Assembly: GCF_013111185.1 (NCBI RefSeq)
Contig: NZ_WVRE01000002.1
Coordinates: forward strand, 930,001 to 994,000
DNA length: 64,000 nt
Reading direction: 5' to 3'
Source of the DNA: Ruegeria sp. HKCCD7303
GTDB taxonomy: Bacteria; Pseudomonadota; Alphaproteobacteria; Rhodobacterales; Rhodobacteraceae
Of this stretch, positions 1 to 64,000 are shown one piece after another. Under the pieces are notes generated by a model. The model saw only the letters and a program-made list of their open reading frames with translations. It had not been told where the DNA came from and did not search any database. The position numbers and the translations under genes were made by a program. Position 1 is the stretch's first letter. Each line of letters opens with the position of its first letter.

Positions 1-1
1 G

Positions 2-493
2 CGCGGATGCGGCGCGGAGTTCGGGCATTTGAAGGTTCAACTGGACGGCGCGCTGTGCCAGTGCGGACAGCGCGGATGTCTGGAAGCCTATGTCGGAGAA
101 TACGCGTTGATCCGCGAAGCGACGATTGCCAGCCAGGCCACGGATCCTCGCACACTTACAGATATTCTTACGGCCGCAAATGCCGGCGATGCTCGGTCGA
201 TTTCCGTACTGTCCCGGGCCGGTCAAATGTTTGGAATGGGGGTTTCGAACCTGATCAATTTGTTCGATCCGGAATGCATTATCCTGTCCGGCACAAGGGG
301 CAGTTTTGAATATCTGCACTCGGAAGACGTAATGACGCGTATCAGAAACGGTGTCGTCAGCGTTGACGCACCCCTGCCCGCGATCAAAGTGAATCACTGG
401 GGGGATTCAATGTGGGCAAAGGGGGCGGCTGCTTATGGAATCGAACAGGTCTCGATTCTGAAAGTCAGGGAATTGGCGGCACATGCGAACTAG
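2..493 (+). CDS. ROK-family transcriptional regulator, C-terminal part (5' end outside window)
   Basis: Partial gene; the reading frame is open from base 2, before any start codon. The visible part carries the ROK hallmarks: a GAEFGH motif at the very left edge, followed by the zinc-type signature CQCGQRGCLEAY and then a typical ROK C-terminal sugar-kinase-like fold ending near NHWGDSMWAKGAA. ROK regulators of the NagC/XylR type have an N-terminal winged helix that would lie outside the window, so a repressor rather than a glucokinase is inferred, not seen. The last 11 bases overlap the start of the CRTAC1 gene. The nearby xylulokinase and aldose epimerase make a XylR-like role in sugar control plausible. 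Confidence 0.85.
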   Translation, partial: RGCGAEFGHLKVQLDGALCQCGQRGCLEAYVGEYALIREATIASQATDPRTLTDILTAANAGDARSISVLSRAGQMFGMGVSNLINLFDPECIILSGTRGSFEYLHSEDVMTRIRNGVVSVDAPLPAIKVNHWGDSMWAKGAAAYGIEQVSILKVRELAAHAN

Positions 494-1994
494 TTTGGCT
501 TTCCTGCTGACCACAGCAACAACCGTTGCGGCGGATGCGCCTTCCCCGCAGTTTTTTGGCGTTGACGTTCAACCCCATATCTATGACGGCGGGTGGGAAC
601 ATTTTGTGGGCGGTGGGGTCGCTGTTTTCGACTGTAATGGCGACGACCGCCCCGAACTTTTTGCTGCCGGAGGTTCAAACCCAGCGCAGTTTTTTGTAAA
701 CGTATCCGAGGAAGACATTCAGTTTCGGGCAGACACGCCCAGCGCTTTGTCCCTGACTGGTGTGACCGGCGCATATCCGCTGGATGTAGATGGCGACGGG
801 TTGCTTGACCTGGCAGTTCTGCGCGTGGGTTCAGATCTGTTGCTGCGCGGCGGGCCGGATTGCGCGTTCGACCTTTTCAACTCGCTGAACTTCACTTCTG
901 AGGATCATTGGACCACGGGTTTCTCTGCCACTTGGGAAAGCGGGCAAGCGCTGCCCACGCTGGCGTTTGGCACCTACGTTGACCGCAACAACCCCGATGG
1001 ACCATTTGAGACATGCGGGCCGACCTTGCTGTACCGACCGCATGACAGCTCATATGGCGCCCCTGTTCATCTGGAACCGGGGCACTGTTCCCTCTCAATT
1101 CTGTTTTCCGACTGGGCGCGGTCGGGGCGTGCGGATCTGCGTGTCAGCAACGACCGTCACTACTATGTGCGCAACGGGCAAGAGCAACTTTGGGCGATGG
1201 AGGACACCCCACGGCTTTATGGGCACGCAGACGGATGGCTGCCTTATTCGATCTGGGGCATGGGCATCGCCTCGCGCGATTTGACCGGCGACGGGTTTCC
1301 AGACGTCTACCTGACCTCGATGGGGGATCAAAAATTCCAGACATTCGATCCGTCGACTAAGGGGCCAACATGGCGGGACGCAACCTATGATCGGGGGACG
1401 ACAGCACATAGGCCACACACAGGTGGTGATGGTCGTCCTTCAACCGGCTGGCACGCCCAATTCGGTGACGTTAATAATGACGGGCGGGACGATATTTTTG
1501 TCGCTAAGGGCAATGTCGAACAGATGCCAGACGCCGCTCAAACCGATCCAAACAACCTACTGATACAAAACGACAATGGGCAATTTGTCGAAACAGCAGA
1601 ACAAGCGGGCGTGGCTTCTATGGCAAAGTCCCGCGGCGGGGCCTTGGCCGATCTGAACGGGGATGGCTGGCTGGACATGGTGGTCGTCAATCGCGGTTCA
1701 TCACTGGAGGTTTTTCAGAACAAGCCGCAAAATGGCAACTGGTTGATGGTGGATGTGGGTCAAGCACAACCCAACCGCTTGGCCATCGGCAGTTTTATCG
1801 AGGTCAAAACGGACGCCGGAGTGCAGACCCGGGAAGTCACAGTTGGCGGCGGTCATGCCAGTGGCATTGCTGGATTTCACCACTTTGGTCTGGGCGATGC
1901 GGAAAGCTTACAGATCAGGGTGATCTGGCCCGATGGCAAAGCAAGTGATTGGCGGACCGCCAACCCCAATCAGGTGATACGCCTTAGCCGCTGA
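483..1994 (+). CDS. CRTAC1/ASPIC-UnbV family secreted VCBS-repeat protein
   Basis: A 503-residue exported protein. Residues 1-18 form a signal peptide ending AADA. The body has FG-GAP/VCBS-type calcium-binding repeats: DCNGDDRPELF near 52, DVDGDGLLDLAV near 100, DLTGDGFPDVYL near 265, DVNNDGRDDIFV near 328 and DLNGDGWLDMVV near 390. These predict a beta-propeller. The last ~90 residues (NWLMVDV to IRVIWPDGK) match the ASPIC/UnbV domain. Such proteins are extracytoplasmic and of poorly defined function. The start overlaps the end of the ROK gene, so the two are probably cotranscribed, and the gene converges on the di-heme peroxidase 7 bp downstream. Its substrate is not deducible. Confidence 0.85.
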   Translation: MRTSLAFLLTTATTVAADAPSPQFFGVDVQPHIYDGGWEHFVGGGVAVFDCNGDDRPELFAAGGSNPAQFFVNVSEEDIQFRADTPSALSLTGVTGAYPLDVDGDGLLDLAVLRVGSDLLLRGGPDCAFDLFNSLNFTSEDHWTTGFSATWESGQALPTLAFGTYVDRNNPDGPFETCGPTLLYRPHDSSYGAPVHLEPGHCSLSILFSDWARSGRADLRVSNDRHYYVRNGQEQLWAMEDTPRLYGHADGWLPYSIWGMGIASRDLTGDGFPDVYLTSMGDQKFQTFDPSTKGPTWRDATYDRGTTAHRPHTGGDGRPSTGWHAQFGDVNNDGRDDIFVAKGNVEQMPDAAQTDPNNLLIQNDNGQFVETAEQAGVASMAKSRGGALADLNGDGWLDMVVVNRGSSLEVFQNKPQNGNWLMVDVGQAQPNRLAIGSFIEVKTDAGVQTREVTVGGGHASGIAGFHHFGLGDAESLQIRVIWPDGKASDWRTANPNQVIRLSR

Positions 1995-2001
1995 CCGCTG
2001 A

Positions 2002-3300
2002 CTATTGGTCAACGGGCAAACCGCTTGGAACCGTCTTGGGCACCCCCAACCGAACTGCCGGGTCCTCCAGAGTGCCAAGGAAACTCAGGATGGCGTTGAT
2101 GTCATCATCGCTCAGGCTCATTGGGGCCAATGTGTTTGAGGCGGCAATTGCCTCCACATGCGTGGGGTCTTGCATAGCCTGGGCATCCAGCGCGCCATCA
2201 AATTCGGGCAGTTCGGCTTTCTCGACCGAATAATTGCGCAAGGCTGCCACAGGATCCAAATGGTGACGCACCACATCTTCAAGCTCAGCATACGCGCCAC
2301 TGTGCCCATAGGGCGCGGTCAGTGTCACGTTCCGCAATGAGGGCGTGCGAAAAGCAAACGCATCCCTTGCATCCCCTGTGACGCGCAACCGCCCGTCATC
2401 GCGCACGTGGTTTTCGAACCTGGCCGCTTTTCCGGGGCCGATCTGGGGCATGGCGATGGAATGGAAACTGTGATCCGTCTGGAACCATCCGCTATGACAA
2501 CTGCTGCACCCGGCCTCACCGTAAAACAGGGTCATACCCAATTGCGCTGTCGCGGGCAGAGTTTCTTCACCCCGCATCGCGCGGTCAAAAAGGCTGTTAT
2601 CTGCCCGCCATTCAAAAGCGATGAAATCCGCGATGACATTGGCGATGGCGGTAAAGGTGATCTCTTCCCCGGGCGCGACGTCCTCAAACCGCTGCGAATA
2701 CTCCGGTATCCCCGCCACCCGCGCCGCGATCAGGTCCCAGGCCCCGCCCTCCTGGGTCAACAAGCCAAGCCGTACCGCCTTGCTCACCTCGTTTTCAGAA
2801 TAGTGACCCGCCATCTCGTCAGGTGAAAGCACCGGGAACATCGCTTGCGCAGCCAGAGCCGATTGAAAGCCGCGCCGCATATCCGTCCCCAATGGCGTTC
2901 TGATGCCATTAGGTTGTGACGGATCAGCCTCCAGCCGACCATCATGAAAAAAAGTTGTGAATTCCAACGCACCAAGATTCCACAGGCCCGGCGAGTTTCG
3001 CGGAATCCGCTGTTCGGGAGAGTTATCCTGAGTGATCTTACGCTCGGCCCCAAGCCCCACACCGCCTTCTCCGATTCCAAGTGAAAGCCCATCAGACGTG
3101 CCCAGTTTCGGATGATGGCAGGTGGAGCAACTGATATTCTTGTTCCCCGAAAGAATGGGGTCGTAAAACAACAACTGTCCCAGTTCGACACGTTCCAGGT
3201 CCGGCTCAAGAAATTTCGGAACGGGTCCAAGGTCCTGCGCCTGAAGTGCTGATGCCATCAGCCAAAAGCCTATTGAAGCTGCCGAAATCCGAGCTTTCAT
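2002..3300 (-). CDS. Di-heme cytochrome c peroxidase / MauG-like protein
   Basis: A 432-residue periplasmic protein with a cleavable signal peptide (about 1-21, ending ALQAQ). Two c-type heme motifs are visible: CSTCH near residue 57, followed by HPKLGTSDG, and CSSCH near residue 265, followed by the AFRTPSLRNV stretch that is characteristic of bacterial di-heme peroxidases and MauG relatives. The length is somewhat above that of classical CcpA proteins (~340). It starts 2 bp after galM stops, so it is the last gene of the xylB-galM operon. A classical role would be H2O2 reduction with cytochrome c as donor; a MauG-like protein-modifying or sugar-linked oxidative role is equally possible given the context. 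Confidence 0.85.
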   Translation of the reverse strand: MKARISAASIGFWLMASALQAQDLGPVPKFLEPDLERVELGQLLFYDPILSGNKNISCSTCHHPKLGTSDGLSLGIGEGGVGLGAERKITQDNSPEQRIPRNSPGLWNLGALEFTTFFHDGRLEADPSQPNGIRTPLGTDMRRGFQSALAAQAMFPVLSPDEMAGHYSENEVSKAVRLGLLTQEGGAWDLIAARVAGIPEYSQRFEDVAPGEEITFTAIANVIADFIAFEWRADNSLFDRAMRGEETLPATAQLGMTLFYGEAGCSSCHSGWFQTDHSFHSIAMPQIGPGKAARFENHVRDDGRLRVTGDARDAFAFRTPSLRNVTLTAPYGHSGAYAELEDVVRHHLDPVAALRNYSVEKAELPEFDGALDAQAMQDPTHVEAIAASNTLAPMSLSDDDINAILSFLGTLEDPAVRLGVPKTVPSGLPVDQ

Positions 3301-3302
3301 GT

Positions 3303-4247
3303 TTAATCCTCGAAAATCTCTAGCGTAAGTTTCTGACGATAGGGTTTTTCCGGCGTGTAGATCACAGAAGGAAAGGCCGGATTGTTCACCGCGTCGGTGT
3401 ATCCGGCGGGCTCAATACAAAGCGCCGCCCCGGGTCTGAAAGGATCAGACAAATGTGCAGCTGTATAGACCTGTGCGCCCGGTTGATCTGAATAAACCTT
3501 CATCTTTAAACCCGATGGCGTTTCGACTTCTGCAACAGGCATGGTCAGGTCCCGTCCATCTTCAAACACAAAATAGTGGTCAAGAAAGCCAGCTTCTTGG
3601 CCGATTACGCGACTGCGCGTGAAATCCAGGCTTTCTGCATCGGCTTTTAGAATGCGGCCGGTGGGTGTGGCGTTTTCGTTCAATTCAAGAAGGGTTTTGG
3701 CATGTAGTTTGAGACGGCAATCGAGAATGCCCTGCGGGCAACCAATTGAGTAATAATTGTGCTGCGCGATGCTGATCGGCGTGGGCCGATCCGGATGCGC
3801 CGTGATCGTATAGATCAGACACGGATAAGCCAGCTCCACCTTTATCACGAACTGGACTTCCGCAGGAAACCCGCCCTCACCATCAGGTGAAGTTATCGAC
3901 AAAACCGCCTGATTTAGAGCAGTTTTCTCGACACTCCAATACTGATGGGACAGACCATCCCGACCGCCGTGTAGCGCGTTTTTGCCTTCGTTCGCCGTAA
4001 CTCTGATGGTTTCACCCAGCAAATCGAACTGCGCCCCACTGACACGGTTGGCCAAGCGCCCGACGATTGCACCCAGGTAATATGGGTCCGTCAGATAGTC
4101 CTGCGGTGTGTCATAGCCCAGTATCAGTGGCGTTTGCCCCAACCACCACCCTTGGGTGATCGCACCATAGCTGAGCAATGAGGCGGACATGTCACCGTCT
4201 TCCAGCACAACCCGTTCTATGGTTGCTGAGCGTTGCCCCGCCATCAC
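3303..4247 (-). CDS. galM: Aldose 1-epimerase (mutarotase)
   Basis: A 314-residue cytoplasmic enzyme interconverting alpha and beta anomers of aldoses. Family features include YLGAIVGRLANRV near residue 60, the ALHGG motif near 92 with its catalytic-site histidine, QHNYYSIG near 160, and the C-terminal stretch with the conserved glutamate in LCIEPAGYTDAVN near 280. It overlaps xylB by 4 bp (ATGA), so translation is coupled and the operon is secure. In a pentose context it would supply the correct xylose or other aldose anomer. Start: first ATG, within the xylB end. Confidence 0.88.
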   Translation of the reverse strand: MMAGQRSATIERVVLEDGDMSASLLSYGAITQGWWLGQTPLILGYDTPQDYLTDPYYLGAIVGRLANRVSGAQFDLLGETIRVTANEGKNALHGGRDGLSHQYWSVEKTALNQAVLSITSPDGEGGFPAEVQFVIKVELAYPCLIYTITAHPDRPTPISIAQHNYYSIGCPQGILDCRLKLHAKTLLELNENATPTGRILKADAESLDFTRSRVIGQEAGFLDHYFVFEDGRDLTMPVAEVETPSGLKMKVYSDQPGAQVYTAAHLSDPFRPGAALCIEPAGYTDAVNNPAFPSVIYTPEKPYRQKLTLEIFED

Positions 4248-5701
4248 GACGCGGAAAGCGGTGCCAACGCCGCATAGTATTGGCGATAAAGCTGATAGGC
4301 ATTCTCATACCCGTCGCATAGCTCGGTCCTTGGCACAATGACTTCAGCCGTTTCCGGAGGGGTCATGACGCCCGCCGGGTCTGCCCCCCGTAATGCGCAG
4401 GCCGCCAGACGCGCTGCGCCGGTCGCGGCACCAAACTCACTCCCCTTGGGCAGAACAAGACGTGTATTCAGGACAGTCGCCAGTGTCTCTAGCCAGAACC
4501 GAGATCGCGCTCCGCCGCCCACAACGGTCAGGCTTTCTGGCGTGGTTCCCGTGGCCTTGAGCGCCTCAAGGCAATCACGCATGGCAAAGGCAACACCTTC
4601 CATCACGGATTGCGTCAGAGCCTTCGGATCCGTGGCGATATCCAGTCCAAGGAATGCGCCTCGGATAGCGCTGTCGTTATGCGGCGTCCGTTCCCCTGAC
4701 AAATAAGGCAAAAAGGTCGTACCAGACGGCCCATTGATCTGATCCGGTAGCGCCGACGCCAACGCCCCAACGGGCTGTCCCAAGTTTCGAGACAGCCAGT
4801 TCAAGCTGTTTGTGGCAGACAGAATGACGCCCATCTGAATCCAACGCTCAGGCACGGCGTGACAAAAGCAATGAACCGCTGTTTCCGGCGCGGGTGCATA
4901 ACTTTCTTTGGCCACCAGCAGCACACCAGAGGTACCCAATGACAGAAAACCCGCCCCCTCGTTAATGCTGCCAATTCCACAGGCTGCCGCGGCATTGTCG
5001 CCTGCGCCGCCTGCAACAATTACAGGCCCGGCCAATCCCCAGTTCAGCAATATCTCGGGCCGCAACTGCCCTCCAACCGCGCTGCCCTCAACCAGTTCTG
5101 GCATCTGATCGCGGTGCATGTGACCTTGCTCAAGCGCTGTGTCGGACCATTCGCGACTGTCAACATCCAGCCAGGCGGTTCCGGCGCTGTCTGACACGTC
5201 GCTGATAAACTCGCCCGTCAGCCACAAACGAAGATAATCTTTTGGTAACAGCACTTTGGAGACTTTTGCGAAGACCTCGGGCTCATGCCTGCGCACCCAT
5301 TCCAGTTTAGGCGCGGTGAAACCCGGGAACACGATATTACCTGTGATCGCACGCATCCCCGCGGCACCGTCCAGATCAGCAGCCTCAAGCGCGGATCGCG
5401 TGTCGTTCCACAAAATGCATGGCCGTAATGCGTTTCCATCTTTGTCGATCAGTGTGGCACCGTGCATGTGCCCACTTAAACCAACAGCACGCACAGCGGA
5501 AAAAGCCGCGGCATTTGCCTTTCGCAATTGGGTAACCACTTTTTGGCAGGCCTCAATCCACTCACCCGGCACCTGCTCGGACCACCCGGAACGAGGTGTT
5601 GAGGTTTCAACACTTGCATCGGCCTCGGCCAGCACATGGCCGCCTTCATCAACGACAATACCACGGAGACCGGACGTCCCCAGATCCAGACCAAGATACA
5701 C
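4244..5701 (-). CDS. xylB: Xylulokinase (FGGY family)
   Basis: A 485-residue FGGY carbohydrate kinase phosphorylating D-xylulose to D-xylulose 5-phosphate. The N-terminal LGLDLGTSGLRGIVVDE is the phosphate-1 motif, SGHMHG near residue 78 and LWNDTRS near 97 are typical of xylulokinases, GAGDNAAAACGIG near 233 is the FGGY substrate motif, and VVGGGARSRFW near 393 is the FGGY signature 2. Length is that of the family. It is the first gene of the xylB-galM-peroxidase operon; its promoter must lie in 5702-5990. No xylA is in the window. Other FGGY kinases (e.g. ribulokinase) cannot be excluded but fit less well. Confidence 0.88.
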   Translation of the reverse strand: MYLGLDLGTSGLRGIVVDEGGHVLAEADASVETSTPRSGWSEQVPGEWIEACQKVVTQLRKANAAAFSAVRAVGLSGHMHGATLIDKDGNALRPCILWNDTRSALEAADLDGAAGMRAITGNIVFPGFTAPKLEWVRRHEPEVFAKVSKVLLPKDYLRLWLTGEFISDVSDSAGTAWLDVDSREWSDTALEQGHMHRDQMPELVEGSAVGGQLRPEILLNWGLAGPVIVAGGAGDNAAAACGIGSINEGAGFLSLGTSGVLLVAKESYAPAPETAVHCFCHAVPERWIQMGVILSATNSLNWLSRNLGQPVGALASALPDQINGPSGTTFLPYLSGERTPHNDSAIRGAFLGLDIATDPKALTQSVMEGVAFAMRDCLEALKATGTTPESLTVVGGGARSRFWLETLATVLNTRLVLPKGSEFGAATGAARLAACALRGADPAGVMTPPETAEVIVPRTELCDGYENAYQLYRQYYAALAPLSAS

Positions 5702-5786
5702 CTGTTCTCCCCCCTTCTTGCCTACCGTAGAGCTTCGTGACGCAGGCGGGCCTGCGCCGGGTCACTACTTACTTGCGGCAAAATAG

Positions 5787-5809
5787 TTTGCGCTAACGTA
5801 TTACGCCAA
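5787..5809. promoter_or_regulatory. Imperfect palindrome upstream of xylB, candidate ROK-regulator operator
   Basis: About 85 bp before the xylB start lies a 23-base imperfect dyad (TTTGCG...CGCCAA arms around TAACGTATTA). A second palindrome, TAACGTTA, is at 5915-5922. ROK repressors such as XylR bind long dyads of this kind, and the adjacent ROK gene is the obvious candidate ligand-responsive regulator. Inference only; no conserved comparison is available. Confidence 0.25.
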
Positions 5810-5990
5810 TTTCAAGAAAAGAGACACCCTATTGTGCGAAATTCAGCACGGCATGGACTTTCAGTTCGCAATACCGGCCACGTCACCGAAGAGACGCAAC
5901 GCGCAAGGATGCTTTAACGTTAGCCCGCTAGGTCTGTTCTATTGAGTCACGACTGTCTGTGAGGGAACGAAACCAAGATCGCATCGCGGT

Positions 5991-8258
5991 CTACTCGGCC
6001 CCTACCCGCTGGTTGTACCTGGTGAACATGAGTTGACCCGATGGCATGTCCGATCTGAAATCAGCCGTTCTGCCAAGAAGCGTACGGTAAAACCGGCGGA
6101 GACCTGGCTCGGTGTCTTCAGCCAGATCTTCGCAGCGCCGACACAGTTCTTCGATCCTGCCCTGAGGGTGTCGGCTTTTTATCGCTGAAATCAATTCGCT
6201 GTGCAGAGAAGTAAGATCCTGGAACGCCCGCGCCTTCAGGACCGATTGATCCCCCACCAGAACAAACACAGGTTCGGGGTTGGCTTTACCTTTCAGATCA
6301 ACACGCCCTGCCTCCAACAATGCCAGATCCGCTTGCCCCGCGCGGGAAACCCCGTTTGATACGACAATATCATAGTCAACCGCACGGCAACTTTGTTCAA
6401 GCCTTGCTGAGACATTCACGACGTCGCCGATAACAGTATAATTGAAGCGCTTTTCTGATCCGATGTTCCCAACGCACGCCTGTCCTGTGGCAATTCCTGT
6501 TGCCAAAGCAATGGGTTGCCTGTTTCGCATAATGCTGGACGCATTGAATTCTTCTAACGCGCTTCGCATCTTGAGCGCCGCGAATGCTGCACGGCACGGA
6601 TGGTCTGCAACAGGGATTGGCGCGTTCCAGAAGGCCATGATCGCGTCACCAATAAATTTGTCGATCGTTCCGCGCTCGCGCAGGACCTGATCCCCAATTT
6701 TGGAAAACAGCGCGTTCAGAACGGAGACAAGCTCGGTGGCGGATGCTGTTTCGGACAGAGACGTAAAACCCCGAATATCCGAGAACATAACGGTGATTTC
6801 CTGGGTTTCTCCTCCCAGCTGCAATTGGTGGCCCGTACTTTCCATTTCATCGAGAATTTCAGGGGCAACGTAGTGCGAAAACACCTTTCGAATCTCACGC
6901 TTTTCGCGTTCGGTCGAAATGAACAAGTAGCCTGCCAACAGACCAAAATTCACCATACCCCCGATTAATGGGAAGGTCGCGTCAAACAACACAGACTGAT
7001 TCTGAAAGACCAGCCAACTGATCGTCAGAACGGCAGCCGCGGCAATGCCACCAGCAATAAAGGAGGCAACAGCACCAAAAATGGACATGACAGCAATAAC
7101 GACAAGTCCCAAAAGGGCAAAGGCAAGCAACTCCTGCGCCGCCGTTACATCAGACCGGCTCAGCATCTCTTGGGTCAACACTTGCTCGATCATCTGCGCA
7201 TGAATTGAAACACCTGGGACACTTTCGCCAAGCGCCGTTTGATGAATATCGAACAGACCGGCAGCAGATGTGCCGACGAGTATTATGCGACCCTCGATTT
7301 CGGCCCGCAAAGACGGATCGGAGGAACCTGCCATGACATCGTTGGCCGAAATATAAAGGTCAGGTGTGTCACGCCGGTATTTCAGCCAAAGTTCACCATT
7401 CTCGGTTGTTGGCATCCGGTAGCCCCCGACTTCAACAGCCAGCATGATGCCTGCTTCGTCTGACGCGCCTTCGGCAAAAATGGTGGTCTCCCCAAGTGCA
7501 ACCCTCAGAGATTCGATTGCCAGACCTGGCATGGGCCCGTCCGGCCCGTCCCAAAGAACCGGCACGCGGCGCACGATACCAGTTCCACCAATGGGTGAGA
7601 CATTGACGCCACCAATTCCTGCCGCAGTTCGGTCCAGCGGAGGCGCGATTGGCGTCCAATGAGGAACTGAAATCAAACCCTCAGCAGGGTTTTCCCCAAA
7701 TTCGACAATTCCTGCTTTGGGCGTGATGTTTTTACCTTCCTGCGAAAGACGCGCAGCGGCACCCAGAACTACTGGCCAATATGCAATTTCCATTCCAAGT
7801 AACACATCGTTGTCCAGCTTCTGGGCATGGTGCTCCACCGTCAAAATACCCTTAAGCGATGGATCGTTCAGAAGGCGTGATGGTGAATACCTGTCAGGCT
7901 CGGCGAAAAGCATATCGAAAGCGATGGCTGCAGCACCGTAGTCGCCCAGATTCTTCACCATCTGAGCGACCAGAGTGCGCGGCCAGGGCCACTGTCCCCA
8001 ATTGGCCAACGCATCTTCATCGATATCCACAACGCGTATGGGAAGATCCGGATTGAATTCTCGCGGAGACAACCTTTGAAGCACATCGAAAAAAACCAGG
8101 CGAGTCATTCGAACCGGGTAAGGATCCACTGCACGGATGAAACAGCCAAAGAGGATCAAGACCAGCCCAACAAGACGAAAGGCCCATCGCCCATTCTTGG
8201 TTTTACGTGTCTTTTCGCTCACACCATCCTCCGGGAAAGAGGAAAAACGCGCCGTCAA
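5991..8258 (-). CDS. CHASE2-domain adenylate/guanylate cyclase
   Basis: A 755-residue membrane enzyme making a cyclic nucleotide, probably cAMP. An N-terminal membrane segment (about 26-45) leads into a periplasmic CHASE2 sensor (roughly 50-350; PIRVVDIDEDALANWGQWPWPR is the CHASE2 entry). Then come three hydrophobic helices (about 375-455) and a class III cyclase domain with VMFSDIRGFTSLSE, DKFIGDAIMAFW (metal and substrate residues) and NYTVIGDVVNVSARLE. The start overlaps the end of the FecR gene by 4 bp (ATGA), so the two are cotranscribed and probably act together. The tail after the cyclase domain (about 660-755) has no recognised domain. Confidence 0.9.
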   Translation of the reverse strand: MTARFSSFPEDGVSEKTRKTKNGRWAFRLVGLVLILFGCFIRAVDPYPVRMTRLVFFDVLQRLSPREFNPDLPIRVVDIDEDALANWGQWPWPRTLVAQMVKNLGDYGAAAIAFDMLFAEPDRYSPSRLLNDPSLKGILTVEHHAQKLDNDVLLGMEIAYWPVVLGAAARLSQEGKNITPKAGIVEFGENPAEGLISVPHWTPIAPPLDRTAAGIGGVNVSPIGGTGIVRRVPVLWDGPDGPMPGLAIESLRVALGETTIFAEGASDEAGIMLAVEVGGYRMPTTENGELWLKYRRDTPDLYISANDVMAGSSDPSLRAEIEGRIILVGTSAAGLFDIHQTALGESVPGVSIHAQMIEQVLTQEMLSRSDVTAAQELLAFALLGLVVIAVMSIFGAVASFIAGGIAAAAVLTISWLVFQNQSVLFDATFPLIGGMVNFGLLAGYLFISTEREKREIRKVFSHYVAPEILDEMESTGHQLQLGGETQEITVMFSDIRGFTSLSETASATELVSVLNALFSKIGDQVLRERGTIDKFIGDAIMAFWNAPIPVADHPCRAAFAALKMRSALEEFNASSIMRNRQPIALATGIATGQACVGNIGSEKRFNYTVIGDVVNVSARLEQSCRAVDYDIVVSNGVSRAGQADLALLEAGRVDLKGKANPEPVFVLVGDQSVLKARAFQDLTSLHSELISAIKSRHPQGRIEELCRRCEDLAEDTEPGLRRFYRTLLGRTADFRSDMPSGQLMFTRYNQRVGAE

Positions 8259-9289
8259 TCAAAAACGTTTGTTGAGAACCCTTCTTCAGATCCCGTTCTA
8301 TCGGTCGTTTCGTGATCCGGTTCCTCGCGCTCTGGCTCCTCATGATCGATTTCTTCTCTTTCTGGTTCTTCCCGCTCTGGTTCCTCTCTTTCAGGCTCTT
8401 CTTGTTCCGGTTCTTCTCTTTCCGGTTCCTCTTGTTCCGGCTCTGGTCTTTCGGGCTCACTCTGTCCCGAAGTTGACGGGCTTGACGCAGGAGTCGCGTC
8501 TACGGTGTCCGTTCTTTCCCGCCGTTGCGGGGGCGCGTCGCGAGGCTCTGCCCTGTTTGGCTTGACACGACGTATGGGCGCGGCTTCTCCGGCGCAACCT
8601 TCAACTCTGACCTGTAACGGGGGCAACAGACCTTCCTGAGATTGAATGAAGGGAAAGCCGCTTTGCAAAGCCTGTTCGTATTGCGCCTGACTTGCAGGGC
8701 GCCCGACGGCTCCGCTTCCGCTTGTTGCGTACATGCTGCACTGACGCCCCGAAGATCTGCAGGTGCCCTGAACCCCACACATTCTGACAGTCCCCTCAAG
8801 CACAAGCATTGCGCTTTGCTGTTCGGAAACGACCCACATGTCGAAGGTTGTTCCGCGCACTGCCATTGTCGCCGAAGGTGTCGTGATTGAATAAGCGCGC
8901 TTTCGGCTTTTACCGGAAATGAACCGAAAGCTGCCGCCCAGCGCCTGAACGGCAAAACTTTTGGCTTTGCGATTGCCACGCAGCAGGCTCACATCCAGCA
9001 CCATGCGGGCGTTGGGACCAATTGCGATCTTAGTGTCATCCACAAAGACTATCTGGATCAAACCCGTTTGATCTGTGGTGATCGCATCTCCGGATTCGAC
9101 ATCCATACCAGAAACAACAGGCTGCGTTTTTCCTTCACGAACAAGCTGGGCGCCCTGCTTGGCGCTGATAACTTTTCCAATGTTGGCAACAGCTTGCAAC
9201 GGCATGGTAACAACAAGGCAAAGAACCAATACAATCTTTAACCACGACAAAACCGAGCCCCTTCCCCCTTTGGGTCCTGATGTGTGCAA
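8255..9289 (-). CDS. FecR-domain periplasmic protein with repetitive acidic tail
   Basis: A 344-residue exported protein: signal peptide about 12-36 (LKIVLVLCLVVTMPLQAVA), then a FecR domain (about 38-160) with DAITTDQTGLIQIVF and YSITTPSATMAVRGTTFDM, the core motif of FecR proteins. Four cysteines (about 168-183) may form disulfides. Residues 278-327 are a low-complexity tail of five-residue units. Unlike classical FecR it has no N-terminal cytoplasmic domain and no ECF sigma gene beside it; it heads an operon with a CHASE2 cyclase. A role as periplasmic ligand or partner of the CHASE2 sensor is inferred. Confidence 0.82.
   Translation of the reverse strand: MHTSGPKGGRGSVLSWLKIVLVLCLVVTMPLQAVANIGKVISAKQGAQLVREGKTQPVVSGMDVESGDAITTDQTGLIQIVFVDDTKIAIGPNARMVLDVSLLRGNRKAKSFAVQALGGSFRFISGKSRKRAYSITTPSATMAVRGTTFDMWVVSEQQSAMLVLEGTVRMCGVQGTCRSSGRQCSMYATSGSGAVGRPASQAQYEQALQSGFPFIQSQEGLLPPLQVRVEGCAGEAAPIRRVKPNRAEPRDAPPQRRERTDTVDATPASSPSTSGQSEPERPEPEQEEPEREEPEQEEPEREEPEREEPEREEIDHEEPEREEPDHETTDRTGSEEGFSTNVFD
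8309..8458 (-). repeat. 15-bp tandem repeat encoding (E[RQ]EEP)n tail of FecR protein
   Basis: About ten degenerate 15-bp units encode EPEREEPEQEEPE-type residues, ending with EIDHEEPEREEPDHE. The units alternate Arg/Gln/Asp-His, giving a charged, extended tail. Such arrays are prone to length change by slippage. Confidence 0.8.
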
Positions 9290-9719
9290 ATCGCACTGTG
9301 CTCGATGATCGCCCCTGCAAAAGCATAATTTTTTGTTAATTTATGTGCAAAAAATATAGACAAATATGCGCCATTTCATGCGCGTTTAGCAAGTTTAATG
9401 TTCAAGTCACGATCAAACCATCGTTTCTCGCACCTCTGACACGGCAAGTGGATGGGCCTTTCTGGGTTGCCAAGCACAATAAAGTCTTACTTTTTCCGAG
9501 GCGCAGAAATGGCCAGGATCGGTGTTGCCGTGCACAGTTGAAATTCTGTTTGCGCCCCGTATCTCTTAGCTTGTGAAAGCACTCATCAACTTGCGCTGAC
9601 GATCCTTTTACCCCACGACCCTTGGTTAGGCTTTACTTGACGAATGACTGGGTCGACAAACAAATAGGTCTACTGATCGTGCCGCCCCTGAAACGAGCGC
9701 AGCAAAACGGAGTAAGTTT
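9290..9719. other. Divergent intergenic region between FecR and TonB operons
   Basis: A 430-bp gene-free stretch carrying the promoters of the two divergent operons. It is AT-rich at 9325-9390. An open frame at 9343-9576 has no family resemblance and no convincing ribosome site, so it was not called. No operator could be named. Confidence 0.5.
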
Positions 9720-10154
9720 ATGTTTTCCAGTCGCATTTTAGCAGCGGCAGCGTTTTGCGCCAGCCTGTCGTCTACCGCGCTAGCGCAATCTGATACCAAA
9801 CAGGATGGCAAACTCTTCGTAGAACTGAATGCGGTCCAGGATGTCACCGGATCATGCAGGCTAACCTTTTTGGCCAAGAATGAAACCGGGCTTACGATTG
9901 ATGGCGCGGTATTTGAAACCGTTGTTTTTGATGCCGAAGGTGGTGTTGTGACCTTGTCCCTGTTCGATTTCCGTGACTTGCCGGCGAACAGACCCCGCGT
10001 ACGCCAGTTTGATTTACCAAACCGAACTTGCGCCGAAGTTGGGCAGGTCTTGATAAACGGAACGAACTCTTGCCTGGTCGATGGCGCTGAAAGCCAGATA
10101 TGCGGAAAGACCCTGTCGCTGAGCAGTCGAGTAGCCATGGAGCTTTTGGGATGA
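9720..10154 (+). CDS. Small secreted protein leading the ExbB-ExbD-TonB operon
   Basis: A 144-residue protein with a clear signal peptide (about 1-22, ending ALAQ). The mature part is a probable beta-rich domain with four cysteines (TGSCRLTF, NRTCAEVG, NSCLVDG, QICGKTL) that could form two disulfides. I do not recognise a named family. Its stop overlaps the ATG of the ExbB-like gene (ATGA), so it is translationally coupled to the proton-channel complex and may be a periplasmic accessory of it. Confidence 0.8.
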   Translation: MFSSRILAAAAFCASLSSTALAQSDTKQDGKLFVELNAVQDVTGSCRLTFLAKNETGLTIDGAVFETVVFDAEGGVVTLSLFDFRDLPANRPRVRQFDLPNRTCAEVGQVLINGTNSCLVDGAESQICGKTLSLSSRVAMELLG

Positions 10155-10816
10155 GTCCTTTAACCGCACTTCGTGAGATTTTCGCACTTGGCGGGCCGGT
10201 CGTGGCGATCCTGATCGCGATGTCCGTGCTGACGCTGGCTGTCACTCTTTACAAACTCTGGCAATTTGCGGCCTGTGGTGTCGGGAGACATAAAGTGCTG
10301 TCCGAAGCACTTGCCGCATGGAACGCTGGCGACCAACACGCCGCCCGAGCAAAGCTGGCCGGTAGCAAAAGTTATCTGGCCCCTATTGTCGGCGCGGCGA
10401 TGGATGCAGCGGGCGTAGCCGGAGCCGATGACAGACTGGATGCCGAAACCGGCCTTGTGCTTGCCGGGCTTGAGCGCGGTTTTCGCCTGTTGGACACTGT
10501 GGCGCAGCTTGCACCCTTACTGGGACTATTTGGCACCGTTCTTGGTATGATCAGCGCGTTTCAGAGCCTGCAGGCCGCAGGGTCGTCAGTGGATCCTTCG
10601 GTTCTGGCTGGCGGCATCTGGGTCGCCTTGATAACCACTGCGGTGGGGCTGGCCGTTGCAATGCCAACGTCCATGGTTTTGTCTTGGCTCGAAAGCCGCA
10701 CAGCGCGCGAGCGTGTGTTTGCGGACAAAGCCCTGCGCACGGTTCTGGTGCCCGGGCCCTCGATCAATAGCGCAGCAGGTACCGCACCGGTTTCGGCTGC
10801 ACCAGAACATGCGTAA
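10151..10816 (+). CDS. exbB: MotA/TolQ/ExbB proton channel family protein
   Basis: A 221-residue inner-membrane protein starting MSPLTALREIF. Three hydrophobic segments are visible: about 14-33, 118-140 (LDTVAQLAPLLGLFGTVLGM, the family signature) and 160-185. It forms the proton-conducting pentamer that energises TonB. The start was chosen at 10151 because it makes the 4-bp overlap with the previous gene and gives a normal family length. TolQ is an alternative, but the downstream TonB protein favours ExbB. Confidence 0.9.
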   Translation: MSPLTALREIFALGGPVVAILIAMSVLTLAVTLYKLWQFAACGVGRHKVLSEALAAWNAGDQHAARAKLAGSKSYLAPIVGAAMDAAGVAGADDRLDAETGLVLAGLERGFRLLDTVAQLAPLLGLFGTVLGMISAFQSLQAAGSSVDPSVLAGGIWVALITTAVGLAVAMPTSMVLSWLESRTARERVFADKALRTVLVPGPSINSAAGTAPVSAAPEHA

Positions 10817-11174
10817 CACGGCACCATTTGTCCGGCGGCGGATGTCGATGACGCCCCTGATCGACGTGATCTTTCTGCTTTTGCTGTTCTTCATGCTGTC
10901 CTCGACTTTCTCGAGGTTCAGCGAGATTGAACTCAGCAGTGCAACCCAGGGCGCAGCAAGCGAAACAACGACAATCGAACGCTTTTTTGTGCAGCTCGGC
11001 GCCGAGCGGGTCGCGCTGAATGGTCAAGTTACGTCGCTTGAAAACTTGGACAGTCAGATTAAGTCCGGTCAGGTTTTAATCAGCCTTGATCCGGATACAT
11101 CCGCACAACGCCTTGTGGACCTTCTTGTTCGCCTGCGCGGGCGCGAAGGTCTCATGGTTAGAGTGTTGGAGTAA
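10809..11174 (+). CDS. exbD: ExbD/TolR family biopolymer transport protein (first copy)
   Basis: A 121-residue single-pass protein starting MRNTAPFVRRR. The transmembrane helix follows MTPLIDVIFLLLLFFML, in which the Asp is the conserved proton-path residue of ExbD/TolR. A periplasmic domain follows. It overlaps the exbB stop by 8 bp. The upstream in-frame extension lies inside exbB and was rejected as a start. Confidence 0.9.
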   Translation: MRNTAPFVRRRMSMTPLIDVIFLLLLFFMLSSTFSRFSEIELSSATQGAASETTTIERFFVQLGAERVALNGQVTSLENLDSQIKSGQVLISLDPDTSAQRLVDLLVRLRGREGLMVRVLE

Positions 11175-11178
11175 AAGA

Positions 11179-11556
11179 ATGATCCGCCACATCCGAACCA
11201 GCCGAAACCGCGATTCAACCATCCCGCTGATCAATGTTGTCTTTCTTATTCTAATCTTTTTTCTGATCGCCGGCACAATAGCTCCTCCATTGGATCCGGA
11301 CCTGGAATTGGTGAACACTGCAGATCTTGAAGGCCGTGAACCACCCGATGCGCTTGTTCTTCATCAGGACGGAACACTGAGCTTTCGCGGCAGGCCAACA
11401 GACGCCGAAGCTTTCATGGCCGATCGAGAAACCGGGCCGGTGCGCATCGTGCCAGACAGAAATGCGTCTGCGCCCCGATTGATGGAAATCACCAGCACCC
11501 TGCGCCGGTTAGGCGCTCCGTCGGTTTTTCTTGTGACAGAACAGGCCCTCGAATGA
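11179..11556 (+). CDS. exbD: ExbD/TolR family protein (second copy)
   Basis: A 125-residue ExbD-like protein starting MIRHIRTSRNRDS, 4 bp after the first ExbD. In its membrane helix (STIPLINVVFLILIFFLIAG) the conserved helix aspartate of ExbD is replaced by asparagine (LINVVF instead of LIDVVF). The pair may therefore be an asymmetric ExbD heterodimer in which only the first copy carries the protonatable residue. The C-terminal region (RIVPDRNASAPRLMEI) resembles the periplasmic ExbD domain. Confidence 0.88.
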   Translation: MIRHIRTSRNRDSTIPLINVVFLILIFFLIAGTIAPPLDPDLELVNTADLEGREPPDALVLHQDGTLSFRGRPTDAEAFMADRETGPVRIVPDRNASAPRLMEITSTLRRLGAPSVFLVTEQALE

Positions 11557-12680
11557 TCAGGCGGTCTATCTTTGTCGCGATTCTCGCGATCTCGGTATCG
11601 CTGTTGATGCATCTCGCGGGCCTGAGCCTGACCGTGCCAAACCTGTCAAACCAAGCCGCAGGTGAAAGCCGTACCGATACTGTCGAACTGAGCAACAGTT
11701 TTGAAGAGTTTGCAGATGCCCGGCTTGAACCTGTCGAACCCGAACCGGCAGAGACACCACCCCCTCTGGAAGAACCGCCAATTGAGCCCAGAGAGGCCGA
11801 AGCCCCCACAAGCGACGCCCGTGTCGCGTCGCCCGACCCAAAACAGACCTACGCGCCCGATACCGGAGACTCCGCAATCATTCAGCCCAGAGCACCGGAA
11901 GAAGCGGTCACCGAACCTGTGGAACAGGGCCCGGATGATACCGGTGAAGCTGCGCAAACCGCAGGGGCTGACACCGTGACTGAAACGCCAGAAGCGCCCC
12001 CAGATCAAACAGCATCTCCGGTTGAACCGTCTTCGGTCGAAGATCCGGTATCAGAAGAACAGCTTGCTGCGCTGCCAGCCGAGCTATCTCCTGTCGACCC
12101 GGAAAACGGTGAAACCGTCGAACCTGTAACACCCCAAGCAACCCAGGAACCGTTGGATGAGGAGGCAGATCTGCCCATCCCCGAAGCGGAAGCAGACGAA
12201 ACCGAACAAGCGCTGGTTTCGTCTCTTCGACCACGGCCGCCCAACCGCGACGCGCAACACGCCCAACCAAGAACACTGGAGCGCTTCAACAATTTCGACA
12301 ATCTGCGCTTTCCAGAGCAGACGATTGAATCGCCGCTCTCTGCCTTCAAAAGAGAAGGTGTGGACGTCTTTCGACAAAGCAGAAGCAGCAATCGATCTGG
12401 TGGGCGCGGCCCAGGAAACTCGGATTCAACGAATTATGCCGGTGAGGTTCTGGTTCATTTAAACCGGGCCCCGATTGTCTATGTCGCAGCGCGCGGATAT
12501 GCGCGCGTGTTTTTTGAAATCAGTCCCGATGGCACTTTGGCGTGGGTCGATATTGTCGAAAGCTCTGGCTCACCCGATATAGAGCGCGCCGCAAAGCAAC
12601 AGGTTCGCACCGCCGCGCCGTTCCCGCGCCCACCTGGCGGCGTCAGTCGAAAACTGTCATTCTACTACCAGATTAGATGA
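11553..12680 (+). CDS. tonB: Energy transducer TonB
   Basis: A 375-residue protein: N-terminal membrane anchor (about 5-25), a long acidic Pro/Glu-rich linker (about 45-230), and a C-terminal TonB domain (about 290-375; VHLNRAPIVYVAARGYARVFFEI followed by SSGSPDIERAAKQQV). It couples the ExbB/D proton channel to outer-membrane receptors. The start overlaps the second exbD by 4 bp. No TonB-dependent receptor is in the window, so the imported substrate is unknown. Confidence 0.88.
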   Translation: MIRRSIFVAILAISVSLLMHLAGLSLTVPNLSNQAAGESRTDTVELSNSFEEFADARLEPVEPEPAETPPPLEEPPIEPREAEAPTSDARVASPDPKQTYAPDTGDSAIIQPRAPEEAVTEPVEQGPDDTGEAAQTAGADTVTETPEAPPDQTASPVEPSSVEDPVSEEQLAALPAELSPVDPENGETVEPVTPQATQEPLDEEADLPIPEAEADETEQALVSSLRPRPPNRDAQHAQPRTLERFNNFDNLRFPEQTIESPLSAFKREGVDVFRQSRSSNRSGGRGPGNSDSTNYAGEVLVHLNRAPIVYVAARGYARVFFEISPDGTLAWVDIVESSGSPDIERAAKQQVRTAAPFPRPPGGVSRKLSFYYQIR

Positions 12681-12714
12681 TTAGGTGGGCCTTTTAGCAT
12701 CGTCTGTTACGCAG

Positions 12715-13344
12715 CTAACTGGCCCCTGACACTCTCAGACCTCCTGTCTGCTCCAACAAATCCACAATTGCGCCAACCCCTTTTCGATTGCGAAGTGACG
12801 AGAACAGAAAAGGTCTTCCTTTGCGCATCTTTTGCGCGTCTCGTTCCATAACCTCCAACGACGCACCGACATGAGGTGCCAGATCGGTTTTGTTGATTAC
12901 CAGGATGTCCGACTTGGTGATCGCTGGCCCACCTTTTCTAGGTATTTCCTCGCCAGCAGCCACATCAATTACATAGATTGTAAGGTCAGCAAGTTCGGGG
13001 CTGAACGTCGCGGACAGATTGTCACCACCACTTTCAATCAGCACAACGTCCAGATCAGGATGACGCGCCTGCATTTCAGCGACAGCGGCCAGATTGATCG
13101 AGGCGTCTTCGCGAATTGCAGTGTGCGGGCAGCCTCCGGTTTCCACGCCAATGATCCGGTCCCTGGGCAGGACTTGCATACGCATAAGCGCTTCGGCATC
13201 CTCTTGTGTGTAAATATCATTGGTTATGACGCCCACTGAACAGACATCTCGAAGAGCTTCGGACAGTGCAGCGGTCAACGTGGTTTTTCCAGCTCCTACC
13301 GGGCCGCCAATGCCGACGCGAAGTGGGCCGTTCATATTCGTCAT
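12715..13344 (-). CDS. ureG: Urease accessory GTPase UreG
   Basis: A 209-residue SIMIBI-class GTPase that drives nickel delivery to urease. The P-loop [10 protein letters not shown] is near residue 13, the metal-binding Cys-Pro-His stands in [12 protein letters not shown] near 66, and [16 protein letters not shown] and [10 protein letters not shown] are standard UreG motifs. It overlaps ureF by 4 bp and is the last gene of the urease operon. Confidence 0.96.
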
Positions 13345-13994
13345 GTTCGGAATATCCTCGAATATTGTGTTTCGTGCTTCATGGATGCGATGTCCGTCAG
13401 AAACGCTGTTGAGCTCAGTTGATCCAAGCCAGCCTTTTGTGCCCTGCTAGCGATCTTCTCACACAATGGTGTAAGGGTGCGGATCAATCGCTGCGCGTCA
13501 GTTTGGCCCAAAGGAACTAGGCGCGTTGCGCAAGCTACAAGATTGCTGGCGAATGCTTGCAGAAACATCTTGGTCGTTAAAGACACGGGGAGATTCTGCC
13601 GACAGGCAGCTTGCCCTACACTGACCGGGTACGTAAGTTGGCGTAGATCCAACTCCCAGACATCTCGCGTCACATTTCCAAACGCCTGCCCCAACAAATC
13701 GGTCTCCATAAGCCGTTCGGATGACGCGCAGAAGGCCCGTGCGGTCGCATCGATGTTGACCAGTTCACCTTGTGTCCGCGCCCTGTATGCCGCGACAACA
13801 AACAACGCGTCATTCCACCCCGAGCCGTGCTCCAGCACATCCGAAATCCATTCTTCGGCGTCCTGTGAGCACGTGACACACCCTTCGTCAATCGCTGCCT
13901 CCAGGCCATGAGAATAGGCAAAACCCCCTACAGGGTAAGCAGGGGACAGCCATTGGGCCAAGGTCAGGATATCGGTGTCAGTGGGTGTGGCCAT
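13341..13994 (-). CDS. ureF: Urease accessory protein UreF
   Basis: A 217-residue accessory protein that, with UreD and UreG, forms the activation complex. It starts [23 protein letters not shown], where the [16 protein letters not shown] stretch is the UreF signature. A further upstream ATG at 14021 is possible but would run deeper into ureE; the chosen start gives the usual length. It overlaps both neighbours. Confidence 0.93.
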
Positions 13995-14430
13995 GAGTCC
14001 GACCGTGACCATAAGCGCCACCTTCGGGTGTGAACGGTTGGTGCACTTCCTGCACCGTAGCCCCGATTTTCAAAAGCATGTCATTGATGACATGGTCGAC
14101 CTGTATGAACAGGCGGTCTTTCTCGATTTGGCACGGTGTATGACGATTGCCAATGTGCCAGGCGATGCGCGTCAGGTCCGGGGCTGTCACCTGAAGCAAA
14201 GCTTCCGGCGCTGCCCGGATTTCCACCTCGCGCCCGTCATCGAGGATCAGCGCGCCTCCGTGATCTAACGACGTTGTCTGCGCCAGATCGATCAATATCT
14301 GCTCGCCACTTTCGCATGTCAGAACCTTGCGACGCAGGAACCGATCATCATAGGTCAGGTACAAGCTGTCCGCCGGGTCGCTGTGCGTGTGACCCGAATA
14401 CTGACGCGCGGTACACAGAAGGGCAGTCAT
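13978..14430 (-). CDS. ureE: Urease accessory metallochaperone UreE
   Basis: A 150-residue nickel chaperone. The N-terminal domain contains LTYDDRFLRRKVLTCESGEQ, and the C-terminal domain has AWHIGNRHTPCQIE with the conserved metal histidine. The tail [11 protein letters not shown] is a short histidine-rich nickel-binding extension. It lies 28 bp after the DUF1127 gene in the urease operon. Confidence 0.95.
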   Translation of the reverse strand: MTALLCTARQYSGHTHSDPADSLYLTYDDRFLRRKVLTCESGEQILIDLAQTTSLDHGGALILDDGREVEIRAAPEALLQVTAPDLTRIAWHIGNRHTPCQIEKDRLFIQVDHVINDMLLKIGATVQEVHQPFTPEGGAYGHGRTHGHTH

Positions 14431-14458
14431 GCGATCCCCTCCTCAGCACCGGAAACAG

Positions 14459-14683
14459 TCAGAGCCAGATAGAATCCGCAAATACCTGATGCACAATCCG
14501 TTCGCGCGTAAGGCCGCGCTTTTTCAGTTCTTCGTCGCTGAGCGATTGCAAGTAGTTGACTTGCCGCACGCGCGATTGCGCTTCGGCCAAGCTCATTAGA
14601 ACTGAAAAGATTGATGACCCGATGGATGCGATCAAGCCACGCAGCGAAATCCGTGCGTGCGTCTGAGTTGCTGAGTCTGCCAT
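14459..14683 (-). CDS. DUF1127-domain small protein inside the urease operon
   Basis: A 74-residue protein. Residues about 38-66 (RQVNYLQSLSDEELKKRGL) match the DUF1127 motif of small alphaproteobacterial proteins, some of which have been linked to RNA turnover and phosphate or nitrogen responses. It sits between ureC and ureE on the same strand. It is not part of canonical urease operons I know, so either it is an insertion or a local regulator. The start was placed at MADSATQ because upstream sequence shows no domain. Confidence 0.75.
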   Translation of the reverse strand: MADSATQTHARISLRGLIASIGSSIFSVLMSLAEAQSRVRQVNYLQSLSDEELKKRGLTRERIVHQVFADSIWL

Positions 14684-14804
14684 TTGGACCCTCGTAATCG
14701 TTGGTCCTCCCTTGGGTTTGAATATTTGTCATATCGGCCTCATTGAGTAGTGCATGTTTGCTCATGGCTCCGTTGCGCGCGCTGCAACGCAGCACAATTC
14801 TTAG

Positions 14805-16565
14805 TCAAAACAAAAAATAGCGTTGCGCCATTGGCAGCACTTCAGCGGGTTGGCAGGTCAATAATTCGCCGTCTGCCCGCACCTCGTAGGTTTCCGGATC
14901 AACCTCGACATGAGGTGTCGCACTGTTCAGCAGAAGGTCCTGTTTGCCGATCTCCCGTGTGTTCCGTACAGCCACGGTTTGCTTGGCTAATCCCAGTGTA
15001 TCACCGATCCGATCCTCCTGCGCGGCCTGCGAGACAAATGTGATCGCGGAATGTTCAACCGATCTCCCATAGGCGCCAAACATCGGGCGGCTATAAACAG
15101 GTTGCGGTGTAGGGATCGAAGCGTTGGGATCACCCATTTGAGCGCAAGCAATGGTACCACCCAGCAAAACTATCTCGGGCTTCACTCCGAAAAAGGCTGG
15201 GTTCCACAGGACCAGATCGGCACGCTTGCCTTCTTCGATGCTGCCGATTTCGTGGCTCAGTCCATGCGCAATGGCCGGGTTGATAGTGTACTTTGCAATG
15301 TAACGCCGAACACGAAGATTGTCGTTGTCTCCGGTTTCCTCGCTCAGACGTCCGCGTTGTTTCTTCATTTTATCGGCGGTTTGCCACGTACGGATCAGCA
15401 CCTCGCCCACGCGGCCCATAGCCTGACTGTCAGACGCGATGATCGAGAAGGCACCCATATCGTGCAGGATATCCTCGGCCGCAATGGTCTCGCGCCGGAT
15501 ACGGCTTTCGGCAAAGGCCACGTCTTCGGGAATGGATTTGTCAAGGTGATGGCATACCATCAGCATGTCCAGGTGCTCTTCAACCGTATTGACGGTGAAG
15601 GGGCGTGTTGGGTTGGTCGAGGATGGCAGAACATGGTTCTCGCCGCAGATCTTGATGATGTCTGGGGCGTGGCCGCCACCTGCACCTTCGGTATGGAAGG
15701 CATGGATCGTTCGGCCTTTCATGGCAGCCACGGTATTTTCTACAAAACCAGATTCGTTCAGCGTGTCGGTATGGATCATCACCTGCACGTCCATCGCATC
15801 CGCAACCGAAAGGCAGCAGTCGATGGCGGCAGGGGTTGTTCCCCAGTCCTCGTGCAGTTTCATCGCGCAAGCGCCTGCCTTGACCTGTTCCTCCAGCGCC
15901 GCTGGCAGTGAGGCGTTGCCCTTCCCCGCGAAGGCCAGGTTCATGGGAAAGGCATCCGCCGCTTGCAACATCCGGCCGATATGCCAGGGCCCCGGCGTAC
16001 AGGTGGTCGCCAGAGTGCCATGTGCAGGACCGGTGCCACCACCAAGCATGGTCGTCAGGCCGGAATGCAGCGCATCTTCGATCTGCTGGGGGCAAATGAA
16101 ATGAATATGACTATCAAACCCGCCTGCCGTCAGGATGCGCCCCTCGCCTGCGATGGCCTCGGTCCCTGGGCCGATAATGATGTCTACACCCGGCTGGGTA
16201 TCGGGGTTCCCTGCTTTGCCGATTTTAGCGATCCGCCCGTCCTTCAGCCCCACATCTGCCTTGTAGATACCGGAATGATCAACGACCAGAGCGTTGGTGA
16301 TCACCGTATCAACAGCCCCCTGAGCACGCGTGACCTGAGATTGCCCCATCCCGTCGCGGATTACTTTACCGCCGCCAAACTTGACTTCTTCGCCATAGAC
16401 GTCTTCGCGGTGACCCGTTTTGCTGAACCGCGCGGCTGTCGCGCGATCCACAATCAGATCTCTTTCCACCTCGATAATAAGATCGGTGTCGGCCAACCTA
16501 ACCTTATCACCCACAGTTGGGCCGAACATGGCGGCATAATCACTCCGGCTGATCTTGCCCGGCAT
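14805..16565 (-). CDS. ureC: Urease alpha subunit
   Basis: The catalytic subunit, 586 residues, hydrolysing urea to ammonia and carbamate. Visible active-site elements are [14 protein letters not shown] (first two nickel histidines), [15 protein letters not shown] (carbamylated lysine bridging the two Ni ions), [14 protein letters not shown], and [16 protein letters not shown] with further nickel and substrate ligands. The mobile-flap sequence [22 protein letters not shown] is complete, so the enzyme appears intact. It overlaps ureB by 26 bp. It is slightly longer than the usual ~570 residues. Confidence 0.98.
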
Positions 16566-16872
16566 CTTTCAAAGCCCCCATGATGTGCATGTTAAAACCA
16601 TAAATGTGCCGCCGCCCGTCATAAGGAACCAGCATCACTTCGCGGGCCTGACCCGGTTCAAATCGAACGGCCGTCCCCGCAGGAATATCCAGCCGCATCC
16701 CCAAAGCTGCATGGCGATCAAAATCCAGGGCAGCGTTCGCCTCGGCAAAGTGGTAATGGCTGCCGACCTGTACTGGCCTGTCACCTGTATTGGCGACCAT
16801 AACAAGGCGACTGCTGCGCCCGGCGTTCAGCGTCAGTGAGCCGTCGGCCGGAATGACCTCACCCGGAATCAT
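16540..16872 (-). CDS. ureB: Urease beta subunit
   Basis: A 110-residue structural subunit with the family opening [11 protein letters not shown] and the block [18 protein letters not shown] near residue 38. It ends GQDQPE over the start of ureC and begins overlapping the stop of the 53-residue membrane ORF by 4 bp (ATGA). Confidence 0.96.
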
Positions 16873-17030
16873 TTGGTCAGCTTGGTCAGCAGCGCGATGA
16901 GAGCAAAAGCAATCAAAGCCAGCCCAGCGCCCAACGTGGCATAGTCGGTTGGGTGTGCGTGAATATGCGTGCCAGTGTGGGCTATTGCCGGGCCAGAAAG
17001 AACAAGGGCGGGAAAGAGCATGCGGATCAT
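16869..17030 (-). CDS. 53-residue His-rich single-pass membrane ORF between ureA and ureB
   Basis: The peptide begins [17 protein letters not shown], a signal-like hydrophobic stretch, then [10 protein letters not shown] (four histidines in ten residues), then a hydrophobic helix of about 20 residues ([18 protein letters not shown]) and ends KLTK. It starts 18 bp after ureA and overlaps ureB by 4 bp, which strongly suggests real translation. A periplasmic histidine cluster next to a membrane helix in a nickel-enzyme operon suggests metal handling, but no function is established here. Confidence 0.72.
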
Positions 17031-17048
17031 AACGCGTTCCTTTTTTGA

Positions 17049-17351
17049 TTAACGAATGGGATTGTGAACAGTGACAAGCTTGGTTCCATCGGGAAACGTT
17101 GCCTCGACTTGTACTTCGTGGATCATCTCTGGCACGCCTTCCATACAGTGTTCCCGGCTGATGACTTCAGCCCCGGCTTGCATCATGTCAGCGACCGATC
17201 GACCATCGCGCGCACCTTCGACCACGGCGTCCGTAATCAGGGCGATGGCTTCGGGGTGATTCAGCTTAACGCCGCGGGCCAGCCTCTTGCGGGCAACTTC
17301 CGCGGCCATAGCGACCAACAGCTTGTCTTTTTCACGTGGGGTCAGGTTCAT
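17049..17351 (-). CDS. ureA: Urease gamma subunit
   Basis: A 100-residue structural subunit with the typical opening [12 protein letters not shown], the block [15 protein letters not shown], and [18 protein letters not shown] near the C-terminus. It lies 1 bp after ureD. Length and sequence are canonical. Confidence 0.97.
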
Positions 17352-17352
17352 G

Positions 17353-18258
17353 TCAGAGCATCCAGCATCGGGGCAATGTGCCTTTGTTCAGTTGCCGCAA
17401 AACCGGCATCAGGGTACGGCGCAGGGCAAAGCTGTTTTCAGCCAGGGCGCGAACAATCAGCAATTCGTTTTGTATAAGTGTCGCCCCTGCCGTATCCGGC
17501 AGCATGTCGCGAACCGGGCCCAAATGAGCTTCAACAGCCTTCGAGGCAAATACGATCAACGCCATTGCCCCAGCGCCGTTTGCGATATGCGGCTTGGACA
17601 GATGAGCGTTCAAGTCGCCTGAAAACTGTATCGCATCCAGAAAAACCGGACCTTTTTGGCGGTGTATCTCGATCCGATCACTGAGACGGATTTTGCTGAG
17701 CCGCTCTCCCATCGCCGCGCGCCCGAAGACCATTGGCTCGATCATCAACAACTCAGCCTCAGGAGCTAAATCGATCTTCAGCCGACGCTCCAACGCGCTA
17801 TCGTTGAACAGGATCGTCTCTTGCGGCAACCAATTCACACGAGCGCCAGACTGAACTGTCAGGTGGTTGGTAATCTGGCCGATTTCTTCAGGCTGCGCTT
17901 TGTAGACACGTTCGCAAGCCTGCGTTGTCAGCGTCAGCGTAGTGCCTTCTGCAGCTTTGCCTGAAAACCGAAATCTATCGCCCCCGGTCACTCCACCGGC
18001 CGTGTTGAGAAGAACCGCCTCCAAATGCGGCGTTGTGGTTCTTGGGAACAAGCACTTGAAGGACCCGGAATGGTGAAACCTGTCTAATACACTCTTAGCG
18101 CCCAGCAGCTTGGTGCTTAGGTTAACTGAACCAGCGGCGCGTGGTGGGTTCGCACTTTGCGCGGGTTTTATAACAGCAGCTTGAGTAATAAGGCACCTTT
18201 GGAAGACCTGTTGGTGCCATCTGTTTCCTTGCTGACGCGCCGAAACGCCAATTTGCAC
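17353..18258 (-). CDS. ureD: Urease accessory protein UreD
   Basis: A 301-residue accessory protein that binds the apo-urease trimer. Recognisable elements are [13 protein letters not shown] near residue 85, TQACERVYK near 112 and [16 protein letters not shown] near 140. It is the first gene of the urease operon. The first ~30 residues (to about [10 protein letters not shown]) look unlike the family and the true start may be downstream. The promoter should be in 18259-18449. Confidence 0.93.
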
Positions 18259-18449
18259 CGTCGCAGAATGCCTAGTTTCGCGTCATCCGATCAAATATTA
18301 ACCGAATGCACGCCCGGCGGCCTAAAATTTAAGCAGGTTCACCCTATAAATGAATGCGTCTCACCCTAAACCCGCAAGTCGCACTGCGTTGCGGAAGTCG
18401 AAAGGACCGCCGCAACGCAAAGCACGTTCGTTAAGTTTGGCCGCTGCGC

Positions 18450-18902
18450 TTAGCCAACGTATTGATCGGCAACAACTTCCCCAAACCTGTCAAAAAACTT
18501 GGCCGAGAGTTTTTTGGCAGTTCCTGAGATCAACCTGCTGCCCAGTTGTGCAATTTTACCGCCAATTGCGACCTTGGCGGTATAAGACAGCACTGTTTCT
18601 TCCCCATCAGCCACAAGAGAGACATCAGCGCCACCATTTGCGAAACCTGCAGCTCCTCCCTTCCCTTCTCCACTCAACGAGAACGCATCAGGCGCTTCTG
18701 AATTGTCCAGCGTAACCTCGCCATTGAATCGCGCCTTAACGGGGCCGATTTTCAGCACAACTTTGGCCTCAAGATGCTCAGGTGAATGCTGGATAAGCTC
18801 TTCGCACCCAGGAATGCATTCGCGCAGGACATCCGGGTCATTCAGCGCGCGGTACACTACGTCTCGGGGCGCAGAGATGCGAATTTCGTCATTTAGCTCC
18901 AT
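18450..18902 (-). CDS. coxG: CoxG-like SRPBCC protein (CO dehydrogenase subunit G family)
   Basis: A 150-residue START/SRPBCC-fold protein: MELNDEIRISAPRDVVYRALNDPDVLRECIPGCEEL is the family opening, and the C-terminal part has a conserved ISGTAKKLSAKFFDRF helix. In Oligotropha, CoxG has been linked to membrane anchoring of CO dehydrogenase; that role is transferred by family and position. It is the last gene of the cluster in the order C-M-S-L-D-E-F-G. Confidence 0.9.
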   Translation of the reverse strand: MELNDEIRISAPRDVVYRALNDPDVLRECIPGCEELIQHSPEHLEAKVVLKIGPVKARFNGEVTLDNSEAPDAFSLSGEGKGGAAGFANGGADVSLVADGEETVLSYTAKVAIGGKIAQLGSRLISGTAKKLSAKFFDRFGEVVADQYVG

Positions 18903-18917
18903 CTGAGGATCCTTTTC

Positions 18918-19028
18918 TCAACAACATCTTGGGAAAACACGAAGTGCCACCTCGGTCGCTTCTTCCGGGGTCGAATCCGGTTTTGCAGCCCGGAAGGACG
19001 CCAACCAGTTAAGCCATTTTTTCTTCAT
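18918..19028 (-). CDS. Possible 36-residue ORF between coxF and coxG
   Basis: A short frame starting MKKKWLNWLASFRAAK and ending RVFPRCC. It overlaps the end of the XdhC-like gene by 20 bp and ends 15 bp before coxG. The basic, amphipathic start and tight spacing are suggestive, but with no family match it may be spurious. Confidence 0.3.
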   Translation of the reverse strand: MKKKWLNWLASFRAAKPDSTPEEATEVALRVFPRCC

Positions 19029-19821
19029 GCGAAGTCTCCTCGGATTTATCTGAGTTCCGCCAAAGGATAATTTCAGCAAGGATCGACAGGGCAATTTCGT
19101 GTGGGTCGATCGCATGGATGTCCAAACCGGCAGGCGACTTGAGCCGCTTGGTTTGTGCAGAACTCAAACCTTGCGCTTCCAACCTGTCGCACAACACCTC
19201 AGCCTTTCGGTGGCTCGCAACCATTGACACACGGCGCGCCGGTGTCTCGAGCGCGGCTTTCAATGCGGCGCCATCACCTTTTCCCTGCGAAGCGACCACT
19301 GCGAAATCGCGTGGCTCAACACCCAAAGCGCTTAAGTTTTTCGGATCGAAACTGGTAAAATCCACTTCACTCTCAGAACCTTCGGGCAAGCAAACACGCA
19401 ATCCGATAAGCGCTGCGTGCTCTGCGAGGGCATGGGCAATCGGGGACTCTCCAAAGATGATCAAACGCGGCGCATGCTGATACGGCTCAATCAGCAAGTC
19501 GACCGTTCCACCCGAAGGGCAACCGCTCTTGAAGGTTTCCACGCCGTCCGGGTCTGTCATTGCCACCACCTTGTCCGAGGGTTTCACGCGGATCATTTTC
19601 GGAAAGCCACCTGTAAGTGCTTCCTGAGCTGATGCCCGTACAACGCGCTGCACACAGGCTCCACCCAGATGTCCCAATATCCGACCGTCTCGCGTGACTA
19701 CTGCCTTGCCGCCCGCCTTGGCCGAGGTCGCGTCGGCGGTGCGAAGGACAGTTGCCACGCAAAAAGCGTCCCCCTGCTGGCGCAGCTGTTCAATCGTGTC
19801 GAAGATGTCGAAACCTGCCAT
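19009..19821 (-). CDS. coxF: XdhC/CoxF-family molybdenum cofactor insertion protein
   Basis: A 270-residue protein with the XdhC N-terminal domain (CVATVLRTADATSAKAGGKAVV, then GHLGGACVQ near residue 52, and FKSGCPSGGTVDLLIEP near 97) and a Rossmann C-terminal domain (RLIIFGESPIAHALAEHAAL). XdhC proteins bind and sulfurate the molybdenum cofactor for molybdenum hydroxylases. Here it would act on CoxL. It follows the VWA gene by 12 bp in the cox operon. Confidence 0.87.
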   Translation of the reverse strand: MAGFDIFDTIEQLRQQGDAFCVATVLRTADATSAKAGGKAVVTRDGRILGHLGGACVQRVVRASAQEALTGGFPKMIRVKPSDKVVAMTDPDGVETFKSGCPSGGTVDLLIEPYQHAPRLIIFGESPIAHALAEHAALIGLRVCLPEGSESEVDFTSFDPKNLSALGVEPRDFAVVASQGKGDGAALKAALETPARRVSMVASHRKAEVLCDRLEAQGLSSAQTKRLKSPAGLDIHAIDPHEIALSILAEIILWRNSDKSEETSHEEKMA

Positions 19822-19833
19822 GGTTTTATCCTT

Positions 19834-21021
19834 TCACAGTTTTCGGAATTCAGGTTCTAGTGCCGCCAGTGCTTCAAGCGTGTTGGCAGGAAGATGCGCG
19901 TCCAGGTACGGCTCTGCGGCCTTCATGGCAGCGGCAATGGGCTGGTAATCTTTCCATCCTTTAAGCGGATTCAGCCAAACCACCCGTCGTGCCTTGCGTC
20001 GGACCCGCGCCAGTATATGCCCCAAAGCCGCAGGCGACGAGCTGCAATAGCCATCCGAAAGGATCAATACCACCGTCCGCCCGTTCAGGGCACGGGCACC
20101 GTATCCATTCAAAAATTTTTCAAGGCTACCCGAGATGTCAGTACCGCCGCCAAACCCTTCGGCCATCAGCGACAATCGGCCAGCCGCGCGCAGCGTGTCG
20201 TGATCGCGCAGTACATCCGTCACCCGCATCAAATGCGTATGAAATAAATACGCATCCGCTTCGGCTCCGCTGCCAATCAACCCCTTGAGAAAGGCAAGGA
20301 AAACTCGCGAATAAACTGTCATCGAACCGCTAACGTCACACAAAGCCACGATCCGCATAGGGCGTGGCGGGCGAGCACGACGGTAAAGATCAATCGGCTC
20401 ACCACCCCTCGCAAGGCTGGCGCGTTGAATACGGCGCATATCCAAAGCCGGGCCGCGCATCGCAAGTTTGCGTCTGCGCGAGCGACGGTCCCGGATGGCT
20501 CGCGCGATGGCGGTTGCCGCCTGTTCCGCTTGCTTCAACGCGTCTTCATCCATCAGCTCACGCAAATCCCGACGCGACAGGTTAGCCGTACGGGTTGCGA
20601 TCAGCCTCCCGTCTCTCCCCAAGGCCTCCCCGTCGCCAGGATCAGGTTCTTGCGCCTGATCCGTGCCGGTTTCCGCCTCCCGAGCGTCTTGGCTTTGCTG
20701 CTGCCAAATCATCGGCTTTGCGGATTGAACCCGCACATGAGCCGTGTGGGCAGTTCCAGTTCGGTGCTTGCCTGTATTTAACCAGTAGGCATCGAACAAG
20801 TCCTCGAAGCGACGCCAATCGTCAGCGTCGCCTGCCAGCAATACACAAAGCGCCCGCTGAGCCTGTCTGACATCCGTTGCGTCAACTGCTGCCAGAGCAG
20901 CCAGCGCGTCTCCTGTCTCAGCAGATCCCACACGCATCCCGTTCATGCGCAAATGTGCGATGAAACCGGACATGCGATCCGACAAACCAGATGCGCGGGA
21001 GGGAAACCGAGTGACTTGCAT
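19834..21021 (-). CDS. coxE: VWA-domain protein, CoxE family
   Basis: A 395-residue protein. The VWA/MIDAS region begins at about 225 with IVALCDVSGSMTVYS (DxSxS) and continues GGGTDISGSLEKFL and VLILSDGYCSS. CoxE works with the MoxR ATPase CoxD in maturing the copper-sulfur-molybdenum site of CO dehydrogenase. It abuts coxD (shared base at 21021), consistent with translational coupling. Confidence 0.9.
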   Translation of the reverse strand: MQVTRFPSRASGLSDRMSGFIAHLRMNGMRVGSAETGDALAALAAVDATDVRQAQRALCVLLAGDADDWRRFEDLFDAYWLNTGKHRTGTAHTAHVRVQSAKPMIWQQQSQDAREAETGTDQAQEPDPGDGEALGRDGRLIATRTANLSRRDLRELMDEDALKQAEQAATAIARAIRDRRSRRRKLAMRGPALDMRRIQRASLARGGEPIDLYRRARPPRPMRIVALCDVSGSMTVYSRVFLAFLKGLIGSGAEADAYLFHTHLMRVTDVLRDHDTLRAAGRLSLMAEGFGGGTDISGSLEKFLNGYGARALNGRTVVLILSDGYCSSSPAALGHILARVRRKARRVVWLNPLKGWKDYQPIAAAMKAAEPYLDAHLPANTLEALAALEPEFRKL

Positions 21022-21887
21022 CAGGCGACTTTCCCGATCAGGCGATCCATGACTTCGGGCGGCGCGGCATCGTAGTCAGCGGCAGTTTTCAGAAGACACA
21101 CAAGGGTTGCCTGAACCTCTTCCTTAGACTGCGCCATGTCGTTGACACCCAATCCTGATAGCGCGGCTGCCCAGTCCAGCATCTCGGCGATGCCGGGTGT
21201 CTTTTCTAAGTCTTCCTTCCGCAAAGCCTGCACGACCCCGATGATCTGACGCGCAAGCCGCCCTTCGACGTCAGGCATGCGCGCATTCAGGATCGCCATT
21301 TCAGTTTCTCGCGATGGGTAGTCGAGGAAACTGTAAAGACAGCGACGCCGCAGCGCGTCGGACAGATCTCGTGTCCCGTTGGCCGTCAGGATTACAATCG
21401 GGCGCGAACGCGCCTTCAGGGTGCCGAGTTCGGGGATGGTGATCTGAAAGTCTGACAGAATTTCAAGCAAGTAGGCTTCAAACTCTTCATCGGCCCGGTC
21501 GATTTCGTCGATCAGCAGAACCGGCGGATCTTCTTCGCTGATTGCCTCCAGCAATGGACGCTTCAGCAAGTAATCATCGGTGAACAGTTGCGCCTCGCTG
21601 GTGCCTCCGCCAGCCTCGCTTGCACGAATGGCCAAAAGCTGACGTTGGTAGTTCCACTCATAAATGGCGTGACTGGCGTCCAGCCCTTCGTAACACTGCA
21701 ACCGGATCAATCGCGTCTCACGTTGAGCCGCAAGAGCCTTGGCAACCTCGGTCTTGCCGACACCCGCAGGCCCCTCAAGCAGCAACGGACGACCCAGCGT
21801 CTGCGCAAGATGCAGGGCCATGGCCAAACGATCATCGGCAACATAGCCCTGTGCGGCCAATCCGTTCTGAACGTCAGTCAAAGTCAA
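21021..21887 (-). CDS. coxD: MoxR-type AAA+ ATPase, CoxD
   Basis: A ~288-residue AAA+ ATPase: Walker A EGPAGVGKTEVAKAL, Walker B PVLLIDEIDRADEEFEAYLLE, sensor 1 VILTANGTRDLSDALRRRCL. CoxD is a chaperone-like ATPase needed for sulfur and copper insertion into the CO dehydrogenase active site. The frame is open to an ATG at 21992, but that extension would translate the intergenic hairpin repeat, so a TTG start at 21887 (MTLTDVQNGL) with a GGA upstream is preferred. Confidence 0.88.
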   Translation of the reverse strand: MTLTDVQNGLAAQGYVADDRLAMALHLAQTLGRPLLLEGPAGVGKTEVAKALAAQRETRLIRLQCYEGLDASHAIYEWNYQRQLLAIRASEAGGGTSEAQLFTDDYLLKRPLLEAISEEDPPVLLIDEIDRADEEFEAYLLEILSDFQITIPELGTLKARSRPIVILTANGTRDLSDALRRRCLYSFLDYPSRETEMAILNARMPDVEGRLARQIIGVVQALRKEDLEKTPGIAEMLDWAAALSGLGVNDMAQSKEEVQATLVCLLKTAADYDAAPPEVMDRLIGKVA

Positions 21888-21899
21888 AACCAGGATCCA

Positions 21900-21985
21900 A
21901 TCTTCATCTGGCCAAAAATACCTCGGGGGTCCGAGGGGGCAGAGCCCCCTCGCTTTGGTCGGGCCGGCGCCAGCCGGTCCGGACC
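21900..21985 (-). repeat. Two-hairpin intergenic repeat (Rhodobacteraceae type) between coxL and coxD
   Basis: Read on the minus strand, a hairpin with 5-bp arms (21964-21968 / 21973-21977) is followed by an 8-bp perfect hairpin GAGGGGGC-loop-GCCCCCTC (21933-21951), then ACCCCCGAGGTATTTTTGG. I recall this GC-hairpin plus GAGGTATTTTTGGCCAGATGAAG consensus from many Rhodobacteraceae intergenic regions. It follows the coxL stop directly and may terminate or attenuate transcription into coxDEFG. Confidence 0.7.
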
Positions 21986-21988
21986 ATT

Positions 21989-24406
21989 TCACCCATGCAT
22001 CCCAAGACCATTGGCGATCTTCCAGATCCGCCAGTGGTCGTGCGGCATGTGGCTTTGCACCAACCCAAAGGGCCGGAACGCATCATGCACCGCGTTCGAG
22101 AAGCAAGGAACGCCGCCCACGTTCGGGCTTTCACCCACTCCTTTTGCACCAATCGGATGGTGCGGGGACGGTGTCACCGTATAGTCGGTGATATAGTTCG
22201 GTGTCTCCCAGGCGGTTGGCAGGAAGAAGTCCATCAGGGTGCCTGTCTTTACATTGCCCATCTCATCATAGGCAATTTCCTGGCCCATCGCGATCGCCAG
22301 CGCTTCGGTTACACCACCATGGACCTGCCCGTCGATGATCATCGGGTTGATCCGCGTGCCGCAATCGTCCAGCGCATAGAACTTCCGCACTTCCCATTCG
22401 CCGGTATCCACGTCAATTTCCATAACGCAGATATAGGCCCCGAACGGATAGGTCATATTCGGCGGGTCGTAGTAGCTGACGGCTTCCAGCCCCGGCTCCA
22501 ACCCCGGGATGGCCTGATTATAGGCGGCGAAGGCGATTTCTTTCATGGTCTTGAACCGCTCGGGCGCGCCTTTGACAGCGAACCGGTCCACATCCCATTC
22601 GACGTCGTCATCATGCACCTCGAGCAGATAGGCAGCAATCATCTGCGCCTTCGCGCGGATCTTGCGCGCGGCCATAGCCGTCGCCGCCCCAGCCACAGGC
22701 GTGGACCGAGAGCCATAGGTCCCAAGACCATAAGGCGCGGTGTCCGTGTCGCCTTCCTCCAGCGTGATATCGTCGGCGGGCAGGCCGATCTCGCTGGCGA
22801 TGATCTGGGCAAAAGTCGTGGCATGGCCTTGACCCTGACTGATCGTCCCGAGCCGCGCGATGGCTGAACCCGTTGGATGTATGCGGATTTCGCAACTATC
22901 AAACATTCCCAGCCCAAGAATATCGCAATTCTTGACCGGCCCGGCCCCGACAATCTCGGTGAAATGTGTCAGGCCAATCCCCAGCAGCTTACGAGTCTTG
23001 CCAGCTTTGAAGTCCTCGACCCGCTGCGCCTGTTCGGCCCGCAGACCGTCATAGTCTACGGCCTTCAACGCCTTGTCCCAAGCGGTATGATAATCGCCCG
23101 AGTCATACTCCCAGCCCAGCGCCGACTGATACGGGAACTGATCCGCCTTGATAAAGTTGATCCGACGCAGCTCGGCCGCGTCCATGTTCAGCTTGATGGC
23201 CAGAACCTCGATCATGCGCTCGATGAAATAAGCAGCCTCGGTCACGCGGAAGGAACAGCGATAGGCCACGCCTCCCGGAGCTTTGTTGGTATAGACACCA
23301 TCGACAGCAAGATACGCGGTGGGGATGTCATAGGAACCGGTGCAAATATTCATGAATCCAGCTGGAAACTTGGTCGGGTCGGCACAGGCATCAAACCCAC
23401 CGTGATCGGCGGTTGTATGACACCACAGCCCGGTGATCTTACCATCCTTGGTGGCTGCGATTTTGCCCTGCATCCAGTAGTCGCGGGCAAAGGCGGTGGA
23501 CATCAGGTTCTCCATCCGGTCCTCGACCCATTTCACTGGTTTGCCGGTAACGATGGAAGCAACGACCGAGCAGACGTAACCTGCGTAGGCCCCCACTTTA
23601 TTGCCGAAGCCACCGCCAATATCGGGGCTGATCACGCGGATATTGTGCTCGGCCAGGCCAGAAATCAGCGACACAACCGTGCGGATCGCGTGCGGGGCCT
23701 GGAACGTGCCGTACAGCGTCAGCTTTCCAGTCACTTTGTCCATCGAGGCCACGCAGCCGCAGGTTTCCAGCGGACAGGGGTGGGTCCGGTGGTAATAGAC
23801 CATCTCTTCAGCCACCACATCGGCCTCGGCCAGAACGGCCTCGGTCGCGTCCTTGTCACCCTGTTCCCACGTAAAGATATGGTTGTGGTGCTTGCGTGGG
23901 CCGTGCGCGCCCTCGGTCTGGCCTTCAAGGTCTTCGCGCAGGACAACATCTGATTTCAACGCCTCGAAAGGGTCGGTGATGACAGGCAGTTCTTCGTATT
24001 CGACCTCGACCAGTTCCACTGCGTCTGCCGCAATGTACCGGTCCTCGGCCACGACATAAGCAACTTCCTGGCCCTGAAACAGCACTTTGCCATCGGCCAG
24101 CACCATCTGCTTGTCACCTGCCAGCGTCGGCATCCAGTGTAAACCCAGAGGTGCAAGATCCTCAGCTGTTAGCACGGCGACAACGCCGGGTACCGCCAAG
24201 GCTGCCTCTTTGTTCACGCTGACAACGCGGGCATGTGCGTAGGGGGAGCGCACAAAGTCACCGAACAGCATGCCGTCAAGCTTGATATCATCTACATAGT
24301 TGCCCTTGCCTTGGGTAAAGCGCACGTCCTCGACGCGTTTGCGGGCGCAGCCCATACCTTTGAGGTTGGCGGCGCGTTCTTCGGGGGTCAGAGTCTGGTC
24401 GTTCAT
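21989..24406 (-). CDS. coxL: Aerobic CO dehydrogenase large subunit, form I
   Basis: The 805-residue molybdopterin subunit oxidising CO to CO2. The motif AYRCSFR (near residue 384) is the form I signature AYxCSFR; its cysteine binds copper of the Mo-S-Cu site. Form II homologues of uncertain function carry AYRGAGR instead. Other Mo-hydroxylase features are visible: [13 protein letters not shown], the [12 protein letters not shown] block and the C-terminal [13 protein letters not shown] containing the active-site glutamate. Length matches the family. It overlaps coxS by 4 bp. A carboxydovore lifestyle is inferred. Confidence 0.96.
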
Positions 24407-24897
24407 TCCGCGGCCTCCTTCTGAGCGTTCAGCATGTCAGCCGAAGCTGAGATCGCCTTGACGATGTTCTGATATCCGGTGCAGCGGCACAGGTTTCCGG
24501 CCATGCCAAAACGGATTTCTTCCTCGGTCGGATTAGGGTTTTCCTGCAACAGACGATGCGCGCGGGTGATCATGCCCGGCGTGCAGAAGCCGCATTGCAA
24601 CCCGTGATGTTCGCGGAACATCTCTTGTAAGACGCCCAAGCTGCCATCATCATTGGTCAGCCCTTCAACGGTGGTAATATCTGCCCCGTTCACCTGGGCC
24701 ACAAAGGTGGTGCAGGACTTGACGGATTTGCCATCGATATCAACGGTGCAGGCCCCACAATGGCTGGTCTCGCAACCGATATGAGGACCGGTAATTTTCA
24801 GATCTTCCCGCAGGAAATGGATCAACAACGTGCGCGGTTCGGCCAGACCTTCGACCTCTTTGCCGTTCACGGTGAGTTTGACGTGCATTTTCGACAT
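24403..24897 (-). CDS. coxS: CO dehydrogenase small subunit (2x[2Fe-2S])
   Basis: A 164-residue iron-sulfur subunit passing electrons from the Mo site to FAD. The plant-type cluster cysteines are in [14 protein letters not shown] and VKSCTTF; the second cluster lies in QCGFCTPGM and [12 protein letters not shown]. Length and order are canonical. It starts 12 bp after coxM and overlaps coxL. Confidence 0.96.
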
Positions 24898-24909
24898 TGC
24901 TTTCTCTCC

Positions 24910-25743
24910 TCACCCTGCGCGGCTTTGCGCACGGTCGATGGCGCGGCGCAGCATTACGGCGGCCACGTGTTTCTTGAATTCAACGGGTCCTCGATTATCG
25001 GCGACGGGATCGATCGCATCGAGCATAGCGGCAACGCAGCCCTCGACGTCACCACCTGCGAGAGCGGTGCTCGCGTCTGCGGACCAAATGGGTGTGTCGG
25101 CCAGATTGGTCATTGCAACCGAAGCGGTTCCCTGCCCAAACATCACCGCGGCAGCGGCCGTCGCATAGTCGCCAATCTTGCGCTTTTGCTTTTCATAGGC
25201 TTGCCCAACGCCGGCAGCGGGAACAGGTATTGAAATCCGGGTCAGGATCTCTTCATCTTCGCGCGCAGTGAAATATGCGGCCTCATAAAAATCACGGGCG
25301 GCTACGCTGCGGTTGCCGTCAGGCCCCGACAGTTCGAACGTGGCATTCAGGCATTGCATCAAACCCGGCATGTCATTGCCAGGATCCCCATTGGCCACGT
25401 TGCCACCAACGGTGCCCATGTACCGCACCTGAGGATCGGCGATCTGCAAAGCAGCTTCGCGGATCAAAGGGATTGCCGAGGCCAGACCGTCATGCGTAAT
25501 CATCTCGTGCTGCGTCACCATCGCCCCCAAGGACACCGTGTCGGAACCGATCTTGACCCCTTTGAGTTCGTCGATAGCCTGCAAATCGACAAGATGGCCC
25601 ATCTCGGCCATGCGCAGCTTCATCATCGGGATCAGGCTGTGCCCGCCCGCGATCACGCGCGCCTCATCTCCGTGCTCCTGCAAAATGCCAATGGCCGAGG
25701 CGATGTCGCCTGGCCGGTGATACTCAAAACCGGCTGGTATCAT
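24910..25743 (-). CDS. coxM: CO dehydrogenase medium (FAD) subunit
   Basis: A 277-residue flavoprotein subunit. FAD motifs are AGGHSLIPMMKLRM (near residue 32) and TVGGNVANGDPGNDMP (near 111). It transfers electrons from the iron-sulfur clusters to the quinone pool. First gene of the coxMSL core; promoter presumably in 25744-25882. Confidence 0.95.
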   Translation of the reverse strand: MIPAGFEYHRPGDIASAIGILQEHGDEARVIAGGHSLIPMMKLRMAEMGHLVDLQAIDELKGVKIGSDTVSLGAMVTQHEMITHDGLASAIPLIREAALQIADPQVRYMGTVGGNVANGDPGNDMPGLMQCLNATFELSGPDGNRSVAARDFYEAAYFTAREDEEILTRISIPVPAAGVGQAYEKQKRKIGDYATAAAAVMFGQGTASVAMTNLADTPIWSADASTALAGGDVEGCVAAMLDAIDPVADNRGPVEFKKHVAAVMLRRAIDRAQSRAG

Positions 25744-25882
25744 GTTTTTCCTCCCTGGGTCCGAGCGATATGCCTTGGGGGACCTGGGGAAAGGAGAGAG
25801 CTATGCAGCCAGCCGTTCCAGCAGCGAACAACAGAGCGCGCGGCTTGTTTCACGAAATGCGAATAAGCTGCACGAACTGCGA

Positions 25883-26977
25883 TCAGAGACCGAGCGCCTC
25901 GCGAATATCCGTCAGACGGGAACGGCTTACCGGGACTTTGGTCAGGGCGTCGACACCGTCGAAATAACATGTGCCGTTGTCCTTGTGACGCTCAAAGCCT
26001 GAGACGTGTTTGGGGTTCACCAGATAACTGCGATGAGCGCGTAAAAAACCATCTGGCTTTAGTCGCGTTTCGGCCTCGGTTATCGACCAAGGGCAAAACA
26101 GTTTTTCGGCACCCATATAGAGAACAGAATAATGCCCCTCGGCCCTGATGGCTGCGATTTTTGCAGGTTCTGTAAAAAAGGTCTGACCTTCTCGCTCGAA
26201 CGGAACACCGGCGCGAAATGCGGCCGGTTCCGAGGCGGGTTCGGGCTTGGGTGTTTCCGTGGGCTCAATAAACGAGATGCCTGTCAACAGAAACGCCCCG
26301 CATATCAGAAACACCGAAACGGTCACGCCCATCGCCAGAACCTGATTGTCCAACGCAGGCCCTGCACCACCGACACTGTCGCTTGCGACAAAGTCGGTCA
26401 GACCGGTTGCTACGAAATGCATGGTAAATACAGCCAGCCCAAAGCACACTGTCCCAAGCAATATGTTGCGCTGTGTGCGGTTTCCATAAGCGACCCAGAT
26501 GGCCGCCACGGACAGGATCACCGAAGCCAGTGTCGCCACGAATACATCCAGAACATTATATACAGGACGACACAGCTGCATTCCGGCCATGCCAATATAG
26601 TGCATCAACACAATCCCCAGCCCAACGATCATCCCTGATCCAATCATCGTCTGTGGCGTGCGTGGGCGAAAATGCAGCAACAACAGCGCCAGCCCAACCA
26701 TTAGGATTGCGACCAGCGCGGAAATCAGAGTGATCAAGGCATCATAATAGAACAGGATCGGCAGTTGCAGGCCCAGCATGGCAACAAAGTGCATCGACCA
26801 TATACCGCCGCCCAGAATAACTGCTGCCAGAGCGACCACAAGTTTGCGCCGCTGCGTGTCCAGGCGAGACGCCCCATGAGTCAGATAGAGGCCAGTAAAC
26901 CCAGCCATCAGCGCCACGGCCAGAGACGCTGCCACGAGCCACACATTGTGCGAGTAGTCCAACATTCGGGTGTCCAC
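25883..26977 (-). CDS. coxC: MHYT-LytTR membrane regulator, CoxC/CoxH type
   Basis: A 364-residue regulator. Seven hydrophobic helices with MHYT repeats (SMHFVAMLGL near 60, VLMHYIGMAGMQL near 122, TMHFVATGL near 185) form a putative metal- or gas-sensing module. After a linker (about 235-265) follows a C-terminal LytTR DNA-binding domain (ERHKDNGTCYF, FLRAHRSYLVNPKHV). CoxC and CoxH of Oligotropha have this architecture. It lies directly upstream of coxM on the same strand, so CO- or redox-responsive control of cox is likely. An alternative start is five codons in. Confidence 0.88.
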   Translation of the reverse strand: MDTRMLDYSHNVWLVAASLAVALMAGFTGLYLTHGASRLDTQRRKLVVALAAVILGGGIWSMHFVAMLGLQLPILFYYDALITLISALVAILMVGLALLLLHFRPRTPQTMIGSGMIVGLGIVLMHYIGMAGMQLCRPVYNVLDVFVATLASVILSVAAIWVAYGNRTQRNILLGTVCFGLAVFTMHFVATGLTDFVASDSVGGAGPALDNQVLAMGVTVSVFLICGAFLLTGISFIEPTETPKPEPASEPAAFRAGVPFEREGQTFFTEPAKIAAIRAEGHYSVLYMGAEKLFCPWSITEAETRLKPDGFLRAHRSYLVNPKHVSGFERHKDNGTCYFDGVDALTKVPVSRSRLTDIREALGL

Positions 26978-27387
26978 GCCCTCCCCAGCGCGTGCTTGAC
27001 GTTAGCAAACAGGAATTCCCGGTACAATCTAGTCTGGCCAAACTGTGAAAAGCGCTCTCAGACCAATTTTACCAGCGTAAGTCCCTTCAACTAAGTGCTT
27101 TTTCACACCTTGCCAGGATTGTGTCACCGCGAAACAGTAGCACGATCAAGCGAATTCACCTGCATCGTGCATTCCCATGGCTCACTTAGACCGCACGCTC
27201 GTACAACAAACCTTCTTCTTTTCGAAGCGACAATGGGAACAGACCGTACTGCATCACTGCAAAACGGACTTTCTCGGAGCGGGTTACAAAAACTTGATTG
27301 GCGATTAGCTTTTTATACGCGCAAGCTACGACAGCCTCTCGCTCGCCATTAGTTAAGTTCTTTCGACGTGACCCAACCCACTCTGGA
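26978..27387. other. Gene-free region upstream of coxC
   Basis: About 410 bp with no frame showing family resemblance. It must contain the coxC promoter and marks the change from the metabolic region to the stress/low-oxygen island. An open frame at 27095-27352 was judged random. Confidence 0.5.
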
Positions 27388-27795
27388 TCAGCGAATTACG
27401 TGAACCGAACATTTCGCATGATGCACAACCCTGTTTGCGGTTGATCCGAGGAATATGTCCTCGAAACCGGGCTTGTGCGATGCCAAAACAATGCAATCCA
27501 CATCGTTCTCGTTCGCGAAATCAACGATCGCTCTACCTGCTTGACCCGAGATAAGTCGCGTCTTCGCTCCTGGAATCTCAGAGGCCGTCTGATGTAGGTT
27601 GTCCAAGATTTCATGCCGCGTGTTCGCAAGCACCTCACTTGGAATCTGAGACCCTACATAGGCCGGGATTGGTTCCTGGGCGTGTATCACAGTGAAAACA
27701 GCGTCCTCATCGGCCAATTGGCGCGCCGCCTCAAAGGACGCGCGCGTGTCGTGCTCTTGGTCCAGAGCAACCGGGATCAGGATGTTCTTATACAT
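27388..27795 (-). CDS. Universal stress protein, single UspA domain
   Basis: A 135-residue cytoplasmic UspA-fold protein: N-terminal MYKNILIPVALDQEHD, a central VIHAQEPIPAY strand, and the C-terminal LASHKPGFEDIFLGSTANRV loop corresponding to the nucleotide-binding motif. The first glycine of the usual G-2x-G-9x-G(S/T) motif is replaced, so ATP binding is uncertain. It lies 58 bp after the phasin gene on the same strand and is probably cotranscribed. Confidence 0.88.
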   Translation of the reverse strand: MYKNILIPVALDQEHDTRASFEAARQLADEDAVFTVIHAQEPIPAYVGSQIPSEVLANTRHEILDNLHQTASEIPGAKTRLISGQAGRAIVDFANENDVDCIVLASHKPGFEDIFLGSTANRVVHHAKCSVHVIR

Positions 27796-27853
27796 TTGGT
27801 CTCCTATCTACAGCTCCATCGACGTCAGCCTGAAATTTGCGACAGCAGGAAAC

Positions 27854-28303
27854 CTACACAGGTTCAGACTTCGATGATTTGCCAGCACTCTTCGTTGCGG
27901 TCGCAACATCATCAACGGTTTTCTCGACAGCTTCAGCTTCGGTTTCCGCGACATATGCGGCACAACGGGCCACAGTTTCGAACCATTCCTGAGCATCAGC
28001 AACCAACCGCTCAACCGAATGGCGTTGCCATTCCGTCATGCTCTGAAGGGCTTTCGTAGGTTCAGACGGGTTGGCGGAAGATACTTTACGTGCAGCTTGC
28101 AGGGCCGTCCGGACCGCCTCGTGACGCCGTTCGAACCAATGCTGCGCAAAGGCTTCTGTTTCTTCTAACATTTTTTCTTGCGCGTCCCAAAACTGTTCGA
28201 TCTGGGCACCGAAAGCTGGATTGCCAGAAACGGGCGGCTGCATTTGCTTGAATACGTCCATTAGTGAAGCCGGGTGGCTAGGGTTAGATTTCTTTGTCGA
28301 CAT
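27854..28303 (-). CDS. Phasin-family protein
   Basis: A 149-residue, mostly helical protein starting MSTKKSNPSH. The core (about 40-135) has the amphipathic helical pattern of phasins (FWDAQEKMLEETEAFAQHWFERRHEA, then SMTEWQRHSVERLVADAQEWF) and the tail is Lys/Ser/Ala-rich. Phasins coat polyhydroxyalkanoate granules; family assignment here is by pattern. The start was chosen at the ATG preceded by GAGGAGGAAT. A 9/10 Fnr-type box lies 59 bp upstream. Confidence 0.72.
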   Translation of the reverse strand: MSTKKSNPSHPASLMDVFKQMQPPVSGNPAFGAQIEQFWDAQEKMLEETEAFAQHWFERRHEAVRTALQAARKVSSANPSEPTKALQSMTEWQRHSVERLVADAQEWFETVARCAAYVAETEAEAVEKTVDDVATATKSAGKSSKSEPV

Positions 28304-28361
28304 CGAAAATTCCTCCTCATTCCCTGATGACCCATTGTCCCACCTGCAGCGAGCTTTCGCC

Positions 28362-28375
28362 TTAATACAGATCAA
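28362..28375 (-). promoter_or_regulatory. Fnr/FixK-type box before phasin-usp operon (9/10)
   Basis: TTAATACAGATCAA on the plus strand, i.e. TTGAT-CTGT-ATTAA facing the phasin gene, 59 bp before its start codon. This fits activation from about -41. Confidence 0.6.
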
Positions 28376-28462
28376 TATTCCTTGTTTTCATGCTTCTTGG
28401 CTTACGCCGCGAGAGAACACTCCTAACCTTTCGACATCGGTTCCTAGATGGCAGGATTGGAG

Positions 28463-28476
28463 TTAAAGTAGATCAA
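28463..28476 (+). promoter_or_regulatory. Weak Fnr-type box before antiporter (8/10)
   Basis: TTAAA-GTAG-ATCAA, 25 bp before the antiporter ATG. One half-site is perfect, the other degenerate; the close spacing makes it less convincing. Confidence 0.35.
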
Positions 28477-28501
28477 GCAAGAACTTAACGCTTGGTTTCA
28501 A

Positions 28502-29659
28502 ATGAACATTGCGGGTTTTCTGATTACTCTTGGCGTCCTTTTCCTTGCCGGATTGGTGGCTGATCAGCTTGGTCGGGCCACGCATCTTCCTCGGGTTACG
28601 ACCTTACTTTTCCTCGGCATGATCGCCGGGAACGCCGGAATGGGGTTGATCCCGCTTGACGTTGCAATGTGGTTCGATGAGGTATCCATCGTGGCTTTGA
28701 CCATGGTTGCGTTTCTTCTTGGAGGGTCCTTAACCCGCGAGAACCTTGTTCGACATGGCCGGGCCATTCTGGCAATTTCCATTTCGATCGTGGTTGCCAC
28801 CCTCATTATTGTGTCGGTTGGACTGACCGCAATTGGCGTACCTTTCGGGTTGGCGTTCGTATTGGCGGCAATTGCTACAGCTACGGCTCCGGCTGCCATG
28901 ACAGACGTAATTAGACAGTCTGGGGTATCCAACAATTTCACCGAGACCTTAAAGGGCGTTGTCGCAATTGATGATGCTTGGGGTCTGATCGTTTTCAGCA
29001 TCGCCTTGGTTCTGGCCGGTCATTCGGACGGTTGGGCCACCGTCACGACCACAGCGATCTGGGATTTCGGGGGCGCAATTGTTCTGGGCGGCGTGTTGGG
29101 CATTCCGTCCGCTTACCTGACCGGTCGATTAAAGCCAGGTGAACCAATGCAGGCCGAAGCGGTGGGGATCGTCTTTCTGACAGCGGGTCTTTCGCTCTGG
29201 CTGGAAGTTTCGTTCCTTGTAACAGGCATGGTCGCCGGAGCCGTGATCGGGAACCTTGCCCGCCACCATGACCGAGCCTTTCACGAAATCGAGCACATTC
29301 AATGGCCATTCATGATCCTGTTCTTCCTGCTGGCCGGAGCCTCATTGGATATTGAGGCTTTTGGCTTGATGGGCTGGGCCGGAGCCCTTTTCTTGCTTTT
29401 ACGAACCATTGCACGACTTGTGGGCGGCTTTTGTGGCGCAAGACTAGGAGGCTTACCACGCCGTCAGGCTTACTGGTGTGGCCCCGCTTTACTGCCGCAG
29501 GCAGGGGTTGCAGTGGGGATGGCTTTGGTCGCCGGGGAACAGTTTCCAAATTGGGCGGCATCCATAATGGCCTTTACCTTGGCCAGTACGGTGGCATTTG
29601 AAGTGTTTGGGCCGCCACTGACGCTTATGTCGATCAGACGCACCGCGGATACCGAGTAG
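28502..29659 (+). CDS. Cation:proton antiporter (CPA family)
   Basis: A 385-residue inner-membrane protein with 11-12 hydrophobic helices (MNIAGFLITLGVLFLAGLVADQLG at the start; VVAIDDAWGLIVFSIALVL near 155 carries the paired acidic residues of the transport site). This fits the Na+/H+ exchanger fold of the CPA2/NhaS type. It lacks a C-terminal RCK/TrkA-N domain. It is probably monocistronic, diverging from the phasin operon. Substrate (Na+ or K+) cannot be told. Confidence 0.85.
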   Translation: MNIAGFLITLGVLFLAGLVADQLGRATHLPRVTTLLFLGMIAGNAGMGLIPLDVAMWFDEVSIVALTMVAFLLGGSLTRENLVRHGRAILAISISIVVATLIIVSVGLTAIGVPFGLAFVLAAIATATAPAAMTDVIRQSGVSNNFTETLKGVVAIDDAWGLIVFSIALVLAGHSDGWATVTTTAIWDFGGAIVLGGVLGIPSAYLTGRLKPGEPMQAEAVGIVFLTAGLSLWLEVSFLVTGMVAGAVIGNLARHHDRAFHEIEHIQWPFMILFFLLAGASLDIEAFGLMGWAGALFLLLRTIARLVGGFCGARLGGLPRRQAYWCGPALLPQAGVAVGMALVAGEQFPNWAASIMAFTLASTVAFEVFGPPLTLMSIRRTADTE

Positions 29660-29678
29660 CTGCACGCTCGTTCGGAGC

Positions 29679-30086
29679 CTATTCAGCCTGAACCGATTCA
29701 AGAAAGACGAGCAAATTCGCCAGCGGCAGGCCCACCATCATAGGTTGGCCATTAGGCAAAGCGACAGCGATCTGTTGGTCCGTCTCAAAAACCGCGCCGA
29801 AGATTGGCATTTCGCCCCCATGCGCAAGCAATTGCGAGCGACCGTCAATCTGCTGAGCTATGCGATCTATCGGAAACACGCCGCCGTTTTCGGCCGCCAA
29901 CTTGGTGAGGTCAGGTGTTTGAATAGCAAGCATTTCGGCCATCGGCCCATCGCCAGTCGCTTCGAAACCGTGGCATTGCCAGCAATACGTCCGGTACAAA
30001 TCGCTTCCGTCGCTCACACTTACGTCCTGCGCCAGTGCAGAGCCGGTGACGAACAGCGTCAAAAATACCCCGTGAAATAACTGCAT
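29679..30086 (-). CDS. Small periplasmic cytochrome c
   Basis: A 135-residue class I-like c-type cytochrome starting MQLFHGVFLTLFVTGSALAQ, a signal peptide. The heme motif is CWQCH (near 36), followed by GFEATGDGP, PDLTKLAAENGGVFP and MPIFGAVF, where the Met is the probable second heme ligand. It is paralogous to the cytochrome at 55286-55699. Start chosen at the ATG preceded by TTGGAGGAGC. A weak Fnr-type box is 64 bp upstream. Confidence 0.87.
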   Translation of the reverse strand: MQLFHGVFLTLFVTGSALAQDVSVSDGSDLYRTYCWQCHGFEATGDGPMAEMLAIQTPDLTKLAAENGGVFPIDRIAQQIDGRSQLLAHGGEMPIFGAVFETDQQIAVALPNGQPMMVGLPLANLLVFLESVQAE

Positions 30087-30149
30087 TTGCTCCTCCAATT
30101 CGCTGCTTCCGATGATGGTCCCATTAAATGGCATACTTAAGAAACTTCT

Positions 30150-30163
30150 TTGACCTCGCTCAT
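30150..30163 (-). promoter_or_regulatory. Very weak Fnr-type box before cytochrome c (7/10)
   Basis: TTGAC-CTCG-CTCAT 64 bp before the start. Recorded mainly because its distance matches the better boxes. Confidence 0.2.
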
Positions 30164-30225
30164 GTTGTATGCGCCAAGACGAACGCTGGTGTTTCAGCTT
30201 TATAGCGTTGGAGCACATGCCTGAT

Positions 30226-31878
30226 TTAATCTGCGTCGACCTCCGACTTCGCAGCCTCGGCATGGACCTCGCCACGCTTGCCTCCAAAGGAGGCTCCTTC
30301 CAGTGCATTCAAATGCCAGCGAATTCGCCAAAGATGATAAGACACTCGATGCATCCATCTCAGAGAATCCAACCGAGCCCAGACCACCTCGTCCGGCAAA
30401 CTGTCAGTCGCAGCGTCGGAAATGAGCAAGTCTCTGCGAAGTTTCCTCTGTCGTCGCAGAAAGCGACGAACACGGTTCAGCGTGTTTTCACATTCCTCTT
30501 GGTCATCGATTTTCAAGTAACTGTCAGTTGCCGCAATCACCACCAAAGCAAGCCGTTTCAAACGCCGGTCTTTTGGTAACTCGCTGATCCTGTCAACTTG
30601 GCTACATCGGTAAAGCAACCGATCCAGATGATCGAGTATGTGGTACATACCTTTGATCCTGGAAATCTCGACATCGGACTCGCGGGAAAGCTCTATCTTG
30701 TCTAGATACGCGCGCGCTTCGGCCAAGGCCGTCTCAATGCTGTCCCGCCCGTAGTCGGTTTCGCCTGGCAGCCGCACACCCATACACGACCGAAGGTGCG
30801 CCACTTCGGCCAGCACAATTTGATCGACTGAGGCTTTTGCCGCATCCACCGCTATCTCCGGCAACCCTAGCACGAGCGGATCTAAAGATTTTGTTAGCTC
30901 AGCTCCTCGATCGGGTATAAGCGCCTCGACAAATCTGGCAAACGGCTTGGCGAACGGCAGGATCAAAACCACCCCCAAGGCGTTGAAGAAACTGTGGAAT
31001 GCCACAAGCGCGGTCAAAGAGTTTTGGGCCCCCGCCCCGCTTACAAAGACCGAAGTAAATGGCCCCAGCAAAAAAAACGCCATTACTCCTGTCATCACGT
31101 TGTAGATCACATGGGCAGAACCGGTTCGGCGGGCCATCGTGCCCCCGCCCAAAGTAGCCAGAACGGCCGTAAACGTCGTACCCACATCCATTCCAATGAC
31201 CAACGCCGCCGCTTGAGGGAAGCTCACAGCACCAGCGCTCAGTGCCGCCAAGGCCGTGGCGACACCGGCGCTCGAAGACTGCGTCACCATCGTGATCAGG
31301 ACACCAATCAAGACAAGCTTCAGCCTGCCTAGAAGTGTATCTGGTGGAAAATCAGCAGGCGTAACTACGCCACGAAATGCGTCCAGGCCGGACTTGAGTT
31401 GTTCGATTCCTATGAAAACCAAGCTGAACCCGGCTAACGCCAGCCCAAAGTTAGAAACCGCTTTCCTGCCCGAAAGCGCGAACAATGCGCCAACAAAAAC
31501 AACAGGCAACATCGCTTGCCCAAGGTCCAGCTTGAACCCCAAAAGCGCGACCAGCCAACCTGTCATGGTCGTTCCGATATTGGCTCCAAAGATGATCCCA
31601 AGCGCTTGCGGGAACGTGAGCAAACCAGACGCGACAAAACCCACGGCCGCGACAGTGGTTGCACTGGACGACTGTATTGCAGCTGTCGTGACAGCGCCGG
31701 TCACCGCACCCGTAAGAGGCGTGGACGTGAACCTGCTCAGAACATCGCGCAGCCGCGCACCAGCCAATGCCTTCAACCCGTCCGTCATCAACAGCATTCC
31801 AACCAGGAAGAGACCGATGCCGCCAAATGCTGGTAATAGATTCCAGAACATCACAAACAACTTGCCTTGCTTAGCCAA
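30226..31878 (-). CDS. Na/Pi cotransporter family protein with PhoU-like tail
   Basis: A 550-residue protein. The first ~315 residues hold two inverted Na_Pi_cotrans repeats, each with a QSSSATT/TQSSSAG motif (TAAIQSSSATTVAAV near 66 and TMVTQSSSAGVATAL near 198), expected for a sodium-phosphate symporter. Residues about 330-550 are helical and PhoU-like. Known relatives are NptA/YjbB. A start at residue 10 (MFWNLLPAFGG) is also plausible. A perfect Fnr-type box lies 92 bp upstream. Confidence 0.88.
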   Translation of the reverse strand: MAKQGKLFVMFWNLLPAFGGIGLFLVGMLLMTDGLKALAGARLRDVLSRFTSTPLTGAVTGAVTTAAIQSSSATTVAAVGFVASGLLTFPQALGIIFGANIGTTMTGWLVALLGFKLDLGQAMLPVVFVGALFALSGRKAVSNFGLALAGFSLVFIGIEQLKSGLDAFRGVVTPADFPPDTLLGRLKLVLIGVLITMVTQSSSAGVATALAALSAGAVSFPQAAALVIGMDVGTTFTAVLATLGGGTMARRTGSAHVIYNVMTGVMAFFLLGPFTSVFVSGAGAQNSLTALVAFHSFFNALGVVLILPFAKPFARFVEALIPDRGAELTKSLDPLVLGLPEIAVDAAKASVDQIVLAEVAHLRSCMGVRLPGETDYGRDSIETALAEARAYLDKIELSRESDVEISRIKGMYHILDHLDRLLYRCSQVDRISELPKDRRLKRLALVVIAATDSYLKIDDQEECENTLNRVRRFLRRQRKLRRDLLISDAATDSLPDEVVWARLDSLRWMHRVSYHLWRIRWHLNALEGASFGGKRGEVHAEAAKSEVDAD

Positions 31879-31969
31879 TGTACGACGGGCACGTTCGCTG
31901 TACCCTCGGGGCCGCGAGCAACAGACTGCGGCCCACTTTCAGCCTTGCAGACCCGATGTGACGCGTTGG

Positions 31970-31983
31970 TTGATATAGATCAA
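31970..31983 (-). promoter_or_regulatory. Perfect Fnr/FixK-type box before Na/Pi cotransporter
   Basis: TTGAT-ATAG-ATCAA, matching the consensus in all ten defined positions; 92 bp before the gene start on the minus strand. It could also act on the plus-strand permease 300 bp away. Confidence 0.7.
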
Positions 31984-32087
31984 AGCAGCAACAAGATTCA
32001 CATAGTGAAATAAGAATGTTTTAGCGTAGTCTACGTTCGCCGACCTGTCCCCAAACCAAACAAAGAGGCGAACGGAATTTTGGAGGA

Positions 32088-32142
32088 GTGGAAGTTCCAC
32101 CCACGGGGCTCGGCAAAAGTGATGGCGAGCCCCGAATTTTAT
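32088..32142 (+). promoter_or_regulatory. Leader hairpins with terminator-like structure upstream of APC permease
   Basis: Two adjacent inverted repeats: GTGGAA-g-TTCCAC (32088-32100) and a 9-bp stem CGGGGCTCG / CGAGCCCCG (32104-32112 / 32126-32134) followed by AATTTTATT. The second looks like an intrinsic terminator about 145 bp ahead of the permease ATG. An attenuator, riboswitch expression platform or terminator of a small RNA are all possible; no known riboswitch class was recognised. Confidence 0.45.
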
Positions 32143-32284
32143 TGGCGCCCAATTCGCCCGAACGTTGAGACAAATCGAATTCGATGGATTCAACTGCGGG
32201 GACAAGGTGAGCCGCAAATCGCTAACCGTAAGGAGAATGGCATTATTGGCAACAGACAAACAGACCAGTCGGTGAAAAGCGCCT

Positions 32285-33505
32285 ATGAACTCTGTTGATC
32301 CCAAAGAACAGAAACTTAAACGGGCCCTTACGACCCCATTGCTAACGCTTTATGGCCTTGGCGTAACGGTAGGAGCTGGCATTTACGTTTTAGTCGGTGC
32401 AACAGCAGACATTGCCGGACCTTTCGCGGCGTTGTCATTCGTTGTAGCCGCGCTCGTCGTATCACTAACCGCGCTTTCTTATGCAGAACTCGCAACACGA
32501 TTTCCTGTGAGTGCTGGTGAAGCAGCCTATGTTGAGGCGGGGTTCCAGAAAAACTGGATGGCGGTTTTCGTTGGACTTGCGGTGGCAGCCTCGGGCGTTA
32601 TCTCCGCGTCGGCCGTTGCAATTGGCGCAGCATCCTATCTGCATGCATTGACCGGCTTAGCCATCCCTTTACTGACCATCAGCGTAGTATTGATCATGGG
32701 CGCTATTGCACTTTGGGGAATAACGGAGTCGGTTCTCGTTGCAGCAATCATTACGATCATCGAAATCGCAGGTCTTCTCTTTGTGATTGGCTGGGGCATG
32801 TCCATTCAGGATCCGCAAGGATACAGGATCAGTTCAATGCTTCCCCCGCTTGAACTTGACGCGTGGAGAGGCATTTTTGCAGCATCGCTTCTCGCCTTCT
32901 TTGCCTTTGTTGGCTTCGAAGACATGGCCAATGTCGCAGAAGAGGTTAAAGACCCGGTACACACCATCCCAAAGGCTATTTTGCTAACGCTGGTTCTGGC
33001 GACCGTGTTGTATCTTGGGACCTCAATGACAGTTCTGCTTGTTGTTCCAATTGATGTTCTTTCAATGTCCTCGGCACCACTTGCGCTTGTGTTTTCAAAT
33101 GCGCCTGAGGTGATCAAACAAGGCTTTTCTGCAGTCGCGATTGTGGCGACGGTCAATGGGGTACTAATCCAGATGATCATGTCATCACGGGTGATCTACG
33201 GGCTTGCTGACAGGGATCACCTGCCGAAAGTCCTGGCAACAGTACCTCAAGCAACGCAGACACCGGTTGTCGCTACTTTGCTGGTCGTGGCGATCATCGT
33301 TTTGCTAACCCAAACGTTGCCGATAGGTATTCTGGCTGAACGCACGTCTCAGATCGTTCTGGGCGTCTTTGTGCTTGTCAACATCGCGCTGATCCTGCTG
33401 AAGATGAAGCCAAGCGATACTAAAGAGCACTTCAAAGTTCCACTTTTCGTGCCCATCCTTGGAGTCATCACAAGCACAATGCTCTTCGGAGCAGGGTTTC
33501 TCTAG
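32285..33505 (+). CDS. APC-family amino acid permease
   Basis: A 406-residue inner-membrane transporter of the amino acid-polyamine-organocation family. The opening helix has LTLYGLGVTVGAGIYVLVGA, the GAGIY motif of APC helix 1, followed by SYAELATRFPVSAGEAAYVE (helix 2-3 loop). About 11-12 helices are visible. Substrate is not deducible. The stop is 4 bp before the next gene, so the two form an operon. The protein is slightly short at the C-terminus for the family. Confidence 0.87.
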   Translation: MNSVDPKEQKLKRALTTPLLTLYGLGVTVGAGIYVLVGATADIAGPFAALSFVVAALVVSLTALSYAELATRFPVSAGEAAYVEAGFQKNWMAVFVGLAVAASGVISASAVAIGAASYLHALTGLAIPLLTISVVLIMGAIALWGITESVLVAAIITIIEIAGLLFVIGWGMSIQDPQGYRISSMLPPLELDAWRGIFAASLLAFFAFVGFEDMANVAEEVKDPVHTIPKAILLTLVLATVLYLGTSMTVLLVVPIDVLSMSSAPLALVFSNAPEVIKQGFSAVAIVATVNGVLIQMIMSSRVIYGLADRDHLPKVLATVPQATQTPVVATLLVVAIIVLLTQTLPIGILAERTSQIVLGVFVLVNIALILLKMKPSDTKEHFKVPLFVPILGVITSTMLFGAGFL

Positions 33506-33509
33506 CCAT

Positions 33510-35126
33510 ATGACTACCAGTCGACCGTCCATAGGATTGCGCCTTTCAGTCTGGTGGCACAGAACCTTCGTGGATCTGGCTCAGCAACTGCAATGGTCCT
33601 ATCTGCCGCCTTTGATGGTCTACTTCGCGGCGGGTGTATCAGGGCTGACCTCGGTCGTCGGAGCCTTTTTTCTGAAAGACTATCTCAACTTGTCCGCCTC
33701 ATTCGTTGCAGGGCTCGCGTTTTGGGCGGGTATCCCTTGGATTCTTAAAATGCCGCTTGGTCATGTCGTGGACCTGTTTTGGCGCTGGAAATCCCTGCTG
33801 ATCCTGTTTGGCGCGTCCCTCATCGCGTTATCGTTGCTCATCATGTATCGGCTCGTGGTAGCACCCGCGCAGATGGCCTCCACGATGCCGCTGGAAGACT
33901 GGTATGTTGTTGCGCTGCTGTTGGCACCCTCGGGCTATGCCATTCAGGATGTCGTTGCTGACGCCATGACGGTCGAGGCGGTTCCAACGGTTGACCAGCA
34001 CGGCCAACCGTTTACGCCTGAAGAAACCCGTGCACAGCACACAACAATGCAAACTCTGGGCAGAGTCGCGATCATTTCCGGGTTTGCGGCGGTTGCGGCT
34101 GTGAACATCTGGATTTTCTCTGGAACAGAAAACCTTCAAAAATCCGATCGCCTCGCGCTTTATGGCCAGGTTTACCTGATAGCGCTGGCAATCCCGGTGT
34201 TGTCCGTGAGCGGCGTTGTTCTTCACAGCTTGATACAGCGGCAGCGCATCCGGCGGGGCCACCCGACACACGCGCCAGAGGGCGCCACCGAAGTCAAGTG
34301 GTCCATATTACTCGGCGGCCTCGCATTCGTTGTTCTCAGCATTGTACTGGGAACCGCGGACTTCGAATTTGCGCAAGAAACAGTCTTTGCCGTTTCCCTG
34401 ACGGTGATCCTGTACCTTATGTCGCGTCTGCTGAAAGAGTTGGAACCGGCTCAGGCCAAGGCTCTGATTGGAACGGCCACAATCATTTTTGTGTTTCGCG
34501 CTGTGCCTCTCCCTGGGCCTGGTCTGACTTGGTTCGAAATCGATGAACTGGGGTTCGATGAACAGTTCCTTGCAATCTTGGCTTTGTTAACGTCACTGCT
34601 GGCGTTGCTCGGATTAATCGTTTTGCGCCCCTTCATGGCGAACCGCTCGATTGCGCATGTAGTGATATTGCTGACAATCGCGGCAGGCATACTCGCCCTG
34701 CCTAACCTTGCTCTCTACTACGGCATTCATGAATGGACAGCGGAGCGAACCGGCGGAATTGTAGACGCAAGATTTATTGCCATTCTCGACACCGCTGTTG
34801 AGTCTCCACTCGGACAGATCGCTATGGTCCCGATGTTGGCTTGGATCGCGCGCAATGCTCCCGTTCAGTTAAAGGCGACTTTCTTTGCAGTGATGGCATC
34901 GTTTACCAACATGGCATTGTCGGCAAGCAGTCTCGGCACCAAATACCTCAACCAAACATTTATCGTCACTCGCGCTGTCACAAATCCAGAAACTGGCGCT
35001 GTCACCTCTACCGCAGACTACAGTCAGCTTGGATACTTGCTGATCTCAGTCGCGTTGATCTCAGTGATCGTTCCGCTGGTGACAGTGTTCTTTGTTCAAA
35101 GCTCTCGCTTCCAAACGAGCGAGTGA
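33510..35126 (+). CDS. MFS transporter of the BT1 (folate/biopterin) type
   Basis: A 538-residue membrane protein with ~12 hydrophobic helices starting MTTSRPSIG. The block LPPLMVYFAAGVSGLTSVVGAFFLKDYLNLSA and SGYAIQDVVADAMTVEAV resemble BT1-family transporters of cyanobacteria, plants and bacteria. Substrate unknown. The track-like longer frame begins inside the permease gene; the chosen ATG is 4 bp after that stop. The gene ends at base 35126, touching the convergent protease gene. Confidence 0.75.
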   Translation: MTTSRPSIGLRLSVWWHRTFVDLAQQLQWSYLPPLMVYFAAGVSGLTSVVGAFFLKDYLNLSASFVAGLAFWAGIPWILKMPLGHVVDLFWRWKSLLILFGASLIALSLLIMYRLVVAPAQMASTMPLEDWYVVALLLAPSGYAIQDVVADAMTVEAVPTVDQHGQPFTPEETRAQHTTMQTLGRVAIISGFAAVAAVNIWIFSGTENLQKSDRLALYGQVYLIALAIPVLSVSGVVLHSLIQRQRIRRGHPTHAPEGATEVKWSILLGGLAFVVLSIVLGTADFEFAQETVFAVSLTVILYLMSRLLKELEPAQAKALIGTATIIFVFRAVPLPGPGLTWFEIDELGFDEQFLAILALLTSLLALLGLIVLRPFMANRSIAHVVILLTIAAGILALPNLALYYGIHEWTAERTGGIVDARFIAILDTAVESPLGQIAMVPMLAWIARNAPVQLKATFFAVMASFTNMALSASSLGTKYLNQTFIVTRAVTNPETGAVTSTADYSQLGYLLISVALISVIVPLVTVFFVQSSRFQTSE

Positions 35127-36722
35127 TCACTGGCTTTCGACCTCTCCCAGCAAAGCTTTGAGATGTGCCACTGGAACACCAATATTCGACCCCCCAAACT
35201 CAGGCAGGATCGCGGCGTTGATGGCAACGACCTCTCCTCGCCGATTGAGCGCAGGCCCTCCGCTTCCGCCGGTTGTGGTTTCAGCATCATAGACGATGGC
35301 ACCCGAACTGGTCCGGGCAACGATCCCCCGGCTGGCGAGGGGTTGGATTTTGCTTTGAGCAGACAGCTGAGACGCTATGGACCAGAAATTCAGGGTTCCA
35401 TCTTTCTCCAGCGTTTCCAAAAAGCCCGGCCCCGCTTGGGCGATCAAAGCCTTTAAACCTGTTGGGTATCCCAGCAAGTACAGTTCTTCTCCGGCCTGCG
35501 GAGCGGCATCTGCCAACGGCATCCCCAAGCCGTGTACCTTACCTGGATCAACTGCCAATATCGCCAAGTCTGCCATTTCACTGAACCTTTCCAATTGAGC
35601 GTCTATTGGTTCAGCTTGATCCGGCAGATAGGCCAACAACCTCAACATTTCTGCCCTAAGGCCCGCGTCTTTCAGAGTTTGCTCTCTGTCTCCCGAAGTC
35701 CAAGGTAAAGCGACATGACGATTGGTGGCCATTAACGGAACCCCTTCCAACAGAAAGCCGGTGCCGGTGAACTGAAATTCAGCGGGTTCGCCCATCGCAC
35801 CCGGTTCAATCAAAGGCTGGCCTAAAGGGGTTTTCAGCTTTTCTCCGTTCGGCCCCAATACATGCCGCAAAAGCTTCCCGCTTTCCAAGTGCCGCAACCC
35901 ATAAGCGCCCTGAATAAAAGCGACGGATCGAGTCGAAGCTGCGATCACTCGGGTTGGCGCTCCTGCTCTGTGTTCCAGCGTCCCTAATCGCTGCTCAGCC
36001 GACAAAACTTGGCTTTCGAATGCTTCTCGCAACGAGGCCAAATCCTTGGGCGTGAGTGCGTCTTCCCGAGTCTGTGCAAGCATAATTGCAACCGCTTCGA
36101 TCTTACGGGATTCCTGTTCGATGCTGTCCGCCAAGCGTCTGTCGTTTTGGTAAAGCAGGAACCCAAAGCCTAAGATCACAAGCAGCGCAGCTACGACTGT
36201 GATCCTGAACAGAAATGTGGTCTGGGACACAAGCCGACGCCCGCTGTCGCGCAACGCGCCAGACATTTTCTTGGCGAACGGTCGCCGGCTAGTACGAGTA
36301 TAGGCGTATGCATCACTGAGGATATCTTCAACCGAATGGCGAACAGGATACGAGTGATTGCACAACCTGTACCGAGACATCGGACCTTTTTCGCCGAACT
36401 CGATCATGTCGCCATGAACAAGCAGCGTTGAAGAGATTTCTTGCCCGTTCACCCACACATTTCGTCCCGCTGACACGGTTATCGCATATCCGTCATCTGC
36501 CCATTGAAGGGTGGCGATATCGTTATCATGCGGGGGCAGGTCGTCTTTGGGGCGAACGCTTAACGCTCTGCCTTCACCAACAGATACGGTCAGAGCATTG
36601 TCAGCAAGCCAGTTTACGTTACCACGCGATGGTCCAGTGAGGCTCTCTAAGAAAGCCCGCACTTCCCTTCTGTCAACAGTACTCGAGGGCGCGACACCAT
36701 TCTCGCCCGGCTTGCGCATTTC
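35127..36722 (-). CDS. FHA-domain membrane-anchored trypsin-like serine protease
   Basis: About 531 residues. An N-terminal FHA-like domain (roughly 30-130; VWVNGQEIS, LVHGDMIEFGEKG) is followed by a transmembrane helix near 180-200 (ITVVAALLVILGFGFLLY), a coiled-coil-like stretch and a trypsin-type protease domain. The catalytic triad is visible: His in ATNRHVALPW, Asp in MADLAILAVD and Ser in TTGGSGGPALN. The FHA part would be cytoplasmic and the protease periplasmic. An alternative ATG 12 codons upstream (36758) is possible. Target proteins unknown. Confidence 0.85.
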   Translation of the reverse strand, partial: EMRKPGENGVAPSSTVDRREVRAFLESLTGPSRGNVNWLADNALTVSVGEGRALSVRPKDDLPPHDNDIATLQWADDGYAITVSAGRNVWVNGQEISSTLLVHGDMIEFGEKGPMSRYRLCNHSYPVRHSVEDILSDAYAYTRTSRRPFAKKMSGALRDSGRRLVSQTTFLFRITVVAALLVILGFGFLLYQNDRRLADSIEQESRKIEAVAIMLAQTREDALTPKDLASLREAFESQVLSAEQRLGTLEHRAGAPTRVIAASTRSVAFIQGAYGLRHLESGKLLRHVLGPNGEKLKTPLGQPLIEPGAMGEPAEFQFTGTGFLLEGVPLMATNRHVALPWTSGDREQTLKDAGLRAEMLRLLAYLPDQAEPIDAQLERFSEMADLAILAVDPGKVHGLGMPLADAAPQAGEELYLLGYPTGLKALIAQAGPGFLETLEKDGTLNFWSIASQLSAQSKIQPLASRGIVARTSSGAIVYDAETTTGGSGGPALNRRGEVVAINAAILPEFGGSNIGVPVAHLKALLGEVESQ

Positions 36723-37172
36723 GACCACCTCTCTTGACGCGTGTACGCATTCTAACACGCCTCAGCACGAAACTCATCGTACCGCTCGCGCAATAAATTT
36801 TTCCAATATAAATAGACTCTTGCAATCTCTGGCCAAGTTCATTCCTGTCCTTGCTTCCGGACCGCAACTCAAAGAGGATTGACCGATAGCCAACCCTCTG
36901 CGCCGTCTTTCCTTGGTTCGATTTCGCGCACAACACTGCGGCAGAAAACACCGTCTCAGACCTTGATCTTGCGCAAGCAATCACTCTTGGCATTGACAGC
37001 ATTGAGCGCACCTACCGGGCTTGATGAATGAAGAACAGCCCGCCAACAGACAGCCCCGTCGCCCCACAGGAACGAATAATTTCAGAAGTCTTGATCGGAT
37101 TCACAGGTCCGCCTACCGTTTGAATTTAATGAGTTCGAGTTGCCCACTTATAAAACCGCGGAGCAAATCCGT
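36723..37172. other. Divergent intergenic region, protease / flavocytochrome
   Basis: About 450 bp without a credible gene. It carries the promoters of both divergent genes, including a weak Fnr-type box at 37091. Open frames across it show no family features. Confidence 0.5.
37091..37104 (+). promoter_or_regulatory. Weak Fnr-type box before flavocytochrome (8/10)
   Basis: TTGAT-CGGA-TTCAC, 68 bp before the chosen ATG. Half-site one is perfect. Confidence 0.35.
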
Positions 37173-38477
37173 ATGAAATGGCCGTTCTTGGTACTGGTCT
37201 ACGTTTTGCTGATCCTAGCCCCATTGGGTATTTCTGGTTTTTTGGGCTGGTCCCCGCGGTCCTTTCATCAAGAGCTTGCTTCCGGACTTGGAATGCTTGC
37301 TTTTTCAATAATCCTGGTGGAATTCCTGCTGTCTGGAAGGTTTAGATTCATTTCTTCCGGTTTGGGTATGGATGTGACAATGCGAGTGCATCAACTGATG
37401 GCGCGCACCGCATTGGGCTTTGCTTTGATACATCCGCTTCTGTATCAGGGTACACCCACTGGTGGACACCGCCCTTGGGACGTGACGCATCAACTGACGA
37501 TTACAACCGACCTTTCCACCCTGGCATCGGGTATCGGGGCTTACTTCTTGCTGTTCATACTGGTCGTCTCGGCGATTGCGCGCAAATCCCTTGAATACAA
37601 GTACGAGACATGGCGCTTCTTGCACGGACTGGGCGCCTTAGTGCTGGCCTGCTTGCTTTTGCACCATACGGTGTATGCCGGACGCTACGGCGGACATCCG
37701 TCACTGACCTATTTCTGGCTGGCACTGAGCAGTGTTGCGGTGGGAACTCTTCTATATGTCTATCTGGTTCGCCCTTTGCGTCAGAGGAAAAACCCGTGGC
37801 GCGTCACTTCTGTGTCTCGACTGACACCGAGGCAATGGGAATTGCGCCTCAAGCCCGATGGTCACAAAGGAATAAACTTCGAAGCAGGTCAGTTTGCCTG
37901 GCTCAACGTCGGCCACAGTGCTTTCTCGTTAAACGAGAACCCATTTTCAATCAGTTCAGCACCAGCCGACGACCCCGAAGTTTCATTTGTCATAAAAGAG
38001 CTTGGGGATTTCACACGCAATCTCGGACAGATCACTTTGCAGACCCACGCATATCTGGACGCCCCTCACGGAAACTTGTCGATTAAAAACAGGCCGGAGA
38101 AAGGCGTCGTTCTGATCGCAGGTGGTGTCGGGATAGCACCGATGCTGAGCATTCTGCGTCAAGTCAGGCTTACCGGAACACAACACGATCTAAAGCTCAT
38201 CTATGGCAACCGGACCGAGGAACAGATTGTTTATCGCCAGGAGCTGTCCAAAGAGGACGCAGTGTTTGTTCTTTCCGAACCCCCAAAGGATTGGCAAGGA
38301 GAAACAGGTTTGATCGACGGTCCTCTTTTGGACCGCAACTTGTCCTCGGAGCATTTTGAGAACTGGCTGTTTGTGCTCTGCGGCCCAACTGCAATGATGG
38401 ACAGTGTCGAAGAACACCTGATCGCCCGAGGAGCTTCGTCAGAGCGGATTCTGTCCGAAAGGTTCGACTATGATTGA
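37173..38477 (+). CDS. Ferric reductase-like transmembrane flavocytochrome
   Basis: A 434-residue protein. About six helices in the first ~210 residues hold heme-ligand histidines (RVHQLMARTALGFALIHPLLY and RFLHGLGALVLACLLLHHTVY), as in the ferric-reductase/NOX domain. Then an FAD domain (FEAGQFAWLNVG, NENPFSISSAP) and an NAD(P)H domain (GVVLIAGGVGIAPMLSILR, FVLCGPTAMMDSVEEHL). It would pass electrons across the membrane to metal, quinone or oxygen. ATG 37173 has a good GGAG; a TTG at 37140 would extend it by 11 residues. Confidence 0.87.
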   Translation: MKWPFLVLVYVLLILAPLGISGFLGWSPRSFHQELASGLGMLAFSIILVEFLLSGRFRFISSGLGMDVTMRVHQLMARTALGFALIHPLLYQGTPTGGHRPWDVTHQLTITTDLSTLASGIGAYFLLFILVVSAIARKSLEYKYETWRFLHGLGALVLACLLLHHTVYAGRYGGHPSLTYFWLALSSVAVGTLLYVYLVRPLRQRKNPWRVTSVSRLTPRQWELRLKPDGHKGINFEAGQFAWLNVGHSAFSLNENPFSISSAPADDPEVSFVIKELGDFTRNLGQITLQTHAYLDAPHGNLSIKNRPEKGVVLIAGGVGIAPMLSILRQVRLTGTQHDLKLIYGNRTEEQIVYRQELSKEDAVFVLSEPPKDWQGETGLIDGPLLDRNLSSEHFENWLFVLCGPTAMMDSVEEHLIARGASSERILSERFDYD

Positions 38478-38577
38478 TCGGTTCAGAAACCAAACTGCGC
38501 GGCGACGATTAAGATTGGCTTTCTGGGTCATCAATACTTTAATTTGCTTCGCTGTTTTGGCCTTTTCTCTGCGATAG
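38470..38577 (+). CDS. 35-residue single-helix ORF overlapping the flavocytochrome stop
   Basis: The peptide MIDRFRNQTARRRLRL is followed by a ~17-residue hydrophobic helix (AFWVINTLICFAVLAFSL) and R-stop. A basic N-terminus plus one helix, with the start 8 bp inside the end of the flavocytochrome gene, is typical of a small coupled membrane subunit. No homologue recognised. Confidence 0.45.
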   Translation: MIDRFRNQTARRRLRLAFWVINTLICFAVLAFSLR

Positions 38578-38698
38578 CAAAGCAGACCATTTAGCGTTGA
38601 GTGGCTGAACTAAGCCATCACAAAGCGTCTTTGTTCACGCCGTACTGAGCGCAGAAAAAATGTGCCACAACACCACCTCATTGATCCGGAAAACGCTT

Positions 38699-38712
38699 TT
38701 GATTGAGATCAA
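38699..38712 (+). promoter_or_regulatory. Perfect Fnr/FixK-type box before HemG-like flavodoxin
   Basis: TTGAT-TGAG-ATCAA, all ten defined positions, 65 bp before the start codon. Confidence 0.75.
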
Positions 38713-38777
38713 GGGCAAACACGCACCATTCATTCATATTCTAGGATCTATTCAGGCCGATTTATGGGAGGATCGGA

Positions 38778-39341
38778 ATGACCGTACTCATAGCCTTCGC
38801 TACAGTCGAAGGTCAGACCGCAAAGATCGCGCGGTTCGTCGGTAAAATTGCCAAGGAAGCCGGTTTCAACACAAATCTGGTCAATACCGACAAAATGTCC
38901 GACCGCGTGTCACTGGGTGATGTGGTCAAGGTCATTCTTCTGGCTCCTGTCCACGAGCGACGGCACCCCGAGTCATTCGAGGCTTTTATCTCCTCACACA
39001 GGGATACCTTAGAGAAACGAAAATCTCTTGTGCTGTCCGTTGGTCTGAAAGCAGCATTTGCTTCGGGTCGTGAAGAAGCGCGCGACTATCTTACCGAAAT
39101 GCTGTTGCGAACAGGTTTCCAACCTGACGCTACCGCTTTGATTGCGGGTGCGGTGAGGCCCGAAAACTATGGGTACTTTGAGAGAGAAATCCTCCGACAC
39201 GTTGTTTTGCTGGGGCGGAAAATCGATCCACGAGATGGGGCGCGGGAATTCACTGATTGGGAGGAACTCACGTCAATTGTGTTGGATTTCCTGAGTGAAA
39301 AAGGTCAGGCAGACCAGCATCAATCGCAGGTTAAGTCTTAA
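38778..39341 (+). CDS. HemG-like flavodoxin-domain protein
   Basis: A 187-residue flavodoxin_5-type protein: MTVLIAFATVEGQTAKIARFVGKIA is the FMN phosphate loop, VILLAPVHERRHPESFEAFI matches the protoporphyrinogen oxidase HemG family, and GAVRPENYGYFEREILRH is the third FMN-loop region. HemG oxidises protoporphyrinogen IX using a quinone, so an oxygen-independent heme step is plausible. Ribosome site GGGAGGATCGGA precedes the ATG. A perfect Fnr-type box upstream fits low-oxygen induction. Confidence 0.82.
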   Translation: MTVLIAFATVEGQTAKIARFVGKIAKEAGFNTNLVNTDKMSDRVSLGDVVKVILLAPVHERRHPESFEAFISSHRDTLEKRKSLVLSVGLKAAFASGREEARDYLTEMLLRTGFQPDATALIAGAVRPENYGYFEREILRHVVLLGRKIDPRDGAREFTDWEELTSIVLDFLSEKGQADQHQSQVKS

Positions 39342-39423
39342 AGAACATCAACTGCCCCGCATTTCACAAAAAAGACTGCAAGCTGTGGCTGCCCAGCTAA
39401 ATTTCAGTCGTCGGCTTGTATTT

Positions 39424-40269
39424 TCAGTGCCCGAAAAGCACTGGCATCCCAGTCTGCTCTAACATTGCTTGCGTCGTTCCTCCAAAAATTGATTCACGCA
39501 TATAGGAATGCCCATAAGCGCCCATCACAACCAGGTCGGCCCCAATTTCTCGCGCGCGCGTTTGAATGCAGTGCTCGATTGAATTCCCGCCACGCGGGAA
39601 CTGCGACACGGTCACGTTGCACCCATGATGGCTGAGCCATCCAGCAATGTCAGTTCCGCGCACTTGACCTTCTAAGTCGTCAGGCGGCGGCAAATCAAAA
39701 CACCCAATCACAACTTTGCTGGTTGCGCGAAGAAAGGGTAAAGCTAAATGCGCAGCCCTAGAGGCAGGCAAGCCATCATTCCATGCCAGAAAAATGCAGT
39801 CGCGCCGGACAAACGGATCCCCATTTACCATCAAGGCGATTGGTGAATGGAACAGTACTCCGCACGCAATCCTATGAAACAAGTCGGGGTCTTTTCTCAA
39901 TTCGGCGTCTAGAAAAGCGATATCCGAGCTATTGGCTTGCTGTGCCACAAGGTGCTGTAACTCTAATCCAGATCCGATAAAGGCGATTACTTTTGTCGAC
40001 ACACCTTGTCGCTCCAGAAGCGCTTCAACCTCAGCAGCTCGAGACTTTAAGGCTACGTTTTTAGCCTTCAGAAGATCCAACCAGTTTGAAGGAAGGCCGG
40101 CCTCAACGAACCTGTTTGAGCCATACTTTAGGTAAGGTAGGTTGGGTAAAGCGGCAACCAAAATACACGTCAAATGACCGTTCTGGTTACGTGCTGCTTC
40201 GGCACATTCCAAAATGCGCGCATCGTCCGTATTAACTCCCAGATAATACGTCGAAGTTCTGTGTTGCAT
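39424..40269 (-). CDS. 281-residue universal stress protein (paralog A)
   Basis: A UspA-superfamily protein of double-domain length. The C-terminal half ends VVMGAYGHSYMRESIFGGTTQAMLEQ, an intact G-2x-G-9x-G-T nucleotide motif. The middle carries GWLSHHGCNVTVSQFPRGG. The N-terminal half is more divergent. It is paralogous, with the same length, to the protein at 53725-54570. It follows the SnoaL-like gene by 88 bp on the same strand and probably shares its promoter. Confidence 0.87.
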   Translation of the reverse strand: MQHRTSTYYLGVNTDDARILECAEAARNQNGHLTCILVAALPNLPYLKYGSNRFVEAGLPSNWLDLLKAKNVALKSRAAEVEALLERQGVSTKVIAFIGSGLELQHLVAQQANSSDIAFLDAELRKDPDLFHRIACGVLFHSPIALMVNGDPFVRRDCIFLAWNDGLPASRAAHLALPFLRATSKVVIGCFDLPPPDDLEGQVRGTDIAGWLSHHGCNVTVSQFPRGGNSIEHCIQTRAREIGADLVVMGAYGHSYMRESIFGGTTQAMLEQTGMPVLFGH

Positions 40270-40357
40270 CCTTGGCCTCCGTACTAGGCTTCACAACGCT
40301 CAGGGGTTGAACGCGCTATTTCAATCAACACAGAGGCAATATTGCTGATCGTTCTTC

Positions 40358-40735
40358 TTACTTCGGCATCATGAAGAACTCTTCGAGAACGATCTTGCCT
40401 TCTGCCACTGAATACACCGCTATCTCACGCAAGGTTATATGCTCACCTGTGGCCTTCTGAACCACTTCAGCCCTGAACCGCACTCCAAAACGGTTGGGTG
40501 GGTGGACGTAAGGACCATCCACGTCGAGTTCTTGTATTTCGTGCGATGCCAACCAATCTTCTCTTTTTCCCTTGATGCCTTCCCGGCCCTTTGTAACGCG
40601 AAATTGTCGAACAGGAGGCACAACTGCCTCTATCGACTGTGCATTTTCGGCATACATTTCATCAACACTTGCAAGGCCCCTGCGCTCACGCATGGCCTGA
40701 ACGAATGATCTTCCGATTTCAACTAAGTCTTCCAT
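40358..40735 (-). CDS. SnoaL/NTF2-like small protein
   Basis: A 125-residue alpha+beta-barrel protein starting MEDLVEIGRSFVQAMRER. The pattern (AENAQSIEAV, GREGIKGKREDWLASH, then IAVYSVAEGKIVLEEFFM) matches SnoaL-like NTF2-fold proteins. Enzymatic role unknown. The start was set at the ATG preceded by GAGGTGG; the longer frame runs into an IS remnant. A 9/10 Fnr-type box is 53 bp upstream. Confidence 0.8.
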   Translation of the reverse strand: MEDLVEIGRSFVQAMRERRGLASVDEMYAENAQSIEAVVPPVRQFRVTKGREGIKGKREDWLASHEIQELDVDGPYVHPPNRFGVRFRAEVVQKATGEHITLREIAVYSVAEGKIVLEEFFMMPK

Positions 40736-40787
40736 ATCCACCTCATTGCTTTGGCACAGACTGTAACACGCGTTGACCCCGCCAATC

Positions 40788-40801
40788 TTGACAAGGATCA
40801 A
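40788..40801 (-). promoter_or_regulatory. Fnr/FixK-type box before SnoaL-usp genes (9/10)
   Basis: TTGAC-AAGG-ATCAA on the plus strand (TTGAT-CCTT-GTCAA facing the gene), 53 bp before the start. An IS6 remnant begins 28 bp further upstream. Confidence 0.6.
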
Positions 40802-40828
40802 TGAGCTTATCGACGGAGCTGTCACGTG

Positions 40829-41023
40829 GGTGCTGCCAGACGAACGCGAACTAGGCTCAATTAGGGCAAAACGGCTGAATTTTTGGTCGCACGAAGACCG
40901 CGCCACTAAGTGATCGCGGGACACGAGTCAGCTTGAAAGTGTCTCGGCTGCAGAACGATCCTTTCCGATTGAAATGGTTGCGGACACCCTGCCCGCCTCA
41001 ATCCAAGTTCCTCCGGCAAGACC
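40829..41023. mobile_element. 195-bp deletion derivative of the IS6-like element
   Basis: Both termini of the family are recognisable: GGTGCTGCCAGACGAACGCG at the left and CCAAGTTCCTCCGGCAAGACC at the right. Between them lie about 120 bp matching the transposase 3' end (GTCAGCTTGAAAGTGTCTCGG region) in eroded form; the rest is missing. It therefore resembles a MITE-like, non-autonomous relic of the elements at 42488 and 51619. Confidence 0.75.
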
Positions 41024-41132
41024 GCCAATCAAATAATTCGAGCTGAAAAGCGAGCAAAAAAGTTTCCCTTTAGCCTCTGAAACAAAGGTCCCTCAGGTAA
41101 TCGAGTCCGAGATCGGTGCCGACAGCAGCAAT

Positions 41133-42200
41133 ATGTGCTATGGTTTCCTTTTTTACTTTCAGCAACGCAAGAGGTCGGACTTGTCTAACAGTCGTGTAGA
41201 ACTGCGTTATTTTTCAATAGCATTGGTGCCGGTTTTGATTTTCGGTTTGCATGAGCTGATCCACCATCATCTGATTGCAACTGATTTGAACGTGCCGCTC
41301 GAAATACTGAATGATGAAGTTACGTGGCTGGAAGCCGTTGGCCGATTTCGGTTTCTTGCGGCGTCTTGGTTTTTTGCGTCTCTTGCCGTGTTGGCAGTGG
41401 CTCTGCTTGTCCGCAACTTGGCAAAACCAATGGCGCAACAAACAAGAATTACTGCGATTGCCACGGTACTTGCCATATTCACCCTAGCGGTGGTTCCAAC
41501 AATCGAACAATATATGACTTCGGCCACACCTCGAATTTACCACCAGGTCGGGAAAGCTGTCTTCGAAACGGCGCTGTCACTTGGAACGCTGCCAGGGTGT
41601 TTAGAACCTGACGATCAATGGCTTTTGGGCACGTGCGGAGAGATACCTGTTTTTACAATGTTTATGCGGGTGTTGGATATCATCAACGCGCTCGCCGGAC
41701 TTGCGGTCGGTTCACTGATAGTTGGTATGATCCTGTGCCTGGCGAGCAGTGATCACGAAAGTGTTGAAGAAACAGCTGCAGAACTAGCCAGAAGCCTTCA
41801 CCAGATGCGGCAGCAGCTATACTTGTCCAGTCTGGTTCTGACCTTTGGAATGTTCTTTGCGTCGAGCTGGATGTATTGGCCTCTGCCTTTGATCTCCGAA
41901 ACTGAAAAAGCCGCGTACAACTCGCTCATCACAGCATCGGCGCTATTTACCGGAACTTATTTTTGTCTGCTTATGCTGAGTTTCTACCTTCCGGTCGCAC
42001 TGATTTTGGATAGCAGGATTAAAAACCTTAGCCTCATGGTAAGCAAAGGTGAAATGAACAAACAGAGCTTTGATATCGAAGACTGGAAAACCGCGCACGG
42101 GTTGAAAGAAGGTGTGGGTGAGATCTTGCGCACAGGGCTGGCAATCGTTGCACCAATTTTGGCTTCATTCGCAGGTGGAATAGCTCCGCTTGCTGTCTAA
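41133..42200 (+). CDS. Multi-pass membrane protein of unknown family
   Basis: A 355-residue protein with about six or seven hydrophobic helices (e.g. YFSIALVPVLIFGLHEL near 27, FLAASWFFASLAVLAVALLV near 75, ITAIATVLAIFTLAVV near 105, ALAGLAVGSLIVGMILCLA near 190, LVLTFGMFFASSWMYW near 235, LFTGTYFCLLMLSFYLPVA near 270, LAIVAPILASFAGGIAPLAV at the end). A helix-rich soluble stretch lies between. I recognise no family. The N-terminus is uncertain; a start near MCYGFLF lacks a strong ribosome site. Confidence 0.65.
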   Translation: MCYGFLFYFQQRKRSDLSNSRVELRYFSIALVPVLIFGLHELIHHHLIATDLNVPLEILNDEVTWLEAVGRFRFLAASWFFASLAVLAVALLVRNLAKPMAQQTRITAIATVLAIFTLAVVPTIEQYMTSATPRIYHQVGKAVFETALSLGTLPGCLEPDDQWLLGTCGEIPVFTMFMRVLDIINALAGLAVGSLIVGMILCLASSDHESVEETAAELARSLHQMRQQLYLSSLVLTFGMFFASSWMYWPLPLISETEKAAYNSLITASALFTGTYFCLLMLSFYLPVALILDSRIKNLSLMVSKGEMNKQSFDIEDWKTAHGLKEGVGEILRTGLAIVAPILASFAGGIAPLAV

Positions 42201-42317
42201 TCCATGTTGTCGGAGGAATGCCACCCGGTCTCTGACAGTTCATCGAGGCAGCATTAAGCCTCTTCGAACAAACCGAAATACCTGGTCAATACCGGAGCCA
42301 GATTATCACCCTTAAAA

Positions 42318-42420
42318 GCTCTGGACTGGTTTTGAATTACTTGAATAGCGATTGCTCAATCATGCGCGAAGGCTGCGAAAGGCACCTGTTCTGTCCCAAG
42401 ACAAGTTTTTCTGGCAAGAC
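42318..42420. mobile_element. IS6-like end fragment
   Basis: About 100 bp aligning by eye with the transposase start and flanking end of the intact copy (TGGTTTTGAATTACTTGAATAGCG, ATCATGCGCGAAGGCTGCGA, TTTTTCTGGCAAGAC). It lacks a coding frame and is strongly diverged, so it is an old relic. Confidence 0.6.
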
Positions 42421-42487
42421 ACTCGCGGGAATTGCGGTACAATTCCGGATCAGAATACACAACTGAAGTGAGACAGGTATGAGTGGC

Positions 42488-43303
42488 GGTGCTGTCAGAC
42501 GAATTCGAACCAGTCTCAGTTTGCTGCGGAAACCGCGGACCTATCCGGAACAAAGTTGACGCCACTCGCTAAGAGCGGCGGCGCGGGTCAGCTTGAAGGT
42601 GTCTCGACTGGCTAGCGATCTTTCCTGGTTGAAGTGGTTGTAGACAGAGGAAAGGACGGAGGCGAATTTCTGTAGACTTCGCATGCGCCTGAAACGCTGC
42701 ATCGCGCGTTCGCGTCGTCGAAACCAGGTGCGAATTCTCGACGCGGTTTTTGAGCCACCTGCCCGTCTGCTGTTTTTCAAGCGCGCCCATTTCTCTGAGC
42801 GCAGCCTTGTAGGAAGCGAAGCGATCTGTGACGATCTCTTCGGCGCAACCGTGCCGCTTCATCAATTTCTTGAGGAATTTCAGTGCTGCGGCTTTGTTTC
42901 GACGCTTCGTAACGACGGCCTCAAGCACCTCACCTTCGTGATCAACGGCCCGCCAAAGATAATGCCGCTTGCCATTCACTTTCACAAAGACCTCGTCCAC
43001 GTGCCACTTCCATTTGGAGAAGGCGCGCAGGTGCTGAACACGCTTTCTTCGGATCTTTGATGCAAACATCGGGCCAAACCTGTTCCACCAATATCGGACA
43101 GTTTCGTGGCTTACGTCGATGCCTCGCTCATGCAGCAGATCTTCGACATTCCGAAGCGAGAGCGGAAATCGGAAGTACAGCATCACCGCAAGGCGGATGA
43201 CCTCGGGACTGGTTTTGAAGTATTTGAAAGAGACAGGTCTGGTCATGGGCAAATGCTACGCAACCGCCCTGCCCCGCTCAAGCAAAGTTCTTCTGACAAA
43301 ACC
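42488..43303 (-). mobile_element. Full-length IS6-like insertion sequence, frameshifted copy
   Basis: An 816-bp element bounded by GGTGCTGTCAGACGAATTC at one end and the imperfect inverted GGTTTTGTCAGAAGAAC at the other. It contains one transposase frame on the minus strand, disrupted near 42725. The flanking 8-mers (TGAGTGGC and ATTCTGGC) are not direct repeats, so no target duplication remains. Confidence 0.85.
42541..43252 (-). pseudogene. IS6-family transposase with frameshift
   Basis: Residues 1-~175 read normally (MPMTRPVSFKYFKTSPE, then KWHVDEVFVKVNGKRHYLWRA with the first catalytic Asp and IVTDRFASYKAAL with the second). After VENSH the frame shifts; compared with the intact copy two bases are missing around 42722-42732 (CGTCGAAACCAGG versus CGTCGGAACGGCGAG). 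The remaining C-terminal part (RRRERAMQRFRRMRSLQKF to the end) continues in another frame to 42541. The enzyme should be inactive. Confidence 0.88.
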
Positions 43304-43362
43304 ATTCTGGCTCCGAAGCCCCCACGAAATTTTATGCATACCGACCAGTTCTAAAAAAGCAC

Positions 43363-44292
43363 CTAATGCGGGCATGAGTTGCGCAAGTTGGAGACTGGAA
43401 AATCATTGAACATCGCAGGCGCGATCCAATTCAGGAAACTGTCGTCATCTATTAGATCAGCGAAGGCCGCGGTCATCATCCCTAGCTGAGAGATTAAATT
43501 GGCTTCACGCGCAGGATCGGCCTCTCCATGTGCGAATTCGCCTGGGTTATCCATCAGCCTCGTGGCCATCGCCCGAATACGCTCTGCCGAAACGGGATGT
43601 GAATTCTCCCGCCGCCCTTTCTCGCTTGCCGGGTCGTGCCACCAGGCAGCCTGATAGTACCAGAAGATGCCCATCGGATTGCCGCCCAGCCGCGCGAAAT
43701 GATCAAGCGCAAAGGTGTCCGCCTCGGCTTCCTGCCGCTGACTCTCTGCACCCTCAACCCCAGTGCGATGATCAAGCAGGATATGCCCCAATTCATGTGC
43801 CAAAAGAAACTGCACACCTGACGAAAAGATCTTTCCGCTGAGATCGTAGGTGTAATTGTCAGCGAACAACTTGTCTCGATCCAGCCCAAACGCGACGAGT
43901 GGCGCAGGCAGGTTTTCATCGGCTCGAAGCAGCGCCGCCAGGTAGGTCTGAATGTACTCTTGCGGACATGAGCGGGACTCAAACCAGGCGTGCAACGTCG
44001 CGATGTCGTCATAGAAGCGCAAAGATGTCAGCGGCAAATGGATCTCCTGCCTCGCAGGTGCCGCATAGAACGACATCAGGCCCGGACCGCGTTCGGGAAA
44101 TATCAATTTTACGTCGCTGGCACGGGCTCTGTACTCGGATGGCAGGCGAGGCACGATATCCTGCCACATCACAGACTGGATCGAAGGGACCGTACGTTCT
44201 CGAACACGTTGAATTTCTGCCGGGCTGTAGACGACCTCGGCTGTCGAAAAACCCGCGGTGACAATCCAAAGGAAAAAGACCTTCTTTAGCAT
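43363..44292 (-). CDS. Exported HExxH zinc metallopeptidase-like protein
   Basis: A 309-residue protein with a signal peptide (about 1-18, ending GFSTA). The zinc motif HELGHILLDH is near 170 and a third-ligand candidate lies in RQEAEADTFALDHF near 188, the spacing of M48-like peptidases. A Pro-Val-Ser stretch (HPVSAERIRAMATRL) follows, as in M48 proteins with a substrate-cleft arginine. It overlaps the upstream membrane gene by 7 bp and probably forms a two-gene operon with it. Confidence 0.75.
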   Translation of the reverse strand: MLKKVFFLWIVTAGFSTAEVVYSPAEIQRVRERTVPSIQSVMWQDIVPRLPSEYRARASDVKLIFPERGPGLMSFYAAPARQEIHLPLTSLRFYDDIATLHAWFESRSCPQEYIQTYLAALLRADENLPAPLVAFGLDRDKLFADNYTYDLSGKIFSSGVQFLLAHELGHILLDHRTGVEGAESQRQEAEADTFALDHFARLGGNPMGIFWYYQAAWWHDPASEKGRRENSHPVSAERIRAMATRLMDNPGEFAHGEADPAREANLISQLGMMTAAFADLIDDDSFLNWIAPAMFNDFPVSNLRNSCPH

Positions 44293-44900
44293 CCGGTGTG
44301 CTTTCCATCAAAGAATTCAATCGCTTCCGGTGTCGGATTGGTGCCCAGGTTGGGATTGCGCGCCCAGTTTTCGAACTGAAGCACGGCACCCCAATTGCTG
44401 TCCCAAACTTCTCGCATGAGCTTCAGCTTGATTTCTGTCAGTTCAGATTGCGCAGGTGGACGTACGGTGGTCGAGGCCGCCAGGCAGTTGAGCGTCCAAA
44501 TCTGGTGGCGGACACGCTGGCGCGCGTAGCTGCTGACCCCAGCCGCGGCGATGTCATGCGTTTGGGTGTTGACCGCGCCCGTGAACTGACCCGGAGCAGT
44601 TGCTTCCAAAGCGGCGGTCTGCCCGGAAACGGCTTCACTAGCAGGAGGTGGCGCGCTGTAGGAAATCGGGTGCGACAAGCTTACCCAGGCGTAGAGAATA
44701 ACCGCCAACAGTGCGAAGACCGGCGTAGACAACGCCACTGAACCCGTGATGCCAAGCGAACCGCCATCCTTCAGCGTCACTCGCTGCACAGTTTTCCAGA
44801 AGCCGACGAGCACGACCAATGCCACGACGATAACAATTGCGGTCAGCAGCAGACGTTCGGACATACGGAAAACGATAATGGGGTTCAATCCTTCGAACAT
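44286..44900 (-). CDS. Two-helix membrane protein of unknown function
   Basis: A 204-residue protein with hydrophobic helices at about 16-37 (LTAIVIVVALVVLVGFW) and 57-75 (TPVFALLAVILYAWVSL), followed by a soluble region ending FFDGKHTGC. No family recognised. The overlap with the metallopeptidase gene suggests the two proteins work together at the inner membrane. Start could also be MSERLLL twelve codons in. Confidence 0.65.
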   Translation of the reverse strand: MFEGLNPIIVFRMSERLLLTAIVIVVALVVLVGFWKTVQRVTLKDGGSLGITGSVALSTPVFALLAVILYAWVSLSHPISYSAPPPASEAVSGQTAALEATAPGQFTGAVNTQTHDIAAAGVSSYARQRVRHQIWTLNCLAASTTVRPPAQSELTEIKLKLMREVWDSNWGAVLQFENWARNPNLGTNPTPEAIEFFDGKHTGC

Positions 44901-45230
44901 ACCATAATCCCGTATCTGAATACGAAATCATACCACAGCGCGCGCTCGAAACCAAAACTCGGCCCATCAGTCTTCTGCAGGAAGGTACACGCGGAGACGT
45001 GTCAAATCGATTTCTATTGAATGCTGTGGGTTTACTAAACGTGCGTCTGCCAGCCTTCAAAATCCCTTTGAAACGCTTCTGATCCGGGTCGCACCTGATT
45101 GTTGGGTCTCCGTAGCCGCCCCTCGCCCCAACATTCACCAGCAAAATCTGAGCTAAATTTTTTTAATCCAAAACAGTTGTTTAGCGCGAACTTTTCCCTC
45201 ACGTTTATCGCTGTTCCAGAATGTTGTTGA
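44901..45230. other. Gene-poor stretch between membrane operon and IS fragment
   Basis: About 330 bp without a credible gene. A minus-strand open frame across it is an out-of-frame shadow of the membrane gene and has no family features. The promoter of the operon 44900-43363 should be here. Confidence 0.5.
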
Positions 45231-45366
45231 TCAGAGGCCCAGATCTTCTGGTCCGTTTACCTCTCTTCGTGCGGCCATGCTTTCAAATTCACCACCTGCA
45301 ACATCAAATGCTTGGAAGTCGCTGGTTTTCAAACCCGTCAGTTCGCCAATTACATGTATTGGCAAC
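45231..45366 (-). pseudogene. Possible C-terminal remnant of an unknown gene cut by the IS fragment
   Basis: A 44-codon open frame with protein-like composition (LRALPIHVIGELTG, then KTSDFQAFDVAGGEFES and ARREVNGPEDLGL, stop TGA at 45231). It begins exactly where the IS6 fragment starts, as if its upstream part had been lost. No family recognised. Confidence 0.3.
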
Positions 45367-45647
45367 GCGCGCAGCTACTGAACACGCTTTCTTCGGATCT
45401 CAGCAGCAAACATCGGACCGAACCTATTCCACCAGTAGCGGACAGTTTCATGGCTGACATCGATCCCGCGTTCGTGAAGTAAGTCTTCGACATTTCGAAG
45501 CGAAAGCGGGAAACGGATGTACAGCTTCACAGCAAGGCGGATGATTTCGGGACTGGTTTTGAAGTACTTGAAAGAGGTAGGTTTGGTCATGGGCAAAAGC
45601 TACGCAACCGCCCTGCCCTGCTCAAGCCAAGTTCTTCTGACAAAACC
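45367..45647 (-). mobile_element. IS6-like fragment with transposase N-terminus
   Basis: The right end (CTGACAAAACC at 45637-45647) and the first ~73 codons of the transposase (MPMTKPTSFKYFKTSPE to EIRRKRVQ; 45378-45596) are conserved, after which homology stops abruptly at ~45367. The N-terminal helix-turn-helix part is intact but the catalytic domain is missing. Confidence 0.82.
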
Positions 45648-45670
45648 TTCAACGTAATTGGCTTTTTGAA

Positions 45671-45919
45671 TCATGGCCCGTGTCTAGAAGCGAAGTACTT
45701 AAGCGCCTTGGTCGGCGTTTCGATCTGGGCATAGTCGGTCTCAGGTATCGACACGCCTAAGCGCGCGTGCAGGGCCGTCACAAGGTTCAGAATATCCATC
45801 GAGTCGAGTTCCAGATCATCTTGCAGATGGTCATCATCAGACACATCCGCCGGTTCTATGTCCGGCGCGATTTTGTGGATTTCCTCCAGAAAAGCCTGTC
45901 TAATCTCACTATCGTTCAT
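45671..45919 (-). CDS. Acyl carrier protein in a 2-oxoacid dehydrogenase operon
   Basis: An 82-residue acidic helical protein. The motif DDLELDSMDILNLV contains the serine (near 40) that would take 4'-phosphopantetheine. The rest (MNDSEIRQAFLEEIHKIAPDIE and PTKALKYFASR) fits ACP helices. It overlaps the E2 gene by 4 bp (ATGA), so coupling is tight. An ACP is not a standard partner of a 2-oxoacid dehydrogenase, so it may accept an acyl group made by this complex or by the AcsA-like ligase. Confidence 0.85.
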   Translation of the reverse strand: MNDSEIRQAFLEEIHKIAPDIEPADVSDDDHLQDDLELDSMDILNLVTALHARLGVSIPETDYAQIETPTKALKYFASRHGP

Positions 45920-47082
45920 AGTTCCTCCGGTCTCGAAAGCTTATCGGCCAACACTGTAAGGAATTTTGAGGCCTGCCTGCCGTCGCAAACGCGGTGGTCT
46001 GCAGAGAGCACAAAGTTGGTGACCTCACGGGGGGCAACTTTCTCCCCATCCACCCAAGGGCGGATTTGTGGGGCACCGACCGCCAAGAGGGCGACCTGAG
46101 GAGGGAAAATCACTCCCGTCATGCTGTCGGCACCACTCTCACCAAGGCTGGAAATAGTGAGCGTTCCGCTGGTCAGTTCTGAACTACGCAATCGTCCAGA
46201 ACGAGCACGGGTCACCAGATCACGCATCCCTTCCATGACCTCCTCAAGGGACATACGGTCTGCATTGAGGAGCGCTGGGGCGACCAGCCCGCCGCCACGG
46301 AGTGCGATGGCGACTCCTGTATTGATCTCGCTAGAGGGGACAAATTCTCCATTCACAATATGACCGTTCAGCGATTTGACGGCCTGCGCTGCGAGGGCGG
46401 CGGCCTTCACGATGGCCGCGCCGAGCAATATCCGTTCTGCCGGGGGCCGGTCCTTGTTGCGAGCGGCCAGCCATTCAGATAGGCCCTGAGTTTCGATCGT
46501 GTGCGAGACGTAGAAATGTGGAATTTCCTGCTTTGCGCGCGTCATCGCTGCGGCAACCGCCTTGCGCATTTCGGATAGGCCGTCCGTGGCTTGTTTGGAA
46601 CTGGCCGCGTTTTTCGCGAAGATCTCGACATCGGCCAAAACAACTGCCCCATCCGGGCCGCCGCCTCGGAGTTCAGACAGCTTCAGGCCAGCATGTCGTG
46701 CTGCAACGCGGGCCGCCGGGCTGGCTGCCACAACTGCCGTCGGTCTGGGCGGCGTGGCCGAGACCTTTTGCACATCAGGGCCAAGCGATGGAATGTATGG
46801 AGGCGCAGTGTCGGCCGGGTCTGGCAAAACCGCTGACACTTCCGGCGTCTCCTCTCCTATACGGGCTAGCGGCTCTCCCACAGGAACGGTTTGACCGACT
46901 TGCGCCAGTAATTCTGAGACGTCCCCGGCTTCAAAGCTCTCGATTTCTATGGCGCCTTTCTGTGTCTCTACCACGGCGACGACATCCCCCCGGTGCACCT
47001 CGTCCCCTGGCTGAATCAACCACTCGACCAACGTACCGGCCTCCATGTCCGCACCGAGCGAGGGCATCCGAAAGATACTCAT
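45916..47082 (-). CDS. 2-oxoacid dehydrogenase E2 (dihydrolipoamide acyltransferase)
   Basis: A 388-residue E2: one lipoyl domain (1-75) with the lipoylated lysine in VVETQKGAIEIES; a Pro/Ala linker; a peripheral-subunit binding domain (about 125-160, ASPAARVAARHAG and LRGGGPDGAVVLADV); and a catalytic domain ending in LSADHRVCDGRQASKF with the active-site His and Asp. Acyl specificity (acetyl, branched-chain or acetoin-derived) cannot be told. It starts 1 bp after the E1 gene. No E3 gene is in the window, so a housekeeping lipoamide dehydrogenase would be used. Confidence 0.9.
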   Translation of the reverse strand: MSIFRMPSLGADMEAGTLVEWLIQPGDEVHRGDVVAVVETQKGAIEIESFEAGDVSELLAQVGQTVPVGEPLARIGEETPEVSAVLPDPADTAPPYIPSLGPDVQKVSATPPRPTAVVAASPAARVAARHAGLKLSELRGGGPDGAVVLADVEIFAKNAASSKQATDGLSEMRKAVAAAMTRAKQEIPHFYVSHTIETQGLSEWLAARNKDRPPAERILLGAAIVKAAALAAQAVKSLNGHIVNGEFVPSSEINTGVAIALRGGGLVAPALLNADRMSLEEVMEGMRDLVTRARSGRLRSSELTSGTLTISSLGESGADSMTGVIFPPQVALLAVGAPQIRPWVDGEKVAPREVTNFVLSADHRVCDGRQASKFLTVLADKLSRPEEL

Positions 47083-47083
47083 G

Positions 47084-49078
47084 TCAGCTTTGCCCCATCA
47101 CACTTTTGGCCGCCGCGACAATCGCCGGAACCTGCGGTATCGAGGCGTCTTCCAGATGTTTCGGGTAAGGGATCGGAACTTCTTCCGAACACACCCTTCC
47201 AACTGGGGCATCGAGCGTCCAAAAGACCTGTTCGGTGATCCGGGCCGAGATTTCAGCTGCCAGCGAGCCGCTGCGCCATCCTTCGTCAACAATGACGGCG
47301 CGGCGCGTCCGGGCAACCGATCCCATGATTGTTTCGTCGTCAAGCGGACGTAGCGAGCGCAGGTCGATGACTTCAGCGCCAATCCCTTCTGAGGCAAGCG
47401 AATTTGCCGCCTCTAATGTCTTGTGGAGCGACCCGCCATAGGTAATCAGCGTCAGGTCTTTGCCCGGCCTGCGAATAGCTGCGCGGGAAATGTCGACAGG
47501 GCCTGCGCCCGAGTCGATTTGACCGCTCAGATTGTAGAGCATAACGTTTTCGAAGATCAGGACTGGATCGGGATCCTGCAGAGCGGTCCAAAGCATGCCG
47601 CGCGCATCTTCCAGCGTCGCAGGCGCGAGGACCTTAAGTCCCGGAATATGAGCGTACCAACCTTCAAGGCTACGGGAATGCTGGGCCGCGAGTTGCTTGC
47701 CCGCCCCGGTCGCCATACGGATGACCACCGGTACGCCGAACTGCCCTCCGGACATGTGCCGGAGGGTGGCTGCAGTGTTCAAAATCTGGTCGAGTGCCAA
47801 AAGGCTGAAGTTGACGGTCATCAGTTCAACGATGGGGCGCATCCCGGCACATGCAGCGCCGATCCCAGCCCCGGTGAAGCCTGACTCGGAAAGCGGCGTG
47901 TCACGCAACCTGTCCGCGCCGAATTTGTCCATCAGACCTTTGGAGACGGCATAGCATCCGCCATATGCACCGACGTCCTCGCCCATGAGGAAGACACGGG
48001 GATCGCGAGTCATGGCGTCGGAAATCGCGGCCCTAACGGCTTCGCGATAGGTCGTCTCGACCAGCTCACCGGTAGGGGAAGAGGCCTCAACAGTTGTTGC
48101 GGATGGCGCCATTACGTCCTTAGTTAACGACGACACAGGCTCCCAGGTTCCGGCCTCGGAAAAGGCTACGGCTTCGTCGATTTCGGCATCGGCTTGCTTT
48201 TCGAACTCCCGGATGTCTTCTTCGTGGATCAGCCTATTCTCTATGAGCCATGACTGGAAGCGCAGAATTGGCCCCTTTTTACGCCATTCCTCAACTTCGT
48301 CATTTGGTCGGTAAAGTTGGGCATCAAACATCGAATGCGCCCGGAAACGGTAAGTTCTACATTCGAGAAAGACTGGCTTTCCCGTTTCGCGGATTTCCTG
48401 CAGCGCCTGTGTTGCGGCCACTTCCACCGCGACAATGTCCATGCCATCGACCACACGCGCCTCGATCCCATAAGCGGCGGCCTTGCGGCTGACATCGGTC
48501 TCAGACTCGGAGCGAGCCAGGGCCGTTCCCATTGCGTAGCCATTGTTTTCGCAAACAAAAAGAACAGGTAGCCGCCACAGTACCGCGAGGTTAAGAGTCT
48601 CGTGGAACTCGCCCTCGGCCACGGCGCCTTCGCCAAAGAAGCAGGCCGTCACGCCCGTGTCGCCGCGCATCCGTTCGGCTAGAGCCAGCCCCGCAGCCAA
48701 GGGGAGACCGCCACCGACAATGGCATTGCCGCCATAGAAGCTCGTGGCGGCGTCAAACAGGTGCATCGAACCTCCGCGTCCGCCCGAGCAGCCTTCGGCC
48801 TTGCCATACATTTCGGCCATGACCGAGGACATTGAGACGCCGCGCATCAGCGCATGTCCGTGTTCTCGGTACGTGGCGACGACGCGATCTTTGTCCGACA
48901 AGAGCGGGATAATCCCAGCGGCAATCGCTTCCTCTCCATCATAGAGGTGCAGGAAGCCGCGAATTTTTTCCTGAGTGTATAGCTCCGCACATTTGTCTTC
49001 GAAACGTCGGATACGGATCATGTCACTCAGCAAGCGTTTCACATGGTCGCGGTCCAGTCTTGGTTTGCTTGTGGTCAT
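47084..49078 (-). CDS. 2-oxoacid dehydrogenase E1, fused alpha and beta subunits
   Basis: A 664-residue thiamine-diphosphate enzyme. Residues ~1-320 are the alpha part ([19 protein letters not shown]; ThDP motif [44 protein letters not shown]). After a short linker, residues ~340-664 are the beta part ([53 protein letters not shown]). Most alphaproteobacterial relatives are two genes; the fusion is unusual but known from other 2-oxoacid dehydrogenases. It overlaps acsA by 4 bp. Confidence 0.9.
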
Positions 49079-50814
49079 TTCTCGTCCGTCTCCAATGTAG
49101 AGATGTCACCTTCTGGCAGACCAAGTTCGCGCGCCTTCAAAAGGCGGCGCATGATCTTGCCAGAGCGGGTCTTGGGAAGGGCATTTCGGAAAACGATCTC
49201 GCGGGGGGCCACAGCCGCTCCAAGCCGTTTGCGGGCAAGGCCGCGAATGTCGCGCTCTAGCTCCTCATCCGCGGTTTGGCCGGAATTCAGGGTCACGAAG
49301 GCTTTGACGATTTCGCCCGCTGTCTCGTCTGGAATACCAATCACAGCGGCCTCGGCGACGGCTTCATGCTCAATCAGCGCACTTTCAACCTCGAAGGGGC
49401 CGACCAGATGGCCCGACGTTTTGATTAGGTCATCGGCTCGACCGACGAACCAGAAATACCCATCACTGTCCCGCATCGCGAGATCGCCTGACAAGTACCA
49501 ACCATCATTGAAGCATTTTTCGTACCGCGCCTGTTCGTGAAGATAGTCCCGCATCATCGAGGGCCAGCCCGGTCGCAGAGCAAGCTCTCCTATCTCGCCA
49601 TCCGGTAATTCCCGCAAGCCACCGTTGTCTGGTTCCACAATGCCAGCAACAACGCCAGGCAGGGGTTTGCCCATCGATCCAGGCTTGATGTCATGCGCTC
49701 TAGTATTGGCAATCATGATGCCCCCGGTTTCTGTCTGCCACCAATTGTCGTGGAACGGACGACCGAATACCTCGTTGGACCAGACCACGGCTTCGGCGTT
49801 CAGAGGCTCACCGACGCTTGCAAGAAACTGCAGAGCACTGAAGTTGTACCCTCGTGCGGCCTCACTGCCAGCGCGCATCATCATGCGGATGGCTGTTGGG
49901 GCTGAATACCAGACCTCAACGCGTTCCCTTTCAACGATCCCATACCAGCGTTCGAGATTGAATTCTGCCTCGTCCACGATCATCGTCACGCGGTTCACCA
50001 GTGGTGAGATAATCCCGTAGGTCGTTCCGGTGACCCAGCCCGGGTCAGCGGTGCACCAGTAGGTCACGCCGGGCTGCAGTTCGAGCGCGTATCGACCCGA
50101 GAGCGCGTGGTGCTGAACTGCGCCATGCACGTGAACCGCACCTTTTGGCCTCCCGGTGGTACCCGAGGTGAAGTGAATCAATGCCGGGTCTTCCGTCTGT
50201 GTGTGGGCAGCCAGAAATTCTGTCGAGGCCTCTTGCAATGCCGGGGCCAGAGCGACGCAATCATCAGGAGCTTCGTCGCCAACGATGAGGACCAAACGCA
50301 GCGACGTCATTTCCTGACGCCACGATGCGATTTTGCGTTTGTAGAGTGATTTAGTCGTGACCAGAACATTGGCATCGCCGATTTCCATCCTGGTTCTCAG
50401 GGGTTCTGGCCCAAAGGCGGCAAAGAGTGGCGTAAAGACCATCCCGGCCTTTAAAGTGCCAAGGGCCGCAGCATAAAGCTCAGGCCGCCGCCCCATCGCG
50501 ACAAAGACGCGGTCCCCTTTTTGTTGTCCGTGGTCGTAGAGCAGATTTGCAAACCGCGACGACATGGCTGCGAGATCTCCATAGCTGAGCGTTTGCTGCG
50601 CTCCCTCCTTGGATAGCCAGATCAGGGCAGTATGGTCTCCATGCCCCTGCGCTACATGGCGATCGACAGCTTCAAACCCGATGTTGATCGAGCCATCTGG
50701 CAAACCTGTGAGAAGTCCGCGGCCAAGGTCGTTTGTCGGCTGCTCTAGGGCATCCGAGGTTGGTTGCCAACACGCAGCGGCGCGCTCTTCGGGTGATTTC
50801 CCAATGATGCTCAT
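49075..50814 (-). CDS. acsA: Acetyl-CoA synthetase-like AMP-forming ligase
   Basis: A 579-residue adenylate-forming enzyme. The P-loop is [20 protein letters not shown], the A5 region [14 protein letters not shown], hinge-domain [20 protein letters not shown], and the catalytic lysine lies in [14 protein letters not shown]. Length matches the shorter Bacillus AcsA type, not the ~650-residue Acs. It would activate acetate or a related short acid to the CoA ester. First gene of the operon with E1, E2 and ACP. Its upstream region is an IS6 fragment beginning ~70 bp away. Confidence 0.88.
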
Positions 50815-50863
50815 TGCTACATCCTCCCGCAGAAAGTCTGGTGGGGAGGTCTGGGGGAAAGCA

Positions 50864-50877
50864 ATGACTCAAATCAA
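50864..50877 (-). promoter_or_regulatory. Weak Fnr-type box before acsA operon (8/10)
   Basis: ATGAC-TCAA-ATCAA on the plus strand (TTGAT-TTGA-GTCAT facing acsA), 50 bp before the start codon, with an IS6 fragment starting 9 bp upstream. Confidence 0.4.
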
Positions 50878-50885
50878 AGCGCGCA

Positions 50886-51100
50886 ATATAGCGGACGGCT
50901 TCATGGCTGACATCGATCCCGCGCTCGTGCAGCAGATCTTCGACATTTCGAAGCGAGAGCGGAAATCGGATGTACAGAATCACCGCAAGGCGGATGATCT
51001 CAGGGCTAGTTTTGAAGTACTTTAAGGAGGCAGGTTTGGTCATGTCCGAAGGCTATGCAACCGCCCTGCCCCGCTCAAGCAAAGTTCTTCTGACAAGACC
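50886..51100 (-). mobile_element. IS6-like fragment upstream of acsA
   Basis: The right end CTGACAAGACC (51090-51100) and the transposase N-terminus (MTKPASLKYFKTSPE to VSHEAVRY; roughly 50890-51043) are retained; the catalytic part is gone. Homology stops close to the acsA promoter, so the fragment now forms the upstream flank of the operon. Confidence 0.8.
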
Positions 51101-51151
51101 AGCTACGTAACCGCCCTGCCCTGCTCAAGCCAAGTTATTCTGACAAGACCC
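51101..51151. mobile_element. Second, tandem IS6-like right end
   Basis: AGCTACGTAACCGCCCTGCCCTGC... to TTATTCTGACAAGACC repeats the terminal ~50 bp of the adjacent fragment directly next to it. The two copies differ at several bases, so they derive from separate insertions, or an old duplication. Confidence 0.65.
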
Positions 51152-51152
51152 T

Positions 51153-51431
51153 TTAATTGCTCGCGCCCCGCGCGGCCTGAGGGTTCTCAGTCAGAAAACC
51201 TCGCAAAACGGTGAAGAGAGCCCTCGCATGTTGAATATCGTCAGCATGCATTGCAGCGCGAATATCGTCGCAGATCATTTCATGTACTTTTTGCGGCCCG
51301 TGGTGAATTTGCATAAGGTAATTCCCCATTAGCGCGGCGTCGTATGTGGTGAAATGCTCGTGTTCAGCGAGCGCGTCGATCTCTGCCCTCGTGAGCGCGG
51401 ACATGTCTTCGATATCTTCAGCCGAAATCAT
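51153..51431 (-). CDS. 92-residue helical protein of unknown function
   Basis: A small acidic protein MISAEDIEDMSALTRAEIDALAEHEHFTTYDAA, followed by NYLMQIHHGPQKVHEMICDDIR and a helical end. Four histidines lie in the centre. No family name can be given. A 9/10 Fnr-type box 53 bp upstream and the ribosome site GGAGGCAAAG support a real gene in the low-oxygen set. Confidence 0.72.
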   Translation of the reverse strand: MISAEDIEDMSALTRAEIDALAEHEHFTTYDAALMGNYLMQIHHGPQKVHEMICDDIRAAMHADDIQHARALFTVLRGFLTENPQAARGASN

Positions 51432-51483
51432 GGTTCTTTGCCTCCCAATGAAAGAACATTAACAATCCGATCGACGCAGCACA

Positions 51484-51497
51484 TTGATTTGGCTCAA
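51484..51497 (-). promoter_or_regulatory. Fnr/FixK-type box before small helical protein (9/10)
   Basis: TTGAT-TTGG-CTCAA, 53 bp before the start of the 92-residue protein. Confidence 0.6.
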
Positions 51498-51618
51498 ACG
51501 TCGCTGGTCAAGCTGGATTGGATATAACAACAACTGGGCGACCGATGCGGACCCCTCATGGACTTTTTGACTAATGATTTCTGATCCAAGAAAGCCACCG
51601 CTGAACCACACTAAAAAT

Positions 51619-52436
51619 GGTGCTGTCAGACGAATTCTAGCTAGTCTCAGTTTGCCGCTGAAACTGCGAAGCTATTCGGAACAAAGTTGACGCCACTCGG
51701 CAAGAGCAGCGGTGCGTGTCAGCTTGAAGGAGTCTCGGCTGCTGAGCGATCTTTCCTGATTGAAGTGGTTGTAGACGCAGGAATGGACGGAAGCGAACTT
51801 CTGCAAACTTCGGATGCGCCTGAAACGTTGCATCGCGCGTTCGCGTCGTCGGAACGGCGAGTGCGAATTCTCAACGCAGTTATTGAGCCACCTGCCCGTC
51901 TGCTGTTTTTCGATAGCGCCAAGCTCTCTGAGAGCGGCCCGGTACGATGCGAAGCGATCCGTGACGAAGTTGTTCGCTTTTCCGTGCCGCTTCATCAATT
52001 TCTTGAGGAATTTCAGTGCTGCAGCTCTGTTTCGACGTTTGGTGACAACGGCTTCCAGCACTTCGCCCTCATGATCGACGGCCCGCCAAAGATAATGCCG
52101 CTTGCCACTCACCTTCACGAAAACCTCGTCCACATGCCACTTCCATTTGGAGTATGCTCTCAATTGCTGAACACGCTTTCTTCGGATTTCAGCAGCAAAC
52201 CTTGGGCCAAACCTGTTCCACCAATACCGGACAGTTTCGTGACTCACGTCTATGCCTCGCTCGTGCAACAAGTCTTCGACATTCCGAAGCGAGAGCGGGA
52301 AACGGATGTACAGCTTCACAGCAAGGCGGATGATCTCGGGGCTGGTTTTAAAGTACTTAAATGGCGACTGTTTAATCATGCGCGAAGGCTACGAGAGCAC
52401 CTTGCCCTGCTCAAGCAAAGTTATTCTGACAAGGCC
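51619..52436 (-). mobile_element. Full-length intact IS6-like insertion sequence
   Basis: An 818-bp element with left end GGTGCTGTCAGACGAATTC and right end TTATTCTGACAAGGCC, carrying one uninterrupted transposase. It has cut into an IS1182-type transposase gene, whose C-terminal remainder begins immediately at 52437. No 8-bp target duplication is visible (CTAAAAAT versus GCCAGGAA), compatible with later deletion or cointegrate formation. Confidence 0.88.
51672..52379 (-). CDS. IS6-family transposase, intact
   Basis: A 235-residue DDE transposase. N-terminal helix-turn-helix (LRNVEDLLHERGIDVSHETVRYWWNRFGP); catalytic residues Asp in KWHVDEVFVKV, Asp in FVTDRFASY and a probable Glu in SPFRRRERAMQRFR. 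Length is normal for IS6 (about 230-240). It is the only copy in the window that could supply transposase to the relics. Confidence 0.93.
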   Translation of the reverse strand: MIKQSPFKYFKTSPEIIRLAVKLYIRFPLSLRNVEDLLHERGIDVSHETVRYWWNRFGPRFAAEIRRKRVQQLRAYSKWKWHVDEVFVKVSGKRHYLWRAVDHEGEVLEAVVTKRRNRAAALKFLKKLMKRHGKANNFVTDRFASYRAALRELGAIEKQQTGRWLNNCVENSHSPFRRRERAMQRFRRIRSLQKFASVHSCVYNHFNQERSLSSRDSFKLTRTAALAEWRQLCSE

Positions 52437-52438
52437 GC

Positions 52439-52843
52439 CAGGAACTCAAGCAGTTCCGCCGCAACTATTCTGACCCAAACCGAGGGCCAACTGGCAAGGG
52501 CACGGGCCGCTACCGCGCCCTGAAAGACGTTTGCGAGGCCTGTCCATCAAAAGCCAAATGCTGCCCTAATGCCGATGCGCGCAAAATCACCCGCGAAGAG
52601 CATGAAGACGCTCGCCAGGTCGCCCGCGAAATCGCCAAAACACGCCAATACGAGATCTCAATGAAGCTCCGAAAGAAAGTCGAGATGCTCTCTGCCCACC
52701 TCAAACGCATTCTCGGCTTGGGACGGCTCCGATTACGCGGACCATGTGGTACCAATGACGAATTCCTCCTCGCCGCCACCGCCCAGAACCTCCGCAAATT
52801 GGCCAAGATCTTTCCCGCGCCGCAGCAATCGCGAAAAGCCTGA
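52439..52843 (+). pseudogene. IS1182-like transposase, C-terminal fragment
   Basis: An open frame of about 134 codons with no start, reading QELKQFRRNYSDPNRG, then the cysteine cluster CEACPSKAKCCPNADARKI and a helical end (EISMKLRKKVEMLSAHLKRILGLGRLRLRG, FLLAATAQNLRKLAKIF). This is the typical C-terminus of IS1182/DDE_Tnp_1_6 transposases. The 5' part is replaced by the IS6 element. Confidence 0.82.
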
Positions 52844-52983
52844 TCAGAAAGGCGTTCGTGCCGTGCTCGGGTTACCCCATTCTGCACCAGCAACACGTTG
52901 TTTTTCCAAAGAATCGGCTCGGTGCAGACGTTCGCTGCGCAGTACATCAGTGACCGCTATGCGGACATTGCAGCCAAGCCCTT

Positions 52984-52997
52984 TTGATCCGCATCAA
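52984..52997 (+). promoter_or_regulatory. Perfect Fnr/FixK-type box before hsp20
   Basis: TTGAT-CCGC-ATCAA, 60 bp before the start codon of the Hsp20 gene. Confidence 0.75.
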
Positions 52998-53057
52998 GGA
53001 CGTGGAACGGCGACCAGCTCAATATCTCTCCAACCTATCAAAGAGGAGAACCCGGAA

Positions 53058-53474
53058 ATGGTTGAGAAATCTCACACCAGTGGCTTCTGGCCTTCGCTTT
53101 ATGAACCTCTTCGGCAGGCGGGGACGCATGTATCCGAATGGTTGGCCCCCGCATCAGAGGCCTCAGGATCGGAAGACACTTACCGTATAAGCGTCGAACT
53201 GCCAGGGGTGGCTGAAGGAGACATCGACTTGAGTGTTCATGACGGTGTTGTAACGCTGAAGGGCGAAAAGCAGACAGAGCGCGAAGAGAAAGGTGAGACA
53301 TGGTTCTTCTCTGAGAGGCAGTATGGCTCATTCAGTCGGTCTTTTCGGCTGCCGCCGGACGCGGATGCTGGCAGTGTCGACGCACACTTAAAGGATGGAG
53401 TGCTGACCATCACTATTCCTAAGGTCGCACCGAAAAAGTCGGAAGGTACCAAGGTGCAGATCCGCAGATCCTAG
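53058..53474 (+). CDS. Hsp20/alpha-crystallin small heat-shock protein (first copy)
   Basis: A 138-residue holdase starting MVEKSHTSGFWPSLYEPLR. The alpha-crystallin domain spans about 45-135: YRISVELPGVAEGDIDLSV, GVVTLKGEKQ, FFSERQYGSFSRSFRLPPDAD, and the C-terminal AHLKDGVLTITIPKV, which carries the IxI-type interaction motif (ITIPK). The ATG has AGGAGAA upstream. A longer in-frame extension runs back into the IS1182 fragment and was rejected. Confidence 0.93.
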   Translation: MVEKSHTSGFWPSLYEPLRQAGTHVSEWLAPASEASGSEDTYRISVELPGVAEGDIDLSVHDGVVTLKGEKQTEREEKGETWFFSERQYGSFSRSFRLPPDADAGSVDAHLKDGVLTITIPKVAPKKSEGTKVQIRRS

Positions 53475-53724
53475 GGCGATACAACTTGAACGTTACACTC
53501 AATGGGACGACTGCTTCGTGAGCTAGCAGACGCTGGAAGAAAATATGGCCTTGACCACAACGCGGACAATGTTGCCGCTTTCCGTGTCAGCGCCTCTCTC
53601 CCAAAGTGCATGGGAGAATTGACAGGCTAGAATTCTATACGACGGCGAAAAGCGTGTGGCCGAAATACAATTCATGATACAGTTGAAGGCCTCCGACTGG
53701 CGCCAAACTTCAACGGAGACCCCT

Positions 53725-54570
53725 ATGGAACGCCGAACCATACTTTTTGTTATGAATGTAAAAACCGAGGACCACGAGATCGGCAAGGTTGCGGAAATGG
53801 CCGCAAGAGAGGACCATCATTTGCTTTGTCTTATGCTTGATATGGCCCCCGCCTTGCCTGCATATTCCTACTCGGTTCCGCCATATGGCGGGCTGAATAT
53901 TCCGGACGATTGGAAGGAGACCCTAGCCTCCACGCAAGCTAATCTCAAATTCAGGTGTGATATCATTGAACAGCTGCTCGCACAGAGAAATGCGTCGGGG
54001 GAGGTTGAGGCTGTCCTTACTGCAAGCATGGATACCAAACATGTCGTTGCGCGTTTTGCCCGTGTCAGCGATGAGGCGATCTTTTCTCAAAGTCTGCGGG
54101 AGACCCGCGATCTGATGACCGAAGCGGCATCCGGCGTTTTGTTCCACTCACCGATCGGATTTCGGATCAATGCCAACCTAGCACGAAATTCCGAATGCAT
54201 ATTTGTCGCCTGGGACAGCAGCGAGGCCGCGTCTGCAGCAGTTCACGCCGCCCTACCGCATCTGCTGGACGCGCGCGAGGTGATTATAGGATGTATCGAC
54301 CCTGTGACCACGGTTAACCGTGACGGGCAGGATCCCGGAACCGATGTGGCCGCATGGCTCAGCCATCATGGATGCTTGGTAACCTTGTCACAGTATCCCA
54401 GCGGTGGACGCTCCGTCGCCGATGTTATTCAGGACCGCGCGGCGGAATCCGGCTCAGATCTGATCGTGATGGGAGCATACGGTCAGGCCCGGATGATCCA
54501 GACTGTTTTGGGCGGAACGACCCGGTCGATGGTCGAACAAACCAAGTTACCGGTCTTCCTCGCCCACTGA
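53725..54570 (+). CDS. 281-residue universal stress protein (paralog B)
   Basis: Same length and layout as the protein at 39424-40269. Starts MERRTILFVMNVKTEDHEIG; middle motif AAWLSHHGCLVTLSQYPSGG; C-terminal IVMGAYGQARMIQTVLGGTTRSMVEQ with an intact nucleotide-binding loop; ends LPVFLAH. The N-terminal half again lacks the glycine-rich loop. It lies 250 bp after hsp20 on the same strand; own promoter or readthrough is unclear. Confidence 0.87.
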   Translation: MERRTILFVMNVKTEDHEIGKVAEMAAREDHHLLCLMLDMAPALPAYSYSVPPYGGLNIPDDWKETLASTQANLKFRCDIIEQLLAQRNASGEVEAVLTASMDTKHVVARFARVSDEAIFSQSLRETRDLMTEAASGVLFHSPIGFRINANLARNSECIFVAWDSSEAASAAVHAALPHLLDAREVIIGCIDPVTTVNRDGQDPGTDVAAWLSHHGCLVTLSQYPSGGRSVADVIQDRAAESGSDLIVMGAYGQARMIQTVLGGTTRSMVEQTKLPVFLAH

Positions 54571-54631
54571 GAAACCCCCAGCGGGATCCGCTTTTTTGAA
54601 CGAGCACTCTGCGGACAAACCTGCTGGTTAA

Positions 54632-54750
54632 CGGCCAGACGAATGATCTCGTGGTTGGTTTTGTAGTACTTTAATGGCGATCTTTTATTCATAAGCTGAG
54701 GCTACGAAAGCCCCCTGCTCCGCATCAAGCCAAGTGCTTCTGACAAAACC
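54632..54750 (-). mobile_element. IS6-like fragment
   Basis: The right end GCTTCTGACAAAACC and the first ~20 transposase codons (MNKRSPLKYYKTNHEIIRLA) are recognisable between 54632 and 54750. The remainder is missing. Confidence 0.7.
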
Positions 54751-54766
54751 TAGCAAGGATCATCGC

Positions 54767-55222
54767 TCATTGCGCATGTCCATCAAGTGTCGTGCCGGTG
54801 CTTGTGCCGACCCAGTCTGCTATGTCGCTTGCGGATATCACGCCAGTCCGCCGTCCGATTTCTTTGCCACCTTGGAAGGCAATCAGAAGTGGAATGCCGC
54901 GGATGCCATACCGGGCTCCCGCCGTCGGAAATGCCTCAGTATCGAGCTTGGCGAGGCGCGCGCTACCTTTGAGCGCCTGAGCGGCCTTGGCGAACTCTGG
55001 CGCCATCATGCGGCAAGGCCCACACCATGCGGCCCAAAAGTCCACAATCAATGGAACGTCGTCGATACGTTCCGCCTTCTGTAAAACGTCGAGAGAGACA
55101 TCGATGGGAGCCCGGGGCACGAGCATGGCACCACATTTTCCACATTTGGGAGAAGCGCGCAGACGGCCTTCCGGAACCTTATTTCCCTGACCACAGGCGA
55201 GACAAGCAAGCTTCAAACTCAT
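54767..55222 (-). CDS. trxC: Thioredoxin 2 (TrxC type)
   Basis: A 151-residue thioredoxin with an N-terminal zinc ribbon (CLACGQGNK and CGKCGAML, two CxxC pairs) characteristic of TrxC, followed by a thioredoxin domain with the active site WAAWCGPCRMM and the cis-proline in GIRGIPLLIAF. TrxC is an oxidative-stress thioredoxin. It lies 63 bp after the cytochrome c gene on the same strand and may be cotranscribed. Confidence 0.94.
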   Translation of the reverse strand: MSLKLACLACGQGNKVPEGRLRASPKCGKCGAMLVPRAPIDVSLDVLQKAERIDDVPLIVDFWAAWCGPCRMMAPEFAKAAQALKGSARLAKLDTEAFPTAGARYGIRGIPLLIAFQGGKEIGRRTGVISASDIADWVGTSTGTTLDGHAQ

Positions 55223-55285
55223 ATGCTAATCCCCCTTATCCTTCTGTTCATCAATAATTAGCCTTTCGCTCAGCTCCATATTTCT

Positions 55286-55699
55286 TCAGGGAAGATAAGA
55301 CTTTGGAGTGGGATCCTGCAGTGCCTCAAGGTAATTTGCGATCGCGATCAGCTTAGTGGGCATTAGGATTGGCTCACCATTGCCTCGATCGAATTCACTC
55401 ATTTCATTGTCCAAAAGGTCGACGATAATCGGCATATCCTCTCGCGGGAGAATGTTGCGGGAATACCCGCTCAGTATCTCCATGATCTCAAGAGCGGGCC
55501 ACACCCCGTTGCGCCGCGCTGCAATTCTCGTCAAGTCTGGCGGCGGTGTGCTCAAACGCGCAGCCACAGGCCCATCGCCCTTTCCATCAACACCATGACA
55601 AGACACGCAGTTTTGCAAGTACAGCGTTTTTCCGGTAGTTGTTTTTTCTATAGTGGTTCCCATCAAAAGAAGAGGAACCATAAGCAGCCAATATTTCAT
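55286..55699 (-). CDS. Small periplasmic cytochrome c (second paralog)
   Basis: A 137-residue c-type cytochrome starting MKYWLLMVPLLLMGTTIE, a signal-like segment. The heme motif is CVSCH followed by GVDGKGDGP, then PPDLTRIAARRNGVWP and DMPIIVDLL with the probable Met ligand. The layout matches the cytochrome at 29679-30086. A 9/10 Fnr-type box is 58 bp upstream and an IS6 relic starts just beyond it. A start ten codons earlier is possible but would precede the signal peptide. Confidence 0.87.
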   Translation of the reverse strand: MKYWLLMVPLLLMGTTIEKTTTGKTLYLQNCVSCHGVDGKGDGPVAARLSTPPPDLTRIAARRNGVWPALEIMEILSGYSRNILPREDMPIIVDLLDNEMSEFDRGNGEPILMPTKLIAIANYLEALQDPTPKSYLP

Positions 55700-55756
55700 A
55701 CGAGTGATCTTTCCGAAACGGTGCATCAAAGTTAACGTTTCTTTTCAACCAGTACT

Positions 55757-55770
55757 TTGATCCCGGTCAA
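55757..55770 (-). promoter_or_regulatory. Fnr/FixK-type box before cytochrome c-trxC (9/10)
   Basis: TTGAT-CCCG-GTCAA, 58 bp before the cytochrome start. Confidence 0.6.
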
Positions 55771-55788
55771 TTGACTAATCACGGCTTA

Positions 55789-56242
55789 GGTGCTGTCAGA
55801 CATATTCAAACCAGACTCAGCTAGGCCAATATAGCTGCCCTTTAAGTTGCACCAAGTTCGCGCCACTCGGCGAGAGCAGCGTTACGTGCCAGCTTGAAAG
55901 TGTCTCGGCTGGCGAGCGATCTTTCTTAGTTGAAGTGGCTTCAGATAGAGGGGTTAACGGATGCGAATTTCTCCAAACTTCGCATGCGCCTGAAGCATTG
56001 CATGGCGCGTTCTCGTCGCCGGAGAGGAAGATGCGAATTCTCTACCCGGTTGTTGAGCCTACGGCCCTTTTAGCTGTTTTTCGAGAGCACCCAAATCTCT
56101 GAGCGCCGCCTTGTAGGATGCGAAGAGGTTTGTGACTATTTCCTCCGCACAACCGCGTCGCTTCATCAATTTCTTCAGAAAATTTGAAGCTGCAGTTTTG
56201 TTTCGGCGTTTGGTGACAACGGCTTCCAACACTTCAAACGTA
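55789..56242 (-). mobile_element. Eroded IS6-like fragment (transposase C-terminal half)
   Basis: Starts with the left end GGTGCTGTCAGACATATTC and aligns with the intact copy through to about 56242 with many point changes and small indels (e.g. TAGTTGAAGTGGCTTCAGATAGAGG). Coding remnants such as VLEAVVTKRRNKTAASNFLKKLMKRRG can still be read. It ends abruptly in unrelated sequence. Confidence 0.8.
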
Positions 56243-56437
56243 TCGTAAGACCACTGCAGGCAATGATCGCTGCACCGGCTACAAAACTGGCTTGTGATGA
56301 GAAACACATGCTTAAACCACCTCCACCGTTTTACATAGCTGAAGTCGTTGAAGCAAAGAACACTTTTCATTTCGAAGTACTGCGTTGCGCCGCCTAAAGG
56401 GCGCATTGTGAGTTGTCTGGCCAACCATTTAGGAACC
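56243..56437. other. Unassigned stretch between two IS6-like ends
   Basis: About 195 bp of non-IS sequence enclosed by the relic at 55789-56242 and the solo end at 56438. No coding region recognised. It may be cargo or a hybrid internal segment. Confidence 0.4.
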
Positions 56438-56480
56438 GGTGCTGCCAGGTAAATTCGGACCAATCAAATCGGACCAACCA
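56438..56480. mobile_element. Solo IS6-like left end
   Basis: GGTGCTGCCAGGTAAATTCGG is a diverged copy of the left terminus, followed by ~20 bp of weak similarity, then unrelated DNA. Confidence 0.5.
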
Positions 56481-56633
56481 GCGGAATGTTGGTTGTTCAG
56501 CGTTGACGATCTCAGCGACCGGGTCTGCGAAGAAGTCGGTTAAAAAGTTAAGTGTCTTTTTGTTTTCTTCCCACGTATCAAGGAATGCCGATACTCGTAT
56601 TTCAAGCTGATTGAGTAGCGTTAGTGCATTCGA

Positions 56634-56840
56634 CTACGTATGCGGTTGGCTGGGCGTCGCTTTTCGCTTGGTACCTTTGCAAAGCTCACAAACCCATTCA
56701 GCGGTTCCATCAATCGCTCGACTTGAACTCTTTAGGTCGTGGTAGGAAACGATCCGCTGTTCGCGGCAAAAAGGACAAGTTGCAATCGCATGAAAATCGG
56801 GAACATGGACGGCTTTCGGCGGGGCGGGATTGCAAACCAT
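56634..56840 (-). CDS. 68-residue zinc-ribbon-like small protein
   Basis: Starts MVCNPAPPKAVHVPDF at an ATG with GGAG eight bases upstream. It contains CPFCREQR and CELCKGTKR, two CxxC knuckles 28 residues apart, suggesting a zinc ribbon. Unknown function. Because ribosome site, start and Cys pairs agree, it is probably real despite its size. Confidence 0.6.
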   Translation of the reverse strand: MVCNPAPPKAVHVPDFHAIATCPFCREQRIVSYHDLKSSSRAIDGTAEWVCELCKGTKRKATPSQPHT

Positions 56841-57096
56841 AGAGTTCTCCAATTGGGAGGATACCGCGCGTGCTGAACATAGGTTAGCGGCCTATTTTGA
56901 CACTTTGTCGGGCTATATCATCACCAATTCTAACATAAGTCGCTACGCTGTGCGATTTTCGTTTCGGAAGGCACGCCTTGAGTGCGGTTTAGTAATTTCA
57001 CAGATTTAGTTAATCGTCTGCCTTGCAGACGATGCGGTCATTGGGCTTCGCAAGTTTGAGCTATTTCGGGCCGTCTAGTGTGCTACAGCGCCAGCA

Positions 57097-58218
57097 TCAG
57101 TTCGTGAAAAGTTCCATTACTCCGATATTTTTCGCCCGTGCCGTCAACTTTTTTGAGAACTTCTTACGGCTGACTGTGTCGAGTTCGTTCCAGAACTCTC
57201 GGCTGACACGGATGCTTCCAAGCTTACTATGGCCGTCCAGTATGTCTTCGGAATGGATCTGTTCAAGCCGCGCTGCTTTGTTAACCTCTGTCCCAATCAT
57301 CGTGAACTGATGTCGTGTTGCAGAACCGAAATCTCCACTCACGACCAGCCCGATATGTAGGCCAATTCTGAGGGCCAAAGGCTCGTTTCCTATTCTAATC
57401 TCATTAACGTTCTTTACCGATTGCTCAGCGGCACGAACAGCGTCCGAACAGATTGACGAGGCGTCTTCGACTTTGCCCTTCATCACCCAAAACGCCATCA
57501 ACCCGTCACCGATGAACTTATCTATGTGTCCGCCTCGATCGAGGACGGGGGACGTTTGTGCGTTGAAAAAGCGCTGAACGATGTCGGCGACGCGCTCCGG
57601 AGGCGTATTCAATGTGAACTTGCTGAATCCGACCACGTCGGAAAACCAAATTATAGCCCGCTCGATGAGGTATTCGGCTTGTTGTTCGCTCCCGGACTGC
57701 ATTCGGCGACTTAAGGCGTACTGGTTTGTGTAAGCGTGTAGAATGCGCGTGTCGTCAGCCAAGTGGCGGCTAAGAGACGCAGTCTTCCTAGTCGTGTTTC
57801 GAAGTTTGATCGAGATAATTTTTGCGATGTTTCTCCAAATGATACCCGCTTCTGGGTGTGTCTCTATATTGGTCCGATCAATAACTAAAACATCGACAAT
57901 ACTCTCGTTTGCGACAAGGTCGTAGACACGTTGATACCCGTTGCCGGCCAAGTGTTGTTCTCCGATCACTTCGTTTCGCCGCCGAACGAAAAGAGTTTGT
58001 CCATTTAATTTAATGGCGACAGATCCATTAACGATAATCCAGAGACACTCTGCCGTATCGCCGGCACTGCAGATAGATTCACCTTCGGTGTACCTGTATC
58101 TACGTGGTTCGAGCGGCGTGGTGTCTTCGACATCGTCAATGAGTCCGGATAGCGCAAGTGCTTCCTCGTACTCTGGACCCAGCTTCTCAATTGGTGTGAT
58201 CGACGCATTTTCCGCCAT
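57097..58218 (-). CDS. Adenylate cyclase with N-terminal cyclic-nucleotide-binding-like domain
   Basis: A 373-residue soluble protein starting MAENASITPIEKLG. Residues ~35-150 form a cNMP-binding-like beta barrel (YTEGESICSAGDTAECLWIIVNGSVAI, VIGEQHLAG). Residues ~185-350 are a class III cyclase (IIWFSDVVGFSKFT, DKFIGDGLMAFW, TMIGTEVNKAARLE). Binding of a cyclic nucleotide could feed back on synthesis. GGAGG seven bases before this ATG favours it over the longer frame to 58389. It diverges from the second hsp20 gene. Confidence 0.88.
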   Translation of the reverse strand: MAENASITPIEKLGPEYEEALALSGLIDDVEDTTPLEPRRYRYTEGESICSAGDTAECLWIIVNGSVAIKLNGQTLFVRRRNEVIGEQHLAGNGYQRVYDLVANESIVDVLVIDRTNIETHPEAGIIWRNIAKIISIKLRNTTRKTASLSRHLADDTRILHAYTNQYALSRRMQSGSEQQAEYLIERAIIWFSDVVGFSKFTLNTPPERVADIVQRFFNAQTSPVLDRGGHIDKFIGDGLMAFWVMKGKVEDASSICSDAVRAAEQSVKNVNEIRIGNEPLALRIGLHIGLVVSGDFGSATRHQFTMIGTEVNKAARLEQIHSEDILDGHSKLGSIRVSREFWNELDTVSRKKFSKKLTARAKNIGVMELFTN

Positions 58219-58584
58219 TCGAGCCTCCGCATCCACATCCACGTCTCCTGCTCGCAGTATCACCATAGCACGAAACCCCAAATCGAAAGTGTTGCTTGGG
58301 AAGATTGAAGGAATGCGATCTGCTCTCGGGTGGCTTGCCCGCAGTGTTCTCAAATTCCGCTCTGGGCTCGGAGTGGCCGCTCGCGGCACTAGGCCTGAAT
58401 GACGGCTCTGCGGACGAAGCAGATGTTGGCGACTGTGCAGTGTTCTCGGACTGTTGGATCGGCTGTTCGCCGAACCGACTGCTCTCTTGCGACACTTCTG
58501 TTTTGAGCAAGATCAAAGCTAACGTCGCAGTTTCTAGTAGAATCTCCTTGCATTCTGATCGTGGAAAAGGAGGAGGTTCAGAAG
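58219..58584. other. Divergent intergenic region between cyclase and second hsp20
   Basis: About 366 bp. It contains the 9/10 Fnr-type box at 58503-58516 and otherwise no credible gene; open frames on both strands are compositional. Confidence 0.5.
58503..58516 (+). promoter_or_regulatory. Fnr/FixK-type box before second hsp20 (9/10)
   Basis: TTGAG-CAAG-ATCAA, 68 bp before the chosen ATG. Confidence 0.6.
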
Positions 58585-59088
58585 ATGCTTGAGGACAAAA
58601 AGTCACCGCAACTGTTCACTGGAACAAACCCGCTGACTGACAGTTTTCGGCGGGAGATGGAAACAATGATGTCGCGTTTCTTTGGAGGCGCTTCACCATT
58701 CGCGCCACTTGAGACGGCTGCACAACGGACTGGTTTCCCGTCGCTTGATATGACCGGCGCGGTTTCACCTGCCATAGACATCACCGAGGCAGATACGGCT
58801 ATCGAATTGACAGCCGAGTTGCCTGGACTGTCAGAAGATGACGTCGAACTCGAACTCAAAGATGGAAGACTGACGATCCGCGGTCAGAAAAACGTCACAC
58901 ACGATGACAAGGGCGATCTGCGCATTAGCGAGCGGAGCTACGGCAGCTTTGCGCGAACGATGACGTTGCCTGACACGGTAGACATCGAAAACATCAGCGC
59001 AGAGTTTGACAAAGGCGTTTTGCACATCACGATGCCCAAAACCGAGCCAAAAGAACCAAGCCGGAAAATCAAGGTATCTTCGAAATAG
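58585..59088 (+). CDS. Hsp20/alpha-crystallin small heat-shock protein (second copy)
   Basis: A 167-residue holdase starting MLEDKKSPQLFTGTNP, with a longer N-terminal arm than the first copy. The alpha-crystallin domain is about 70-160: SPAIDITEADTAIELTAELPG, ISERSYGSFARTMTLPDTVD and FDKGVLHITMPKTEP. Strong ribosome site GGAGGAGG. Both copies lie behind Fnr-type boxes. Confidence 0.93.
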   Translation: MLEDKKSPQLFTGTNPLTDSFRREMETMMSRFFGGASPFAPLETAAQRTGFPSLDMTGAVSPAIDITEADTAIELTAELPGLSEDDVELELKDGRLTIRGQKNVTHDDKGDLRISERSYGSFARTMTLPDTVDIENISAEFDKGVLHITMPKTEPKEPSRKIKVSSK

Positions 59089-59176
59089 CCGCCCAGCCAG
59101 TCCCAAGCGGCTTCAAGCGCAAAGCCGGATTTCGTGAACACTCAGAACGAAGCGCGGCTGGGGGCAGCGCCCCTGG

Positions 59177-59512
59177 TCATGTCGTCTGGTCGTCCATTTT
59201 AGCATCTGGCGCGTTTGTCATAACAGACGATATACCTTTGTCCCGAGCAGCTTCGCTGCTGTAGGTTTCGCTTGTACCGATCACTTGTCCGTTCGACGCT
59301 TTCAAATTGAACATTGGTTGCCCAGAAGATGCGGTCTTGCGTTCAAATCTGCCGTCCATCGCAGCATTTTTTCGAACTGACTCGATCCCGTTTTCCGCGC
59401 TGGCTTTTTGTTTGTAGCCCTCGCTGGCAAGGATAATCTCACCGTTTCCGGCCTTCAGCCGAAACCGGTACTCCCCGGCTTTGTCTTTGTAGAGTTCGAA
59501 CTTGCCCGCCAT
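59177..59512 (-). CDS. YegP/DUF1508 double-repeat protein
   Basis: A 111-residue protein made of two similar DUF1508 units: FELYKDKAGEYRFRLKAGNGEIILASEGYKQKASAENGIESV and FERKTASSGQPMFNLKASNGQVIGTSETYSSEAARDKGISSV. YegP family, cytoplasmic, function unknown though often seen among stress genes. Complete, with AGTTAATTTC context; promoter is in 59513-59782. Confidence 0.9.
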   Translation of the reverse strand: MAGKFELYKDKAGEYRFRLKAGNGEIILASEGYKQKASAENGIESVRKNAAMDGRFERKTASSGQPMFNLKASNGQVIGTSETYSSEAARDKGISSVMTNAPDAKMDDQTT

Positions 59513-59782
59513 AAGAAATTAACTCCCAACCAGTGTGTTCACATGCGAACAATGAGGTTAATTTTGGCGTTTTGGCAAGAAACTCCGGTAATTGCCGCCA
59601 AACAACTCTACGCGGCACATCGCACCAAAGCGCTTGGGAGTCGGAGACCCTCAGCGTCATGCTGGGAGCGGCCATTAGGTGGCTAAACGTGAACGACTGC
59701 TGTGCCGGACAAAACCGCCATTGCTTAGCGAGTGAATGGTTCCGAACTACGACTGCCTTCGCCTAAGAATATTCGACTGAAA

Positions 59783-60349
59783 TCACCTGTTACGAGCTCT
59801 GCTCAATGTGACGGGCGTCATTCCCAGGTATGAAGCAATGTGGAAATGGGCAAACAGCGCTTCATACCCCGGGTGTACCTTTCGAAACCACTCTAAACGT
59901 TGCCGCGCGCTCAATGCTGCAAGGCACCACTCGCGTCCGACTTTGCGGGTCAACTCCTCGCGCATTAAGTTGTTACCCCATTCGCGTATGCTTTCGAAAT
60001 TCACCATTAGGTCCATCAACTGCGCAGCTGGCATTGTCGCAGCAACGGCGTCATCCAAAATCTCAATATCCACCAACGAACATCCAACTGACGTTCTGGC
60101 CATGTTGGGCGTTATCACCATTGGAGCGGCGTACAGGTTCAGGGTTACCTCCGTACCCTCGGCATCGGTGACTACGCTTCGCGCACGTCCACTTAGTAGG
60201 AAATACTCATTCTCGTCTCGCTCACCTTGGCTCGACATGTAAGTTCCGATTGGCCAGTTACGAACTTCGAATGCATTTACCAGTGTCTCCCGATCTTTGT
60301 CCGGGAGTTCCATCATGAATTCTTCGATGGTTTTCAGATGAATTTCCAC
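59783..60349 (-). CDS. Crp/Fnr-family transcriptional regulator
   Basis: A 188-residue protein: N-terminal cNMP-like domain (MYMSSQGERDENEYFLLSGRARSV region) and C-terminal helix-turn-helix FAHFHIASYLGMTPVTLSRARN. It has no N-terminal cysteine cluster, so it is not an oxygen-sensing Fnr. The recognition helix has V where Fnr/FixK have E (TPVTLSR versus TVETISR), so it is unlikely to read the TTGAT-N4-ATCAA boxes. The C-terminus is short, ending soon after the helix. Confidence 0.85.
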   Translation of the reverse strand: MEIHLKTIEEFMMELPDKDRETLVNAFEVRNWPIGTYMSSQGERDENEYFLLSGRARSVVTDAEGTEVTLNLYAAPMVITPNMARTSVGCSLVDIEILDDAVAATMPAAQLMDLMVNFESIREWGNNLMREELTRKVGREWCLAALSARQRLEWFRKVHPGYEALFAHFHIASYLGMTPVTLSRARNR

Positions 60350-60439
60350 TCCATGCGCCCCTAACTCACGTTATCAAATGATAATGCTTGAACCGGCCGC
60401 GCACTGATAGTCCAGCATCGTCAATGTTGGAGAACATCT

Positions 60440-60997
60440 ATGAATAACTCACTTCCCTACCCACATCATGGTTCACGAATCCTGCTGTTCTGGTGCGCCG
60501 CGATGCTCGTCTACTTTCTTATGGTCTTCGGTTCGCTTGTAGACATTGAACAGATCACCGGGGTTAGGGCATTCGACATGCGCCCAAACGGCTATTCCTA
60601 CGCTGATGCCCTGGCACTCATTTCCGCACTCGGAGAAGAAGGACGACGAGTTTATCTTACCATGCAAATTCCACTGGACACGGTGTACCCGGCTCTATTG
60701 GCGATTTCGAGCGCCAGTTCGCTTTATTGGTTGTCGCAATCCTTTGGCTCGACTGCTCGATGGTATCGAGCCGTTGCCGCTGTAGCTTATCTTGCGGCAA
60801 TCGCGGACTATGCTGAGAATGGGTTGATCGTCTGGATGCTAAATGCCGGTCTTGGCGTTCCCGAAGCACTGGTTACAGCGGCAAGTTTGGCGTCGGTGAG
60901 CAAGGCTATCTTTTCGACGATTGTGTTTACCACCTTGCTGATTGCACTAGTCGAGTTCGCTATACGGAGAATACGTCAGCGACCAAAGGTCAATTGA
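60440..60997 (+). CDS. Four-helix membrane protein of unknown function
   Basis: A 185-residue protein starting MNNSLPYPHHG with hydrophobic segments at about 13-33, 78-100, 110-128 and 150-172. A short charged loop (GYSYADALALISALGEEGRRVYL) follows the first. No family recognised. It is followed by the next open frame at 10 bp distance, possibly in one operon. Confidence 0.7.
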   Translation: MNNSLPYPHHGSRILLFWCAAMLVYFLMVFGSLVDIEQITGVRAFDMRPNGYSYADALALISALGEEGRRVYLTMQIPLDTVYPALLAISSASSLYWLSQSFGSTARWYRAVAAVAYLAAIADYAENGLIVWMLNAGLGVPEALVTAASLASVSKAIFSTIVFTTLLIALVEFAIRRIRQRPKVN

Positions 60998-61138
60998 ACG
61001 TCCGCTTTGGACTCGAAGCGGTTGCTCGTAGAGTTTGGGCGAACGTCTGCTGTGTGGACGGAGCAGACATTCAAAGCAAAGGCCGATGCCGCCAGCGGCC
61101 CTTCGGATTTAGAAAGCTTGCAAGGCGGAACGGCAGCG

Positions 61139-61525
61139 ATGCACAGTGGACGCATGTCAACCTTTCAACGGATCATTCTACCTGCAACCACTCTGATGGT
61201 TGTTGGTACTGCGGTAGTGTCTTTGGAGATGTCCTGCACTCACCCTGACAGGCCAAATCACACGTATAGCATTGACGGTGATCAGGGTGTCTTTACCTGG
61301 GATGACCACGACATCGAACGCACTTGGTTGCTCAAGTGCAATGATCAACGAAACGGCTTTTATGCTTGCCAAAGGTCAGAGAGCTTCGGCGAGCGCGGCG
61401 CTAGCGTGATTACTTTCGTGATGCTTCCAGATGGAATCTTAATCCAAAGCGGCTATTGGGCTCTGCTCGATACTAGCCGCGTCAGCGTAACATCAGGCTT
61501 CGTTTGTGAGACCGAAGGCAATTGA
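61139..61525 (+). CDS. Hypothetical exported protein
   Basis: About 128 residues from MHSGRMSTFQR (MSTFQRIILP five codons later is equally possible). A hydrophobic segment (IILPATTLMVVGTAVVSLEM) acts as a signal anchor, followed by a beta-rich domain with three or four cysteines (CTHPDRP, LLKCNDQRNGFYACQRS, GFVCETEGN). No family recognised. The frame is open further upstream to 61007, but without domain features. Confidence 0.55.
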   Translation: MHSGRMSTFQRIILPATTLMVVGTAVVSLEMSCTHPDRPNHTYSIDGDQGVFTWDDHDIERTWLLKCNDQRNGFYACQRSESFGERGASVITFVMLPDGILIQSGYWALLDTSRVSVTSGFVCETEGN

Positions 61526-61889
61526 CCGCTTTGCGGACAAAGCTGTCGTTAGCTGCATTGCAGCACGTTTGGTTTGAGTGAACGACTGCTTGAGCGTGCT
61601 CAATCTTGGTCTTGGTTAGCGGATCGAGAGTCTCAAGCGGGTCTCAGTTCAGACTTTGAAACTTCCAACCAATGCGACGCTTTAGTTATTTGAAGCCGAT
61701 AGTAAGCGTCAACTCGTCCTCTTCAGAAGTTTAGGGCGAGCTCAGCCGTTCATTGAGGAACCGCTATGATTAACCAAATCTGAGCTCGAAAAAGGCGGGA
61801 AATACTATTTCAAGTAAGCCCTAAACTGAACACAGTTAATTTCAGAGCGCTGCCTTGACGGGCGCAATTCCATTGATGATGGTTATTTT
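61526..61889. other. Gene-free region with diverged intergenic repeat
   Basis: About 364 bp. It begins with GACCGCTTTGCGGACAAAGCTG and GAACGACTGCTTG, motifs that also occur in several other gaps between 53.5 and 61.6 kb. No gene or terminator identified. Confidence 0.4.
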
Positions 61890-62276
61890 ATGAGCGCTTT
61901 GAGAACACTTTTGCTTTCAAATCTGTGCACCCTGGTGTCTTCTGGGTTGCTATATGCGGAAAGTGGGATCGTAAAGTCCTTTGCGGGTTGTGCAGGGCGA
62001 TTCTCGGCTGAAATGGAACACGCGTGGCTTTTGAACGATCCAAAAGCTCAGGACTATGAACTGCGGCGCGGCGGATTTATCTCATTGCTGGAAGCGACTA
62101 CGACAGCGGACAACGCAGAATTTGTCCTAAGCCACAGGGTGAATTCCAAACACGCGCATGCACGTTTGCTGCAAACCGCGACCTTTGCTTCGGATGAGGT
62201 GAAAGCAAGTGCGGCGCGCCGTACCGCCAAGCAGTATTTGGATCAGTGTAATCTGTTGATCCTGGGCGGTGTATAA
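61890..62276 (+). CDS. Small exported helical protein of unknown function
   Basis: A 128-residue protein with a signal peptide (about 1-24, SNLCTLVSSGLLYAES). The mature part starts GIVKSFAGCAGRFSAEMEHAWL and ends AKQYLDQCNLLI, helical with two cysteines. I recognise no named family. It precedes the urt genes by ~290 bp. Confidence 0.68.
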   Translation: MSALRTLLLSNLCTLVSSGLLYAESGIVKSFAGCAGRFSAEMEHAWLLNDPKAQDYELRRGGFISLLEATTTADNAEFVLSHRVNSKHAHARLLQTATFASDEVKASAARRTAKQYLDQCNLLILGGV

Positions 62277-62562
62277 GAGTCGCTTCGCTGCGTTGCCGCA
62301 TTTTTAAGCGAGACATGCTGCGCTGCCGCAAAATCAGGCAATACCCTCAATCTGTCCAGTAACTCGGGTCATGAGACTCTGAGTGTTGTGGAGAACTATC
62401 CTAGCACTATGGAGTGCCGCAAGACGGCTTGGAACATGTGCGAAGGTGCCCGGCCTAGGAACCTGAAGACGCCCTCGCACACCGCAATTATGCGTAGTGG
62501 GTATATGGGACGTTTAAGCGCCCCGAACAACCCTGCTGCGCGTCGCATAAAAGGAAATGCTG
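62277..62562. other. Upstream region of urtA
   Basis: About 286 bp before the urea transporter; promoter region expected here. No nitrogen-regulator site could be identified with confidence. Confidence 0.4.
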
Positions 62563-63837
62563 ATGCACACCAAACTTCTCACCACAACCGCCGCAGTCCT
62601 GTTGGCCAGTTCATTGCCTGCACTGGCCGATTGCCCGATCAAGATTGGCGTCCTTCATTCGTTGTCTGGCACCATGGCCATTTCGGAAACGACGCTGAAA
62701 GACACAATGGAAATGCTAGTCGAACAGCAAAACGAAGCCGGTGGTCTTTTGGGGTGCGAGCTTGAAGCCGTCGTTGTAGACCCGGCCTCGGACTGGCCAC
62801 TGTTTGCCGAAAAGGCGCGTGAGTTGCTGACAGTGCATGAAGTTGACGTGATCTTTGGCAACTGGACTTCTGTTTCCCGCAAATCCGTCCTGCCGGTAAT
62901 CGAAGAATTGAATGGACTGCTGTTCTATCCGGTTCAGTACGAGGGCGAAGAAAGCTCGAAAAACGTATTCTACACAGGTGCCGCGCCGAACCAGCAGGCG
63001 ATCCCAGCCACGGATTACTTCTTGGATGAGCTGGAAGTTGAAAAATTCGCGCTGCTGGGAACCGACTACGTCTATCCGCGAACCACGAACAACATCCTCG
63101 AAAGCTATCTGAAGCAAAAGGGCATCGCGGAAGAGGACATTTTCGTTAACTACACGCCGTTCGGTCATTCGGACTGGTCCAAGATTGTGGCCGACGTGGT
63201 CGCGCTTGGCGCAGACGGCAAGAAAGTCGGAGTGATTTCGACCATCAATGGCGATGCGAACGTCGGTTTCTACAAGGAACTTGCTGCCGCCGGTATCTCG
63301 GCTGACGACATTCCGGTTGTCGCCTTCTCGGTCGGTGAGGAAGAGTTGGCCGGTCTGGATACCACCAACCTCGTCGGTCACCTGGCGGCCTGGAACTATT
63401 TCCAGTCGGCCGAAAGCGATGCGAACGAGGCATGGGTCGAAGCGTGGAAAGCCCGCATGGGTGAAGACCGTGTGACCAACGACCCGATGGAGGCCCACTA
63501 CATCGGCTTCAATATGTGGGTGAACGCGGCGACTGCTGCCGACACCACCGATGTCGACGCCGTTCGGACCGCCATGTACGGTCAGGAATTCCCGAACCTG
63601 ACAGGCGGCACCGCTGTGATGTTGCCCAACCACCATCTGGCCAAGCCGGTTCTGATCGGTGAAATCCAGGAAGACGGTCAGTTCGACATCATCAGCCAGA
63701 CAGAAGAAGTTCCGGGCGACGCCTGGACCGACTATTTGCCTGAATCCGCCATTCTCGTGTCGGATTGGAAACAGCTGGGTTGCGGTATGTACAACACCGA
63801 AACTGAGAGCTGCGTACAGATCAAGTCCAACTACTAA
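62563..63837 (+). CDS. urtA: Urea ABC transporter substrate-binding protein
   Basis: A 424-residue periplasmic binding protein of the branched-chain amino acid/amide type. Signal peptide MHTKLLTTTAAVLLASSLPALA, then CPIKIGVLHSLSGTMAISETTLKD, the UrtA opening. VIFGNWTSVSRKSVLPVIEE and LFYPVQYEGEESSKNVFYTGAAPNQQ are strongly conserved UrtA stretches. AGGA seven bases before the second ATG favours it over the one at 62557. It captures urea for UrtBCDE. Confidence 0.95.
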   Translation: MHTKLLTTTAAVLLASSLPALADCPIKIGVLHSLSGTMAISETTLKDTMEMLVEQQNEAGGLLGCELEAVVVDPASDWPLFAEKARELLTVHEVDVIFGNWTSVSRKSVLPVIEELNGLLFYPVQYEGEESSKNVFYTGAAPNQQAIPATDYFLDELEVEKFALLGTDYVYPRTTNNILESYLKQKGIAEEDIFVNYTPFGHSDWSKIVADVVALGADGKKVGVISTINGDANVGFYKELAAAGISADDIPVVAFSVGEEELAGLDTTNLVGHLAAWNYFQSAESDANEAWVEAWKARMGEDRVTNDPMEAHYIGFNMWVNAATAADTTDVDAVRTAMYGQEFPNLTGGTAVMLPNHHLAKPVLIGEIQEDGQFDIISQTEEVPGDAWTDYLPESAILVSDWKQLGCGMYNTETESCVQIKSNY

Positions 63838-63848
63838 GAACCTGAATT

Positions 63849-63877
63849 CCTCGGGGCGCACGAGTTGTGCCCCGAGG
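63849..63877 (+). promoter_or_regulatory. Strong hairpin between urtA and urtB
   Basis: A 12-bp stem (CCTCGGGGCGCA / TGTGCCCCGAGG, one G-U) with a 5-base loop, 11 bp after the urtA stop and 22 bp before urtB. There is no T tract, so an mRNA-stabilising or partial-termination element that keeps the binding protein more abundant than the permease is likely. Confidence 0.7.
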
Positions 63878-63899
63878 CTCAAAACAAAGGTCTTCCTAA

Positions 63900-64000
63900 A
63901 TGACGCTTCCGTTCAGGCGGGCAGTGCTTGCCCTGCTGGTCCTTGTGGCCCCTACCCTTTTGCAAGCGCAATCCGCAGACGCCCCGGTTCAGCAGATATT
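63900..64000 (+). CDS. urtB: Urea ABC transporter permease UrtB, N-terminus (cut by window edge)
   Basis: Only 33 codons are visible: MTLPFRRAVLALLVLVAPTLLQAQ, a signal-like segment, then SADAPVQQI. Alphaproteobacterial UrtB proteins have such an extra exported N-terminal part. Identity rests mainly on position behind urtA. Confidence 0.75.
   Translation, partial: MTLPFRRAVLALLVLVAPTLLQAQSADAPVQQI

Follow-up and report, generated by a model that had tools for sequence, protein, structure and literature searches.

Textbook 2-oxoacid dehydrogenases use CoA as the final acceptor of their acyl groups, and this locus raises the question of whether a dehydrogenase encoded next to its own acyl carrier protein (ACP) delivers its product to that protein. 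The window, as we call the whole stretch of 64,000 nucleotides analysed here, carries four cassette genes on the minus strand. From these the initial annotation had proposed that acyl groups made by E2, or acids activated by an AcsA-like ligase, are loaded onto the ACP under low oxygen, an interpretation that our analysis partly supported. The features of the cassette are as follows.

49075-50814, minus strand: AcsA, AMP-forming acetate ligase, cassette gene 1 (579 aa)
47084-49078, minus strand: E1, fused alpha-beta, pyruvate-dehydrogenase-type (664 aa)
45916-47082, minus strand: E2 (388 aa), with the following three Pfam domains
about 46858-47073, minus strand: lipoyl domain of E2
about 46624-46731, minus strand: E3-binding domain of E2
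about 45919-46584, minus strand: catalytic domain of E2, without the C-terminal H7 knob by comparison with 31 canonical E2s
45671-45919, minus strand: dedicated ACP (82 aa, PF00550) with an intact DSMD site

An ORF check of the window verified the four genes in the order AcsA-E1-E2-ACP, and the coordinates gave a 4-base overlap at AcsA/E1, a 1-base gap at E1/E2, and a 4-base overlap at E2/ACP, exactly as annotated initially. The D-S-M-D motif read as an intact phosphopantetheine site is also present, and D39, S40, and D42 were invariant among 18 aligned members. The ACP matched PF00550 at 36.4 bits and reached the cut-off of none of the 14 NCBIfam models listed; by profile it is not the housekeeping AcpP (TIGR00517, 40.5 versus 70.45; PRK00982, 43.2 versus 71). 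E1 matched both TIGR03182 (438.3 bits, cut-off 393.85) and NF006667 (406.6, cut-off 321) on one chain, and AcsA matched NF003313 at 842.6 bits (cut-off 729). Both E1 and AcsA thus fall in C2-specific curated families, and the acyl group carried is predicted to be acetyl. The single-chain E1 pointed out in the initial annotation holds for the window but is incidental to the system: among the best 80 of at least 591 loci, E1 was fused in 52, encoded by two whole genes in 25, and broken or without E1 alpha in 3, and the 25 two-gene loci rule out the fusion as a system trait.

Conservation of the ACP was examined with a scan anchored on E1-beta and therefore blind to ACPs, from which the best 80 of at least 591 loci, drawn from several phyla, were retained. 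An ACP lay behind E2 in 69 of these 80 loci; the remaining 11 comprised nine contig ends inside the cassette and two degenerate copies, so that the ACP was present in every one of the 69 loci where the cassette was whole and the contig long enough. Of these 69, 67 offer a possible ACP start codon that gives a four-base overlap with the E2 stop, and 60 show this overlap when the profile's own start is taken. Within the window's family, E1 occurred in 22 of 198 genomes and the ACP in all 22 of these, while E1 was present in 22 of the 23 ACP-bearing genomes. A search in Streptomyces further found cassette E2-ACP in 15 of the 30 loci examined, from 15 of 150 genomes. The initial annotation had asked whether the ACP might be missing from other copies of the cassette; the counts from the 80 loci and from the window's family answer that it is a fixed part of AcsA-E1-E2-ACP, and they place the arrangement far beyond chance. 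The lack of an E3 gene noted in the window is general as well, since E. coli Lpd (first 196 residues) was matched in just 1 of 87 loci. The cassette E2 keeps its E3-binding domain, and a housekeeping E3 can therefore serve.

The ACP is linked to AcsA at least as tightly as it is to E2. AcsA of this type exceeded the cut-off in 3 of 60 Pseudomonadota genomes, and the same three carry E2-ACP. Two genomes, G062 and G125, have AcsA proteins nested among those of the cassette in a tree (supports not starred), which we first read as two independent losses of E1-E2. This reading was dropped, because in G062 the ACP lies beside AcsA while E1 is on another contig and E2 was also found, making it a split operon. 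G125 alone looks like an E1-E2 loss: this 98% complete genome has AcsA-ACP without the cassette E1, with E1 sought genome-wide at E ≤ 1e-200 and E2 sought within the 18 kb of locus L039. At a further locus, L076, a PPDK-type gene occupies the position of AcsA.

The E2 proteins were compared by alignment, 69 from cassettes against 31 canonical ones. By profile, the window's cassette E2 reached none of the cut-offs of the 21 NCBIfam models listed, the highest score being that for TIGR01349 (220.9 versus 445). It shares with canonical E2s the lipoyl and E3-binding domains, the DHR-xx-DG catalytic motif, and a catalytic His kept in 69/69 cassette and 31/31 canonical proteins, next to the common PDH-type E1 alpha-beta. 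The operon, unlike that of the canonical complex, includes the ACP and an acetate ligase and has no adjoining E3 gene. The C-terminus is altered throughout, with 3 or 4 residues beyond the last conserved proline in all 69 cassette E2s against 5 to 8 in all 31 canonical E2s; both the longer C-terminal tail and the H2 arginine were found in 0/69 and 31/31, respectively. In the canonical E2s, H7 forms the C-terminal knob that the cassette E2 is without. Beside the active site, the loop before Gly-Leu is longer in the cassette E2, with an extra residue in 69/69 (Arg in 67) against 0/31; Asn566 is kept in only 1/69 against 31/31, and R/K512 is changed. The C-terminal helix H7 is described, in the passages cited, as the knob-and-socket contact between trimers in E2 cages, and its displacement in actinobacterial E2p as leaving bare trimers. 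By this comparison, the cassette E2 is predicted to be a free, uncaged trimer. An AlphaFold model of E2 (mean pLDDT 87) matched ordinary E2 catalytic domains in a fold search, a result uninformative on the acyl acceptor.

These changes do not extend to every CoA contact. The passages of PMC8626477 cited here, which give an incomplete list of E2 CoA contacts, identify Arg357 of the fungal (C. thermophilum) E2 as one, and the arginine aligned to it, by our own mapping through human numbering, is kept in 68/69 cassette E2s. A loss of CoA binding is accordingly unsupported, despite the changes at R/K512 and Asn566. Further, bacterial E2s probably do without the CoA-driven gate known from mammals, according to the cited part of PMC8421416, so that the loop insertion carries less weight; the same source gives a width of 30–40 Å for the CoA-side opening of the E2 cube, so that a cage alone would not exclude an ACP.

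For AcsA, the reference set consisted of 10 canonical long Acs proteins. The cassette AcsA matches the PRK04319 type (nearest solved chain, 9g79) over its whole length and in the acetate pocket, which we take to comprise T262, V334, and W359, identical in 73/73 AcsAs, and V261, identical in 68/73. It differs from AcsAs of that type in general in being tied to an ACP, all three of the Pseudomonadota genomes over the cut-off having the cassette. The residue aligned with Arg584 of Salmonella Acs was kept in 73/73, and a basic patch, Y-[RK]-R-K, was conserved; together these leave AcsA neutral on the use of an ACP, neither for nor against.

With its CoA-contact arginines kept in both E2 (68/69) and AcsA (73/73), the cassette may still use CoA. 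AcsA and E1-E2 could then be ordinary low-oxygen isoenzymes that make acetyl-CoA, with the ACP serving AcsA or E2 as an accessory or regulatory subunit, and the membership of AcsA in a family named acetate--CoA ligase fits this explanation. We nevertheless consider it rather unlikely, as it does not account for the retention, in 69/69 whole cassettes, of an ACP whose phosphopantetheine site is intact and did not vary among the 18 aligned members, or for the lost cage contact and the loop insertion of E2.

Our preferred reading, to which we give a chance just short of even, is that the cassette loads acetyl groups under low oxygen, with AcsA and E1-E2 as its two entry points and the ACP as the single acceptor. 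E1 would decarboxylate pyruvate and acetylate E2 on its lipoyl arm. The catalytic domain of E2, without the cage contact and with its altered loop, would then transfer this acetyl to the ACP's phosphopantetheine arm, and a housekeeping E3 would reoxidise the lipoyl arm. AcsA would activate acetate with ATP and load it onto the same ACP. We infer acyl transfer to the ACP from both E2 and AcsA, and that both serve as loaders is plausible. Acetyl-ACP would result, giving the cell an acetyl pool independent of CoA to draw on once its FNR/FixK-type regulators register low oxygen. A broader statement, that a 2-oxoacid dehydrogenase of primary metabolism has moved off CoA in several phyla, with an uncaged E2 trimer and an acetate ligase feeding a private ACP and a separate low-oxygen acetyl pool, is possible but more doubtful. 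If true, some bacteria would keep a second acetyl currency for times when oxygen is low or cells are dormant, E2 would have evolved away from its cage form alongside a new acceptor, and the retention of a specialised ACP beside E2 from Streptomyces to Rhodobacterales would be accounted for.

The low-oxygen setting suggested by the initial annotation gained support from the DNA upstream of AcsA. In 19 of 69 loci other than the window, a strict FNR/FixK-type box lay no more than 350 bases ahead of AcsA, versus 0.7 expected; the remaining 50 had no strict FNR box. The window carries a near-box.

50864-50877, minus strand: candidate FNR/FixK-like near-box TTGATTTGAGTCAT, with a single mismatch against the strict pattern and some 50 bases ahead of the AcsA start

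The passage of PMC6201568 cited here reports ppsA and other FixK2 targets, and the cassette is absent from that passage. No candidate gene for an acetyl-ACP consumer recurred in most cassette neighbourhoods. The cassette could alternatively form a closed ATP shuttle for oxygen-poor fermentation, in which E2 acetylates the ACP and AcsA, running in reverse, converts acetyl-ACP, AMP, and PPi into acetate and ATP. One carrier common to AcsA and E2, together with the lack of a conserved outside consumer, would suit such a shuttle, as would the PPDK/PEP-synthase-type genes, also AMP-handling, near 11 of 100 cassette copies. However, AMP-forming ligases seldom run in reverse, and in G125, where AcsA-ACP occurs without the cassette E1, the acetyl donor is not evident; we regard the shuttle as improbable. 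Least credible, and by a long way improbable, is a lipoylation helper in which the ACP carries octanoate for the LipB/LipA modification of the cassette E2: the ACP nearly always adjoins this lipoate-requiring protein and a LipB-like stretch occurs in 1 of 87 loci (L098), but E. coli LipA, LipB, and AcpS were unmatched in the other 86 (E ≤ 1e-5), G125 keeps the ACP with AcsA though the cassette E1 is absent, and AcsA would be superfluous.

The initial annotation had also put the cassette forward as an undescribed system. No published account of it was recognised in the full-text literature searched, outside which most subscription journals lie; on the other hand, ACP-coupled E1/E2 sets have a precedent in antibiotic pathways, where, in the parts of the literature cited, the loading of C2 units onto an ACP is described or proposed. 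These sets are NapB-NapC-NapD (naphthyridinomycin), QncN-QncL-QncM (quinocarcin), and SclQ1-4 (scleric acid), and, like the cassette, they bring together the genes for PDH/transketolase-like E1 parts, an E2-type lipoyl acyltransferase, and a small dedicated ACP. Compared by description in those same sources, they turn a ketose phosphate into a glycolyl unit destined for a peptide synthetase, whereas the cassette has a pyruvate-type E1, an acetate ligase in the set, and a place in a stress and low-oxygen island. Since the antibiotic PDH-like sets, as so described, already load an ACP, the novelty of the cassette would be that of a new variant in primary metabolism. An NRPS domain was absent from the 20 window ORFs scanned between 28 and 64 kb, and the Nap, Qnc, and Scl clusters were not among the loci returned by the Streptomyces search for NapD/QncL/SclQ4 tails.

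The Dlt system consists of the ligase DltA, the carrier DltC, and the MBOAT protein DltB, and the cassette likewise pairs an AMP-forming ligase with a small carrier protein. AcsA-ACP stands beside a DltB-like MBOAT gene (142.6 bits, below the cut-off of 375) in two genomes. A tblastn search of the window and the loci with the MBOAT of L038 (E ≤ 1e-8) matched only L024, L038, and L039, L024 being part of L039. A Dlt-like acetyl export was rejected, as the MBOAT cluster was without AcsA-ACP in 6 of 8 genomes within stretches of 18–20 kb; it remains a lead.

The cassette in the window is flanked by two copies of a direct repeat, 70% identical.

45367-45643, minus strand: IS6-family transposase fragment, downstream of the ACP
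50820-51096, minus strand: IS6-family transposase fragment, upstream of AcsA

The ORF at 45375-45596 matched NF033587 at 69 bits, against a whole-protein cut-off of 125, and the ORF at 50672-51043 matched the same model at 44.9 bits, also below the cut-off.

The initial annotation had described an acetate ligase (AcsA), a single-chain E1, an E2, and an acyl carrier protein (ACP) as adjoining genes, and when the ORFs were re-read in the window all four, with their coordinates and junctions, agreed with that description:

45671..50814, minus strand, AcsA-E1-E2-ACP cassette

AcsA scored 842.6 bits against the curated acetate ligase model NF003313 (cut-off 729), and the single E1 chain exceeded the cut-offs of both the PDH-type alpha and beta models. 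E2 comprises one lipoyl, one E3-binding, and one acyltransferase domain and matched none of the listed NCBIfam models at its cut-off (best 220.9 vs. 445); the same holds for the cassette ACP. The DSMD site of the ACP is intact, and the family marks A18-P19, D39-S40-x-D42, and P59-E60-x-D62-Y63 were invariant across 18 aligned members, some of which have DSID or DSLD at the site. A PDH-like cluster (L003; 41% and 45% identity to the cassette in E1 alpha and E1 beta, respectively) is located elsewhere in the genome, and the window cassette is therefore an extra set.

The survey of ACP conservation beside E2 that the initial annotation had called for was carried out by scanning a collection of species genomes with an alignment of E1 beta, a query that takes no account of ACPs; the best 80 of at least 591 confirmed relatives were kept and searched with profiles of five domains. 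The ACP was present behind E2 in 69 of these best 80 loci, with a possible start codon overlapping the E2 stop by four bases in 67 of the 69. Nine of the other 11 loci are contig ends, stopping within 1104 bases past E1, and the two with room for an ACP are degenerate: L081 lacks the cassette AcsA and E1 alpha and has a scrap of E2, and in L110 AcsA and E1 alpha are fragmented and E2 is missing. AcsA was found upstream in 75 of the 80 loci; three of the remaining five start within the cassette (L098, L099, and L129), one is the degenerate L081, and in Alkalilacustris brevis (L076) a PPDK/PEP-synthase-type gene (PF01326; 309-2777) occupies the place of AcsA, its end overlapping E1 by 4 bases. 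By record title, the hosts include Alpha- and Betaproteobacteria, Streptomyces, Lentzea, Arthrobacter, Citricoccus, and Pseudanabaena, together with Anaerolinea, acidobacterial, and Desulfuromonadaceae bins and Binatota, the host named for a bin being possibly wrong. The 4.2-kb contig carrying the cassette of the Desulfuromonadaceae bin (L098) also contains a LipB-like octanoyltransferase stretch.

Among 198 genomes of the window's family, the search detected the ACP in 20 (E ≤ 1e-12) and E1 in 22 (E ≤ 1e-200). Three E1-bearing genomes outside the first ACP list (G055, G079, and G193) also have the ACP behind E2, and in total the ACP was present in 22 of 22 E1 genomes and E1 in 22 of the 23 genomes with the ACP. 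The ACP adjoins E2 in 21 of the 22. In the exception, G062, the operon is divided between two contigs: the 7 kb following E1-E2 contain no ACP, and the ACP gene is found on the second contig, where it shares a four-base overlap with AcsA. In G125, AcsA-ACP is present but a cassette E1 was not detected at E ≤ 1e-200. The ACP's partner in both genomes is AcsA. An ACP match was obtained in 16 of 398 Pseudomonadota genomes (E ≤ 1e-13), 14 adjoining E2 and the two weakest not. Cassette-type AcsA exceeded the cut-off in 3 of 60 Pseudomonadota genomes (G000, G243, and G246), all three with E2-ACP; E1 was found in 2 of 19 genomes searched of the window's genus, both with the ACP; and E2 lies beside the ACP in at least 15 of 150 Streptomyces genomes (best 30 loci read). 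The initial observation of an ACP coupled to E2 is right, and these counts make its case stronger than could be known from the window.

The best reading, still unproven, has the ACP charged by E2 or by the ligase. The pairing of the ACP with AcsA in G062 and G125 favors loading by AcsA, and its fixed position behind E2 in other loci favors loading by E2 as well. By family assignment, E1 (with pyruvate) and AcsA (with acetate) both act on C2 units, and the combination of these two suppliers with a single dedicated carrier and an E2 whose cage contact is lost suggests that the product is acetyl-ACP. We give slightly less than an even chance to the full scheme, in which acetyl-ACP would be fed under low oxygen by E1-E2 from pyruvate and by AcsA from acetate; it is slightly weakened by the L076 exception and by the statement in PMC8421416 that bacterial E2s probably do not use the CoA-driven gate of mammalian E2s. 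The main rival, in which the acceptor remains CoA and the ACP plays an accessory part, is a real possibility given that the CoA-contact arginines are kept in both E2 and AcsA.

ACP loading of the kind we favor resembles that of antibiotic C2-loading sets. PMC6335953 attributes to QncN/L/M the synthesis and attachment of a glycolyl C2 unit and proposes the same role for SclQ1-4, the components being a pair of E1-like proteins, a lipoyl acyltransferase, and a carrier protein (ACP); PMC7570522 likewise attributes C2 loading to NapB/NapD with the ACP NapC. The cassette contains an acetate ligase, whereas none is named for the Nap, Qnc, or Scl sets in the passages of the two papers considered here. 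The cassette would work like these sets, and the proposed likeness is one of function.

Low-oxygen signals were sought as strict FNR/FixK palindromes (TTGA[TC]N4[AG]TCAA) in the 350 bases before AcsA. Such a box was present in 19 of the 69 loci in which AcsA is complete and its upstream region available, vs. 0.7 predicted from the rate elsewhere in these loci, and absent from this region in 50; because the loci are related to one another, a nominal probability for this excess should be read with caution. The window AcsA is preceded only by a near-box (one mismatch), adjoining an IS6 fragment. The window contains 8 TTGAN6TCAA sites (1.4 expected) and five strict palindromes, on which basis it resembles a low-oxygen island:

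31970, strict FNR/FixK-type palindrome
38699, strict FNR/FixK-type palindrome
40788, strict FNR/FixK-type palindrome
52984, strict FNR/FixK-type palindrome
55757, strict FNR/FixK-type palindrome

The 20 window ORFs that were scanned include two Usp, two Hsp20, one thioredoxin, and one flavodoxin. Four ORFs or fragments of IS6-family transposases lie within 10 kb, two of the four bracketing the cassette as direct repeats:

42569-43252, IS6-family
45375-45596, IS6-family
50672-51043, IS6-family
51672-52379, IS6-family

Plasmid-borne sets occur in Leisingera, Cupriavidus, Burkholderia, Methylocystis, Rhodococcus, Sulfitobacter, and Tropicibacter; these copies, together with the IS6-family fragments on either side of the window copy, suggest that the cassette is probably mobile. 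On Leisingera plasmids (L028:19884-35117 and L035:3147-17067), it lies within stress islands with genes for universal stress proteins, Hsp20, CBS, Crp/Fnr, MBL-fold, and sulfite oxidase proteins, and in L. aquaemixtae R2C4 (L035:8-2751) E1 and E2 are fragmented, whereas the reading frame of the ACP is intact. On Rhodococcus plasmid pDK1 (L030:3466-30130), its neighbors are ppsA, a 1-phosphofructokinase family gene, a dsRBD-fold protein, universal stress proteins, and a sensor kinase, company which we take to be reminiscent of a DosR-type dormancy set.

The genes of 100 neighborhoods were clustered from roughly called ORFs, leaving aside shadow ORFs on the opposite strand, and each cluster was named by the Pfam match of a single member; no cluster was frequent enough to be an obvious acetyl-ACP consumer. 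The larger non-cassette clusters were P-type ATPase (17), ABC transporter (12), PPDK/PEP-synthase type (11), Crp-type regulator (10), and Hsp20 (9), followed by class II glutamine amidotransferase (8), DUF2267 (8), Usp (7), PfkB (6), and PHB synthase (6).

A further conserved cluster (L038:506-7431, L039:1106-7198, and L219-L223) was found in 7 of 295 genomes searched, and an eighth genome (L224) has a looser version of it. Its genes encode E1 beta, an E1 alpha that probably carries a TAT signal (PF10518 matched weakly in L038), a DltB-like MBOAT, and, by eye, two cytochrome-like proteins and an SGNH-like protein; this E1 may be active outside the cytoplasm. A Crp-type gene was detected nearby by tblastn in five of the seven genomes.
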